Of a stretch of 64,000 nt of DNA, positions 1 through 64,000 are shown one piece after another (positions within the stretch are counted from its first letter, which is position 1; each line of letters opens with the position of its first letter). The DNA is taken from the NCBI GenBank assembly GCA_017654935.2, contig CM065691.1, positions 27,918,098 to 27,982,097 on the forward strand, given 5' to 3'. The notes under the pieces are model-generated. The model was not told the origin of the DNA and ran no database searches. It was given only the letters and a program-made list of their open reading frames with translations. This stretch comes from Phymorhynchus buccinoides (taxonomy: Eukaryota; Mollusca; Gastropoda; Neogastropoda; Raphitomidae). A program made the translations under genes and the position numbers.

Positions 1-1195
1 CATTTGTATTTGGGATATTCCGCAAAAGATCCATTCCAGCTTTGAAAACGATATGCGTAAATTGTCTTGTCGCCACTCAAATGCATGTTTGAGATATACA
101 GTGCTTTGGAAAATTGTAGATGTGTTTGATTGTGGAACAACACATTGTGATGCTTTCTATTCATTGCTGACTTGTATCCATGAAGAATTGTTACTGCTGT
201 AAAAAGGAAGAATTGTTGCTGCTGCAGAGAGCTTTACGATTTTACTTTTGTGTGTGGTGTGGTGTGGTGTGTTATACATGTAGGTCTAATGTGGTGGTGG
301 TGGTGGTGGTGGTGGTGGTGGTGTGTGTGTGTGGTGTGTGTGTGTGTGTGTGTGTGTGTTCGTTCTTTGCGTCTATCCACCTTACAGTGCGTAGACCCCC
401 CGTGCGTGCGTGCGTGTATGTGTATGATTATGTGCAAATGTCCGTTTAAGGGGGTTTGTGGGTGTGCGTGTAGTGATACGAAGGTGAGATCTATGTATGC
501 ATATCTCACCATCCTGACTCGGAGAATGTGTATCTGGGTGTATGAGGTGTACCCTATCCTCCTGAAACGTCCCCCCCCCCCATAAACCCCACTTCTTCTA
601 AATATTTAAAGGTGGGGAGAGAAAAAAGATTCGAACATCAAAGCAAAGGTCCAATTGGGCTCCTAATAAGTCCCCGAACAAGAAAAGAGAGAGATCACAG
701 AGAGAGTCTTCATAGGCTGTCATTAGAGAGAGCGTTTAACAAGAACACAATGGCAGTGATTTTATTTCTTTGCTGTTGGTTTTTTTCTCCAGACAAATTG
801 TTGACTCTTATTTATTCTGACAATAGTGCTAGAGTACCAAAGTTTTTTGCGTACCCCTCAAAATGACGCAAATCCTCAATGACGCAAGCATGACGTGATT
901 TGCGCGTGTGTCTACAATCTCTACGATTTCGTGCGTGTGTGTGGGGGTGGGGGGGGTGGGGTACGCGCGTACCCCTCCTGACGCGTACCAACCAACGTAC
1001 GTATCCTCCAACCCCCAACGCGCAGACCTGTTAGTACTCTAGTAGTAGCATAAAATACTGTAGCTTCATATTTGCATAATGCTGTTGCTTGCTGGTTTAT
1101 TTTTATATTCTAGACACGTACACATGGGCCCTACTCGTATACGTTTTCACACATTTTAGGGTCGGTTTAGTGTCAAACTACACACAAAAATGAAG
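1..1195. other. Non-coding flank with microsatellites
   Basis: No credible gene. A GGT run (about 291-321) passes directly into a GT run (about 322-360). The open frames across them are low-complexity artefacts (poly-Val, poly-His). A second GT/GGGG-rich patch lies near 930-965. No splice-consistent coding segment was seen on either strand. Confidence 0.6.
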
Positions 1196-1210
1196 ACTAA
1201 GCTAACCCTA

Positions 1211-1601
1211 TCCCTATCCCAAACCCTATTCTTAACCTTAACCTGAAACTGTCTGAAATGAATAACGTTTGCCTTCAAAACTGCAAAAAAAAAGTCAAAT
1301 AGACAGTTATCCTGTGTGACAATAATTTGTGATAACTGTTCTGAGACTATCTTTCTTTTGCTCCCTGAAAAAATACTATTTTTTTTCTAATATCAATTAA
1401 TATATCCCTATCCCAAACCCTATTCTTAACCTTAACCTGAAACTGTCTGAAATGAATAACGTTTGCCTTCAAAACTGCAAAAAAAAAGTCAAATAGACAG
1501 TTATCCTGTGTAACAATAATTTGTGATAACTGTTCTGAGACTATCTTTCTTTTGCTCCCTGAAAAAATACTATTTTTTTTCTAATATCAATTAATATATC
1601 C
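1211..1601. repeat. 194 bp direct tandem duplication
   Basis: The segment starting TCCCTATCCCAAACCC at 1211 repeats at 1405, a period of 194 bp, and the second copy ends near 1601. The copies are almost identical; one visible difference is GTGTGAC versus GTGTAAC. This implies a recent tandem duplication or an assembly duplication. No coding potential. Confidence 0.85.
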
Positions 1602-1964
1602 ATATATATTTTTTTAGTATTAAAAATCCAAAATATTTGTGGGCTATATACGTATGTCTGTTCAAATGATGGATACTTGCATTCAACGTTTCCCAAAATT
1701 ATCATTTTTGTTTCTTTTGGTTCGACTTTCCCTCCCGGCTTTTTCCAGCAGTTTTCCCAAACGCAAAGAGGAAGATGAAAGAAAGTAGAACTGAGTCAAC
1801 GATTAAAAACAACTGTATGAGATATATACGGCATGTAGCAAATCTCATTTAGAAATACCGTCTGTCCATTGTTCATTTGTAGAAAGCAAAAATTCAAGAA
1901 TGCAATCTGCCTGGTCAATTATATTCGGTGACATTTGTCTACTTGTATGCGGGTGGTTTTTTTT

Positions 1965-2069
<105 letters not shown>

Positions 2070-2130
2070 CTCTCTGTGCCCCCCCCCTCTCTCTCTCTCT
2101 GCTTCTGCTCTCTCTCTTTCTGCTTCTGCG

Positions 2131-2336
2131 ACGAAAATGGTGTTTTACGTCCTCTTGGTCTGAATCAGACACATAAAATTATGGGACATTTGTAAATACA
2201 AATATGGTGGGAACAATACTGGAGGCAATGCCCGGAGGCAGTACGAAACCAGTAAAGTCCCGATTTGTTATTAATGCAGATAGGTGTAGCGGTAACCACG
2301 CCTCGGTTAAACCTCATCGGCTATGGCACCGCTACA
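2131..2336 (+). repeat. Dispersed ~200 bp repeat (family R1), copy 1
   Basis: Begins ACGAAAATGGTGTTTTACGT and ends CTATGGCACCGCTACA. Four further copies are in the window: 7990-8194 (+), 20853-21405 (-, interrupted), 26973-27165 (-) and 62811-63006 (+). One end carries an internal inverted repeat (GTAGCGGT ... ACCGCTAC) that could fold into a stem. It is SINE- or MITE-like; no clear pol III A/B boxes were recognised, so the class is left open. Confidence 0.8.
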
Positions 2337-2378
2337 AGTATTTAATAATTGAAGTGATAAAGAATGTTCTGCTTCTGT

Positions 2379-2685
2379 TTTGCAAGTCCCGAACGTCCTT
2401 GCGTCATGTGAATAATAATTACCCTCGTTCTGGCACTCATAAAACCGAAAGTAGGCGATAAGAGAGAAATGGAGGATAGGGCCACATCGAGTCGTGGCAT
2501 AATCATCGACGAAACTAGACGAGAACATGCCCTAATCTAGAGTTTATATGAACTGGCCAGCCTGTGCACGTTTTTCCGTTGGCGAACTAGGACAACGTAG
2601 CGGCTGCGCCTACTTTCGGTTTTACGAGTGCCAGAACGAGGCTAATTATTATTCACATGACGCAAGGACGTTCGGGACTTGCAAA
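2379..2685. mobile_element. Long inverted repeat (79 bp arms), probable MITE
   Basis: The left arm (2379-2457) and right arm (2607-2685) are reverse complements with about two mismatches in 79 positions. They enclose about 149 bp of non-coding spacer. The outer end begins TTTGCAAGTCCCGAACGT. It has the form of a foldback or miniature inverted-repeat element about 270 bp upstream of the small heat shock protein start codon. No clear target duplication was found. Confidence 0.75.
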
Positions 2686-2777
2686 GCTAGCAGCAGATCG
2701 AACCGTCGATCCCTTTCTGAAAAGTGATAAAATCACTCCAAAACTTGCATCAGCTTCAGTTCAACTACCAATTCACA

Positions 2778-2785
2778 TTTATATA
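2778..2785 (+). promoter_or_regulatory. Candidate TATA box of the sHSP gene
   Basis: TTTATATA lies about 165 bp upstream of the proposed ATG at 2951. No convincing array of heat-shock elements (alternating nGAAn/nTTCn) was seen between the inverted repeat and the ATG. The assignment rests on position alone. Confidence 0.3.
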
Positions 2786-2950
2786 CACACAGATATCAAC
2801 AGAGAGAACTTTGCGAGAGCTGGTGGAATTCAGGCGTTTTCAATCAACGTGCGTCGTTGAACCGAGTCAACTTTCATTTTCATCGACTTCTGCTGTTTTG
2901 CCTTCTGCATTTTATTTGACTGCAGAGCCTAAAACAGAAACTACAGAGCA

Positions 2951-3259
2951 ATGTTTTTTCGTCACATGTTTACAAGGTCTGCTCGACCATGCTGGCGAAT
3001 GGTCTCCCGAGGAAAGAAAAATTTGCCCGTATGGCGACCTCCCAACTTTCCTGACTGCTTTCACGGCGGCCGTCCAAGCTTTTTCGAGGAACCATGGTTT
3101 CGAGGTTTTGGGGGGCCATATGCCAGCGGATCCCGAATGTCGGTGGATATGTTCAGAGAACACATGAGGCGAATGGAGGAGATGTTCAAGTCATCACCAT
3201 GGCGCATGATGAAAGATTCCGAGCCATGTGCAAGATCCAAACACGCTGAGGTTGTTGAG
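2951..3259 (+). CDS. sHSP exon 1 (N-terminal arm)
   Basis: 103 codons beginning MFFRHMFTRSARPC. It encodes the basic, aromatic N-terminal region, including PSFFEEPWFRGFGGP and MFREHMRRMEEMF. The donor is GAG|GTAAAT. It ends in phase 0 with EVVE. Confidence 0.88.
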
Positions 3260-5813
3260 GTAAATGCATGGCAGTTATGTCTTCAGGTCAGGTAGTTAGG
3301 TCAGGTCAAGTAGTTAGGACATTAGGCCTCGCGGCCTCCTCACTGTCCTGTCATTTTTGTTTGAACTTTTGCACAGCTGAGAGGTTTTTATATTTTGTTT
3401 TCGGCAAATCTGCCTTTTATTCATGCTCATATTGTAGTTTTGATATGTTGGTGTATCCACCAAGGAGATTTTTGAATTGTGCTAGATTCTGTGCTCGTTT
3501 AATATGTGCAGGAAGAGTATTCTACTCTGTTAGAAAATAAAATAAATTATAATATTAGTTCGGCTATACTGGGTTAGTATTTTCAAATCACTGTTACAGG
3601 TTCTTGAGTCAGTGTTTTGCTCTTGATTTGTGTGCTAGCTTTCGTTTTCGTTCTTGCATCGATAAAATCCCAACTGTCCACCTCCAAAATTCTCTCTCTG
3701 TCTCTGTCTCTGTTTTTCCTCCTTCCATCTCTCTCTCTCCTTCCTTTACTCCTTCTCCCTCAGCTTCCCGTCTATGTCTTTGCTGTCTCGCTCTACCATT
3801 TATTTCTCTACCCACCCACCCCCCTCTCATTCCTTTCTTCTTTACTCCCCCTCCCCTTCCTATTCTTCTTATTTTTCTTACTTCATTTTTTGTTTTGTTC
3901 CTAGATACTCACTTATTTTCGGTCCCTCCACATCCCATTTCTTAAGTATTTATGTATAATGTTGAATTTATTATGTGTCTGTTTATATTGATAATGTGCC
4001 TGCTTTGATGATAATGTGTGTTCGTTTTCTTTGCTTTGCATGCCTTTCTTATTTATTGAATTCTTTGCTTTGATTTTCTTTTCCTTTTTTTTATGAGGAC
4101 TGGATGAAAAAAAAGTAGTTATACTTACTCTATTATCCTCAGAAAATAAAAGTTATTCATTCATTCATTCATTCTCTCTCTCACACACACACACACTGAT
4201 GCAGTAATAACCATGCCCCACCTTTTCTTATGTGCATACAGAAAAAAACCCAGTTTATCTCTATTTTAAAAAAAAAATCTTTTCAAGTGTCAGTTTTCTT
4301 GTATCTTCATTTTGTCTAATTGTTTATTTTCTATTAGTTTGACATATTATTTCCATTTCATCTTAGCATCTTTGATACTAACAAAAATTGTTTTACATAC
4401 TTCCAGGGGGGGGTGGGGTATTGTGTATTACATCATCTGGAAAATGTTTATTACATATTAAGGCTGATCGTTGATTTAGGACTGTACCAATTATAAAATG
4501 TGATTGCATCAAGACTTGCTTACACTACAGACTAAAGAGAGAGATTAAGACTAAGGGAAAGAACTCTGCATGTAAATCTAAACAGTTTGTCTATGAGTCA
4601 GTTACTTCCCTGTCATTTTTTTAAAATTGCATTTTATGGGATGGCTTTTACATAGGAATCGTCTCCAGTTTAGATTGGGCATGCGGAAAAGTTGAGTCAA
4701 AATGGTTTGCCTAAAAATTGCAGGATTATTCATGAAGCCAATGTATACAGTGGAATCTCCCTTAATAAAAACATAAGACCTTCAAAAATCATCCAAAATG
4801 AGGTCTTATAAGGGAGGTAATGTCTCAGAGAAGAAGTAGGTCTTATGTTGGAGGGAGTCTTATAATGGGAGTTCCACTCTACCCCTTTAGTGGAACTGAC
4901 AAGTGCTGAAAGGTTAAGAAGTGTTAGTGTTTACCCTGAATTGCCCAAATCTTTAATTGATACATGATCTTTCTCCAGCTCCTCTGTATATGCCATGTAT
5001 GTTGGGCTAAACATTACTGTATTTTACGGACTATAAGGCGATACTTTTTCCCCAGACTAAGACCCCTGCGCCTTATAATGTGACTGATAATATAGTAAGA
5101 ATATAGAGAAACAAAATCTGAATTTTGTGTGAAATTTGGGGGGTGCGCCTTATAATCAGGTGCGCCTTATAGTCCGTAAAATATGGTACTTGGAAGTCTT
5201 TCTAAAACTGAAGAGTTATAACCCTTATAACTTTTCTCCTCGTCTACTTCATCCTATTCAGTGCACTCACACACTCACACAAATTCCGATATCTTCAAGC
5301 GCCATATTTTTGACGTTCTTCATTGTCCGTTGCATATTAACCGACAAGAGGGGAGTCACTTATACAATTCTTTTGTACAGTGTGCATGCGTTGCTTTAAC
5401 GGAAGTGTTACTTAAGTTCTAAAAATAGACATATGACAGGGTGCTTGGCAGTGAATGTCTTTGCATTTGGTGGGAGTGTAGAGTGATGTCTCGGGTGAAT
5501 GTTTTCGCCCATGGTGCTAGAAGAGTTATTAAGATGTGGTCTATTTTTCAGGCCAAGTTGGGAAAGGATGGCCTGCATCTGGAGATGAACCTGTCTCCCT
5601 TTGAAGCCGACGACATCGCAGTCAAAATGTCCGGGCAGCGGCTTGTCGTTACTGGAAAACACTCCTCCAAACCAGACGAGCATGGGTTTGTGGCGCGGGA
5701 GTTCACTCGCGAGTTTCTTGTTCCTGAGGTAATGAGGAGTTGATTTTTTGGGCATGGTGCAACTGCAAGTCTATACTTTCACATAATATCATGAACATTA
5801 AATGCTGTTATGT

Positions 5814-5898
<85 letters not shown>

Positions 5899-6491
5899 GG
5901 CACACATCAAAACCTGCAACTAACAAAATTGAACAAAGGGGTAGAACTCTCTTTCTAATTAACTTCCCTCCACCAAAGTTGATTACGATACCAATCATCT
6001 AGCAATGTGTGGATCAGAGCCAAAAGGGAGGCAAGCAAAACATTCTCAAAAAAGAATGTGCCAAGTTCGCCTTTTATGACATTTTACCCAACTCATAATT
6101 TTCACAACCATTAAAACTTTTGGAGTGTGTGTGTGTGTGAGACGTCAAAGCCTCCAACACGCACTCTAACAAAACAAAAATACTTATTCAACAAAACATC
6201 ACTGGCATATTGGTATTGGTGAACAGATTAAAGTGGTTTTGTGGTTTGAAAACCTGACAAAAAAACCATCCCTTTTATAAAGATTTCCTTTAATATTGCC
6301 ATCATTTTTTTAGCATAGCGTCTTTTCTATTACAGGAAATAGACACAGAGAGCCTTTGCTGCCGGCTGACGGACGAAGGACATCTGGTCATCACCGCTAA
6401 GGTCAAGGGTGAACTGGAAACCAGCCGGGAAATCAAGATTGAGCATGAGGCCAGCCAGCAAAAGGAGTCAACTGACAAAGAACAAAAATAG
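2951..6491 (+). CDS. Small heat shock protein (alpha-crystallin/HSP20 family), 3 exons
   Basis: Joined exons 2951-3259, 5552-5728 and 6336-6491 give 213 residues. All junctions are GT-AG in phase 0. Small HSPs are ATP-independent holdase chaperones that form oligomers through the alpha-crystallin domain. That domain spans roughly residues 100-185. It includes NLSPFEADDIAVKMSGQRLVV, then HGFVAREFTREFLVPE and LTDEGHLVITAK, the typical HSP20 signature. The tail holds an I-x-I anchor (IKI) used for oligomerisation, followed by a polar Lys/Gln/Glu end. The N-terminus is rich in Arg, Phe and Trp and almost free of acidic residues for about 40 positions, compatible with a mitochondrial presequence or with the variable N-arm of the family. 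The start was chosen as the first ATG of the open frame; a downstream Met at residue 6 is possible. The introns carry a 575 bp direct repeat and several short elements. Confidence 0.93.
4748..4879. mobile_element. Pogo-like MITE (CAGTGGAA termini)
   Basis: A TA-flanked short palindromic element. Its left end is CAGTGGAATCTCCCTTAATA and its right end is TATAATGGGAGTTCCACTCT. The interior repeats AGGTCTTATAAGGGAGG. Related copies are at 21727, 53741 and 60890, with longer relatives at 45993, 46651 and 51089. CAGTGGA termini and TA target sites are characteristic of pogo/Tigger-type elements. Confidence 0.7.
4818..5392. repeat. Direct repeat A (intron 1 of the sHSP gene)
   Basis: Nearly identical to 7149-7555 except for the 170 bp MITE at 5017-5186. 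Together the two copies bracket exons 2 and 3 of the sHSP gene in direct orientation. Confidence 0.88.
5017..5186. mobile_element. TA-flanked MITE (GGACTATAAGGCG family), copy 1
   Basis: Termini are CTGTATTTTACGGACTATAA and, reading inward from the other side, CCATATTTTACGGACTATAA. TA lies at each flank. The paralogous direct repeat at 7149-7555 lacks it, so the pre-insertion site is known. Other copies are 49033-49386 and a fragment at 54391-54475. Confidence 0.85.
5552..5728 (+). CDS. sHSP exon 2 (first part of alpha-crystallin domain)
   Basis: 59 codons from AKLGKDGLHLEMNLSPFE to EFTREFLVPE. The acceptor is TTTTTCAG and the donor is GAG|GTAATG. It contains the conserved GFVxREFxRxFxLPE-type strand region. 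Confidence 0.95.
5812..5896. repeat. (TG)n(AG)n compound microsatellite
   Basis: TG repeats from about 5812 switch to AG repeats at about 5839 and end near 5896, in intron 2 of the sHSP gene. The open frames over it are artefacts. Confidence 0.95.
6336..6491 (+). CDS. sHSP exon 3 (end of domain, I-x-I tail, stop)
   Basis: The acceptor is CTATTACAG. The exon starts EIDTESLCCRLTDEGHLVIT, has the C-terminal IKI motif and ends KEQK before TAG at 6489-6491. Confidence 0.95.
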   Translation, partial: EIDTESLCCRLTDEGHLVITAKVKGELETSREIKIEHEASQQKESTDKEQK

Positions 6492-6541
6492 ACAATGTTC
6501 TTTTTCTTTTTTTCCCTTCAATTTTTGCACAAGCATAATAG

Positions 6542-6547
6542 AATAAA
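6542..6547 (+). terminator. Poly(A) signal of the sHSP gene
   Basis: AATAAA lies 50 bp after the stop codon, preceded by a T-rich stretch and followed by TTTTCTTTTATTAATTT. The position and sequence fit a canonical cleavage and polyadenylation hexamer. Confidence 0.6.
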
Positions 6548-6607
6548 TGACACTTTTCTTTTATTAATTTGCTGCAAGAGTATTTATTTTTGCTTTGTGA
6601 TATAGTT

Positions 6608-6945
6608 GTTGTTGTTGTTGTTGTTTTACCCTGACTTAAAGACTACAGAAATCATCCCAACAGCGAGAAACACTTGAACACTATGGTACAAATGCACCAG
6701 CTAGGGATGAGAACATTACGTGTGCAAGGGTTAACCCTTTCGCCTCTGATGTCGCATTTTTGCACCACTGAAAGGCATGAAACATGAAATTAGTATCTGT
6801 TATCCAATGACCTTATGTTGTAAATTTGGGGAGATAAGACAAGGCCTTTTATTTAATACATGCCATAGGGCAATTCACATACTTTTCTATACCCAGAAAT
6901 GACATAAATGTTTGACTGAAAAATGGTTGGCGGCGAAAGGGCTAA
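6608..6945. mobile_element. SINE-like repeat interrupted by a TTAA MITE
   Basis: 6608-6725 resembles 19803-19960: TTTACCCTGACTTAAAG, then CACCAGCTAGGGATGAGAAC. At 6731-6945 sits a short element with termini TTAACCCTTTCGCC and GGCGGCGAAAGGGCTAA. This is one of five related piggyBac-like MITEs (17544, 28529, 31947, 61976). After it the host repeat seems to resume with ACAATTTT. Confidence 0.65.
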
Positions 6946-7148
6946 ACCTGACAATTTTCAAAAACAGGAGATGGGACAACGGCCCCGTGAAACTGAGCAC
7001 TTTTAATCAATTTAAAGCAATTTGGATGCATAAGTGGGGCTCTTATACAACAGTAGTTGGGTTTTCGCTTACAGCAAAGCTGTTTTTTCCAGTTTTTTGG
7101 TGTGTTTTTTTACAAAATGTTGTTGTTAAAAATGTTCAAAGAGGGATT

Positions 7149-7555
7149 TAATGTCTCTGAGAAGAAGTAGGTCTTATGTGGGAGGGAGTCTTATAATGGG
7201 AGTTCCACTCTACCCCTTTAGTGGAACTGACAAGTGCTGAAAGGTTAAGAAGTGTTAGTGTTTACCCTGAATTGCCCAAATCTTTAATTGATACATGATC
7301 TTTCTCCAGCTCCTCTGTATATGCCATGTATGTTGGGCTAAACACCACTTGGAAGTCTTTCTAAAACTGAAGAGTTATAACCCTTATAACTTTTCTCCTC
7401 GTCTACTTCTTCCTATTCAGTGCACTCACACACTCATACAAATTCGTATATCTTCTAGTGCCATATATTTTTTGACGTTCTTCATTGTCCGTTGCATATC
7501 ACCCAACAAGAGGGGAGTAACTTTTGTACAATTTGTTTTAGAGTGTGCATGCGTT
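7149..7555. repeat. Direct repeat B downstream of the sHSP gene
   Basis: A second copy of 4818-5392, without the 170 bp MITE. It begins inside the pogo-like MITE sequence, so it was copied after that insertion. The sites differ by small substitutions (for example CACC versus CATT at the MITE site). 7556-7989 holds no recognisable gene. Confidence 0.88.
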
Positions 7556-7989
7556 CCTTCTGTACCTATTTTTCCAAAAAAGGATTTCCTTCCTGAGAAG
7601 GAAGCAGTTTAAGCCATAAGTGTGTGACAATTTTTGATAGGCACACTCGACTTCGGAGGATGTGATATAGTTCAGCAAGATTTCATACTCATCAAAGAAT
7701 TTTCTTTGAGGAAAAAACCCAGTAATAAAATCCAAAGTCAAAGATCTTTTATAGTATATTTTGACAGAAATAATTTTGTGATAAAAAATAGATATCTCAC
7801 TTCCGACTACAAACAGTAGTCATAAATTAACACGATTGACATGCAATATCGAGGGGTACAATATAAAATTCTAACAAATACCCCTTGATTTTATGCAATA
7901 CAATATTGCTCACTTCTTGTTGAATGTGTTTAAAATAATGTGTTTAGGTTGGGAGGGACACATTTTGGGGTGTACCGTTTTCTCAGAAC

Positions 7990-8194
7990 GACGAAAATGG
8001 TGTTTTATGTCCTCTCGGTCTGAATCAGACACATATGGGACATTTGTAAATACAAATATGGTGGGAACAATACTGGAGGCAATGCCCGGAGGCAGTACGA
8101 AACCAGTAAAGTCCCGATTTAAAAAAATTAATACAGATAGCTGTAGCGGTGACCACGCCTCGGTTAAACCTCATCGGCTATGGCACCGCCACAA
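7990..8194 (+). repeat. Dispersed repeat R1, copy 2
   Basis: Same termini and order as 2131-2336, with a short A-run replacing part of the middle. Flanks on both sides are AT-rich non-coding DNA. Confidence 0.8.
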
Positions 8195-8673
8195 AATCCA
8201 TAAACTGCTAAGAAGTTAAGCCATAAGGTGCTGAAAAGGTGCTGTTTTCAATACAGTGATTCTTCTTAGACATTTTTGCTATGGTTTCACTGATTTCTTT
8301 TTTCATGTTTGTGTGATTTTGTACCGAAAATTCTTGTTACTAAATAGTAAAAATGTATAATACATACAGTTCATTACTTCTTTCAGAAACTACCGATGAA
8401 TGTTGTATGAGACTTGTTTACCCAATAATGAAAACAATAAACTTGTAAATCTATTGTGCTTACCTTTTATCTTTAATTATTTATTCTTATCCTCTATGTG
8501 TCTTTTACTTTACCATGTTGAACTGTGTTTACAAGTTTGTTGGATATTCTTATATTACAATCATATAAAAAATGTATACAGAATTTCTCTTTCATGGCAA
8601 AGTCTATAAACATGGCACCAATATGGTCTTTCAGTTTTCTGTACCCGGTACACATCATCCATTTTGGTATTTA

Positions 8674-9550
8674 TACTGTCCAAAAAAAGATATGCATAAC
8701 TTGTAGGCCTAGTCAAAGTTTCATCTTAATTTCAAAACTTAACAGAAAATCACACAATGCGAATTTCGTTTTGAAATTTGACATGGTGATAGCTGCATGT
8801 ATGGCGAGTTCATGTGTATTCTCAAATAATTCAGTCAGTCGACATCCTTGGGTGTGAGGGCTGTCAGAACAGTAGGGAGTGACCGCCTTGAACAGCAACA
8901 AGTGCCTGGGACACTATCAGCATGGGACTCGATCAGACGGTGGATGTCTTGCTGTGGGTTGATGTCCCACTCCTCCTGCTGTGCTTTCAACAACTCGCGG
9001 TGATTCGCCGGCACATCTTCTCGGCCATGCACGCGTCTATCCAGTTCATCCCAAAGGTGTTCTTTTGGATTCATGTCTGATGATATGGTTGGCCAGAGAA
9101 TTTCGTGGGGGTGGTTGTCGGTGAGCAACTGGGTGCCGGGTCGCACAGTATGAGGGCGAGCCTTGTCGTGCAGGAACGCAGCGTTAATGTCGTGCAGAAG
9201 AGGAAGGACGTGTGGACACAGAATGTCCTTAGGTAGTGCTCTGCAGTTAGGCGTCCTTGCACCAACACTACGGGATTCCCTTTCGTAGACATTTGCGAAC
9301 AAGGTGTTAACTCTGTGTTCACGAAATTGCATTAAATTCTATCCATGCATGGCATGTGGGCATGAAAAAAATCGCTTTTTTGACATTTTATGCATTGTGT
9401 GCGCATGCGCATGAGCAGAGAGAAACATTGACAGCGATCATGACAAGGACCACTGGGTGAACATTTCCAGTAGTTAGGTGGATATGCGTGCAGCAATGCA
9501 ATGACGAAAACCACCTTTGAAAAAGTATGCGTTTCTTTTTTTGGACAGTA
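8674..9550 (-). mobile_element. Internally deleted Tc1/mariner element
   Basis: Terminal inverted repeats TACTGTCCAAAAAAAGA (left) and the matching TTTTTTTGGACAGTA (right) are flanked by TA. At 877 bp it is about half the length of a complete Tc1 element. It retains only the C-terminal half of the transposase frame (8835-9332). Confidence 0.85.
8835..9332 (-). pseudogene. Tc1-like transposase, C-terminal fragment
   Basis: The minus-strand frame shows the DDE_3 region: an AFLHDKARPHTVR segment, then LLTDN and ILWPTISSDMNPKEHLWDEL, the SPDxNPxExxWxxL-type block around the last acidic residue. Then come helices leading to RLIESHADSV. The N-terminal helix-turn-helix domains and first catalytic Asp are missing, so it cannot encode an active enzyme (about 165 residues against roughly 340 for the family). 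Confidence 0.85.
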
Positions 9551-9554
9551 TAGT

Positions 9555-9996
9555 ATATTCTAGTCACAGAGACTTATCTCTGTGAAATTCAGGCTGCTCT
9601 CCCTGGGAGAGTACATCGCTGCAAGTGCAGCGCCTACCCAATTTTTTAAAATTATTATTTCTTTGGGAGGACAGGGTGAGGGGGTGTGGACACACTTGGG
9701 AAACCTAGTTATCAATTTGGCCATACCAGACAGCGGGATTTCTCCCTGTTCTTACCGACTTTCAACTGCCGTGGGAATTTTACATGCGTAAAGTGCACGT
9801 GCACGGGTCAGACTAGCTTTGAGTCCCCATCCGAAGGACTCGACGTTCAGTTCGATTTTCCTGTCAAACTAGAAAGGGCGAGGCCGGGATTCGAACCCGG
9901 GTCACTCACGCTGCAGTCACGCATTACATTTGGCAGGCGAACGTCTTAATTACTCTGCCACCTTTCTCCCTTAACCACGTCTTAACCACTCTGCCA
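9555..9996 (-). mobile_element. tRNA-derived SINE
   Basis: Reading the minus strand, a tRNA-like head has A-box-type TGGCAGAGTGGTTAAG (9981-9996), a second A-box-like TGGCAGAGTAATTAAG (9945-9960) and a perfect B box GGGTTCGAATCCC (9886-9898). A body with GCTCTCCCTGGGAGAG follows, near 9597. The doubled A box suggests tandem head duplication. Part of the same body is at 12760-12930. Confidence 0.8.
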
Positions 9997-10113
9997 CCAT
10001 GTCCCTAATAAACATGAAAGCTTCAATCTTCTCTGAGATGTATTGAACTGGTCGACATGAGCATGTAGTGTGCAATGAAACAGAATCTTTCAGATCAGTA
10101 ATATTATTAGTCT

Positions 10114-10576
10114 TTAACTCTCTCGACACTAATGTACACTATAGCGTACATGCCGCGCACAAATGTTCCACACTAGGCAGGTTTGCATCATTACATACAC
10201 ATTATTAAAATAATAATGCTTAACCGCACAGTTTTGAAAATTTGCGGTATTGTTTATAATAATAAAAGCTAGCATGTTATAATTCCAAAGTAAATTTTTT
10301 TATTATTAGCAGATTTTTAAAAAAGCATGACAAAGAAGACGAAGAGAGGGGTAGTGACTCATTTGCATTCATTGCGGTACTAAAAATAGACGAAGTGATT
10401 TCATTGGTTGAAAACTATTAAGGGACCGTAGAGGAACACTTCTATACCAGTTTGGGTTGCATGGCTTCGCGGAGTTGTGAATTGTGAATGGTTAAACGCT
10501 ATAGATGTACCCTATAGCGTACATTCGTGTTGAACGATTGTAAAGGGAAGCAACCGGCCAGTGTTGAATGAGTTAA
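10114..10576. mobile_element. TTAA-flanked MITE, TTAACTC termini
   Basis: TTAACTCTCTCGACACTAAT at the left and its inverted counterpart (CAGTGTTGAATGAGTTAA) at the right. Subterminal inverted copies of CTATAGCGTACAT occur near 10138 and 10511. TTAA target sites suggest mobilisation by a piggyBac-like or other TTAA-specific transposase. No coding region. Confidence 0.65.
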
Positions 10577-11279
10577 AAAAAGAAAAGAAAAAAAGGTTAT
10601 CCTGAGTTGTCATAATATGTGAATACATATTCAAATGCAAATAACGAAAAAACAAAACAAACAAAAACGGACACACACACACAAATGAGACAATAAGAAA
10701 GTCAGGCATTTTTATTTAATTAACTACAAAAAAAGTATCCTATACCATATTTTTTGTAAAAAAATATTCCTTACATTGTATGTATTTGGTTTGTCCTGGC
10801 AGTATGCAATCGACTCTCAAGATAGTCACACTAAACATTCATTTCAGTCATTGTGTTTTAAACCATTTATTTACACATGGTTCTTTGAACTTCACAACTT
10901 GCTTCACAGTAGAGCAAACAGAATCAAGAATATTTTAAATGAAATGGGTATCTCGTTCACTCTTGCTAGCCATTGCTGGATTTAAAAAATCAGAAACAAA
11001 CATGAAACTTATCTTTAGACACGCTAAACAATGAATTGGATGGACTGGACAGGACTTCAATTGGTTTTTGTTTTTGTATCCAAGTGTTAATCCTGTCAGT
11101 TCATATTCTCACTGCAACACTACACAGGAACATTCATCATACCTGCATGCCTTCATAATCATTCCACCAGACAAATTTTATAACCGGTCATTCCACAATC
11201 CATGGGTCCAGTTTTATAATAAATCAACTGAACAAAGCAGAATATTAGCACATTATCTGAATTGAACATAAAACAGAAA
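10577..11279. other. Non-coding stretch
   Basis: AT-rich with a short CA run near 10672. No gene, RNA or repeat recognised. Confidence 0.4.
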
Positions 11280-12400
11280 AAAATATTACCTAAATGTCCT
11301 TCAACAAAACATGTTACCTAAATGTCCTTCAACAAAACATGTTACCTAAATGTCCTTCAACAAAACATGTTTCCACTTTGTAATTTAAAGAGTAAATCAA
11401 GTTTCCCAGTCCCAACTCACATTTCAAAGAATGAACCAGTTTAAACACCCCTAAATCGTATATCAAAGAATAAACCAGTTTAACCACTCCTAATTCGTGT
11501 TACATAGAATAAACCACTTTAACCACTCCTAACTCATATTAAATCAACCAGTTTAACCACTCCTAACTCGTATTTCAAAGAATAAACCAGTTTAACTACT
11601 CCTAACTCATATTTCAACCAGTATTTCAAACTTGTAATTCAAAGAATAAACCAGTTCAACCACTCCTAAAAAAGAATAAACAGGTTTAAACACTCCTAAC
11701 TTGTATTTCAAAGAATAAACCAGTTCAACCACTCCTAAAAAAGAATAAACCGGTTTAAACACTCCTAACTTGTATTTCTAAGAATAAACCAGTTTAACCA
11801 CTCCTAACTTGTATTACCGGTACAAAAAATAAACCAGTTTAACCACTCCCAACTTGTATTTGAAAGAATAAACCACTAAGCACTTCTAACTCATATTACA
11901 AAGAAAAAATATTACCTAAATGTCGTTCAACAAAACATGTTTCCACTTTGTACTTTAAAGAGTAAATCACGTTTACCAGTCCCAACTCGCATTTCAAAGA
12001 ATGAACCAGCTTTAAGCCACTTTAACCACTCCTAACTCATATTAAATAAACCAGTTTAACCACTCCTAAAAAAGAATAAACCGGTTTAAACACTCCTAAC
12101 TTGTATCCAGTTTAACCACTCCTAACTTGTATTACAAAAAATAAACCAGTTTAACCACTCCCAACTTGCATTTGAAAGAATAAACCACTAAGCACTCCTA
12201 ACTCGTATTACAAAGAATAAACCACTAAGCACTCCTAACTCGTATTACAAAGAATAAACCGCTAAACACTCCTAACTCGAATTACAAAGAATAAACCGCT
12301 AAACACTCCTAACTCGTATTACAAAGAATAAACCAGTTTAACCACTCCCAACTTGTATTTGAAAAAATAAACCAGTTTAACCACTCCTTTACATTACAAA
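11280..12400. repeat. Degenerate ~38-40 bp minisatellite
   Basis: First, three copies of a 28-mer containing CCTAAATGTCCTTCAACAAA (11289-11370). Then about 25 diverged copies of a unit resembling AATAAACCAGTTTAACCACT plus CCTAACTCGTATTTCAAAG, to about 12400. Units vary from about 24 to 45 bp. Intergenic, between the sHSP and ATRX genes. Confidence 0.85.
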
Positions 12401-12759
12401 CAATAAACCAGACATAGAAATTAGAATTAACTTGTCTTACATAGATTAAAGCAAGCTTACCACTCCCAACTTGATTAATCAAAGTTACGTCAGGCACCTA
12501 CACATCACTCTCATAAAAATCTCACCATGAGCACACACTCAACATGCTAAACAATTAATATATAGCATCTTCCAACACATCAACCGAAACTGGGCAACAT
12601 CACAAAAATGAAAAGCAACACCCACCCAGTGTGACGTTTGTACAGTTCTGTACACACAACACTTGAGACAGATATTTACATTTATTCTGATGCATTATTG
12701 ACATGATACAATAATCAACACTTTCATGTTTCTCAAGCATTGTACATGTAACACATGCC

Positions 12760-12930
12760 TGGTATGACCAAATTCATAGCTTGGTTTCCCAAGTCTGCCC
12801 CCCCCCCCCCTTCTCACCCTGTGACCCCCCCCCCCCCCCCCTTCTCCAAAAATGGGTAGACGCTGTACTTGCAGGGAATAGCAGCCCAAATTTCACAGAG
12901 ATAAGTCTCTGTGACTAGAATACTAAATAT
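12760..12930 (+). repeat. SINE fragment with poly-C runs
   Basis: Reverse complement of part of 9560-9730 (TCTGTGAAATT, ATTCATAGCTTGGTTTCCC, AGAGATAAGTCTCTGTGAC). It is interrupted by C runs at about 12798-12810 and 12827-12841. Confidence 0.65.
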
Positions 12931-13314
12931 ACCATAACATCCACTCCACTTTCCCCATTTACACACAAGTGCATTTTTAATCCCATCACAGCTGATCAAA
13001 TATCACCAGAAAGGTAGTTGCTAATCTAGCTGGTTGTGGTGGTGGCAATGAGCGCTTCTGGTGGCCCCACAAGAGATCACTATACTGGCTTATTTTACTT
13101 CCCTTTTGTCAAAACAGAAGGCAAACATCTATTTTTTGTTTCCACATGCTGGCGAGAGTGAGAGAGAGACAGTGAGTTTGCCGTTGTTAAGAAACTGCCT
13201 TCAAATGAAATGCTACCCGGTGTCAAGGGCTAAGGACCAAAACTCCACCTAAACAGCTAACCTGCATATTCTGCCTCCTCTGCTATCCCGTGGTTAAAAT
13301 CAAACATAAGCAGA

Positions 13315-13500
13315 GAAGTAAAGTAAGGAAAGGTAACTCCCTCTGAAATTAACTCCCTTCACCAGTTATTTTAGTCACCGAGTCGCCTAGCAAAGCATAA
13401 GCAACAGCCACATTGAGACAGACCCAGGTTCATCCTCAAAAAACGATGACCCAGAAGTAGATTTTAATCCATCTTCACAGGGTATGGTCTATTCAGATTT
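13315..13500. repeat. Half copy of the AGTAAAGTAAG element
   Basis: Shares AAAGTAAGGAAAGGTAACTC, CACATTGAGACAGAC and GGTTCATCCTCAAAAAA with the fuller inverted-repeat element at 20331-20588 and with 63775-63960. Confidence 0.6.
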
Positions 13501-13562
13501 TTTGTGCCGTATTACTGCTTCATAGTGCAGCAAGTAGAATGAGAAAGTGCTTTTTAACACAG

Positions 13563-14336
13563 GCAGTGTTCACGGCAGATCTGGAAAGAAGAATCCAAGA
13601 GAGCTATGGAAATGAGATGCTATCGTAAGTTGCTTAACATCAGATACACAGAGCATATCGTCAGTGAAATTCAAAAACCTTGTATCTTGATTTTTTGGGT
13701 TTTTGAGTTAAATACATAGCTTTCTAAGCTTCCCCGCCACCTTCCACCAAAAGCTCGTATCTCTAACGACTTTCTATCTGGGGTAAATGAGGTTGTGAAA
13801 ATAGACGAAAAACTTGTAAGTCCCGAATTCAGATCTAGTTAAGGACAAGAACCTTGTATCTTCGTTCTTTTCAAGTCTAAATTTTTTTAATTTTAACAAA
13901 ATGCAGTCTTGAACAACATATTCATCAAAGGTAATCAATCGTGGTCAACGCGGTTAATTTTTAAAACATTTTTTAATTTTTTCTCAAAACTACCAAAATT
14001 GAGATACGATGTTTTTTAATTTCACCGACAATATCACCAATGAACAAGTGCACCAAACCATCAGACAGCACATTGGACCATAATTATGAAGAACTGCTGA
14101 CATCAGTAAAGAAAAGAAAGCTACGCTGGCATGGCCATGCAACAAGATCCAACGGCCTTGCCCAAACGATACTCCAGGGAACTGTTGAGGGAGGGAGACG
14201 GAGGGGAAGACAAAACAAACGATGGTCTGACAGCATCACAGAATGGACAGCAAAATCATTCTCAGAAACCCACTCTGGCTCACGACCGACAGAGCTGGAG
14301 GAAGTTGGTGAAGACTTCACTGTGGCGCCCCGATGA
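13563..14336 (+). pseudogene. LINE reverse-transcriptase C-terminal remnant, split by a MITE
   Basis: 13563-13657 reads MEMRCYRKLLNIRYTEHI in one frame. After the MITE the text continues from 14034 with TNE, then (shifted one frame) LLTSVKKRKLRWHGHATRSN, GRRRGRQNKRWSDSITEW. This is the typical C-terminus of a non-LTR retrotransposon ORF2, after the reverse transcriptase. Removing the insertion restores the H-I-T-N-E codons. A separate frameshift near 14085 shows it is dead. Confidence 0.85.
13658..14031. mobile_element. MITE with TCGTCAGTGAAATT termini, copy 1
   Basis: Inverted ends TCGTCAGTGAAATTCAAAAA and TTGTCGGTGAAATTAAAAAA, flanked by TA. It is inserted between two codons of the LINE remnant. 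Copies are at 25248-25642 and (truncated on the left) 54481-54838. All share CCACCTTCCACCAAAAGCT. Confidence 0.85.
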
Positions 14337-15376
14337 CTCCTCACAGAGTTAAGGGAAGGAAGAGGAAGAGGAGTGTTCAAGAACTTACCACTTGCAGCAA
14401 CTTTGAACAGGTTTAGTAGACGTTTTTTAACGATTCAAAAATTCTAGTCTTGAGATTCAGCTGGGTATATATATAGAGTCACATAGCTTGCAACCTTATC
14501 CTTTGTTTTTATACCATTAATCATGAATGAAAGATAAGATGCTGTGCATTACCTTATACTGAGCTAGCATCACTGGCTAGATTCCAGGGCCGGACCAAGA
14601 GATTCGTAAGGGGGGGGGGGTCCGCCAGGGGCCCAGAGAGCTGTATAGGTTCCGGGTTAAGGAGCAATGCCCGTTGCCCCCAGAAAAAATTGCAATTTAG
14701 TGATTAGTAAGGCAAACATCGAGCCATTTTCCTACTTTTCACCCTTGCATTAGGTACATGCTTGGGGCAGAGGGGGCGTTTCCGGAAACCCCCTATAGAT
14801 CCGGCCATGGATTCTATATGCTTTTTTTTTATGAGCCTAACCCAGCACAAACTAGACGCAAGAAGCTTGGACATCTGCAGTGTGTGGTGACGGGGCCAAA
14901 ATACCCTGCTCATATCCCATCTTACTGTATATAGTTAATACACATACGCATTGAAATGAAAATGGAAAAGCAGCAAAGTCGAGAGATTCCCAGTATACTT
15001 CATGTAAGCCTTCACTATTATGTGCTAATGGTTATGATTTACTCTCTCTCACACACACACAAACCATATTGTTTATAATAAAAAGAAAGCTTGTCATTTT
15101 ATTTCTGCATGAATTAGGAAAGCAAAACCACAAAATTTCCCAACAAGAAAAAATACACAATCTACTTGTAAGAATTTTCTATCTCATCTGTTTTAATTGG
15201 CTAAAATAATTTCTTGTGACAATGATATCAATGAAACATGGCAGATAAGTGTGAAGAAAATGCAAAAAGGGATCCCAAGGATTTGTTTTTTTGCTTTTAG
15301 GAATGTATGTTTCGACTGTCCCATTCTTTGAAAAAAAAAGTATATAAAAATTTCACTAAGGGGACAAAAAAATCAT
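14337..15376. other. Non-coding stretch
   Basis: A G run at 14609-14620, a short CA run at 15049 and AT-rich sequence. No gene recognised on either strand. Confidence 0.4.
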
Positions 15377-16461
15377 TTAACCTTTAGCACGCCAGATATT
15401 TTTCTGCGTTGTTTCCCCTGCAACCATATTAATTTTTATGACTAGTTCTGAGCTAGACGCTACCAACATTCAAACACTTATAACTCCCATTAGAACAACA
15501 CAATTGATATAAAATTGTGTATGTGGGCAGAATAAACATTGATAATAATGCTGAAACACTATTCATGTAGTGGCTTGTTTGCTTGAAATAATAAAATAAA
15601 ATAAATATTAAAAAAATCCACAACAGAAACCGAAATTGTGTCACTCACTGTCACTGTTCACTTGTTTGACTGAAATGTGGAGAGCATGTGCATGATTCAT
15701 GACCTTATTCATAATAAAGTGCCTTTGTGCACTCAGTTCTGATCATTTTTGAAGACAGATCAACAACATTGTTGGTGAACTGTAAGAAATTAAAGAATGT
15801 GCCGTGCACATATTTTCAACAACGATCGATGGGTCCGTCAACTTCGATAAATCGATCGCGAGAATACGACTCGGAAGGCTGCTTTACCAGCACTAATATC
15901 ATCCAACAATAATAATTAATCGAATGCATTGTTGGGATAAAGTGAAAATCAAAAAAGAATTTGCTTCACATATCTTTTTGGGAATGACCTAAGGCCCGAC
16001 AAGTAAACATTTAGTCTGCCATTGCAAGTCTAGGTATAGATAGCACTTAGCACTCTCGCTACCCCCCTTCATATGTCACATCCATTCAGTGTCTTTCCCA
16101 TCACTCTATCACCCGTATTTTCAAAATAATTGAAGTTTCAAATTATTCGCCAGAATCAATGCCGAATACGATTGCTTCAACACCGTAAACGCCATCTTTG
16201 CACAGCTTGGAAATTCTGGTCTCAAAACGATTTTTTTTTAAACTGCAATAACTCAAGCTAGAACCGCCCTAACTGAAAAATTGACAAGGAGCCTTGTTCT
16301 GAAACCGGATGCATGCTTAATAAAAGGTCAAGGCCGAAGCTAATGGAAAATTCCCGGCGCCAAATTCAAGTGCCCTTAGTGTGGTGACCTGTGTCGCCGC
16401 TGGCTGCAGGGAGAAAGTGCACTTCGACGACACAGGTCGCCGTTGGCGTGCTAAAGGTGAA
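15377..16461. mobile_element. Candidate piggyBac-like non-autonomous element
   Basis: Left end TTTAACCTTTAGCACGCCA (15377). Right end TGGCGTGCTAAAGGTGAA (to about 16461), whose reverse complement is TTCACCTTTAGCACGCCA. So the 14 bp CCTTTAGCACGCCA is inverted at both ends with TTAA intact on the left and TTCA on the right. Inside there is no transposase frame, only short shadows, plus a small inverted repeat near the right end (GACCTGTGTCG / CGACACAGGTC). Confidence 0.5.
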
Positions 16462-16729
16462 AGAATATTTTCCTCATTTCTATATGCTCAAGAGACACAG
16501 CATCATACGATACAGGCGATTGTTTTTTTCATGCTTTTTTTTTTAACAGGTGATTGCTATTTTGTCTTAGACGACTATCTCATCACACTTGAGTAAAACG
16601 TCTCACGATACCTATACTGTTTTTTTTACTAAAGCTGAAGTAAGAGCCTAAACTAAACCAAATAAACATACTATGGATAAAATAGGGGCTGTTCTGCGAA
16701 TCTTTTACCAAAATATTGCGTCTGTCATC

Positions 16730-16945
16730 TTAACCCCTTGACTGCCAGAGAAAATTAAAGAAAAAATCATTGGGCAAATCATGCCATAAAGAAGACAACT
16801 GATAGAGCCAATCTGGCAAAATGGTCTGGGGATACAACTCTCTTGACTGTGTTAGAGCAAAAGCCAGCATATCAGGGTTACCCCCCTTCATCTGATGACA
16901 TCATCAGGTCAGTACGTAATACGTTGGTGGCAGTCAAGGGGTTAA
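16730..16945. mobile_element. TTAA MITE, second family
   Basis: TTAACCCCTTGACTGCCA at the left and TGGCAGTCAAGGGGTTAA at the right, a perfect 18 bp inversion. A diverged relative lies at 56749-56988 (shared CTGTCAAAATGGTCT-type core). Confidence 0.8.
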
Positions 16946-17543
16946 AACTACCGGCACATTTGAAAGTCGAGTCTCTCCCTTTAGTACAGCGACAAGCCCC
17001 CCTTCACCATCACCCCTATCCCCACTGCAATTGACTCTTCTTTTTTTTTGGAGCGATACTGTCATTTTCCACAAAAATTTTCAAGGAACTCAAACGGGAC
17101 ACACCAGCTTCAGGTAATATAGCACCAAACAAACTTTGTAGTGATTCCGTGTATCAGTACGCAAGAAATAGCCTGGACAGACCACAAACAATAGACAGCC
17201 AAACAACTGCATGAAAAGGTAGCACACCAGTCATTTGGGTGGAAAGGGTCATGTTCAAAAGGATAACCTTAATGAAGTTACATAATCATACTTTGCATAT
17301 AAACACACAAGCATGCAAATGTTCTTTCTTTGCCAGTACACTCCATTTTCTCTCACACTGACAGACATAGGAAATCAAATTAACTTCATTTCTTGACCAA
17401 ACATCTTAGATTCCATACAAACATGTGCATGTTTTCATCAAAACATAATCTCTATCAAAATAAGTTAGTGAAATTTCAACTGTCCCTTTTTTGAAAAACA
17501 AATTCAATTAAAAAAATCTAAAAAAATCAATGGAGCAAACACA

Positions 17544-17794
17544 TTAACCCTTTCACTGCCAATGTCGCATCTATACACCACAATGATTTAACACCCAAGT
17601 CATTAAAACTCTTGAAATCAGTCTGTTATTTAATGATATTGTGTTCCTACATTTGGGCAGTAAGGATTGACCTTATTCTAAATGTGTCACAGAGAAATCC
17701 CACAAAATCTTTTCCGCAGACAAAATCTTTTCCGCAGCCAAGTAAGTTTAATGGAAACTTTTCGCTCAAAGATGGATGGCGGCGAAAGGGTTAA
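17544..17794. mobile_element. TTAA MITE, CCCTTTCRCCGCCA family
   Basis: TTAACCCTTTCACTGCCAAT and, at the other end, GGCGGCGAAAGGGTTAA. The core CACCACAATGATTTAACACC is shared with copies at 6731, 28529, 31947 (reverse) and 61976. Confidence 0.8.
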
Positions 17795-18366
17795 AGACCC
17801 CCCACATCATGTGTCACATTCCCTCTTATGTTAGGAAGATTTCTTAAGATTTCTTACCAGCCATAAGAGGAAAAACATGTGAAAACCGTGATTTTGACAC
17901 GTGATGTGGTGGGTCTTTAAATGACCTTAAAACACATCTTTTTGTGCATATCAGAATCTGATAAAATTGGCAGAAGTTGCCATTATACAAAGGTCAATTT
18001 AACATCACCTTTTTCACCTCTTGAACACTCACTTTGCTCAATCAACTACTGCTAAACAGAAGCACTTATCTCTGGAAAATAAGAAAAATAAAGTTGACTT
18101 CGTACAAAGGCCTGTTAGAGATTGACTATGAATATGATGTACAAAAAGGCCCACAACAAAAAAATCAAAAAATTTCCTCACAATAAACACTCAAGAAGAA
18201 ACATCCATCCCTCTAAACTGATCTATTACCAACAGGCAAATGCCCAAGCAAAGTTTTGGCTTCAGCACATTAAGTTTTCAAAACTGTTCTCATTTGGCTC
18301 GTCTGTGCGATACTTACACCGACCATTTCTCTCTAATCTGTCAAATTTTCTGACAACGAACAAATA
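17795..18366. other. Non-coding stretch downstream of ATRX
   Basis: A small inverted repeat occurs at about 17800-17925 (AAAGACCCCCCACATCATG versus the matching CACGTGATGTGGTGGGTCTTT), again in the form of a short MITE. No gene recognised. Confidence 0.4.
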
Positions 18367-18636
18367 CAGGCATCAGAACTGTCTGAAGTCCAATCCTCTG
18401 AAAACCATGGTAAAAGGGCCATCGAGGCCCCAGACCATAGAGAGACAGCATTGAAATCGGTTGGTTCCTGACGACTTAAATGGCATGATTTTGGAATGAA
18501 CCACTGTAAAATACTATCCGACAATAAAAATCTCACTCATGAAAAAAGGCAAAACCTCTGGCACCAAAAACAAATCCTCTGCCAGTACTTCTTAATCCTC
18601 TGAAATTTGCAAACCCTCCGACAATTCTGATGCCTG
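18367..18636. mobile_element. hAT-like MITE, CAGGCATCAGAA termini, copy 1
   Basis: CAGGCATCAGAACTGTC at the left and GACAATTCTGATGCCTG at the right. A second copy is at 30342-30601 with the same interior (TCCAATCCTCTGAAAACC). CAGG-type ends are usual for hAT elements. It lies just beyond the ATRX stop codon, possibly in its 3' UTR. Confidence 0.75.
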
Positions 18637-18735
18637 AAACAACTGGAGCCAGTCTCCCGACCTCCACAGAAACAACTGGAGCCAGTCTCCCGACCTCCAC
18701 AGAAACAACTGGAGCCAGTCTCCCGACCTCCACAT
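18637..18735. repeat. Three ~34 bp tandem repeats in the ATRX 3' region
   Basis: AACAACTGGAGCCAGTCTCC then CGACCTCCACAG occurs three times in a row, 55-150 bp beyond the ATRX stop codon. Confidence 0.9.
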
Positions 18736-18788
18736 TTTTTTCTCTCTCCAAATGTTCTTTAAAATAATGACCTTCCCCTTCAGTCCAC

Positions 18789-19175
18789 TCAATCGTCCAG
18801 GTCGATCACTTCCACAGGCTCTGTGTCCCCTGATCCTGCTGCCGCCGCGGCCCCACGGAACACTGGGCCGGAAGGCCGGGCGAGGTGGGCCATCAGCTGT
18901 GAGGACTTACCACGCCCGCGTGCTGCCATCAAGCCTGGGAAGCGTTGCTGGGGCAGTGTGGAGCGTTGCTGTGGCAGTGTGAAGCGTTGCTGTGGCAGCA
19001 TGGAGCGTTGCTGTGGCAGCATGAAGCGTGGTTGTTGTTGTTGGGTGGAGCCGGACGGCTGGCCAAACCGTGGCTGCTGCAGTCCTGTCTGCTGCATCAG
19101 GATCTGCTGCAGATGGTGCTGATGCTGCTGCTCCTGCATTTTATGCATGGCCTGCTGACGCTCCAACATGTCCAG
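18789..19175 (-). CDS. ATRX: ATRX last exon: Gln-rich, heptad repeats, SIM-like end
   Basis: Starts [20 protein letters not shown]. It holds about four tandem 7-residue repeats of the type LPQQRSM / LPQQRFT (about 18940-19035), then an Ala/Gly stretch, and ends [10 protein letters not shown] followed by TGA (18789-18791). VIDL with adjacent acids is a canonical SUMO-interacting pattern. The opposite-strand open frames here are shadows. Confidence 0.9.
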   Translation of the reverse strand: MDMLERQQAMHKMQEQQHQHHLQQILMQQTGLQQPRFGQPSGSTQQQQPRFMLPQQRSMLPQQRFTLPQQRSTLPQQRFPGLMAARGRGKSSQLMAHLARPSGPVFRGAAAAAGSGDTEPVEVIDLDD

Positions 19176-22100
19176 CTGCAAGCGTAAGGGTCAAGGCATC
19201 AGTAGGCTTGCTTTTTTTTTGTAAACTGTAGTGGAAATGAAAGGACTGACATTTTATTTTGAGATGGCTGATATTTTCAGGTGACAAAACTTTCACCATA
19301 AAAAAGATTAAATTAAGACCCCAAAAATGTATTGTGAATTACATGTATCCCATTTTTGGTGGTACCACAAAAATGGTTTCCATTGTAAAGCCAGCACAAA
19401 CTTTCATTCTTAACATCTCCTGCTTCCTATTTTTCCGAGTGTATGTTTATGGAAAATTTAACGGCTGGACTTGTGGAGAGGCAAGATTTTTGGTGAGTGA
19501 CCTTTGCTTCTTTTCCTACAATTCGTATCAAAGACAGCTATTTTCATGTCACATCTTAGATGCTTTGCACAGCGGGGTTTTTTTCCCAACGCTGAATAGA
19601 TTTGTTCTTTACCTAAATTAAATAATCGAAAGATTTTACTTCGAAACAATATTTTTTTAATCAGACAATAATACAAACATTAACTCAAGAAGAAAACCAG
19701 TATCCTAGAGTGAAACAACTCACCACAACATCAAAGCCTCCATCCCAAGATCACTATTTTGATACATAACCAAAGAATCTTTTTTTTAAATCCAAACTCT
19801 ATGTTGTTGTCTTACCCTGGCTCAAGTTAAAGACTCCAGGGATCATCCCAACAGCCGAAGCACTTGAACAATATGGCCCAATGCACCAGCTAGGGATGAG
19901 AACATTATGTGTGTGACAGTTTTTGATTACCCCGCCACGTGAGCAGCCACACTCCGACTTCGGGGGACAAACAACTCTATGACATAGCATCAAAGCCTTC
20001 ACCCCAAGATCACTATTATGATAATCTGAATCGGCCGATTCATTTTCCAAACATGATCACAGTGAACAAAGAAAAACAACAAAGCACCTGAAAAAGTATA
20101 CAAGATAAGTAAACTTACCTGTTTTTGCTCATTCTGATTTTGTCGAATCTGCATCATAATGATTTGCTGAAGGTGTTGCTGTATCATAGGCTGGGGCATG
20201 TCTGGGTTCTGCACATGACAAAAACAAGTCTTCTGATTATCCATGGCTGTTGGTGCCAGAAATGGATACCTCAGCACTTAACGCACCTGTACTAGGCAAG
20301 CTAAATGTGACTTTCCCTTCATGTAAATAATAGTAAAGTAAGAAAGGTAACTCTTCTCTGTAATTAACTCCCTTTACCAAAGTTATTTCCGGCACCAAGT
20401 CACCTAGAAAAGTATAAGCAGCAGCCACATTGAGACAGACATAGGTTCATCCTCAAAAAAGGATGACCAAGGACTGCCTATATGACCATCACCCACACAG
20501 TACACAACAACAGTGGTAAAGACAATTTGTGCACAAACAAATCAAGGGAGTTAATTACAGACAAGAGTTACCTTTCTTACTTTACTATTATCATCCTTTT
20601 CCCTTCATGTTTTCTATGCAGTCCATAAGTGTTTCAGTACGTGTAAAGGTGAAAAGGTGCAAAGGTGAAACTAGGACCACCTACTTACCAAGGGATTCAT
20701 AAAAAAGAGAATAGAGAATGAGAGCAAAGCAAAAAGGGAAAGTTTAATCATGAAGATGATGGCAATCATAATCATGTTACAATTACCATCATATCCACAT
20801 TCCTCCTGTGAAACATTCTCTCATAATATGGTACTAAAAAGAAAGAGTTTTGTAGCGGTGCCATAGCCAATGAGGTTTAACCGAGGCGTGGTTACCAGGC
20901 ATGGGAATTAGAGAAGACAAAAAAGACTGAAAATTGGGGTCTGGAAGCAGGCATAGGAATAAGGTATAAAAAAACACCTGAAAACTGTGTGTTGGGATAC
21001 AGCCCCCAGAAAATGAAGCTTCTTCTGTTATCTAAGCCTTAAAAACAGTATTAGAGATAAGACTGATATATTTAGTTCATCTTGCATTCATTTATAACCA
21101 ATAACTTGTTTTACTCATTGGGCTTCCTTTTTTTTATCTCATAAATGTCCTCTTGGACCATCAAAAAAGCTGAAACTTGCACACAAAAAAGACTGAAGAG
21201 GACCATCAAAAAAGCTGAAATCAGCCAAAAGACTGACAATTCCCATGTCTGCTTACTGCTACACCTATCTGCATTGTTAAAAAATCAGGACTTTACTGGT
21301 GTTGCACTGCCTTCGGGTATTGCCTCCAATATTGTTCCCACCATCTTTGTATCTACAAATGTCCCATATGTGTCTGTTCCAGACCGAGAGAACATAAAAC
21401 ACCATTTTTCATTCACATTCTCTCATACACTTTAGAGCATACATCTGAATTCTATTTTTTATATCTTTACAACAGTGTTTGTTTCCTTTAAGTGTGTTTT
21501 ACAAAAATGTTATCAATAGAATTCAACAATCAAACAGATCAAAATTGGGCCTGAACAAAACCATTCAGATATTTCCAACTTCGCCGACACTCTCAGAACA
21601 AGACTTGAGAATATCATTTGCCCTCGTTTATCTGTCCTTTCTGTGATATGGTACAGCCAATAACTAAACAAAGTTACACTGTTCAGCAACATGTTGAGCA
21701 AATGTACCCCCATTTTTTGACAGGTACAGTAGAACCTCCCTTATAAGACCTCCCATTATAAGACTCCCTCCCACATAAGACCTACTTCTCTGAGACATTG
21801 CCCTTCTTTGTAGGTATTAAAATGACCTCCCTTATAAGAACCCTCCCTTATAAGACCTCATTTTGGAAAAAAATTTTAGGTCTTATAAGGGAGGCTCCAC
21901 TGTATTGTCACCGACAATGACACTGAAATTACAAAGCTGAAAAATGGGCGTCCCTGAACGTACCTGTTCCCTCAAGGTCCTTGCTGTCTGCAGAAGGAAC
22001 TCTTGGCTCAGGTAGGACCCTGCATTGAAGCCTTGCACCGCCGGACCCACTGCACACAGTCAAACCATAGTCGTTGTTTAACTTCTTTTTAACCAAATTT

Positions 22101-25100
22101 GTATACTTCTTCTTCTGCATTCCCAGGCCAAAAGGCCATAATGGGTAAACTACATATAGGTTCATTTTCACTTTGCCGACACATTCCGATTTCGGAGGAG
22201 CTCAAACCCTGAATTTATTTTTTATAAATCCTGCAATTCAGAACATCCTGCAAGAAGGAGCATCCATGGAGACAGAATAGGTGAAGAGAATGAAGAGCAG
22301 AGGCCCAAGACAGAACCTTGTGGCACACCATAGGTCAAAGAAGTAGGTTTAGAAGAAAGACCATAGGTCAAAGAAGTAGGTTTAGAAGAAAGACCATGGG
22401 CAGAGACAACTTGTTGACGATCAGTGATGTAGGAATGAAACCAGCTCAGGACTGTGTTAGAAAACCCAAATGACTGACGTAAACGGGGAGAAGGATAGTG
22501 TGGTCGATAGTGTCAAAAGCTGCAGGCAGGTCATATGCGTCTGATCTTATGCCCTAGGACACTGTCAAACCTGCCACATTTTAGAAATGAAAAAGAGGAG
22601 CGGGGGCGGTCTGGGGGCCGGCGTAGGCCCCCAGTGGGGTACAGGGGCAACAGTTGGGGGTGAGGGGGCAACGCCCCCTGAAGCTGAAAACTTTTTAATG
22701 ATAAGTGAGCAGAAAAGTACCCCAGAAAGCATGGAAAAGCACATAGCATCCTATAAAGAAGTGGCTGAGCCAAGCCCTCAATCCTGTAAGGATTTTGCAG
22801 AATGAACTAGAAATGGGTATGCTTATTCAAAACATTATATTGAAATTATTTGTGAATAAAAGTTAATGAAACTTTGTAGTAATCTTGCTATATTGTTTTC
22901 TGTGTTCAACTGTTGACAATATTATTTTTGCCAATTTGACATTTTGTGTTTGTTTATTTTTTATTGATTATTACGAAAATTGAAAATATATATACAAAAA
23001 AAGGTGTGTTCAACAAAGATGTTAAAAAAAATGTGTGGTGTGTTTATTATTAAAACATTGCAGACATAAGTCATTTACATCATCAGAGAAACATTAAAAG
23101 CTCAAAATAAACTTAGTACTTGCCTTTCTGTAAGGGTTATTTTAGTAATGCAATCAACAGGTAAATGATGTTCGGATACGCACACCTGTCGGTCTCATTG
23201 CCGATCATTCACGATCGACGTTTTCGTGTGAAAAGTATCTCTATGCTTTGTATAAAGTGCTAAACCACTCTAAGTCCGATAAAAATCAACGAAACTATCC
23301 AATTCATTGTCTAAAATAGTTTCGGAATCCTCGGCAGATGACCGGTCGATCGATAGGCACTGCACTAGCATGAGTCTCAACAGTCACTTCACTCTGACCC
23401 CTATAACGAAGTCCAAAAGCACGATTGGCACACAATTTATCGGTAAAAACATCGATAACATCGTCGTCTATCGCTTGGAACGCCGCCATTTTGATGAAAA
23501 ATAATTTTCCCCTTAAAAATTCGAAGAAAATCGATCAAAGTTAGGCTTCAATCGAGCTCCGTGCACAATGGCGGCCATAGAAACAGGAAGTCGAATGCTT
23601 TCCGGCTGTCGTTAAAGCTTCCCTTCTGCATTAGAGAGCTCTCACTTCCTTAGCAACATGACTAAACAACGTTGCTTGACGGCTCTCAAAATATTGGAGT
23701 TTCGGCTATCGCGATCGGAGAGAGGGTTGAAGCCAAAAAAATCGGAGTTTACCCGCCGAAATCAGGGTGAACAGCAGGTCTGCACTGTTCATCCAGGCAT
23801 GGCAATGGAGGACAAGTATTTTTCTCTGAAAATATTATATGACTTCAGGAGATGTTGTTGTCTCTTGGTGTAATCAAGGTATTTATGTTGATCAGGAGGC
23901 AATTACTCTTGAAGATGAATACGCAAAACTGTTCAGACTTGAGAAAATGGCATTTCCTCAAGCTTAAAACCGCTTCCGCCATTTTATTTTCTGCCTTCAC
24001 TTTTCTCTGAATTCGGAGAAATCTCTGAAAACGACCCTACCTGTCATCCTGAGCCCCTTCTTGTCGTTCTCGTACTCCTCCCAGGCGGCCTTCTTCTCCT
24101 CCTCGGTGAGCGTCTGCTCCACCAGGTTCTCCAGCAGAGAGTCGTGCTCGAAAAGGGTGACGAACCAGTCCTTTTGCTCCCCGGACATGATTTCTGCCAG
24201 CAGCACATCCTGTTGGGAGGAAGAGAGAAAGTGCAAGATACTGAGATAACTCCTTCAAAAAATCACAAATAATTCATTGTGTAATTTTAATCTGTATCTG
24301 AGCGAAAACTCCCAATCTGCCTTCTTTATTCATTTTAAGATAAACCATTTTAGCAGGCAACCTTGAAATGCATGTGTGTGTTCACCTTAGGAAGCATGAG
24401 TGTTTTCTTGGCGCTGTCGTCTGCCAGTTTCTCCGGCCTGAAGGCGTAGAGCTCCGACAGGTCGGCGGCGGTGAAGTGTCGCTCCACCTGGTGTTCGTCC
24501 ACCACACGCTGCGACAGCGACAGCTTGGTCACCTGACGGTCGTAGATCTTCTCCTCCATCGTACCCTGAGGCATTCACACATACATAATGATCAGTGTTG
24601 ATTTTGGTGCACACATGTACATCTCTGACACTCAAAACTCCCATCTCACGCACTAGGTTTCAGACCAGTGGCATCAGTAAAATGTCAGCAATTTTTTACC
24701 CGATACAGTTTTGAGAGATTCCCTAAAATATTCAGGCGAGTTCCTAAAGATGCAGACATATCATCCAGGGCCTGATTTTGAAGATAGAATTAACAGCAAT
24801 GATAACAGATAACACCACAACACATTTTATGAGGCATAATCATAATGTTCTCTATTGTTGTTCAATTCATTCATGGTTAAAAAGGGATTAAACTTCAGCC
24901 ACGACAAATGTGAGATAAAGCTGGATATAAAATATAAATCTAGAACACTACCTCCTGTTATATTATTCTTGTTTAAACATGATTAAATTTGGTGTAAAGG
25001 GATTAAAACTTCAGCCATGGAAAAGATCTCAAAAGCTGACTAAAATATGGGGGTCAAAATGAGGGTCATGTATATAGCCTTCATAGGCTCTTGTGACATA

Positions 25101-27524
25101 ACAGAACCAGAACCAGAACCATCTATATATATCTACCCCCTGTTTGAAGGTATAAGCTGTTGTCTAGGATTTATAATCCTTACTTAACTGAAAACACAAA
25201 AACAATCAGACTTGTGCCGCCATTGACACCACTGGGGAATTTTACATATCGTCGGTGAAATTCAAAAACCTCGTATCTCGATTTTTTGGGTTTTTGAGTT
25301 CAGCTTTCTAATTTTTCCCGCCACCTTCCACCAAAAGCTCGTATCTCTAACGACTTTCTATCTGGGGTAAATGAGGTTGTGAAAAAAGACGAAAAACTCG
25401 TAAGTCCCAAATTCAGTCCCAATAAGGACAAAAACCTCGTATCTTCGTTCTTTTCAAGTCTAAAAAAATTAAAAAAATTCAAGTACCTTTAACAAAATGC
25501 AGGACTAAACTCGCAATGTCTTGAACAACATATTCATCATAGTTAATCAATCGTGGTCAACTCGGTTAATTTTTTTTTTTAATTTCCATTTTTCTCAAAA
25601 CTACCAAAATTGAGATACAAGGTTAATTTCACGGACGATATTTAGATTCTCACCTGGGCCAGAAATCTGTAGATGTAGCATGGTTTGGTCTGGCCGAAGC
25701 GGTACACCCTGAAGATGGACTGCACGTCGTGGGAGGGGTTCCACGAGGCATCGAAGATGATCACCCGATTGGCACCCACCAAGTTGATGCCCAGACCTCC
25801 CGCACGGGTCGAGATCAGGAACAGCCGAGATCTGTGGCACAAACATGTTCAGGCATTTATTTATTTAAGAAACTTATACATCGCATTACCTTAAAGCTCA
25901 ATGCGCTTTACAAAAACAATAGAAAGTTAAAAACAAGCACACACACAAAAATGTGATTCACACACACACAAGCGCTCAAGCAGAAACAGGCAGAATATAT
26001 ACATATATCAATAATACGCATTGAAAGAAGAAAATATACAACGACTCCTTATCGATGTAAACAATCAAAAGTACAACTTTTAACTAACAATAGATGGGAT
26101 GCACGCACATTCGCGCGCGCACGCAAACAAATATGCAAGCTAAAACAATTATTTCCGTTAAATGAAGAACATGATTAAAAGAATTACATGTCATTAGGAA
26201 GAACATGATTAAAAGAATTACATGTCATTAAAGTAATCGGCATTAAAGGCATATCAATGCATTCCCAGGATACGTAGATGCGTCATTTAATATTTTAGTT
26301 TCCAATCTCTTCTGCATTTCATAAGCAGTGGAATGAGACGCGATTTCCAGAGTTATTGTTCTTTGCATTTCCCTAGTTTCTCCAGAGTTATTGTTCTTTG
26401 CATGTCCTTAGAGTTTCTCCAGAGTTATTGTTCTTTGCATTTCCTTAGAGTTTCTCCAGAGTTTTTGTTCTTTGCATTTCCCTAGTTTCTCCAGCTATTG
26501 TTCTTTGCATTTCCCTAGAGTTTCTCCAGAGTTACTGTTCTTTGCATTTCCTTAGTTTCTCCAGAGTTATCGTTCTTTGCATTTCCCTAGTTTCTCCAGA
26601 GTTACTGTTCTTTGCATTTCCCTAGTTTCTCCTGAGTTATTGTTCTTCGCATTTCCCTAGTTTCTCCAGAGTTACTGTTCTTTGCATTTCCCTAGAGTTT
26701 CTCCAGAGTTATTGTTCTTTGCGTTTGCATAGTTTTGGGACATTAGGGAGATGCAAAGGCCAAGAATATAATAATAGGCATGTTATATTTAGCATGCCTA
26801 ATCAATTCAATGCCCTAGGCGTTTACAATATAAAAATATAATATACACATATAATATTTAACATATAGCATAAAGAATGGGAAATCAAAATTACACAAAC
26901 ACCTAAAGACGGTCAGACAAACAATTACACACACACGCATGTTTCAGATCATCCTAACAAGCTTGAACAGAAAGTGGCGGTACCATAGCCGATGAGGTTT
27001 AACCGAGGCGTGGTTACTGCTACACCTATCTATATTGTTAAAAACTAGGGACTTTACTGGTGTTGCACTGCCTCCGGGCATTGCAGCCAGCATTGTTCCA
27101 ATCATCTTTGTATTTACAAATGTCTCATATGTGTCTATGACTGAGAGGACGTAAAACACCATTTTTCATTCACATACGCATGTTGTCAGATCCCAGGCAT
27201 ATGTGGAATGTTCCTGAAAAAAGTTCTTAAAGTGCCTAGAAATATGATGCAGTGACTGTATTTGTTAGTTATTTTCATTTGTATATCAAAGGAGTTGTCA
27301 ACAAAACGTGCACATCATTTAGATGACTATTTAGACAATTTCATTTTAATTTGTCAAATAAAAAAAATTAAACAGAATTATTTTCAGCTGTTTCTTATCC
27401 AGACCTGGGTACAAACAATTCTACATTTGCCTATACTGTTAAAAACATGCAATTCACTATTTCCATTAGGGGAGGGGGGGGGGGGGGGGCGAACTGCGCA
27501 TGTCACGGAAGTAAAGGATGTGAT

Positions 27525-27558
<34 letters not shown>

Positions 27559-29889
27559 GAAAAACATGCAACAATCCACTATTTCCATTAGGAGAGGGGG
27601 GGGGGGGGGAGGGAGTGGAAACAAACAAACAAATCTACATTTGCCTATACTGTGAAAAACATGCAACAATCCACTATTCCGTGGGGGTGGGGTGAAAACA
27701 GACAAACCAACAATCTAAAGCCCACTGACTGTAGGTTGTCTGGGTCGTTGAAGATGGACGCCCAGTGATGCCTCATCTGGGCGCTGGTTGACCCGTCCAA
27801 GCGGAAGTAGTCCTCCCCTTTGACCCAACGCTTGCCAAACTGCTCCTTCAGCTGAACACACCCACACAACGGGACACAGTGTAAAGCCTGTATGTCTTGG
27901 TTGTGCATATCTTATGGAGGGAAATAACAATTCAAGTGTATTTGACCTTTGCTGAAAGCACACACATTCACATTCAATCAACCGCATGCTATGTAGCGTA
28001 TGGTTCGCATTTTCATTCTTAATTGACAGGGGTGGGATTTGACCAAAGAAAAAAAAAGGAAAACTAGATTTTCAACAACCCGCGGCCCACCCCCTGAACA
28101 AAATTTGATTAATAATAAACAAATACAATAAAATAAAGCCTATAGGAGAAATGGCGCCACATAAGGCCTTGAAATAAATCATAAAATGGGTTGGAATAAC
28201 CCATTTTAACAAAATATATTTAGAACTCATACCTCGGCCGGCCATGATTGACATGGCGGAAGTTAGGATTGTCTTAATACCGTGACCGAACGAAACCGAA
28301 ACAAGAGTGCGTTTCTTCACGATTTGTTTTTTGCCTGAATTTTTTTTTTCAATGTCGGAATTGTTTTTAAAATACCGGATTTCAGGCAAAAAACGGACAA
28401 AATCCCACCCCTGCTTAAATCACTCTGAAACAAATATAAGACTGACACTACCTAAACATGGTTTGAACTGGTGTAATACTGACATTGCATTGTGACATTG
28501 TGTCAATTTGATTACCATCTTTTTCAGATTAAACCTTTCGCCGCCAATGTCACATTTTTGCACCACAATGGTTTAATACCCATGTCACTAAAATGCATCA
28601 AACCTGGGCCTGTTATCCAAAGACCCTATTTACTTAATTTGGGGAGGTAAGAATAGGCCTTACTATATACATGTCACAGAGGAATTCCCAATAATGCATA
28701 TGATTTTTTTTTCTCCACCCAGATAAGTGTATGATGGGGTTTTTTTGCTGAAAAATGGCTGGCGGCGAAAAAAAGTGCATCCCTTCAAATTTTACACAAA
28801 ATTAAGATTTTGCTGTAACAATTTCTTACTATGTTACTAGTCACATTTCAAGGCGCGGGGGTCTCAGTCGGAGGGAAAAAGCATTGCCTTAATAGTCCGA
28901 AAAATATGATAATAATCTGAAACAACAAAACTTACTACTTTTGTTCCTGTCATGTTAGATGACAGGAAATCTAAAGTAATTTTGGGATCTTTTTCAATAA
29001 TAGTCTCAACAAAACCCAATAGTTTTCTTCTTCTGCCATGTCAGATGACAGCGGTCATTCCTCGTGTCACATACCTCCTCGTCTGTTTGGTTCTGAGTTT
29101 CCTCAGTGAACTTGGAGTCCACGTGCTCCAGAAAGTCCTCAATGATGTCCAAAGACAGCAGGCTTTGACTGAAGATCAGCCTGTGCACAGCAACAATAAC
29201 CCTCATAATCATGGGTGCAACTCCCCAAAATGAAAAAAAAATGAAAGGCAGGGGTCCAGGGACCAATGGCCCCGGCAGGGTACAGGGGCAGAGCCCAGTC
29301 AGACTATTCAAGGGGGCAACTTAGGAGAAAGATATAACGAGACAGACAGTTAAAATGATAGACAGACAGTTTGAGTTTGATAAGCCTTGTAAAATTATTA
29401 CATTAATAATAATAATAATAATAATGAAGAAAACTTATATAGCGCACATTCCAGGCTAGCTGCTCATGGCGCTTTACAAAAAATACATTTAATCAAATCA
29501 CATTAATACCCATGCCCGCACGCACACAAGCACACACACTGACGAACATAGCATATCATTTACACGCGCATGCACACATACATGCAGTACATACATACAT
29601 ACATACATACATACGTACGTACACACAGACACAAACACACACACATCCCCACACACGTGCATAAGCACATGCCAGCGCGCGCATGCACACACACACTTTC
29701 TGTCTCCCAACTTTCCCATGCCATTCCTCATCCACACACGCTTTCATTCTCACAATCCGATCATGGTGGACAGTAGTGTTCAGAGAATAGATGGGTTTTC
29801 AGGTTGGTTTTGAAAACTGACATTGCCTTTGTAAATTTCCAACTAAGTTAAAAACGCCCCAAATCGCTTGTGGTCATGTAAATGTGTGT

Positions 29890-29942
<53 letters not shown>

Positions 29943-32900
29943 GCGTGTGCGTGTGCGTGTGCGTGTGCGTGTGTGTGTGTGTGGATGAATTAAAAAAACC
30001 TGAAGTTCAGTTTCTGGTAAAATTAAAAATACTGAAAACTGTAAAAATGAAAGAGTAGCACCCATGTATCATTGTCATCATTTTCATGGGTGGGAGTAGA
30101 ACATTTCAGGTATACTGACACATTTTCTCAGCTATACTGAAAACGACAGCAAGGATATATTTACATGTTCCAGTTGGACAAAATTGCTATACTGAATTCA
30201 GTATCTATACTGAAGGCCTCCCACCTCTGCATTTTGATTTTAACAGTGACATAACTGAAGAGTTTACTAACTTGTTTACTAAACTGATTGAATGAAGGGG
30301 AAGAAAAAAATGAACAAACAAAATTAAAATTGTTACGGATTCAGGCATCAGAATCGTCTGGAGTCCAATCCTCTGAAAACCTCGGTACAAGGGCCACCAA
30401 GACTGTAGAAGGACAACACTGAAATCAGTTTCCAACACCACCAAAAAGGCTTAAAGCAGTGATAAATTACTTTAAAATGCCATTTAACAGAAAAGATAAC
30501 ACTCAATAAAAAGGCAAAACCTCTGACAGTAGAAGCCAATCCTCTGTCAGAAATTATTAATCCTCTGAAATTCGCAGATCCTGTGACAATTCTGACGCCT
30601 GGGATTCCTCGACCTGACAAACCAGGTTGTGACTTGCCAGTCGGGACTCTCATGAATGAAACGACATGGGAGCAACGCCACTGTGCGACCCAGTTTTCTC
30701 CCTAGAACCATCCCCGTTTGGAACTCGCTCCCAGCGTCTGCTGCAGAGGCTCCCAGCTTGGCACACTTCAAGCAGGAGCTCAACAACCTCTCATTCTAAA
30801 CCTATCACTCCCTCCCCAGCAAAAAGTGGTTAAGAAGGTTGGGGCTGTGCCGGTCGGGGTTTGTCCCCGGGGGCCGCTACGGTAGCCGGATTGGCCTGAC
30901 TGGAGCCATGAAACGCTGGGGAGATCTCTATATTTTTTAGTTCAATTCTTTTCAGTTGCTTCTTTCATTTTGTTTTATTTTTCTTCCTGCTACTCCACAA
31001 CCACGCTGTATAATTATCCAGTTGGATAGCTCAGCGTTACGATTCAGATTCACATTCAGAAGGTCGGACAGCAAAAAACAAAACAAAAACAAAAAAAACA
31101 AAAAAAAGAAATTAGGGGTGCCTGCCAGAACGGTCTATCTCAAAAGGAATAAAGAGCACAGATAGGCAGTTCTGGCATTCACCCCTCGAAAACTAAATGG
31201 TGGATGCTCACACTTTGTCTCCAATCTCCTCGCACATGCGCAGGATGTCGAAGAGCAGCATGAGCTTGCCGCTGAGCTCCATCTTGTTCTTGTCCTCCTC
31301 CTTCACGTGCTCTGCCCACCACTGACCACTGACCGCCTGACCAACATCCTCCTCTATCGCCTTTATCTCCTCCTCACTCTCACCTGACAACACACAACAC
31401 ATTGCGTGATTCAACACACACCTGGCAAGACACAACACATTGCGTGATTCAACACACCTGACAACACACAACACTGCGTGATTCAACGCACTTGACAAAA
31501 ACATGAAACACTGCGTGATTCAACTCATCTTACAACACACAACACTGCATGATTCAACGCACCTCACAACACACAACACTGCATGATTCGACCCACGTGA
31601 CAACACACAACACTGCATGATTCAACGCACCTCACAACACTGCATAATTCAACGCAATTCACAACACTGCATAATTCAACGCAACTCACAACACTGCATA
31701 ATTCAACGCACCTGACAACAAACACATTGCGTGACACTGATTCAACACACCTCACAACACATTGCGTGACACTGATTCAACACGCCTCACAACACATTGC
31801 GTGATCGATCATGGGTGCAACTACACAAAATGAAAAAACCCTGAAAGGTCGGGGTCTAGGGGTAATGTCCCCCTGCAGCTAAAGAAAAATTGATTTATTA
31901 AGGTATTTTAGTTTTGCTTTTTCCACAATTTATACAAATGCTTATTTTAACCCTTTCACCGCCAGCCATTCTTCAACTTAAAAATACCATTAAATGTAAC
32001 TGGGTAGAGAAAACAAGTTATTTGCAATATTGGGAATTCCTCTATTCCCTGTATAACATTAGGCCTATCCCTACCTCTCAAAATGAAGAAAGTATGGTCT
32101 TCAAAATAACAGGCCCCGATTTGATGCCTTTTAGTGACATGGGTGCTAAACCATTGTGGTGCTTAAATGCGACATTGGCGGTGAAAGGGTTAAAGTGTTT
32201 GAAAAATACTTTTACTTCATGAACGAACAATGAGCCCATCAACAAACTTTGTACTGACCTTTTTCGCCATTCCTCGACCTCGTTTTCCAGTTATTGACAA
32301 CTTCGTCCTTGTCGCTACCAGACCTGTGGACATTACCAAATGAACAGTGACTGGTCACAAAGACTGATAATTAAAATGAAGACATGGTCAAATCGTTTCT
32401 GAAACACACACACACACAGCAATTAAAATAAGATTTCACATTTTACAAGAACATTGAACAAATTAAAGACTTAACCACCTTGACAAAGTAAGCTCCCTTG
32501 AAAAAAACTTCTAAATACAGACAAAGTCCTGTAAGCATATCCAACTCACAATTTACCGATTAAATCCAAAATAAAAATTAATATTCCTATTCATCCACAA
32601 CATTTGACTGATATCGATCCATTACATTCAGGAGAAAAAAAAAAGTGACAGAAATGCTGAAACATTGTCCCAATCATACAACAAACAAGACAGTCTAAAG
32701 TGACGTTAACTGCATCATTTACAGATTGGATTGTAGAGGGGAAGTGTTGGTTTTTTTTTGCTTCTTTTGCTATCTTTGCTGTCTTCTTGTGTATCTATGT
32801 TGATAAAGGTGCATTCGCCGAAATATCCAGTTGTTTTGTTGTGTCTCTTGTTAATAAAATAACGTCACTTTACACTTGTGTGCTTGTTTGTTTGTTGTAT

Positions 32901-35900
32901 GTTCCAGTGACGTTGCAGTCTGTTTCAGTTTATTGTCCTGATCAGCTTAGCAGAGGACTCTTAAGGCATAGAGAATTCTAGGACTTAAAATTCCACACCT
33001 GTATTATAGAGTTTAAATGTATGTAATCAAAGAATGTCTATCAAGATTTACAGCAGAACTAAATTTCAACAGTGTGCACAAGTGAATCTTCAAATGAAAT
33101 TGATACACCATTTGATTTTAACAACATTCTACCTTTAATCCTTCCCTCCCCCGCAACAAAAGTGAAACAAAAAAGCTAAATTGACATGGATCAAACAAAT
33201 ACATGGGTGCAACTCCCCAAATGGCAAAATGAAAAAAAACTGAAAGGCAGGGGTCCAGGGACCCTTGGCTCTGGCAGGGTACAGGGGCAGAGCCCTGTTG
33301 GACGATTCAGGGGGGCAACTTAACTTTTCTACTACCGTCGGCGGGTTGACCCGCCGGTTTACCGTATACCGTTGCTAGCCACGGGCGGGTTTGACCGCCA
33401 GATACTAGGGAAACCCCGGTGTCCCCCTTTGCGCTATTTATATCAAGTGACATCACATCCTTTACTTCCGTGACATGCGCAGTTCGCTCAGGGAAAGCCC
33501 AATCTTCCGCCATCTTCATTTGTAGGCTAAATTTTGTAATTTTCAATCGATTTTCGTCGCGTTTTCGATGATGGAAACTGACAACTTTTGGCGTGAACCT
33601 CTACAAGATGGCGATAGTGCCGACAAAGCATTTACTGTGGAAAAAGTGGCAGAATCTGAACTTAGGCGAATCAAAAAGAGCATCGAAAGTGTTGAAACGA
33701 TCTTGGGTTTGCAGCAGCAGATCGACACAGGTAAATTTAGTGATGATTCGAGCGAGTATTTTTTTAATGGATTTTTTAAGAGAGTACGTGCGAAAATCAG
33801 TGCAGCGGCAAAAATTACTTGGTGCGCAACAGTAAACAGTCTAAGTAATACTTGGTAGCAGAAGAGTTAAGAGAGAGAGATACCGAGATAGACAGACAGT
33901 TAAAATGATAGACAGAGACAGCTTGAGTCTGATAAGCCTTGTAAAATTATTACATTGCCTTTGCAAACTTCCAAGATAGAACAACTAGACTAAGTTCAAA
34001 ACGTCCCAAATCACTTGTGGTCAATTTTTGTTTGTTTGTTGTTGAAATTTTAAAAAACTGAAGTTCAGTTTCTGGTAAAATTAAAAATACTGAAATCAGT
34101 GTAAACAATGAAAGAGTAGCACCCGTGCTAATAACTGACTGCAAGAACAAACACAACTACATGCGTAGACAGACTTTTTCCGTGACTTTCTGCGTCGGCG
34201 GCGAGAACTCGGCCCCTCATTCCCACTGTCACCGGAATAGACGTGGGATTCACTGTCACTGCTGCTGCCACTGCTGCTGCCACTGTTGTATGAGCGATCC
34301 GTCTCATCGTCATCAATGAAAGACTCTTCGTCATCAAATTTTCCCTGTAATAAAGAAAATAGAAATAATTTTCATCACATTTTCCCTGTAATAAAGAAAA
34401 TAGAAATTATTTTCATCACATTTTCCCTGTAATAAAGAAAATAGAAATTATTTTCATCACATTTTCCCTGTAATAAAGAAAATAGAAATTATTTTCATCA
34501 CATTTTTCCAATAATAAAGAAAATAAAAATTATTTTCATCAAAGTTTCCCTATAATAAAGAAAATATAAATTATTCTCATCAAAGTTTCCCTATAGTAAA
34601 GAAAATATAAATTATTCTCATCAAAGTTTCCCTATAGTAAAGAAAATATAAATTATTCTCATCAAAGTTTCCCTATAATTAGGTGGCGGCTGGCTCTTCT
34701 TACGGCTACCACGCTTGCCGTCAAAATCGTAAACAGTGACTCACTTAAAAGTTGTCAAAGTTGGATTAAACTTCACTTTTTATGTTTTATGTTATACAGA
34801 ATTAAAGATGAATGATTATTCTTTGCTCTCGTTGTTTTGTTATATTTGTGTGAATGAGAAAAGTGTGTTTAATTTAAAACCAAAAACACGGTAAAAACCG
34901 AAAGTTTGACTGCCGCAGTGTTTCCCGAGTTTCGAGCAAGATCACTGACCGTAAACAAATCACAGAAGCGGTTTTTTAAAACTGCCAATGCACATAAATA
35001 ACCCATCAATGGAAAGCTCAAAACCTCTACTTTGTGATGATGGGGGGTATTTTTTAAAGAGATTCCAATATCATGGCCAAAAAAGCGTTTTAAAAATGTA
35101 AATAAATATTTCGCAACCTTCCACTCGCCGAGGCATGTCATGCCGGATATCATTTTAAAGCTCAGCCAATGAGCAACCAGAATACATCAAAAGCAAGGCG
35201 AAACGAAGACTTGGGAGAGAGCCGCGCGAAATATACCGCGGCATGTGATTGGTCCGTTCTCTCAATAGAGTGTTCGTCATGGCGTCACCCAGCAGAGATC
35301 AGATCGCTAAGAATTTCGCCACGCTTCGCCCATTTCTCGGTAAGTTTGACAATTAAAACACTATCGATCGATAAACTGATCATTAAGGAAACGAATTCAT
35401 AGCATAGTTCCTTTAATTAAATTATATAATTTGTAATAGTTTCGTTTGAAGTGAGCCATCGCTTCGACGGCAAGCTAGGCTCCATCGGACATAGCCATTC
35501 ATAGACGGTGTGCCCAATCGATGTAAAAATAAAGGCACTATTTTGTTGAATTACGTGTATTGAGCTACTGTGCCGTTGAAATTAATGTTTCTCTGATTCA
35601 GGTTTTTTTTCTTTAGCAGTTTTGACGCGATTTGATATTTTAAATAATATTTCTTATCGAGCTATCGTTTCGCCCAAGGGACATCACTCTTATCGAAATA
35701 CTTGTTTGCTCGATGTTTCGATTCGAAGCCTTCGACAAAGGAGCAAAAGCTGAGGGTTTTGAAGAACACTATTGCCTAGAACCCGATTTAAAATGCAACA
35801 TAATGCAATAAATACGTTATTGATGAGCCTGTGACTCTTTCAGGAAGTTGCATTTAGGTTTTACATCAAGAAGTTGAAGTTGAAGGTTTAAACTTGTAGT

Positions 35901-38900
35901 GTTGCAAAACATGTTATTGTTAAAGAATACCCCCCCCCCCCCTCCCTCCAATACACACTCACATGCATGCATGAATGCATTCTCTCTCTCTGACACTTTT
36001 TCATAAGATTATATGGGTTTTAACTAGAAATAGTAGAATGCACCCTCTCATATTGCCACTCACACACATTAGTGTACACATTTATGTACACAATGTGACA
36101 CACACACATGCACACCCTCATGTACACAGTGTGACATACACACACACACACAATAGTGCACACACTCATGTGCACAGTGTGACATACACACACACACTCA
36201 TGTACAGTGTGACACACACACGCACTAGTGACTCATGTACACAGTGTGACATGCATGCACACACTCATGTACACCATGTGACACACACGCATGCACACAC
36301 TCATATGTACAGTGACTCACACACTCTGGAGGACACTTGCATAAGATGATGTGTTTTTTTCTTTCAGAGGATGCAACATATGGTGATTTAAAATTGGCGT
36401 TCTTTGCACAAGGGCGTGGAGCTAGGAAGAAGATAACTGGGCTTCAGTTCAACAACAAGCTTATGCTACAGATGTTTCTCCTTCGAGAAGATGGATCCAA
36501 AACATGGGCTGACACTGAGAAATTTGTTATGAAGTTTTGCGGCGATGCACCTCCACTGAGAATTAAAACTGTGATAGAAAGCAGTGCCACAGCTGTTGGA
36601 AAACTGAACTTAACATCCATTGCTGAAGATGATTTATCAAAATTTTTCCTGACTGAAGTTCAGATCCACCAAGGGGTTGGATCTTTTGCGTCTGACATCG
36701 GATTAAGTGCAGATAATTTAAGAGACTTGTCTTTTGATGCTCTTTGCTCACAGCCCTCCAACGGACTTGTTCTAGACCTGGAAAAATTTAGAACAAAAGA
36801 ACATTTGGCAGCTAGTTCTATCCAGGCATGGTTAAATAAGCTCACAAGGCTTGACCTTCCCATGCCATTTTTGAGAAAAAAATAAGAAAAAATGAAGCAA
36901 GAACAGGCCCGTCTCAGGAAAAAAGGCAGTGGTGGCAGTGACGAGATGAAATCTTTCCTCTCCAGCAAATTTCCATTGCCAGGTGACAATCCCACAGTAG
37001 GTTCTTGTAGTGTAGGCTCAACAACATCATCACCTGCTTCGACCATTGGCCTGAAACTGGGTACCCAGGCAAATGAACTGTCTGCTGTCAAGAGAAAGCT
37101 TGAAGACACCACCAAACAGCTGGAGAACTCCACAATTGTAGGTAGCGTCTTACACGATCAGCTTCAAGAGGCCAAATCTAGGGGGGAAAAACTGACGACG
37201 GAAGTTGAACAATTGTCAGAAGATCTTGAGGTGACAAAAGAAACACAAAGCACCCTTGAAAAAGAAAATGTAGAGTTGCAGAAAAAGGTTAACACATATG
37301 CCAAAGGAACAGTCAAGAGGACACTTGATAAAACAACAAAACAGTTGGAAGAACAGAGCAAAGTGTGCAAAGATCAAGAACAAAACATTCAAGATCTTCA
37401 AAATCAAAAGGGTAATTTGAAAGAAAAATATAAGAGACTTCAGCTTGACATAGCAGAACTTAAGAGGAGATATCAAAGAAACCAACAAAGACTGGCTGAA
37501 GCCCAAGCTGAAGCTGAACTTCAGCCAGAGCCAATGGATCAAGATGAGATTCATGAGATCCGTCTCAAGGACGAAAGAGGACATTTTATTCCAGATGCCA
37601 TCAAATGTGTGATGGCTTTGATAGGTGAATGCGATGTTCCTGCCCATAGATGTGGAGATGTGATAAAAACTGTTGTAAGTTATGTTTGCCATGCAACAGT
37701 ACCAGAGACAGATCTGCCATCACAGCGTTCTGCACTTCGGTTTGCAGACAGGGCTCACGTAATTGGAAAAGCCCATGTTGCAGAAACTGTGGTAACAGCA
37801 GACAATTTTGATTTTCATGCTGACGGAACAAGCAGAGGAGGCCGCAAATTTGTAGGTCAGCAAGTGACTGTAGAGGGACAGTCCATGTCACTTGGATTCA
37901 TCCCTGTTGCTGTTGAGGACGCTTCGACGCTGGTCGAAATCAGCATGAAGATTCTTGAAGAACTCTCTGATTTAATTTTGACACCAGATGAAGCACAAGA
38001 AAATTTTGTAAACATTTTACAAAATTTGTCAGGGGTTATGAGTCATGAAGTCATGACTTCTGTCATGAAGTCATTTGGCAAGGAATTGGAAAAGGAGAGG
38101 AAACAACTGCTGCAGACTGATGAGGAGCTCCAGTTTCTTCACTGTAACGCTCACTTCCTTCTGGGACTGGGATCTGAAGCAAAGAAGACACTGACACAAG
38201 CCTACAAAGAAGCAGCTGATGCAGCGGTTCCAGGAGGAGAAGAAGCAGCCCAATGCCATGGCTTCGATTCTACAATTGTCAGGTATCTGTCTCCCTCTCT
38301 TTCTCTCATAGTTTAAAAAAAAAACCTGAAATCAGTGTATACTCCTTGCACTTGAATGAACATCTCCCTAGGACAACACATGCCCAGGATTTTTAACACA
38401 TACACACTTAACTTTTGCTGATGCTATTAATAGTATTATGGGCCAAATGGCCTGCAAAAACTGAATTAAACACATTGCTATAGTTATTGTTACACATACA
38501 CTTTTTGTAAACGAAAATGCTCATATTGCCTTTGGCAAGTCTAAAATCTTTTATTTACAAACTGAGCTTGGTTTGAAAAGCCCTATTCTGACTGTTGCAG
38601 ATATATCTACATGGCATGTGATTGTCTTGGACCCCGTGGTGACGACAGATCAGGATGCAGAGATGTCTGGGTAGCCTTTTGCAGTATGATCGAGAGACAG
38701 TCAGCCATCACAAGCTTCCGTGACAACCGGTTTAATAACCTCTTCCAGGCAGCAGCCAGCCTTCACTACCATCGCCAGGACATCCAGGACTGCCTTGGTA
38801 CTTTCTTGAAAACTCGCAACAGGAAAATTCAGATGGTCTTTGATGACTGCCAGAGTGACCAACTAGACTGCCAGCTGATTGCTCTTGGTCTTCTTTACTT

Positions 38901-41900
38901 CTGGATAACTGGTATGTATCCATGACATTAACTTAAATTTCATAGTTATCAATCATTCAAAGTGATAATACAGTTCAAAGTTGTTAACCATTCAAAATTA
39001 AAGCTATCAGAAATTACATACACTCAATTAAACTTCTTCTTCTTCTGCATTCCCAGGTCATACATAATTATGATCATAATGGGTAAGGTACATATGTGTC
39101 CGGTTTTCAGTTTTCACTGGTCTCCTCGCTGCGTACAGCCGACACATTCCAATTTCACTTGCTTTCAGTTTCTGTTTCTATCAATGTGAAATGGAAAAAA
39201 AGCACTGAACTGAGTTTTGACCAATTAATTTGATTTCTAAAGCTTATTCTTTTCCCTGTGTGTGTGTTTCAGGCCCATACTGGAGTCTGTTGGGAAAGTC
39301 TCTGCATTACTTGGACTTCTACCTAGAAGTGGCAAGGCTGCAGACCGTTCTGAAGGAATGGGAGGAGGATGCTTCGCCAGCATTAGAACAGAATTGGTTT
39401 GCAGTGTTTCCTGGAATCAAGTTCAATTTTGACCACAACATCTTTGCATCTCTGAGGAATGTGAATGATGACACTAAGCAGAATGTAAAAGGTCTTCTGC
39501 AGAAATTGTGCACTGCATTTTTGTTAGTCACTGATCGGCAGTTGAAAGACTTTTTGCCTGGTGGTCGATACCATAACGTCCAAGACCCAGAACTTCGGGA
39601 AAAGATGTCCCATTCTTCTCTCACAAACCTTGTTGGAGAACAATGCTTCGGGGACTTGGACTTTTCCATGTACAAACGTCGCAATGCCACCCTTCATCAT
39701 CATTCCACAGTCAACATGTTGAAAAGGAACAAATCCATATCAACTTGGCTGGACCACAAAGATGAACACGAACAGCGGGAGTTACTACACCTTGCCGCTG
39801 TGAAGTCTGCGTCTCTGCGACGAGAACACCAGAACATGGAAAAAGAGGCCATCACCAGAAAAAAGGAACAGCTTCTGGAACTACAGCAAAAGAAGAGGGA
39901 GATGGAGATTCGAAAAAACCAGCAAATTGCAAACATTGGGAACGCTCTCATGCATCACAGAGGACCATGCAAATCAACTGCAGATGTGCAAAATCTTCTT
40001 GATTTTTACAACACAAACGGCGGTATACAGAAAGCCTTAAAGGCAGAACTTCAGTACCAGAAAGTGGTGCTGAAAGTGTCCTCCCCGTTCTTAAAGAAAG
40101 TGACGGGAACTGCCCTCTTTCTCTTCAACAACCTGATGCAGGTTTTTGGTGGAAATCCTGTGACACAGCTACCACCCCTTCGGCATGCAGACGTAAATCA
40201 AGCTCCGCGGGCAAAGTGTCCCAGGCTGCACCCTGATGAGTGTGAGGAATCTGAAGATGATGAAGAAAGTGATATGGAAGAAGAGACAGACGTTGACGAG
40301 GACTCTGAAGGTGACGATAGTGATGCTGACAATGATGCTGAACAGGCTGAAGAATTGGATCAGTTTGGAAACTTCACTTTTACGCTGAAAGGGGAAATAG
40401 TAGCAGTGTACTATGATGATGACTACTACATTGGAACAGTGGTTGATTTTGAAGAAAAAGAAGAGGAGTCGGATTACAACTGGGCAGAGATCAACTTTAT
40501 GGAAAAAACAACCATCCTCATCAAAGGAAAGAGCAGATTCAGATGGCCCAGTCGCCCTGACAAGTTCAGGGTGTCATCCAAGTTTGTGTTTGCGGAATCG
40601 CTCAAAATAGGTCCATCGTCCTACTCGGGCCGCATCTATGCTGTGGAGGAGCCAAAAGATCTGGAAGACAGATACAAGACATACAAAAGATTGTGTCAAC
40701 AGTTTTAAGCCAACACATCTATGCATGATTTTGTAAGTGAAAAGTAACTCGACCCCAACTCCCCCCACTCCCCTGTACCCTCCCCCCTTATTCTCCTCTT
40801 CCCTCAGCCATCTTTAAAGTGGATATTGGTTTTATTTCTAATATAGTGAATACATTATCAAAAAGACACATGCAAACTGTGAAAAATGACATTTTAAAAG
40901 TTGTTGCCGAATTTCAGCTTAATTGGTCAATTTGTTCAAGAGTTATGACTAATAATGTTGTTCACTTGGTCGGATGGGACCATTCCGCATGGGCGATTTT
41001 GGCATTTTTTCCAACTTTGAGACCCCACCAAGTGATTGTTTCTTTACATATCAGCCTGAAAAAAAAATAGGCATTATCTGCACATACAGGAGACTTCATA
41101 TAAACAATTCTGAAAGATTTGGATGATAAATGGTGAAGTGGCTGGACTCTAAACATGGCTTGTCATGTAATTTCGCCACTCGTCAGACGTGATTTTCCCC
41201 ATATTTGAAGGTGTGTAATTTCACAACTAATGATCTTATGATTATGGTTTTATGTGGGCTTGATCTCCTGTATGCATAGAATAAGTATATGAAGACTTGT
41301 GTCTGTATTTTACCATTTGTGCATTTTGTAGATGACTAAAGTTGGCCTTTTTCACGTTCTGGACGCTCTTTTCAAATGCGTCAATTTTTAAAATGCTATA
41401 TTTTCAAAACTAATCAAGATATGAACTTAATTTTTTTTTTTATAAGGTTGGTTTGATCAAATCTTTTAAAAATCAACAAAAAATATGAGTAAATATTGGT
41501 ATCAAGTTTTGTCTTGCCGCCACCTACTATAATAAAGAAAATAGAAATTATTCTCATCAAAGTTTCCCTATAGTAAAGAAAATAGAAATTGTCAATGTCA
41601 CAAGTCAGGGGACCAGGTACGCTGAACTTGTACTACACGCATGCACATCTACACCAACGCTTATTATTTATTACGAGAGAAGCGGCGGGAACTATTGTTT
41701 TTGTTTCGTCCTTGCGGCATCCGCCCGTCTGTGTGCAATCTTGACCATGAGGGAACTTTGCACCCGCCCAGGTTCAGCTTTGTTTGGGGTTTTTTTTGTC
41801 TTATTTATAGATCACTTATTCAGTCACAAACTGTACAAAGCATACTCAAATTATATCACTTCCAAGGTAGAGATATTTCATCGTAGCAACAGAGGTATTT

Positions 41901-44900
41901 TTAGACTGCTGCAAACTACAAAGAATTTACTCCATAATAAAATCCTTGTTACCAATACTCAAACATCTGACAGTGATTTTCTTTCATATTCAAATATATA
42001 TATATATCGAAAAGCTCCATTGCACTTGCAAATTAGGAAAGTGTTCTTAGTAAGCCAACAGAAGACATAAAACATGGGAATTAAGCACAAGGTAGATGCT
42101 AGCAAGGAGCCAGTTTACTAGTAGTGTTTGTTTTTTATTATTAAACTGCCTGCTGTACAACATTTCATACAGTAGAACTAGAAGGCTACCCTGTACTCCC
42201 ACCTCCCCCTCAATCAAGTGTTTCAGTCCTGAGCTTCCTAAGAGTGTAGGGAGTTCAGGGCAAAACAAAACCAACTGAGTGAGGCATCTGCTCTAACGCA
42301 ATTCTCCTGTCCAGCTCTCCAAAGTTTCCCTGCACATAAATTACCACTAATCTACATTCCATACAATCTTCTTTAAACAAACTTTCTCTCTAATAAATCC
42401 AGTCACCTTATTCTGATCCCTGATCTCTGCCATCTTGAGCACCCAGGGGTGTGTCCAGATCTTCATGAGGTTCTGGTAGTCCTTGAAGAGGCGGGCCCCC
42501 TTGGAGGTGATCTGCCCATCGATCTGCCCACTGCGGTCCAGGTACTCTTGGTACAGAGTCATCTGCATCTCCGACAGGCGTACCGAGATCACGTACTCCT
42601 GCTTCGGCGGCAGAAACTTGGTCAGTGCTGAGTAGTCCCGCCGCTATAAACAAACAAATGTTTTTTAGTAGTTGTTTTTTTCCATTACACAAAACATTGA
42701 ATACACACAAAGAAGTTTTCTTCAGCTCCTTGTTTCTTTCTCGCATACCCATACCAACCAACTGGTGGTCTGTACCCTCTCCCACCGTCACTGACCTGCA
42801 CACAGCCTGCCAGCAGCTCGTGCAACACGTGGGCCCTCTGCTTCATGGTGTGCACACCCCAAGTACTACCTTACACAGCACCACCTCCCACCGTCACTGA
42901 CCTGCACACAGCCTGCCAGCAGCTCGTGCAACACGTGGACCCTCTGCTTCATGATGTGCACACCCCAAGTACTACCTGCTACACTGTACCACCTCCCACT
43001 GTCACTGTCACTGACCTGCACACAGCCTGTCAGCAGCTCGTGCAACACATGGGCCCTCTGCTTCATGATGCGCACAACCAAGTACAACCTTACACTGCAC
43101 CACCTCCCACTGTCACTGACCTGTACACAGCCTGCCAGCAGCTTGTGCAACACATGGGCCCTCTGCTTCATGATGCGCACACCCCAAGTACCACCTTACA
43201 CTGCACCACCTCCCACTGTCACTGACCTGTACACAGCCTGCCAGCAGCTCGTGCAACACATGGGCCCTCTGCTTCATGATGCGCACACCCCAAGTACCAC
43301 CTTACACTGCACCACCTCCCACTGTCACTGACCTGTACACAGCCTGCCAGCAGCTCGTGCAACACATGGGCCCTCTGCTTCATGATGCGCACGTCCCAAG
43401 TACCACCTTACACTGCACCACCTCCCACTGTCACTGTCACTGACCTGTACACAGCCTGCCAGCAGCTCGTGCAACACATGGGCCCTCTGCATCATGATGC
43501 GCACACCCCAAGTACTACCATACACTGTACCACCTCCCACTGTCACTGACCTGTACACAGCCTACCAGCAGCTCGTGCAACACATGGGCCCTCTGCATCA
43601 TGATGCGCACATACCAAGTACTACCATACACTGTACCACCTCCCACTGTCACTGACCTGTACACAGCCTGCCAGCAGCTCGTGCAGCACATGGGCCCTCT
43701 GCTTCATGATGCGCACGTCCCTGCCGGTGGAGTCAGAGTGCTGCCCGTTGATGATGGGGTTCACGAACCGGTTGGCAAACTCCTTCTTCGTACCCAACAG
43801 GTTGGGCTTCACAAAGTCCACCATGCAGTGATCTGAACACAAAATTGATCCGTTACAAATCCATGACAAGTCTTCAAATCTTGCAAACTTTTCAGGTAAA
43901 GTTGCTAGCAGAAAAAAAACAAAGAGAAAGAAAAACTGATAAGACTCCCTCCCTCGTCCCCTTCATTCCTACCTATGAGTGACCACATTCATATCAGACT
44001 ATTCTGCCGATCTGCTGAAGAACCCTTACATTATGGAACGGCAAAAACGAGACAGAGAAAGACAGACAAACAGACAGAGCTTGCTGAGAAGACGTTCAAC
44101 ACAAAGGTGCTGCTGAGTGACAGTCCTGGCCTGCACAGGTTTGTAGACCAGGACCTGTATTCACATCGAGATAGTACGAGACTTATCGTCATACCTTAGA
44201 AGTCAACATTTCTGAAAACATAACAGATAGAATGGTGTCCCCGGATTCTTTGGTATAAATAGTTCCCCCACCTTCTGGAAGTTCTGTGCTTGTAACTTCC
44301 TCTAATCTCTTTCTCTTTGACTCTGCCTTTTCTCTTTGCTTATTGTCATCTACCATCTTTCTGCCTTACCAGTCCATTCACCTGCCCTTTTTTCACAAAA
44401 CATTTTCAAAAAAAAATTCCTCCAGCCGAAGTCGGACTTGCTGGGCCTAACTATTTCTTAGTTAGGCGCATAACGGCAGCATGACGCATCTGCGCTCATA
44501 ATTGACAGGAAACTGTCTGAGCGATCGAAGATGAAGAAGAAGAATGGTGTAGGATGTGGGGGAGCAAGGGGTGAAAATTCAAAAAACCCAAACTGACACT
44601 CTATCAAGCTGTTCTGCAGCGGTGTTCCAGTGAGGACCACCCTGCGCCTGGTCTTGATCTGGTTCATGGCCTTGGAGACCGCCGTGGCCGCATTCTTCAT
44701 CAGGTGGCCCTCGTCACACACCACCAGGTCAGGGCCTGCACACGTCAGTTCACAACCAAATATATAATGTGTGCGTGAGCGTGCGTGTCTGCAGGGCTCC
44801 CAATCGTTCCACAAAACAAGGGGTCCCAGGAACTCCTTCACTTACAGTATAGAGGGTCCTAGAGGCGGGATAGAGGGTCCCAGTGGCATAGCGAATGCTA

Positions 44901-47900
44901 AAAAGAATTTTTCTAGTGCATCCCTGGGACCCCCTGCACATTCTTTTAGAGGGTCCTGTACAATTTTAGTGCTTCATAGACCCCCAAATGGGGGTCCCTG
45001 GGAGCCCTGGTCTGTGTGTGTGTGTGCGTGCTTGTGTACGTGTGTGTGTGCATGTGTGTGGGCATGTTGTCACTGTTGTTTTTGTTGTTACAATAAGATA
45101 TATTATTTCAGGTGGTTCATGTAAGATATATTATTTTTGTGAAGCGCCTAGAGCCCCCACGGGAGATTAGGCGCTATAGAAATTATCATTATTATTATAG
45201 TACATACCTGCACACGTCAGTTCACAACAAAACATATAATACATACCTGCACACGTCAGTTCACAACAAAACATATAATACATACCCGCACACATCAGCT
45301 CACAACAAACATATAATACATACCTGCACATGTCAGTTCACAACAAAACGTATAATACATACCTGCACACATCAGTTCACAACAAAACGTATAATACATA
45401 CCTGCACACGTCAGTTCACAACAAAACATGTGCAGGTATGTGTGCGGGTGTGTATTATATTACATGTGCAGGTATGTGTGCGGGTATGTATTATATGTTT
45501 TGTTGTGAAATGACGTGTGCAGGTATGTATTATATGTTTTTCTGTGAACTGACATGTGCAGGTATGCATTATACGTTTTGTTGTGGAGTCTTTAAGCCAG
45601 GGTACGTACGACATCAACAACATTAGGAAATGTTGGGAAAAGATGAATGGGGATATTATCTCTTTCAAGACCAAAAAGAAAAATGAATAGCTAGGGTAGG
45701 GTTGGCTTCAAGCACTCATTCTTCACATGTATGTTGACTGGAAAACTGACCCGGGTCGATGAGGGATTTGTGGAAGATGGCTCTCTGACGCTTGTTCTTG
45801 ACCCTGGTGCCCTGAGACAGGTTCCGCATCATCTCATAGCCCAGGATCATGATGCCTCCCTCCTGGTACCACTCCTCCAGGATGTCCGCCCTCTGGTGAT
45901 TCTGCTTCACGCTGGACAGCTCATACACCTGGAAAACACAGGTACATTCTGGAGAGTAAGTCATCCCAGGCAAGGGATCTCTATGGAAGATACAGTCAGT
46001 CCTCCATTTTAAGACCCTCTGTTAAGCGACCACCTCTCATTTGAGACTGATTTTTTTTTTACTATATAAACAACCTCTCTTAAACGACTTTCTCTAAAAT
46101 GCGACTTACGACCTCCATTTTGCTGTTTTTTACGACCGTTACCGTATCGGCATACACTTGTAGCAAAGGGAAACAACTATGTGTATGTTCCGGTCAAGGA
46201 CTCGAAAGCAGTCACTTCCCTTGTTCAAACAAATGGCGGAGAAAGAAGGTAAAGCATGCGAGGTGAAACTACAATCTCGATTGCACGATCATATGATGTT
46301 GGATATGATTTTTTTTCCAGCACCTAATCAGTTTTCATGTGTTCTTTTTGTGTGTGTGCATGAAGAGGAGAGTTATCCGTAAAAAAAAATTTCTTCAACT
46401 GCCAGTGACCACCTCCATTATAAGACCGATTATTCTGGACATTTTAAAAGTCTTAAAATAGAGGTTTGACTGTATCTCTTCATTTACGTCAAGGTCCAAT
46501 GACTGCTTTTATCTTTGGATCGACAGCACCCCATCTTCTTCTACTGACTGAGAACAAAGTCATCATCTCCATCTGTAACAATGTGTTTATCATTGATAAC
46601 GCCAATTCAACTATACTCCTATCACATCAAAACTGAGCTGTAAATAAATACAGTGGTACCCCTCTAATAAGACCTTGAAAGTGCGGTGAAAAAAAAGTCT
46701 TATCTGAGGGGTGGTCTTATTAGAGGACCAAGCAACTTCCAAGTTGAAACTAGGTGATCGGTCATACTCCATAAGTTGGAACTCAGTGATTCAGAATGGT
46801 TTCACTTTACAAAAAAAAAAGTTGAAAAGCAGCTCCTTTCCGCTATGAGACTGATAAATCGGCGTTAGTGTGTGCACTACAACTCTCGCTGAATGCAAAC
46901 AACTCACAAAATCCAATAAATGAAAGCAGCTGGCGCATTAGTGTTTGCCGTGATTTCGTATCTGCGGTGTATGCGGCGCCATTTTGTCAGCTGAGTTGTA
47001 TGCGCGGTAAAAGTTCTGTGTGTGCAAACTGTGACTAAAAATGAGCGTTACTTTGTCATGTTTTATGTTGTGTTGTGTCGTTGTGCATAATCCAGTATTT
47101 AGTAGGTCCGTTATGGCGAAGATTAGGTCTGTACTGTTATGTGTAGTTTGTGTGTGAGTGCAACATGGGCCATCGAAGTTGCCATCGGACCCGTTGCCAT
47201 GACTTTCGATCACGAGTTCGTCTGCTTTTCATCGAGAGATCGATTTGCACGAACTTGACTGCAAAAAGATAAGATTGTGGTCGCATCTCAACCCCTGAAA
47301 TCGGGTCGTAAGTCGGAACTCAGGAAAAGTCGTATTTGCGGCATAGGATATATAGTGGAATGTGTTCGGGGAACAAAAAATCAGTCGTATGTGAGGAGAA
47401 GTCGCATTTGCGAGCGTCTTATTAGAGGGGTACCACTGTAACAGCTTGAAAGTACAAAATGGTGGTTAAGTTAAAAAAACTAACATCACAATGCAGGCCT
47501 GGTTGAACATCTAAAAATTGTCCCACCTCAAGATATGCCTATCACTTTTATTTTCTTCAAAAGACTTTAATTCTACTGAAACTATGTCTTTTTACACACG
47601 CACACACACACACAAATAGCTGATCAGCTGATAGGTCCCAGGTCTGTAATCAGTCAGGCGTACTTCAACAACCATGTCTGCACTTTTTCACGCACCTTTT
47701 GTTTTTGTTTTTTATTCCAGGCTATTTTATAAAAGTATAATCTCTACCTTCTCCAGACCTGTTTACCCCCTACACAAGTCTGGCTGGAGTAGTCTGGGTA
47801 TCTGAAATGAGTAGTTTTGGTGTGAAATGTGTAGTCCTATTTATTAAAACCATCAAACACTGTTCACTGAAACTGAGTAGCAATCAAGAATTAAAGAGCA

Positions 47901-49975
47901 TTCTTATCAATTTTCAAGAGTAGTAGAGGTCCAAACTGAGTAGAATACTACTCGAAAAGAGTAGAGTAACACGCATGGTAGTGGGGGCAAAGTGGTTTTC
48001 AAGGAAAATGGCCGGGGGTCCAGGGGGCCGAAGAAAATTCAATAAAATTCAATAAATGAGAGTGAAATGTTCACTTATTCATGCCATTTCAATATCATTT
48101 TGTTTCAAACTGTTTCACGGATTTTCCGCGATTCGCGGAGGTCTACCATGCCTGAGTAAACGGGTCTGCTTCTCCTTTCAAACATGTTATCAAGTAAGAA
48201 CACATCGTGCAAAAACTCTTACGTCCAGCCTGTCCTTTTCGTCGAGCCAAATGTCGAACTCGTTCTCCCAGTTGAGCACGGTGTTGAGGGGGGACACCAC
48301 CAGGCAGCGCCTCACCTTGGTCAGCTTTTTGTGGCTCATCATCGTGTGCACAAAGGCCACAACCTGCACAACACAAGGTATAAATTGTAAAGAAACTCTA
48401 CGGAGAGCTGGACAACAGTGCCTCACCTTGGTCAGCTTTTTGTGGCTCATCACCGTGTGCACAAAGGCCACAACCTGTCACAACACAAGGTAATTGTACA
48501 GAAGCTCCACGGAGAGCTGGACAACAGTGCCTCACCTTGGTCAGCTTTTTGTGACTCATCTCCGCGTGCACAAAGGCCACAACCTGTCACAACACAAGGT
48601 AATTGTACAGAAGCTCTACGGAGAGCTGGACAACAGTGCCTCACCTTGGTCAGCTTTTTGTGACTCATCTCAGCGTGCACAAAGGCCACAACCTGCACAA
48701 CACAAGGTAATTGTACAGAAGCTCTACGGAGAGCTGGACAACAGTGCCTCACCTTGGTCAGCTTTTTGTGGCCCATCACAGTGTGCACAAAGGCCACAAC
48801 CTGTCACATACAAGGTAATTGTACAGAAGCTCTACGGAGAGCTGGACAACAGTGCTTCACCTTGATCAGTTGTGGCCCATCACAGTGTGCGCGAACACCA
48901 CAACCTGTCACATACAAGATATAAATTGTACAGAAGCTCTACGGAGAGCTGGACAACAGTGCTTCACCTTGGTCAGCTTTTTGTGGCTCATTACAGTGTG
49001 CACAAAGGCCACAACCTGTCACATACAAGGTACCGTATTTTTCGGACAATAAGGCCGGGTTCACATTAGACGCGTAAGTTCCGTACGGAAAACCCTAAAT
49101 AAGTGGAAGAAAGCAAGGATAAAAGTTTACGCATATAGGGGAAATTCGGACACGTGCGCAAATCTTTTCCCTTCTTTGTTTCACTTATTTATGTATTGCG
49201 CACGGGTTTCTGCATGGAATATCCGCTTATGTGTGTACACGGCCTAATAAAGCGATACTTTTTTTTCTCCAGAGTGAGACCCCTGCACCTTATAATGTGA
49301 CTACTAATATAGTAAGAAAATATAATTTAAAAAATCAGAATTTTGTGTAAAATTTGGGGGTGCGCCTTATAGTCCGAAAAATAGGGTATAAATTGTAAAG
49401 AAACTCTACAGAGAGCTGGACAACAGTGCTTCGTCTTGATCAGTTGTGGCCCATCACTGTGTGCGCGAACACCACAACCTGTCACAACACAAGGTATAAA
49501 TTGTAAAGAAACTCTACAGAGAGCTGGACAACAATGCTTCATCTTGATCAGTTGTGCCCCATCACCGCGTGCGCGAACACCACAACCTGTGCCACATGTC
49601 TCAATTGCCACGCTTTGCTTCAGCCAACAATACTTCTGGATTAATTTAAATACATCACACGAATCCCCCACATTCTGTCTCCTTTTAGTTTCCCCAAGAC
49701 ATAAAAAGAAATTGAAGAAATTGATACAAACAGCCTACGCCTATCCAAGAGACACAGGGATAAATTATATGAGTAATATCAAATATGCAGTCACCATATC
49801 AAATATGCAGTCACCAGCATCAAGTTAGAGCAGAAATCAATAAAAAGTCCTGATCTACTTACAGACAATGTTTTGCCCAGCCCCATGCAATGGGCAAGGA
49901 TACAGCCAGCTGATGTCTCGTTTTTCTTTGCCCGCTCCAGCGATTCAAACAGACAATCCCAAATAAACTGAACAG
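18789..49975 (-). CDS. ATRX: ATRX chromatin remodeller (SNF2 family), 17 C-terminal exons
   Basis: Spliced minus-strand exons give about 901 residues covering the whole Snf2 ATPase and C-terminus. Motif I is [15 protein letters not shown], the Ia region [12 protein letters not shown], motif II DEGH, motif [22 protein letters not shown]. The accessory helicase-lobe block is [12 protein letters not shown] to [20 protein letters not shown]. Motif IV is VLIFSQSL, motif [20 protein letters not shown] and motif [15 protein letters not shown]. These blocks fit ATRX rather than RAD54L2/ARIP4 or RAD54. ATRX is a nuclear ATP-dependent translocase that, with DAXX, supports H3.3 deposition at repeats and heterochromatin. 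The N-terminal ADD domain is absent here. The C-terminus is Gln-rich and ends VEVIDLDD, a SUMO-interacting-type motif. All 16 junctions keep phase. The introns are crowded with repeats and one holds a complete transposon. Confidence 0.93.
19803..19975. repeat. SINE-like repeat (ACCCTGGCTCAAG family)
   Basis: Shares ATCATCCCAACAGC and CACCAGCTAGGGATGAGAAC with 6650-6715. The right part (GTGTGACAGTTTTTGAT, ACTCCGACTTCGG) resembles 7620-7660. Confidence 0.6.
20119..20208 (-). CDS. ATRX: ATRX C-terminal Gln/Met-rich exon
   Basis: 30 codons: [30 protein letters not shown]. The acceptor is ATGTGCAG and the donor CAG|GTAAGT. Phase 0 on both sides. Confidence 0.85.
20331..20588. mobile_element. MITE with ~45 bp terminal inverted repeats
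   Basis: Left AGTAAAGTAAGAAAGGTAAC, TCTTCTCTGTAATTAACTCC. Right is the reverse, AAGGGAGTTAATTACAG to CTTACTTTACT. Fragments of the same family are at 13315-13500 and 63775-63960. Confidence 0.8.
20853..21405 (-). repeat. Dispersed repeat R1, copy 3, interrupted
   Basis: GTAGCGGTGCCATAGCC (20853) runs to GTGGTTAC. A 356 bp element intervenes, then R1 resumes at about 21252 with CTTACTGCTACACCTATCTG through to AACACCATTTTT. Confidence 0.85.
20896..21251. mobile_element. hAT-like MITE inside repeat R1
   Basis: Termini CAGGCATGGGAATT and AATTCCCATGTCTG (inverse CAGACATGGGAATT). It splits the R1 copy, which gives the pre-insertion site. The flanks GGTTAC and GCTTAC suggest a short, slightly mutated target duplication. 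Confidence 0.75.
21727..21902. mobile_element. Pogo-like MITE (CAGTAGAACC termini)
   Basis: TA-flanked. CAGTAGAACCTCCCTTATAA at the left and GGGAGGCTCCACTG at the right, with internal repeats of the same TTATAAGACC word. Confidence 0.75.
21964..22049 (-). CDS. ATRX: ATRX C-terminal exon, lineage-variable
   Basis: Reads [28 protein letters not shown]. The acceptor is GTGTGCAG and the donor CAG|GTACGT, and phases fit. No specific conserved motif was recognised. Confidence 0.8.
22095..22205. repeat. Short repeat (TTCTGCATTCCCAGG family)
   Basis: Shares CTTCTTCTTCTGCATTCCCA and GCCGACACATTCC with 39030-39150 (+) and, inverted, 52885-53010. SINE-like. Confidence 0.6.
22236..22535 (-). pseudogene. 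LINE reverse-transcriptase fragment
   Basis: The minus strand reads [11 protein letters not shown], then [20 protein letters not shown], then [10 protein letters not shown]. These are reverse-transcriptase domain blocks (the first catalytic Asp region and the [10 protein letters not shown] loop). A 33 bp internal tandem duplication (about 22331-22396) and truncation at both ends mark it as dead. Confidence 0.8.
22560..22695. repeat. GGGGCAAC-rich dispersed repeat
   Basis: Contains GGGTACAGGGGCAAC and GGGGGCAACGCCCCC. Related to 29208-29320 and 33198-33320, and more weakly to 31808-31885. Confidence 0.5.
23304..23489 (-). other. Unrecognised short open frame beginning [15 protein letters not shown]
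   Basis: A 61-codon minus-strand frame in intronic DNA, with an in-frame acidic continuation possible only by a frameshift. It could be the N-terminal start of a degenerate transposase. It is not ATRX sequence and no function is assigned. Confidence 0.2.
24041..24209 (-). CDS. ATRX: ATRX exon, HDSLL block
   Basis: Reads [56 protein letters not shown]. The EHDSLL and LTEEExKAAWxEYE patterns match the conserved ATRX C-terminal segment. The donor is ACAG|GTAGGG. Confidence 0.93.
24386..24565 (-). CDS. ATRX: ATRX exon, post-helicase block
   Basis: 60 codons: [39 protein letters not shown], then KKTLMLPK. This follows motif VI directly in ATRX proteins. Confidence 0.94.
25248..25642. mobile_element. 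MITE with TCGTCGGTGAAATT termini, copy 2
   Basis: Ends TCGTCGGTGAAATTCAAAAA and, inverted, ATCGTCCGTGAAATTAACC. The interior CCACCTTCCACCAAAAGCTC is shared with 13658-14031. It lies 10 bp from the ATRX exon donor at 25653. Confidence 0.85.
25654..25831 (-). CDS. ATRX: ATRX exon, motifs V and VI
   Basis: Reads [58 protein letters not shown] plus Q. It contains the arginine finger. The Phe in YRFGQTK is ATRX-like, where most SNF2 proteins have Ile or Leu. Confidence 0.95.
26330..26735. repeat. ~34-38 bp minisatellite in an ATRX intron
   Basis: About 11 copies of TTTCTCCAGAGTTATTGTTC, TTTGCATTTCCCTAG. It is mid-intron and, unlike other ATRX arrays, does not touch a splice junction. Confidence 0.9.
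26973..27165 (-). repeat. Dispersed repeat R1, copy 4
   Basis: Starts GCGGTACCATAGCCGATGAG and ends AACACCATTTTTC. Full length on the minus strand. Confidence 0.8.
27430..27700. repeat. Triplicated segment with long G runs
   Basis: AAAACATGCAA...CACTATT...CCATTAGG recurs near 27441, 27562 and 27656. G tracts lie at 27474-27489 (16), 27525-27557 (33) and about 27597-27609. Between the first two tracts, 27490-27525 is a 36 bp island matching the reverse complement of 33451-33486. Length errors in such tracts are likely. Confidence 0.85.
27730..27851 (-). CDS. ATRX: ATRX exon, LDGS block
   Basis: Reads [51 protein letters not shown] is the helicase C-terminal landmark. The donor is CTACA|GTCAGT in phase 2. 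Confidence 0.93.
28027..28413. mobile_element. hAT-like MITE (CAGGGGTGGGATTT termini)
   Basis: CAGGGGTGGGATTT at the left and AAATCCCACCCCTG at the right. No transposase frame. Confidence 0.75.
28529..28773. mobile_element. TTAA MITE, CCCTTTCRCCGCCA family, degraded
   Basis: TTAAACCTTTCGCCGCCAATG at the left. The right end GGCTGGCGGCGAAAAAAAG has lost its terminus. Confidence 0.7.
29075..29180 (-). CDS. ATRX: ATRX exon, motif IV
   Basis: Reads [20 protein letters not shown], then an acidic [15 protein letters not shown] tail. The acceptor is GTGCACAG and the donor GAG|GTATGT. Confidence 0.92.
29208..29400 (+). repeat. Dispersed repeat with empty TTAA site
   Basis: GGGTGCAACTCCCCAAAATG, CAGGGTACAGGGGCAGAGCC, GGGGGCAACTTAGGAGAAAG, then GATAAGCCTTGTAAAATTAT. 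It is paralogous to 33203-33320 plus 33867-33960, which carries a 543 bp insertion at this point. Confidence 0.8.
29400..29990. repeat. LINE 3' tail fragment and microsatellites
   Basis: (AAT)n at 29403-29424, followed by TATAGCGCACATTCCAGG and GGCGCTTTACAAAAA, a reversed LINE/SINE tail. Then (CATA)n near 29590-29613 and a (TG)n / (TGCG)n tract at 29889-29985. Confidence 0.75.
30342..30601. mobile_element. hAT-like MITE, CAGGCATCAGAA termini, copy 2
   Basis: CAGGCATCAGAATCGTC and GACAATTCTGACGCCTG. The same interior as 18367-18636. Confidence 0.75.
30640..31115 (+). pseudogene. LINE 3' end: ORF2 C-terminus, 3' UTR and A-rich tail
   Basis: One frame reads [47 protein letters not shown] then stop near 30799. 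The PRTxxxWNxLP...F motif is the standard C-terminus of jockey/CR1-type ORF2. About 275 bp of 3' UTR and an (A)nC tail (31075-31112) follow. It is 5' truncated, as usual for LINEs, and sense on plus, antisense to ATRX. Confidence 0.85.
31212..31383 (-). CDS. ATRX: ATRX exon entering the second RecA lobe
   Basis: Reads [50 protein letters not shown] and half of Val. The acceptor is GTTGTCAG and the donor AAAGT|GTGAGC. An array repeating its acceptor follows at 31384-31805. Confidence 0.92.
31384..31805. repeat. Minisatellite built on the ATRX exon acceptor (31383)
   Basis: About 11 units of 30-38 bp resembling CTGACAACACACAACACTGC, ATGATTCAACGCAC. The unit adjoining the exon contains the real acceptor (minus-strand GTGTTGTCAG). 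Most units keep an AG-ending, pyrimidine-poor copy of it. Confidence 0.85.
31947..32193. mobile_element. TTAA MITE, CCCTTTCRCCGCCA family, reverse copy
   Basis: TTAACCCTTTCACCGCCAG at the left and GGCGGTGAAAGGGTTAA at the right, in opposite orientation to the other copies. 65 bp from an ATRX exon. Confidence 0.8.
32259..32323 (-). CDS. ATRX: ATRX small linker exon
   Basis: A 65-nt exon reading [21 protein letters not shown]. Phases fit both neighbours (2 nt in, 1 nt out). The short length lowers certainty, but the split codons on both sides close correctly. Confidence 0.8.
32696..32872. mobile_element. Short MITE with TAAAGTGACGTTA termini
   Basis: TAAAGTGACGTTA at the left and TAACGTCACTTTA at the right, a perfect 13 bp inversion over 177 bp. 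A TA target site is included in the ends. Confidence 0.65.
33324..33866. mobile_element. piggyBac-like element between TTAA sites
   Basis: TTAA at 33320-33323 and 33867-33870. Inverted ends are CTTTTCTACTACC and, from the right, CTCTTCTGCTACC. The host repeat is intact on both sides and uninterrupted at 29316. Contains a 97-codon plus-strand frame (33568-33858, [20 protein letters not shown]), possibly a remnant of the acidic transposase N-terminus. The DDD catalytic core is absent. Confidence 0.75.
34175..34344 (-). CDS. ATRX: ATRX exon, Ser/Asp-rich then basic linker
   Basis: Reads [16 protein letters not shown], then a Ser-Gly run ([13 protein letters not shown]) and [12 protein letters not shown]. 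This disordered insertion between the two RecA lobes ends in a cluster resembling a nuclear localisation signal. The donor is AAA|GTCTGT in phase 2. It is separated from the previous exon by the 8 kb intron that carries the transposon. Confidence 0.85.
34345..34679. repeat. Minisatellite built on the ATRX exon acceptor (34344)
   Basis: About eight units of 41-42 bp (TTTTCCCTGTAATAAAGAAA, ATAGAAATTATTTTCATCAC). The unit duplicates the minus-strand acceptor TTTATTACAG and the first exon bases GGAAAA. The last units drift to TCCCTATAATAAAG. The array is interrupted at 34680 by the large transposon and resumes at 41527. Confidence 0.9.
34673..34679. repeat. Target site duplication, left
   Basis: CTATAAT directly outside the left inverted repeat. 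Confidence 0.8.
34680..34690 (+). repeat. Terminal inverted repeat, left
   Basis: TAGGTGGCGGC. Sequences diverge after 11 bp. Confidence 0.8.
35160..35278 (+). promoter_or_regulatory. Candidate promoter of the transposon gene
   Basis: CAGCCAATGAG at about 35163 and an inverted CCAAT box (GATTGGTCC) at about 35247 lie upstream of the first ATG (35279). No TATA box. Consistent with a CCAAT-type TATA-less promoter, by position only. Confidence 0.35.
35279..35339 (+). CDS. Transposon gene exon 1
   Basis: Reads [20 protein letters not shown] plus one base. The donor is CTCG|GTAAGT. The start context GTCATGG is favourable. Confidence 0.7.
35279..40708 (+). CDS. Transposase-like gene of the 34680-41526 element, 4 exons, one in-frame stop
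   Basis: Exons 35279-35339, 36368-38282, 38601-38911 and 39273-40708 total 3723 nt (1241 codons). Every junction is GT-AG and each split codon closes. Codon 193 (36883-36885) is TAA, so the frame reads as 192 plus 1045 residues. Order: N-terminal region without known motif (1-192). Coiled coil (about 255-405, rich in Lys/Glu/Gln/Leu). An RNase H-like segment with [16 protein letters not shown] (Asp near 506), then [11 protein letters not shown] (about 611, C-x-x-H) and DNRFNNLF (about 700). A second Lys/Glu/Gln-rich coil. An acidic run (about 1082-1122). A C-terminal Tudor/chromo-like module ([27 protein letters not shown]). From memory, this belongs to a widespread set of unnamed animal proteins. 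Transposition function is inferred from the flanking TIRs and duplication. Confidence 0.75.
36055..36330. repeat. CA-rich minisatellite in transposon intron 1
   Basis: About seven units of ACACTCATGTACACAGTGTG, ACATACACACAC, ending some 40 bp before the exon 2 acceptor (36367). Confidence 0.85.
36368..38282 (+). CDS. Transposon gene exon 2 (contains internal TAA)
   Basis: The acceptor is TCTTTCAG. Starts [18 protein letters not shown], reads to FLRKK, then TAA at 36883-36885, and continues in the same frame [14 protein letters not shown] through the coiled coil and RNase H-like region to the donor CAG|GTATCT. 36892 is the first downstream ATG. Confidence 0.8.
38601..38911 (+). CDS. Transposon gene exon 3
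   Basis: Acceptor TGTTGCAG. Reads [48 protein letters not shown]. Donor ACTG|GTATGT. Confidence 0.8.
39030..39150. repeat. Short repeat (TTCTGCATTCCCAGG family) inside the transposon
   Basis: Same words as 22095-22205, in the last intron of the transposon gene. A later insertion into the element. Confidence 0.55.
39273..40708 (+). CDS. Transposon gene exon 4 (C-terminal module and stop)
   Basis: Acceptor GTGTTTCAG. Reads [39 protein letters not shown], coil [18 protein letters not shown], acidic run, then the YDDDYYIG...[10 protein letters not shown] module, ending YKRLCQQF and TAA. Confidence 0.8.
41516..41526 (-). repeat. Terminal inverted repeat, right
   Basis: GCCGCCACCTA, the exact reverse complement of the left end. 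Confidence 0.8.
41527..41533. repeat. Target site duplication, right
   Basis: CTATAAT, then AAAG, continuing the interrupted minisatellite. Confidence 0.8.
41527..41592. repeat. Remainder of the interrupted minisatellite
   Basis: Two units (CTATAATAAAGAAAATAGAA, ATTATTCTCATCAAAGTTTC) matching 34540-34679. Confidence 0.85.
42407..42643 (-). CDS. ATRX: ATRX exon, FLPPK block
   Basis: 79 codons starting [20 protein letters not shown], ending [20 protein letters not shown] plus K. The acceptor is GTTTATAG and the donor AAG|GTGACT. The preceding and following phases are both 0. Confidence 0.93.
42770..43656. repeat. Array of 8 partial copies of an ATRX exon end with its splice donor
   Basis: Units of 104-114 bp, each reading on the minus strand [19 protein letters not shown] followed by GTCAGTGAC and about 45 bp of intron. 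The genuine exon end is at 43657. The copies begin at about 42796, 42901, 43014, 43121, 43227, 43333, 43443 and 43551. Most keep the coding words and the GTCAGT donor, but none has an evident acceptor. Confidence 0.92.
43657..43832 (-). CDS. ATRX: ATRX exon, helicase linker block
   Basis: Reads [32 protein letters not shown], then [20 protein letters not shown]. The donor is CAG|GTCAGT. Its last ~60 nt plus the donor are tandemly copied at 42770-43656. Confidence 0.93.
44598..44735 (-). CDS. ATRX: ATRX exon with DEGH box and motif III
   Basis: Reads [20 protein letters not shown] then [21 protein letters not shown] is the ATRX form of the Walker B box. The last codon is completed as Tyr by the next exon. 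Confidence 0.95.
44792..45009. mobile_element. hAT-like MITE (CAGGGCTCCC termini)
   Basis: CAGGGCTCCCA at the left and GGGAGCCCTG at the right, over 218 bp with internal GGGTCC words. It separates the ATRX exon acceptor at 44736 from its derived array. Confidence 0.75.
45125..45205 (+). repeat. LINE/SINE 3' tail
   Basis: GTGAAGCGCCTAGAGCCCCC, TTAGGCGCTATAGAAATTAT then CATTATTATTAT. A typical 3' end with ATT repeats. A similar tail is at 57255-57335. Confidence 0.65.
45195..45590. repeat. Minisatellite derived from the ATRX acceptor (44735), with an inversion
   Basis: Six plus-oriented units of about 39 bp (ACCTGCACACGTCAGTTCAC, AACAAAACATATAATACAT) to about 45428, then inverted units (GTGCAGGTATGTATTATAT) to 45590. 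The shared core is the minus-strand acceptor TGAACTGACGTGTGCAG. Confidence 0.88.
45751..45928 (-). CDS. ATRX: ATRX exon between motifs Ia and II
   Basis: Reads [34 protein letters not shown], to KSLIDPG with the last Gly codon split. The acceptor is TTTCCAG and the donor CCGG|GTCAGT. It matches the ATRX GYEMxRNL block. Confidence 0.92.
45993..46472. mobile_element. Pogo-like element (CAGTCAGTCCTCC termini)
   Basis: TA-flanked. Ends CAGTCAGTCCTCCATTTTAA and, inverted, CAGTCAAACCTCTATTTTAA. No intact transposase. Confidence 0.75.
46651..47438. mobile_element. Pogo-like element (CAGTGGTACCCC termini), 788 bp
   Basis: TA-flanked. CAGTGGTACCCCTCTAATAA and, inverted, the same 20 bases from the right (TTATTAGAGGGGTACCACTG). 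Non-coding. Confidence 0.85.
47439..48222. other. ATRX intron, nothing specific
   Basis: A short CA run at 47595 and no exon, RNA or recognisable element apart from scattered direct words. Confidence 0.4.
48223..48363 (-). CDS. ATRX: ATRX exon, motif Ia region
   Basis: 47 codons, [16 protein letters not shown] then [19 protein letters not shown] to DRLD. The donor is GAC|GTAAGA. The first 48 nt are reiterated in the adjacent array (48364-49600). Confidence 0.9.
48364..49600. repeat. Array of copies of an ATRX exon start with acceptor (mini-exon array)
   Basis: About eight units of 105-112 bp (starts near 48364, 48475, 48585, 48692, 48800, 48906, 49016, 49480). Reading minus, each has TGTGACAG or GTGCAG, then GTTGTGGCCTTTGTGCAC to CTGACCAAG, then GTGAGG: an acceptor, 48 coding nt ([16 protein letters not shown]) and a donor-like site. 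Distal units (48862, 49436, 49545) are decayed. A MITE interrupts at 49033-49386. Confidence 0.92.
49033..49386. mobile_element. TA-flanked MITE (GGACTATAAGGCG family), copy 2, with nested insertion
   Basis: Ends CCGTATTTTTCGGACAATAA and ATAGTCCGAAAAATAGGG, TA at both flanks. It interrupts an array unit (ACAAGG|TATAAATTG is intact elsewhere). A second element occupies 49053-49244 (ends GGCCGGGTTCACA and TGTGTACACGGCC). Confidence 0.85.
49863..49975 (-). CDS. ATRX: ATRX exon with Walker A (motif I)
   Basis: Reads [13 protein letters not shown], then [20 protein letters not shown]. The acceptor is GTTTCAG and the donor TCT|GTAAGT. One base of the first codon comes from an upstream exon that is not in the window. 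Confidence 0.93.
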
Positions 49976-50849
49976 CTGAAACAGGAAAAAAAAAGAATTG
50001 TAACAGTATGCTTTAATAGACAAGATTTCAATGTAAGTACATTTGTTTCAAACTTGTGTGTGCGTGCTTGTGTGCGTGCATTGTGTGTTTGAGTATCTGC
50101 GTGTGTTACCTTCTGCATTATTTTCTACATCACCGAAATTCTTTTCCTTCTTCTCATGAAGTCATGGGATATAAACAAAACCAACCGCTTGGCAACACTT
50201 CCAACCAGGGCTTCTGAAAACGTAGATTGTGCGGATTTACGTACAACAGCTCTCAAATCCCCCCCCCCTAGAATGTCACTCAAACCATGCATGAGATTTA
50301 CCCTTTAAAATCTCAAGAAGAGGGTGAGGTGACGCATTAAAATGATTTATGCGTTAACACAGCTGTTAATTTTCAGTAAGATGACAACGTTGCTCATTTC
50401 AATAGTCTGCTAGGCCAAACTAGGCTACTGCCACAATGAGGAGTCGCTAACCTAGATATAAAATTTTTTTAAAGATTGTGCAGACACTGTCAGAACGTAG
50501 TAAACATAGAAAACTCATTGTTCATTTCTCAAAATCCAATAAAATTGTTGCAAACACTTGATATTCCTTTCGTCAACATACCACCAGTCTGGCAAGTGAT
50601 AAAGAAAACTTGAAGACAAAGGAGAAACAGATTGTTCGTCAAAAACAAAAACAGGCACCCAAAAAAATAGTGATCAGTAGGTGTGAGAATGAAGTGTTGT
50701 ATACATGTGTGCATGTACGTGTGTGCGTGTGTCTGTGTAAGTGCCGTTTACTTACGTAGGAAGTAGGGTCTTGAGCCTTTACAATTTGAAACTGGGGGTG
50801 AACATACCCCTTATGGCTGGTACCCACGTGTCGTCATATCCGGCCACAA

Positions 50850-51025
50850 GGAGCGCCATATTATGGGAGACCGCCATCTTAGTCACTAACTTTTTTTGAA
50901 AAATGCCAGATCGATGCTGCGTATTTGGCTGTTCCAATTCAAAACTTATCTAAACTGTATTTATAACATCTGGATGTTTTCTTTACACATTTAGATAACA
51001 TTTTCACTTTGTTTACACACAAATG
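50850..51025. mobile_element. Inverted-repeat remnant with a THAP-like start peptide
   Basis: CGCCATCTTAGTCA (about 50872) and TGACTAAGATGGCG (about 51023) are inverted. Between them ATG at 50903 reads MPDRCCVFGCSNSKLI then stop. M-P-x-x-C-C-x-x-G-C is the opening of a THAP zinc finger. Suggests a deletion derivative of a THAP-encoding DNA transposon. Confidence 0.45.
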
Positions 51026-51088
51026 ACTAAGATGGCGACACTTTCGTTAGAATGGTCGAGATGCGCACGCAGGTGGGTTGGAGCCATA

Positions 51089-51806
51089 CAGTGGAGTCCA
51101 ACTATAACGAACTCGCTTTTAACAAAATTTCGAGATTAACGAACTGACTTCAATTTCCCGGCAAATGCCCTTCTATTTGTCACTTGCAAAGCCATGGGTA
51201 TAACGAACAAAAAATCCTTTTGAAATAACGAACACCCGCTTTTTACGAACACATGTTCTACGCCCCAGGCTAATTTTATTTACTTGGAAAAATAGCCTAT
51301 AACGAACTCAGCCTGTGCGATGCGCTGCAAAAACCTAGGCCTTCAAACTCCAAGCTAGAACGTGTTGTCAAGAGGAAGGAAGTTGGAAAATATGAACTGC
51401 GCATGCGTGAACTCATTTAGATTCACACTGGGTCGTCTGCTAGGCCTAGGCTTCCTACAGATCATTCGGTTTCTCAAGGTCGCTTTACAATTCGCGCTCA
51501 AAATAAAGATCGAAAAGTTTGTGAAAGCCTCTTGTGTGATGTGTTGTCACTTAATGGACAAACTTGTTGAAAAGTGTGCCAAAACAGATCAGCGTCAAAC
51601 ACTGCTGAACTTCTTCAAGCCTTGTACATCCTGTGATTAAGACAGACGATCCAAACTGGTCAAGTTTATGTTTTCGGTTATCATTGGCGAGTGTTTGAAC
51701 TGGTTTTGTTTTCAACATACATTGTACATGTGTATGTATAACGAAATCCTGATACAACGAACTGAGTCTGTGTTCCCTTAAAATTCGTTTTACCCGGACT
51801 CCACTG
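51089..51806. mobile_element. Pogo/Tigger-like element, 718 bp
   Basis: TA-flanked. CAGTGGAGTCCAACTATAAC and, inverted, CAGTGGAGTCCGGGTAAAAC. A plus-strand frame (51362-51640) ends KTDQRQTLLNFFKPCTSCD, resembling the C-terminal tail of Tigger/CENP-B-type transposases. The catalytic region is missing. Confidence 0.75.
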
Positions 51807-51857
51807 TAACTGTAAACAGGGGGTGAGCGTACCCCTTAGGAGAGGATAAAATCAGAA

Positions 51858-52357
51858 NNNNNNNNNNNNNNNNNNNNNNNNNNNNNNNNNNNNNNNNNNN
51901 NNNNNNNNNNNNNNNNNNNNNNNNNNNNNNNNNNNNNNNNNNNNNNNNNNNNNNNNNNNNNNNNNNNNNNNNNNNNNNNNNNNNNNNNNNNNNNNNNNNN
52001 NNNNNNNNNNNNNNNNNNNNNNNNNNNNNNNNNNNNNNNNNNNNNNNNNNNNNNNNNNNNNNNNNNNNNNNNNNNNNNNNNNNNNNNNNNNNNNNNNNNN
52101 NNNNNNNNNNNNNNNNNNNNNNNNNNNNNNNNNNNNNNNNNNNNNNNNNNNNNNNNNNNNNNNNNNNNNNNNNNNNNNNNNNNNNNNNNNNNNNNNNNNN
52201 NNNNNNNNNNNNNNNNNNNNNNNNNNNNNNNNNNNNNNNNNNNNNNNNNNNNNNNNNNNNNNNNNNNNNNNNNNNNNNNNNNNNNNNNNNNNNNNNNNNN
52301 NNNNNNNNNNNNNNNNNNNNNNNNNNNNNNNNNNNNNNNNNNNNNNNNNNNNNNNNN
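51858..52357. other. Assembly gap, exactly 500 N
   Basis: A round-number gap is normally a scaffolding placeholder of unknown true size. The open frames drawn through it are meaningless. Both flanking genes lose their 5' exons here. Confidence 0.98.
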
Positions 52358-52489
52358 ATCAACCACTTTAACACCTTTAGACAATATTTCCAATAAACTG
52401 ATTTTTCCTTAACATTCTTGTGGAATAATGGTTGCAACAAAAGTAACAGCCAAAGCCAGAGGTTTATGTGATTTTGAATCCTGTTACAG

Positions 52490-52560
52490 ACGTTGTGGCA
52501 GATTTTGACTTTTCACCTTTTGACGACTACATGCTGGCCACAGGATCACATGACAGTTCA
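52490..52560 (+). CDS. CORO7: CORO7 exon, blade with FDFSPFDD
   Basis: Reads VVADFDFSPFDDYMLATGSH, DSS. Acceptor TGTTACAG, donor TCA|GTGAGT. One base of the first codon comes from the exon lost upstream. Confidence 0.88.
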
Positions 52561-55500
52561 GTGAGTAGCTTGTCAATAGCAGAATCAACTCAATTCATGG
52601 GAAAAAGGGAAGAAATGTAGAATAATCATAGGAATTTGGACTTCATTATACTGAAGTTGATATCGACTGAAGCAGTTTAAGGGGGGGGGGGGGGGGGGGG
52701 GGTTTTTGTACAAATAGTGCCCCCACCTTCTGGAAGTTCTGTGCTTGTAGCTTCTTCCAATCTGTCACTCTCTTTGACTCTGCCTTTTCCCTTTGCTTTC
52801 TGTCATCTACAATATTCCTGACTTATTGGCCCATTCTGCTGCCTTTAAAAAACAAACCAAAAAACTTTCATATAATGTTCTTCTTTGAGCTCCTCCGAAA
52901 TTGGAATGTACCAGCTGTATGCAGTGGGGAGACCAGTGAAAACCGGACACATACGCACCTTACCTCTTATGGCCTTATGGGCTGGGAATGCAGTAGAAGA
53001 AGAAAGTTGTATATGTTTGTTTATTTCCCCTCTCCAAAAAAAAAAAAGATGAAAATTAATTGAAAAGAAAAGTTTTAAGAAGTTTTAGTTGGTCATCATA
53101 TGAAATCTTATTACTGAGAGGGTGTGTTATTAATATTGTTGTTGTTGAATAATTTCTTATTGTTCTTGACAATTGATTTGTTCTTCTAGGTCAAAGTGTG
53201 GCTCCTGCCAAATGAGGATAACATGGAAAATGTTTCCCAAGCAACAGTAGTTCTGCCACATCAGGACAGGAGGATTGAGAATGTTCTGTGGCACCCCACT
53301 GCCGAGGGAGTGCTTGCAGCTTCAACGGGCTCCTGCGTCAAAGTCTTTGACATCGCATCAAATGAGGAAAAGTTAGGTGAGCATGTTTAGCATTTTTTTC
53401 TGTTATTGTTTAGGGCTTGGCAAAGTTGTCTCTTTTTCCTCTCTGTGCTTGCAAGCACAGTAGTCCGACAAGTAACAAGTGATGGACAACATGAAGTTTA
53501 ATTTGAAAATAGATTTTCGCTTATCGTACCCACTTGTTCTTCATCAGTGTAGCCTGTATATTTAGCCCATTTTAGCTGTTGGCGACTGAGCATTGGGTTT
53601 TTTATGTGCAATAGAAATCGGGTTGGTCAAACCAGAAAGGACTGAAGTTTTATTTTGAGATAGCCAATATTTTGAGATTAATAAAAGAAAAGAAGAAAGT
53701 TTTGCCTTAAGAAGAAATAAATAAGGACCAAAATGTTATACAGTGGAACCTCCCTTATAAGACCTTCAAAAATCATCCAAAATGAGGTCTTATAAGGGAG
53801 GTAATTTTAATAGTTACAAAGAAGGGCAGTGTCTCAGAGAAGCAGGTCTTATGTGGGAGGGAGTCTTATAAGGGAGGTTCCACTGTAGTGAATTATATTT
53901 TTCTTTGTGTCTGTTTTTGAGTTAGCTGGTTTACGCCGTATGATCATTGTTCTGTTGTTCTGGTACTCATAGCTTACGCAGAGCACGGAGACCAGGTGCA
54001 GAGTATTTCGTGGAAAGCAGGGGGCTCCTTAATGGCCACTACCTGCCGAGATAAACAGATGCGAGTCCTGGACCTTCGTGCTGGAAAACTTGCACAGGTA
54101 CTGTACACACACAAAAGTAGTGCGTGTTAAAGCGTACCCACAGTAGCTTTTCTCAGCTCCTTTCAGTTCATGCCTTTTGTTAACACTCGTCACCAGCATA
54201 AACCAATTTAAAGTGTTTTATCCATTAGGCTTACATTGTTTTATGGTGGTATGCCACTTGTAAGGTCTTTTCCGATCCCTAACCAAAATCAATGATAAGG
54301 ATATTTGCTGCTGTTAAAAGAAATGACTTGAAGCAAATAGCTCTCTGTGGAAAACAAGGGAGCTAGAATGAGGGGAATCCGTGTACTGTGTACCATACTT
54401 TTCAGACTATAAGGTGATGCTTTTTTCCCCTGATTGAGACGCCTACGCCTTATAATATGATTGATAATATAGTACATTTTTTATTTTTAGTCAGCTCTCT
54501 ATTTTTTCCTGCCACCTTCCACCAAAAGCTTGTATCTCTAACGACTTTCTATCTGGGGTAAATGAGGTTGTGTAAATAGAAGAAAAACTCGTAAGTCCCA
54601 AATTCAGATCTAGTTAAGGACAAAAACCTTGTATCTTCGTTCTTTTCAAGTATAAAACAAATTTTGAAAGTAATTTTAGCAAAAAGCAGGACTAAACTCA
54701 CAATGTCTTGAACAACATATTCATCATAGTTAATCAATTGTGGTAAGCGCGGTTAATTTTTAAAACAGTTTTTTTGTTCATTTTTCTCAAAACTACCAAG
54801 ATTGAGATACGATGTTTTTGAATTTCACTGACGATATTTTGTTCTTTTTCTTCTGGCCTGTGTTGTTTAAGATCCTTGTGTTCTTAGCATTCCTTCTCTT
54901 CCATATCTACAACTTTTTAGTGCAGGCATTATTCTAACAACAATTTCCTCTTTATTTAAGTACTGAACATGTTAATCACAGTAATATTAGGTTTGGAGTG
55001 TTGCTGTGTTTGTTTTCATTAGGAAGTTGCTGGACACCAGAATGTTAAAGACACACGAGTGCTATGGCTCGGAGACACTGACTACATATTCAGTACAGGA
55101 TTCAAAGCAGTATGTATGTTTGATGTGCAGTTTTGTTTGTTGTCATTTTCTATGTGTATGTGCATGTGGATACATGCTTGTGTGTGTGTGTGTGTGTGTG
55201 TGTTTACAAATTGATTGTGATAAATTGTCAGTGAGAGGGTTATTGTGTATGTGATTGAGAACCAAAGTAATTGAGCAACTGTGATATGGATTAACACAGA
55301 GGTGGTGAGTGAAAGAGGGTGAGTTAGAGAGAGAGAGAGAGATTTTGTTTGCAATTTCATTCTTGTTCAATTTCTTTGTTGTTTTTCATTGTTTTGTTAT
55401 ACTTTTTTTTCAATGTCAGTACAACTGTTATAGTTAATCTGACAATAAATTGGTTCCAGTCCGGTGTGTGTGTATTTGTAAGTAAGTGACTAGTATGTGT

Positions 55501-55640
55501 GTGTGCGCTGGTGTGCATATGCATGTCTTGTATTGTAATCTTTTCTCCAATGAGCAACTTAGGACGCGCATTTTACCGCCAGGGGGCAATCAAACCAGAT
55601 GGGGCTTAGCGCGCAATATTCTTAGTTGGGCGTAATGATC

Positions 55641-55672
<32 letters not shown>

Positions 55673-57049
55673 ATGAGTCGCTCCCTATCTCTCTCACTTC
55701 GCCCAACTAAGAATATCGCGCGCTAAGCCCCTACTGGCCCCGTCCTAAGTTAACCATTGATTCTGTTTATATTCTAAAAAAATCTTTTTGTGCAGTTGAA
55801 GTATGATCATCTTTAGTGCTTTTATTGGTTTCATGTGTCCTATTTTGTTTAATTTACACATTCCTGCCTTCCTATGCATCTGTCTGATTCCCAGACCTGC
55901 CTTCCCATACAATTCTTACGTATTTTGTACACGATTTTGACCCCCAGTACTGCAGTACGGTAAATGGAAAATTAATACGGCAAAAGTTTGAACTGAAGGT
56001 CTTCTAAGATCGGTCAAAATCGAGTGTTTTTCGTCATTTCGCATGGCGGTTTAATGTTCTGTAATGTTCCGTTTTTGGGTCTCCTTGCAAACTACGGAAT
56101 TTTGAGAAAAAGTACGGAATTTTATTTCATGGAGTACCTAAAAAAGAAATTGGGGATAGGCAGGTCTGGATTCCCCTTCATTATTCCTTTGTCTGTGCAG
56201 AATCAAGAGAGAGAGATAAGACTGTGGGATACCAGAAATTTGGCATCATCCCTGACCGCTCAGAATATGCAAGGATCCACGGGGTAAAAAATGTTATGTC
56301 AATGGATTGTTTGCAGATTTCTTCTTAATTCTATGGGTCTGGTGGTTGTTGTCATGCATATTATTTTGCATGGGAAAACCAGTAGCCACGCACAGCGAAG
56401 AAGAAGAAGTCATAAGTCGCTCAGAATGTTTTGCGCAAAAGCCAAAAATAGTCAACAACTCCCTAAAATACCAATTTTCTTATTTTGGACACATTTATGT
56501 CTGTTTTTATGTATTCTACCAGGATTCATAACTTGAAAGACATTTTTAATGATTTCTTTATTCAGTTGATTGTTTTTAAAAAAAAATCAAGTCAATTGTT
56601 ACAAAGAGGCAACATTCTGTCTTTTTTGTGTCTGATTTCTGCAAATGATCTATCTTGAATGCCAAATTTCAAATGGCTATAAAATTATAGATGCTTGAAT
56701 TATCGACAAACTCTGTTTTGTTTTTGACTATTCATTGATAGTTAAACAAACCCCTTCACTGCCGGAGAAAAATTGATATATTTATTTTATTATTTTTGTT
56801 ATTGTAAAATGCAAAACAGACCTGTTAGACTCAATCTGTCAAAATGGTCTAGAGATATGTCCCTCCTGGCTGTTCTAATGCAAAAGCCAGCATTTCAGAT
56901 TTGTGACATAAAAAGTTATGACATCATCAATGACATCATATTGCCCCTAGTAGACACTAGGCTGGCAACGAAGGGGTCAAGACATCACAATCTGTGAAGC
57001 AAACCATAGCATGAAGTAGTGCAGCGCATGAGCGCCTGTGTATGTGTGT

Positions 57050-57093
<44 letters not shown>

Positions 57094-60000
57094 TGACATT
57101 GAAAATACTATATTTTACTCTCTACGCCTAGTATGATATCTGTGTTTAAATGCTATGCATTGTATTTAGTCCTTATCTACAATGTTCACTGTGTATATAT
57201 GTATTCATACATGTATGTGTATCCATTGCATTTTAGTGGGTTTTTTTATATTGATGTAAAGCGCTCTGAGCTCCCTGCAAAGGGAGTAGAGCGCTATACA
57301 AGTGTCCTTAATTATTATTATTATTATATAGCCATTCGCTTTGAAATTGCATGTTACCTGACTTTTTGGAGCAAAGAATATGTGCAGAGATTATTCATGA
57401 CACTGAACGAGAATATCAAAGATTTTTGTTTTCCTTTCCAGAGCCATGATGTGCTTTTTCGATCCGGACACAAACATGATATTCTTAGCAGGAAAGGTAG
57501 GCTCTTGTTTTTAATTCCATGCTTGTGGTTCAGTGAGAGAGACTGGCTGTATGCTCAGCCTGAAATAAATGTTTTACATCTTCAGGGCAATCTGCCTTTA
57601 TGGACAGGTTCTTCTTGAACTGTAGTCATAGTAAAATGCTCGCTTGGTGCATCGATTCATGTGTTTGGTTCGCTGTATATTTGCGCTTGTATGTTTTCTG
57701 TATATCAGTGCTTTATATTACTATTTCTGTACACATAAATATGAATATGTGTGTTGGAAACCTTACCGTGCAAAAAATATGCTGCTTGTTTTGATATGCA
57801 GGCATTTAATGCTAGTGTGCATGATTACAGGTAAATTGTTCCATGTTTATTTTGGTATACAGGCATTTACATATGTGTAGTGCTAGTGTGCATGATTACA
57901 GGTAAATTGTTCCGTGTTCATTTTGGTATACAGGCATTTTTGTGTAGTGCTAGTGTGCTTGATTACAGCTAAATTGTTCCATGTTCATTTTGGTTTACAG
58001 GTATTTATTTACATATGTGTAGTGCTAATGTGCATGATTACAGGTACATGAGCGACTTAGCTGGCTCTTTTGACCGCCAGGTGGCATAACGCTCGAGTGG
58101 GGCTAATCCTCTCTATATTCTTAGTTGGGGATAAAGAGAGAGAGAGAGGGAGGGAGGAGTCCCACCCTCTCTCTCTCTCTCTCACTACGCCCAACTAATT
58201 AGAACATCGCGTGATAAGCCCCTAGTGGTTTGACTGCCCCCTGGCGGTCAAATCATCGCCATAAGTCGACCATTGTTCCATGTTCATTTTGGTTTACATG
58301 TTTATATATGTGTAGTGCTAGTGTGCTTGATTACAGGTAAATTGTTCCATGTTCATTTTGGTTTACAGGTATTTATTTACATATATATGTGTAGTGCTAG
58401 TGTACATGATTACAGGTAAATTGTTCCATTTTCAGAGTGACAACAGTGTGCGTTTTGTGGAGTTGACGGAGAAAAGTCCATATCTTACTGACGGTGAGTT
58501 ATGATGTACAAACAAAGAAGAAGAGATAGACCTCTAATTATCGATTCTTCAAATTATGTATGGAATTTTGCTGTGATGATGTTTTTGCATATAGTTCATA
58601 TTATGTGCCTGTGTGTGTGTCAGCTAAGTTTGTCTGGAATTATCTTAATTTTTGCTTTTTTCCCCTTCTTTCAGAATATTTTGTTTGATTATGCGCTATG
58701 TGAGTTTTCAAATGTTATGAAATAGCCGATACATGGAGGAAGAGAATGAATGAAGAAATCAGTTTTACCTGTTGGTTCATGCACCCTCTCTTAAAATAAT
58801 TAGCATGTGGTGTGCTAATATGTGTTTGTGTGTGTGCAAAGTGTGTGTGTGTGTGCTTGAACATGACTCAAAGTCTTTGTTCAATGTTATATTAACCCCT
58901 TTGATGCCGACTACTACTTGTGCATGCTCCGCCAGTTTGCTGCGCGATTTTTGAACACGTCAATATCGCTACTTAGCGGCGACATATATATACGTCGGTG
59001 GCAAGTACTGAAGCGCTATAGAGGACATATATATATACGTCGGTGGCAAGTACTGAAGCGCTATAGAGGACATATATATACGTCGGTGGCAAGTACTGAA
59101 GCGCTATAGAGGACATATATATACATCGGTGGCAAGTACTGAAGCGCTATAGAGGACATATATATACATCGGTGGCAAGTACTGAAGCGCTATAGAGGAC
59201 ATATATATACGTCGGTGGCAAGTACTGAAGCGCTATAGAGGACATATATATACGTCGGTGGCAAGTACTGAAGCGCTATAGAGGACGTATATATACGTCG
59301 GTGGCAAGTACTGAAGCGCTATAGAGGACATATATATACGTCGGTGGCAAGTACTGAAGCGCTATAGAGGACATATATATACGTCGGTGGCAAGTACTGA
59401 AGCGCTATAGAGGACATATATATACGTCGGTGGCAAGTACTGAAGCGCTATAGAGGACATATATATACGTCGGTGGCAAGTACTGAAGCGCTATAGAGGA
59501 CATATATATATACGTCGGTGGCAAGTACTGAAGCGCTATAGAGAACATATATATACGTCGGTGGCAAGTACTGAAGCGCTATAGAGGACATATATATACG
59601 TCGGTGGCAAGTACTGAAGCGCTATAGAGGACATATATATACGTCGGTGGCAAGTACTGAAGCGCTATAGAGGACGTATATATACACATCAGTGGCAAGT
59701 ACTGAAGCGCTATAGAGAACATATATATACGTCGGTGGCAAGTACTGAAGCGCTATAGAGGACGTATATATACGTCGGTGGCAAGTACTGAAGCACTATA
59801 GAGGACATATATATACACGTCGGTGGCAAGTACTGAAGCGCTATAGAGGACATATATATACACGTCGGTGGCAAGTACTGAAGCACTATAGAGGACATAT
59901 ATATACACGTCGGTGGCAAGTACTGAAGCACTATAGAGGACATATATATACACGTCAGTGGCAAGTACTGAAGCGCTATAGAGGACATATATATATATAC

Positions 60001-62531
60001 GTCGGTGGCAAGTACTGAAGCGCTATAGAGGACATATATATACACGTCGATGGCAAGTACTGAAGCGCTATAGAGGACATATATATATACGTCGTGGGCA
60101 GCGAAGAGGTTAATGCATTTGAATTTCTTCTTTTTTTTGACAAATAAAAACCCTGGACATTTTCTTTGCAATCTGTAAGTTTGTTAAGCATTTATTGTCA
60201 ATGTACAAGCTATCTGTCTGCAACTGATACAGTCAGAGCTGATTCTAGAGCGCAGGATTGGTACAATCCCCCGAAAATCTGTTCCTTCCCGCGATAATCG
60301 AGTCTTAATGCGGGCCGACTCCCGCACATTTGCAGAACTGCCTGCTATTTTCACCGATCGCTGCGGGCATGGTGTTCGTCGTCTGCAAAACCTGTTGTCT
60401 AGGCTACACAAACTGATTAACCAATCAATCGCGTTCATCTCATTCATCTTGAATACCAACGAGAACTTGCGAGAGTTTAAGCCGCCATATTGGATTTCTT
60501 CCAAAATGAAGCGCGTAGCCACGCTCCTTGATTTTGACTTTCGCGGAGGCAAAGTGGAAAAAAAAGCAGTCTGTGCCACATGATGAGTCGAGTGTGGAGA
60601 AGAGCTTGAAGAAACGGCGACTACATCCAAAAACTCGGAGAAGCAGCCCGATAACAGCGCCAGTGCAAGAGAACATCGGTTCCAAGACGACTGGCTGAAG
60701 AAGTACCCTGAATGCTTTCAATTAACAATTTAAAAATAAATGTGTATGTCATGGCCGTTTTCCCTTGTATCCAGTGGACCTGCCATCAATCCCCCCTTTT
60801 TTCATTCTTAGGGGGGGACCTGCCCCCCTTTTTTCAATCATAGGGGGGGGAATGTCCCCCCTTTTTCAAAATCCTAGAATCAGCTCTGACAGTGGAACCT
60901 CTCTAATATGACCTTGAAAAATCAGCCAAAATTAGGTCTTATAAGGGAGGAGTCTTTTTAGGGAGGTATAGTCACTGAGTAGTCAGGATATGAACGGGGA
61001 CAAAATTGGTGAAATTTTTTTGGGTCACATCTTTGAGGGAACCTAAATAGGGAAGGTCTTCAAAATAGGGAGGTTCCACTGTACATGTATTAGTGTTCGA
61101 CCCTCACACAAATTTCTCCTATATGTGACCCAGCACCGCGAAAGGGACATTAAGTCGCTGGGCTAGTTTCTCACAACAGGCTTGGAAAGTCAAAAATATA
61201 ATTTTTTTGGTCAGTTTTGAGTTTGGGGTATTTTCATGTTCTCAAACATCTTATTTTTCATATTTATAAAGGACAAACTGTAATATGGTATCTAATATAA
61301 ATGGTCTTATAAGGGCTTTAAAACAAATAGGTCAATGCATTTTCTCCAGCTAGTCTTGAATTTAGACTGTATTTTCTCAAAATGGCCGATGCTTTAAGTG
61401 CTCATAACTCTATAACAGAAAGATACAAGAATGGTTCTTGTATCATCAGAAAGAGAATTGTCTGAAGTTTTCAAGTGTACAATTTTCTCAGAATGGTCAG
61501 TTTGAGACTTAATGTCCCTTTCGTGGTACTGGGTCACATATGATAATGATGGTAATGAATTTGATGTGATTTGATAATATAATAGGAATTGTTCGGAAAT
61601 AATTAAGGGGAGTAATTTTAAGGTTTGTGTGAATGATCCCGCCTAACCGAGTGGGGACAAACAATGGCTTAATGAAGCTGTTACCTCGTATGTTTGAGTA
61701 GATAGACATCACAAAGAACACAGTGCGTCATTCTAAAATTGTCGTCATTTATATTTTACGTCACATTTTGCACAGTTCGATCATTCGTGGCCACTTGTAA
61801 TCACCCCTCATTTCTCTAAAAAAAAATGTTTGCAAGTCGACGCTCACTCGCATCCTGGTTTATCTCTTCGACACCATGGTTGCTATGGTTTTGTCCCTCT
61901 CTGGTCGAGGTAAACAACTCTAATTTTTATGAAGTTCTTTCCCCTAGTGACGATGATTGAATTGCAATCATAATTTTAACCCTTTCACCGCCAACGTCGC
62001 ATTTTTGCACCACAATGATTTATCACCCATGTCACTAAAAGGCATCAAATCAGGGTCTGTTATCCGAAGACCCTGATCTCTTCATTTTGGGAGGTGGGGA
62101 TAGGCCTTACTTTAAATATGTCGCAGAGGAATCCCGAATATTACAGACAGATTTTTATCTCTACCCAGGTAAGTTTAATGAATTTTGTTTGCTGAAAAAC
62201 GGCTGGCGGCGAAAGGGTTAAAGGCATGCTTTAAGCAAACAAAACAGTGAACAATGAAGGGACGTTTATAAGCCGCGAGGCTTAGGCTTGAGCCAGTCCC
62301 ACACTATACTATACTATACTATACTATACTATACTATACTATACTATACTATACTAGTTTTTTCCCAAAAATCGTCTGTTTCCCCCAGGTGTGATGGACC
62401 GGTCAGAGCAGGTGAAGGGTGCGGCGCTGGTCCCCAAGCGTGCCATGGACCTGATGAGCGGGGAGGTGGACCGCCTCCTGGTCATGGTCAAGAACTCCAT
62501 CATCCCCTTGCCCTGGATCGTGCCCAGAAAG
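52490..62531 (+). CDS. CORO7: Coronin-7 / POD-1, first beta-propeller, 8 internal exons (partial)
   Basis: Exons 52490-52560, 53190-53376, 53973-54097, 55023-55109, 56201-56283, 57442-57496, 58436-58493 and 62389-62531, all GT-AG with matching phases, about 269 residues. They read as successive WD40 blades of a coronin. Blades: DFDFSPFDDYMLATGSHDSS / VKVWLLP; VLWHPTAEGVLAASTGSCVK / VFDIAS; HGDQVQSISWKAGGSLMAT / DKQMRVLDLRAG. Then GFKANQEREIRLWDTRNL, CFFDPDTNMIFLAGK and VKGAALVPKRAMDLMSGEVD to IPLPWIVPRK. The GAALVPxxAxxxMxxEVxR to VPRK stretch fits the first half of the double-propeller coronin-7 rather than short coronins. The family acts in Golgi trafficking and actin/microtubule crosslinking. 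The N-terminus and second propeller lie outside. Confidence 0.88.
52885..53012. repeat. Short repeat (inverted TTCTGCATTCCCAGG family)
   Basis: AGCTCCTCCGAAATTGGAAT to GGGCTGGGAATGCAGTAGAA, the reverse of 22095-22205. Confidence 0.6.
53190..53376 (+). CDS. CORO7: CORO7 exon, VKVWLLP blade
   Basis: Reads VKVWLLPNEDNMENVSQATV, ENVLWHPTAEGVLAASTGS, CVKVFDIASNEEKL. Donor TTAG|GTGAGC. Confidence 0.93.
53741..53885. mobile_element. Pogo-like MITE (CAGTGGAACC termini)
   Basis: TA-flanked 145 bp palindrome: CAGTGGAACCTCCCTTATAA and, inverted, the same from the right. Confidence 0.85.
53973..54097 (+). CDS. CORO7: CORO7 exon, HGDQVQSISW blade
   Basis: Reads AYAEHGDQVQSISWKAGGSL, MATTCRDKQMRVLDLRAGKL plus AQ. 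The CxDKxxRxxDxR pattern is coronin-specific. Confidence 0.93.
54391..54838. mobile_element. Two abutting MITE fragments
   Basis: 54391-54475 is the left half of the GGACTATAAGGCG family (CCATACTTTTCAGACTATAA). From about 54490 to 54838 it is the TCGTCAGTGAAATT family (CCACCTTCCACCAAAAGCTT), lacking its left end. Confidence 0.75.
55023..55109 (+). CDS. CORO7: CORO7 exon, GHQNVKDTR blade
   Basis: 29 codons: EVAGHQNVKDTRVLWLGDTD, YIFSTGFKA. Donor GCA|GTATGT. Confidence 0.92.
55556..55752. mobile_element. Palindromic element with AACTTAGGACG termini
   Basis: AACTTAGGACG at the left and CGTCCTAAGTT at the right. Inner arms TTCTTAGTTGGGCG / CGCCCAACTAAGAA and GGGGCTTAGCGCGC / GCGCGCTAAGCCCC surround a (GA)n core. 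A relative is at 58048-58272. Confidence 0.8.
56201..56283 (+). CDS. CORO7: CORO7 exon, EREIRLWDTR
   Basis: Reads NQEREIRLWDTRNLASSLTA, QNMQGST. Acceptor TGTGCAG, donor GG|GTAAAA. The ExxLWDTR motif is conserved among coronins. Confidence 0.92.
56749..56988. mobile_element. Degraded TTAA MITE, second family
   Basis: AACCCCTTCACTGCCGGAG at the left and GGCTGGCAACGAAGGGGTCA at the right. The core CTGTCAAAATGGTCT is shared with 16730-16945. Confidence 0.65.
57035..57092. repeat. (TG)n microsatellite
   Basis: An interrupted TG run in a CORO7 intron. Confidence 0.9.
57255..57335 (+). repeat. LINE/SINE 3' tail
   Basis: ATGTAAAGCGCTCTGAGCTC, AGAGCGCTATACAAGTGTCC then (ATT)n. Compare 45125-45205. 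Confidence 0.65.
57442..57496 (+). CDS. CORO7: CORO7 short exon, FFDPDTNMIFLAGK
   Basis: A 55-nt exon with acceptor TTTCCAG and donor AAG|GTAGGC. Too short for simple frame scanning (a different frame is open across it). It matches the DPDT...LAGKG coronin block. Confidence 0.9.
57795..58435. repeat. Minisatellite built on the CORO7 exon acceptor (58436)
   Basis: Six units of about 70-80 bp (GCATGATTACAGGTAAATTG, TTCCATGTTCATTTTGG, TTTACAGG, ATATGTGTAGTGCTAG). The last unit carries the genuine acceptor (TTGTTCCATTTTCAG). Interrupted at 58048-58272 by a palindromic element. Confidence 0.88.
58048..58272. mobile_element. Palindromic element inside the CORO7 array
   Basis: GAGCGACTTAGCTGGC, TTTGACCGCCAGGTGGC and, at the other end, GCCCCCTGGCGGTCAAA and ATAAGTCGACC, with a GA/CT core. 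Same family as 55556-55752. Confidence 0.75.
58436..58493 (+). CDS. CORO7: CORO7 short exon, SDNSVRFVELTEK
   Basis: Reads SDNSVRFVELTEKSPYLTD. Acceptor CATTTTCAG, donor ACG|GTGAGT. Preceded by an array built on this acceptor. Confidence 0.88.
58892..60113. mobile_element. TTAA MITE with an internal ~43 bp satellite (about 25 copies)
   Basis: Left end TTAACCCCTTTGATGCCGAC and right end GTCGTGGGCAGCGAAGAGGTTAA (inverse TTAACCTCTTCGCTGCCCAC). Nearly the whole interior (58978-60090) is a tandem unit ACATATATATACGTCGGTGG, CAAGTACTGAAGCGCTATAG, AGG. Copies are highly homogeneous. The minus-strand frames (YVLYSASVLAT repeats) are artefacts. Confidence 0.85.
60233..60888. mobile_element. TIR element with a short transposase-like frame
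   Basis: GTCAGAGCTGATTCTAG at the left and CTAGAATCAGCTCTGAC at the right. A plus-strand frame near 60506 reads MKRVATLLDFDFRGGKVEKK, resembling the opening of some hAT-type transposases (MKRxxTLLDFxF). The rest is missing. C/G runs lie near the right end. Confidence 0.55.
60890..61081. mobile_element. Pogo-like MITE (CAGTGGAACC termini)
   Basis: CAGTGGAACCTCTCTAATAT and, inverted from the right, CAGTGGAACCTCCCTATTTT. Its left TA has been lost to the neighbouring element. Confidence 0.75.
61122..61540. mobile_element. MITE with ~35 bp inverted ends (TATGTGACCCAG)
   Basis: TATGTGACCCAGCACCGCGA, AAGGGACATTAAGTC at the left and GACTTAATGTCCCTTTCGTG, GTACTGGGTCACATA at the right. Confidence 0.85.
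61541..61975. other. CORO7 intron, nothing specific
   Basis: No exon or repeat recognised. Confidence 0.4.
61976..62221. mobile_element. TTAA MITE, CCCTTTCRCCGCCA family, best copy
   Basis: TTAACCCTTTCACCGCCAAC and GGCTGGCGGCGAAAGGGTTAA. TTAA is intact at both ends. 246 bp. Confidence 0.85.
62304..62356. repeat. (ACTAT)n microsatellite
   Basis: About ten pentamers, ending 30 bp before the CORO7 acceptor at 62388. Confidence 0.95.
62389..62531 (+). CDS. CORO7: CORO7 exon, GAALVPKRAMDLM
   Basis: Reads VMDRSEQVKGAALVPKRAMD, LMSGEVDRLLVMVKNSII, PLPWIVPRK. Donor AAG|GTGGGG. It matches the end of propeller 1 in coronin-7. Confidence 0.93.
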
Positions 62532-62810
62532 GTGGGGGACTGTGTGGTCCAAGCAAGGAGATGGGAACGGTTTTTAACTTGTTTATAATGATATTATGTC
62601 TAAGCAATAAGATAGGTCATGTTATTAAGTAAAATACCGTCAATTCTACAACAATTGTTAGTGTGGCCAGTATTTGTATTATTATCTTTATCATCAGAAT
62701 TCATAATCGTTGTTATTGTCATCATCATCATTGTTGTTGCTACCATTATTATTGCTGTGGTTGTTGCTATTCATCATACTACAGTCGCTTTCATTTATTA
62801 TTAGTATGGA

Positions 62811-63006
62811 AGGAAAATGGTGTTTTACGTCTCTCGGTCATAGACACATATGGGACATTTGTAAATACAAAGATGGTGGGAACATTACTGGGGACAATGC
62901 CCAGAGGCAGTGCCACACCAGTAAAGTCCCGATTTTTTTTTTAATACAGATATGTGTAGCGGTAACCACACCTCAGTAAAACCTCATCAGCTATGGTACC
63001 GCTACA
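62811..63006 (+). repeat. Dispersed repeat R1, copy 5
   Basis: AAAATGGTGTTTTACGTCTC to CAGCTATGGTACCGCTACA. Confidence 0.8.
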
Positions 63007-64000
63007 GTATATGAATATAGTCCAGATGAAAAGATTATTATTATCATTGTTCTTATTGCTATTGTCCTTATGTCCATTGAATGGTGTTTGGTGATTGTTG
63101 TCTTTAATGGTGCATTCAAAACAACCACTATATTCTGTGTGTGCATGTGTATGTGTTGTTTTTTTTTTTTTTATGTGCTTATCTTGTAAAATGTAAAAAG
63201 AAAATGTTCAATAAAAAAAATAAAAAGAGTAAAATACTGGTAATAATTCTTCATGTGTCTAAGCAATGTAATGCTAATAGGCTCTATCATTACATAAAAC
63301 AGGATAATATTTGATTGATTTTTAAAGGATTTTTCTATCTTTTGTCAATTCATCTATTTCTTCACTTACGCCATTGGTTTTATATCTTGCTATGCATTTA
63401 TACGGATACAAATGTGCTTTTGGTTTGGAGCGAGCTTTTGTTGAAAGCTTATAATCCTCAAGTATGTAAAAGGATACCTATGGTAATGTCATTAAGCAAA
63501 ATAAGCAAATGAATGGATTGAGGTAATGCATCTTACACACATCAATTTTATCAATAGTCTGAATATCAAATACTAATTAATGCTTTTGGGGAGAAGAGGG
63601 GAGGGGGGGGCTGTCCCATTTTCTGGGCCATACAGTAGTGTAGCTATCACACCGCTCATTCTGAATCCCAATTCACAGCCACACTCCAGTTTTTCAAGTC
63701 ATTGAATCCGAAGCCAAACAGTCCAAAGGGAGAAAATCATTAGGTCATCAGGAAAGACTGTTGAATTCTCTCCACCGCTGTTGTTGTGTACTGTGTGGGT
63801 GATGGTCATATAGGCAGTCCCGGGTCATCCTTTTTTGAGGATGAACCTATGTCTGTCTCAATGTGGCTGTTGCTTATACTTTGCTAGGCGACTTGGTGCG
63901 GAAGATAACTCTGATGAAGGGAGTTATTTACAGAGAGATAGAGTTACCTTTCCTTGCTTCACTGTTGAATGTGTGTTCATGCCTGTTTGCTTAACTTAAT
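63007..64000. other. CORO7 intron tail with an AGTAAAGTAAG-family fragment
   Basis: 63775-63960 is the reverse of the 20331-20588 family (TGAGGATGAACCTATGTCTG, TCAATGTGGCTGTTGCTTAT). A T run is at 63160. No further CORO7 exon was found before the window ends. Confidence 0.6.

Follow-up and report, generated by a model that had tools for sequence, protein, structure and literature searches.

Inside an ATRX gene of the gastropod Phymorhynchus buccinoides, a segment at positions 34680–41526 of a 64,000-nucleotide stretch of genomic DNA (hereafter the window) interrupts a minisatellite and carries a long spliced gene, whose relatives are listed as 'uncharacterised' animal proteins. The locus raises the question of whether this segment is a mobile element and, if so, to which group of transposons it belongs. 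We consider it very probable that the segment, 6,847 bp long and ending in 11-bp inverted repeats within a 7-bp target-site duplication, is a copy of a DNA transposon, for which cut-and-paste movement by a hAT-like DDE transposase of the Hermes fold is predicted.

Borders of the insertion and its gene

A preliminary description of this DNA had proposed a bounded transposon with perfect 11-bp inverted termini, identical 7-bp flanks and a host minisatellite that stops at one edge and resumes at the other, and all three features are present (Table 1). The terminal repeat TAGGTGGCGGC forms a perfect facing pair and occurs at no other place in the window, even with one mismatch allowed. Two or more one-mismatch matches to it were obtained in 4 of 100 shuffled controls, so it is the perfect match of the facing pair, together with the flanks and the other copies described below, that supports the element. 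Joining the two flanks with a single CTATAAT yields CATCAAAGTTTCCCTATAATAAAGAAAATA, the same as the array unit at 34537; the window thus contains an equivalent of the empty site, and the neighbouring units act as the empty-site record.

The element lies antisense in an intron of ATRX, in line with the preliminary description. Exon pieces stitched by hand from the opposite strand matched PDB chain 9l06_K, 'Transcriptional regulator ATRX', at E 1.4e-43 (the next row of that search was at E 3.3e-12), and gave an SNF2 match at 7.7e-28. Elsewhere in the window, an open frame at 8838–9338 (−) resembles a decayed transposase of Tc1 type, and another at 22225–22512 (−) contains the reverse-transcriptase-like stretch GVPQGSVLG and is presumably a LINE remnant. 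A 43-bp minisatellite of about 25 copies occupies 58981–60087, and several further long tandem arrays are found in the window.

The predicted gene of the element has four exons, GT/AG introns and 1,241 codons, in agreement with the spliced gene of about 1240 codons described earlier. The element had also been called complete, which does not hold for a working gene: codon 193 is a stop, and the second catalytic motif reads MSHEVMTS, with two extra residues, where most relatives in the alignment have MSDRA. Given these two lesions, the window copy is broken and would move only in trans, and it is likely to be mobile only if another copy supplies the enzyme.

Table 1. Features of the element and its insertion site (positions in the window)
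Feature	Position	Strand	Remark
Host 41-bp minisatellite	34331..34679	.	Split by insertion; resumes at 41527
Left target-site duplication CTATAAT	34673..34679	.	Matches right flank
5' terminal inverted repeat TAGGTGGCGGC	34680..34690	+	Same 11 bases at both ends of copies L009, L010 and L011
Exon 1, predicted transposase gene	35279..35339	+	GT donor; frame runs on into exon 2
Exon 2, predicted	36368..38282	+	GT/AG introns
All-helical N-terminal domain, possibly DNA-binding	36370..36843	+	AF2 pLDDT 90.3
In-frame stop, codon 193	36883..36885	+	Lesion of window copy; L009 and L010 have no such stop
First catalytic aspartate D506 in HADGTS	37822..37824	+	Aligned D in 36/36 relatives (alignment A3)
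Second catalytic aspartate position, reads H580 here with two-residue insertion	38044..38046	+	D in 35/36 relatives (A3)
CxxH motif C613-N-A-H616	38143..38154	+	C and H in 36/36 relatives (A3)
Exon 3, predicted	38601..38911	+	Holds NRFN 701–704
Exon 4, predicted	39273..40708	+	GT/AG introns
Third catalytic residue E885 in TNLxGE	39638..39640	+	36/36 relatives (A3)
C-terminal beta-rich domain, weakly Tudor/Agenet-like	40349..40705	+	AF2 strands 680–753 of relative P0002
3' terminal inverted repeat	41516..41526	−	Inverted partner of 34680–34690
Right target-site duplication CTATAAT	41527..41533	.	Matches left flank

Dispersed copies and related families

The genome searched comprises 2.12 Gb in 3,962 contigs. 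The exact 11-mer TAGGTGGCGGC occurs 54 + 71 times, compared with 32 + 53 for its reversed control, and at least four facing pairs about 6.85 kb apart were identified among the 100 of 125 places listed: the window element and three further two-ended copies, L009, L010 and L011. These four elements are 99.4–99.9% identical outside gaps, and their flanks are unrelated (20–31 of 100 ungapped positions identical). The window, L009 and L010 carry the target duplications CTATAAT, CTAATAT and CATGATT, respectively; that of L011 is imperfect, with CCTGATGG on the left and CCGTGATGG on the right. The high identity together with the distinct duplications points to a recent spread of these copies. Frames remain open over 1,238 and 1,237 codons in L009 and L010, both of which retain DGTS, the second-aspartate motif as MSDRAS and the E; in L011, a 10-base gap in exon 1 puts the rest of the gene out of frame. 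With these copies, the earlier claim of a bounded transposon, and the expectation that inverted ends with 7–8 bp duplications would surround homologues elsewhere in the genome, are both borne out.

Partial copies were found as well. A search with the 5' part of the element returned 24 matching pieces, including six copies, five of them on contig C3082 and the sixth on C2599, that start at element base 1 and have an upstream flank common to all. The C3082 copies can be ruled out as independent insertions: they share this one upstream flank and about 5–6 kb downstream, and are therefore segmental duplicates of a single 5' fragment. This fragment consists of element bases 1–827 with a foreign insert at about 467, and was copied several times within a larger duplicated unit at 6.17–6.52 Mb of C3082 and also on C2599 and C8 (L036–L042, L044). 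The 3' search detected the four copies named above and a fifth, internally rearranged one on C942 (93%); this 3'-end copy (L051, 2488–4499) lacks the catalytic core and has about nine tandem repeats of a 126-bp stretch of exon 2.

Beyond these near-identical copies, a search of the genome with exon 4 gave at least 93 matches (E up to 0.001). We entered 69 of these 93 rows and 100 of the 125 TAGGTGGCGGC sites into a proximity test; the 24 omitted rows lay on C3082 or on some of the small contigs, were second pieces of a locus, or belonged to the weakest matches. A correctly oriented exact TAGGTGGCGGC lay within 8 kb of 13 rows, representing 12 loci, compared with a mean of 0.02 rows and at most 1 in 1,000 trials of random placement, and all 17 row–site pairs within 8 kb were correctly oriented. 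At 8 of the 12 loci, the best exon 4 row is 41–52% identical to that of the window.

Two more distant families were delimited. In family A, exon 4 is 33% identical to that of the window; four of its seven copies were fetched and are 98.8–99.9% identical over 7.1 kb; they end in TAGGTGTGTCC and GTCCTACCTA, and their duplications are CTTAATT, CTCATAT and CTTTAAG, the right side of the fourth copy being masked. Family C (exon 4 35% identical) comprises two copies with a common sharp 3' border at GGAATACCTA; TAGGTACTCC stands at the 5' end of one of them, whose duplication is ATACAGT. The second copy (C27; L060, L057) was considered as another duplication-bearing case and rejected, since its 5' end is cut short and no duplication is readable. 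Ends of the form TAGGT..ACCTA are therefore found in three families (the window family, A and C), with perfect 7-bp duplications in 7 of the 10 copies examined, which bears out the earlier proposal that termini and target duplication define the mobile unit. Six of the seven perfect duplications start with C, and they are 78% A+T overall; none of the seven is TTAA, the target duplication of Kolobok. Several more families with an unbroken open frame of about 1,200 codons are present in the genome.

The predicted transposase and its placement

Residue conservation was scored in alignment A3, which contains 36 chosen relatives, several without the N-terminus. The D-D-E triad and the CxxH motif, both hAT features, are present in the family, the window copy itself lacking the second D. 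The N-terminal helical domain gave no confident match to a PDB fold. At the other end of the protein, the beta-rich domain described earlier as Tudor-like is indeed predicted, and its likeness to Tudor/Agenet is weak (PDB profile 6ie4, Agenet, E 0.0095). By its predicted fold, a relative adjoins hAT transposases such as Hermes, with an RNase H core and a helical insertion. This alignment with Hermes was made on the AlphaFold model of P0002, a Littorina relative and the sole model covering the core, rather than on the window protein, and the fold match lists held no Kolobok, Dada or KDZ structure, so that the Hermes likeness is not a ranking against those groups.

Profile searches against known transposase superfamilies, suggested in the preliminary description, gave no transposase family in Pfam: none was listed at E up to 1 for the window protein, at E up to 10 for seven more proteins that were scanned completely, or among the best 25 families listed for the 36 relatives (rows to E 0.083). 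The hAT dimerisation profile PF05699 is likewise not listed in any of these three sets at the same thresholds, and no profile of an N-terminal BED zinc finger is listed for the window protein, the seven proteins or the 36 relatives, several of which lack the N-terminus. The earlier label of an unassigned family thus stands with regard to Pfam and calls for refinement with regard to fold, which places a relative beside Hermes, although the sequence hallmarks and the usual duplication length of hAT are missing. Five relatives (P0041, P0050, P0118, P0122 and P0125) come from predicted proteins that also bear other Pfam domains, and are either fused gene models or real chimeras.

Like Hermes and other hAT elements, whose short inverted ends begin with TAGG or CAGG, the family combines a predicted catalytic core with a helical insertion, D-D-E, CxxH and short ends of this type. 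It differs from them in its duplications, which are 7 bp in all seven perfect cases and not the usual 8 bp, and in having no listed BED or PF05699 profile, and it has in addition the helical N-terminal domain, a coiled coil and the C-terminal beta-rich domain, in a gene of about 1,240 codons. Judging from the predicted fold of the relative, the enzyme would work like a hAT transposase; given that PF05699, BED and the 8-bp duplication are all lacking, we call the element hAT-like rather than a member of hAT. It likely represents an undescribed branch of hAT-like jumping genes.

It is rather unlikely, in our view, that the family is an ordinary hAT clade already in Repbase (e.g. hATm, hATw, hATx or an unpublished entry) of which only this copy is new. 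The hATm ends TAGGGTG/CACCCTA resemble the TAGGT found here, but the hATm description gives duplications of 8–9 bp and a PF05699 domain in hATm-6 (PMC6004678), a profile not listed for the window protein or the relatives scanned. Clades of hAT with 5, 6 and 7-bp duplications are on record, and hAT7 of rust fungi, a hAT-type enzyme, makes 7-bp duplications as here; its sequence places it with Ac/Tam3 hATs of fungi and plants (PMC12730594), whereas no sequence-level hAT match was obtained for our family. Placing the family as a divergent member of another DDE superfamily, namely P (Galileo), Kyakuja of KDZ, Dada or Kolobok, seems improbable. A C/DxxH motif after the second D is described as common to hAT, Kolobok, P, MuDR and Dada (PMC3706591), and 7-bp duplications are reported for Kyakuja (PMC12730594) and Galileo (PMC2775673); given that fungal hAT7 also makes them, duplication length alone does not define a lineage. 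The P superfamily, including Galileo, shares with our element a 7-bp duplication, within its 7–8 bp range, and an RNase H core (PMC2775673), but the fold match seems weaker, and no THAP profile is listed for the window protein or the relatives scanned (one fish relative, P0182, bears PF05485). Dada has a DDE enzyme and 6–7 bp duplications, but the families described are without terminal inverted repeats and target small RNA genes (PMC3706591), in contrast to the 11-bp repeats and minisatellite insertion seen here. Similarly, Kyakuja shares the DDE enzyme and 7-bp duplications, and its families, with CA..TG ends, are described without inverted repeats (PMC12730594), in contrast to TAGGT..ACCTA in three families.

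Least credible of all is a reading without any element, in which the fish gene discussed below and the mollusc proteins all belong to the host and the window copy arose by transposition or duplication of a host gene. The fish orthologues do form one clade, and no known transposase profile matches, but the existence of bounded copies already contradicts this reading: inverted ends and target duplications delimit the unit in three families, the four near-identical copies stand in unrelated flanks, and the exon 4 matches are numerous.

For the hAT-like transposon that we favour, a transposase from an uninterrupted sister copy would bind the TAGGTGGCGGC ends, which the N-terminal helical domain would recognise, and the D-D-E site would cut them with hAT-style cleavage chemistry. 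The cut ends would then join the target DNA across a 7-bp stagger, repair of which would make the duplication, and the C-terminal domain may steer insertion to chromatin. A group of 'uncharacterised' animal proteins is thus linked to a mobile element for which the ends, the target duplication, the catalytic residues and a set of dispersed, near-identical copies are defined; this opens the family to masking, dating and testing. Because its duplications differ in length from those usual in hAT, this neighbouring lineage also bears on how stagger length evolves within one fold.

A related gene in ray-finned fishes

Two catfish proteins among the relatives prompted a further search, which retrieved 166 proteins, the best 120 of which were listed. 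Many of these 120 rows are nameless; those named by organism are all from ray-finned fish, and the fish relatives listed span bowfin (Amia), eels, Arapaima and perch-like fish. At least 8 of the listed rows are named Zgc:109744 and at least 22 bear the name of a riboflavin transporter, mostly slc52a2. Two fish proteins also carry PF06237, the riboflavin-transporter family; these names and this domain suggest that zgc:109744 adjoins slc52a2.

In an alignment of 24 fish rows (A4), the DGTS block is gone, with its G in none of the 24, as is the second aspartate (0/24). The CxxH pair is eroded (C in 11 rows, H in 16); 21 rows retain the third glutamate. In the tree, seventeen fish rows fall into a single clade (support 100), in which bowfin branches first. 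It is likely that zgc:109744 (P0052, P0053, P0128–P0245) is a domesticated transposase, an old relative of the element turned host gene. The simplest reading of these sequences would be one ancient domestication in which the scaffold was kept and catalysis dropped. An unnamed gene of many ray-finned fishes thereby gains a transposase ancestry and a likely age of domestication, which makes its function a direct question.

Taken at its widest, the family may stand beside hAT as a sister superfamily of animal DNA transposons in its own right, with TAGGT ends, 7-bp duplications and an enzyme of the Hermes fold that also has a new helical end-binding domain and a chromatin-reading tail. It would occur in molluscs, nemerteans, annelids, echinoderms and ray-finned fish, one copy having been domesticated before the bowfin/teleost split as zgc:109744, with the scaffold kept and the first two catalytic motifs lost. 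We regard the chances for and against this wider proposal as evenly balanced. Among the fish proteins, P0182 of Hypomesus transpacificus combines the THAP domain with the transposase-related region in the same protein, and is a candidate fusion or a gene-model error.
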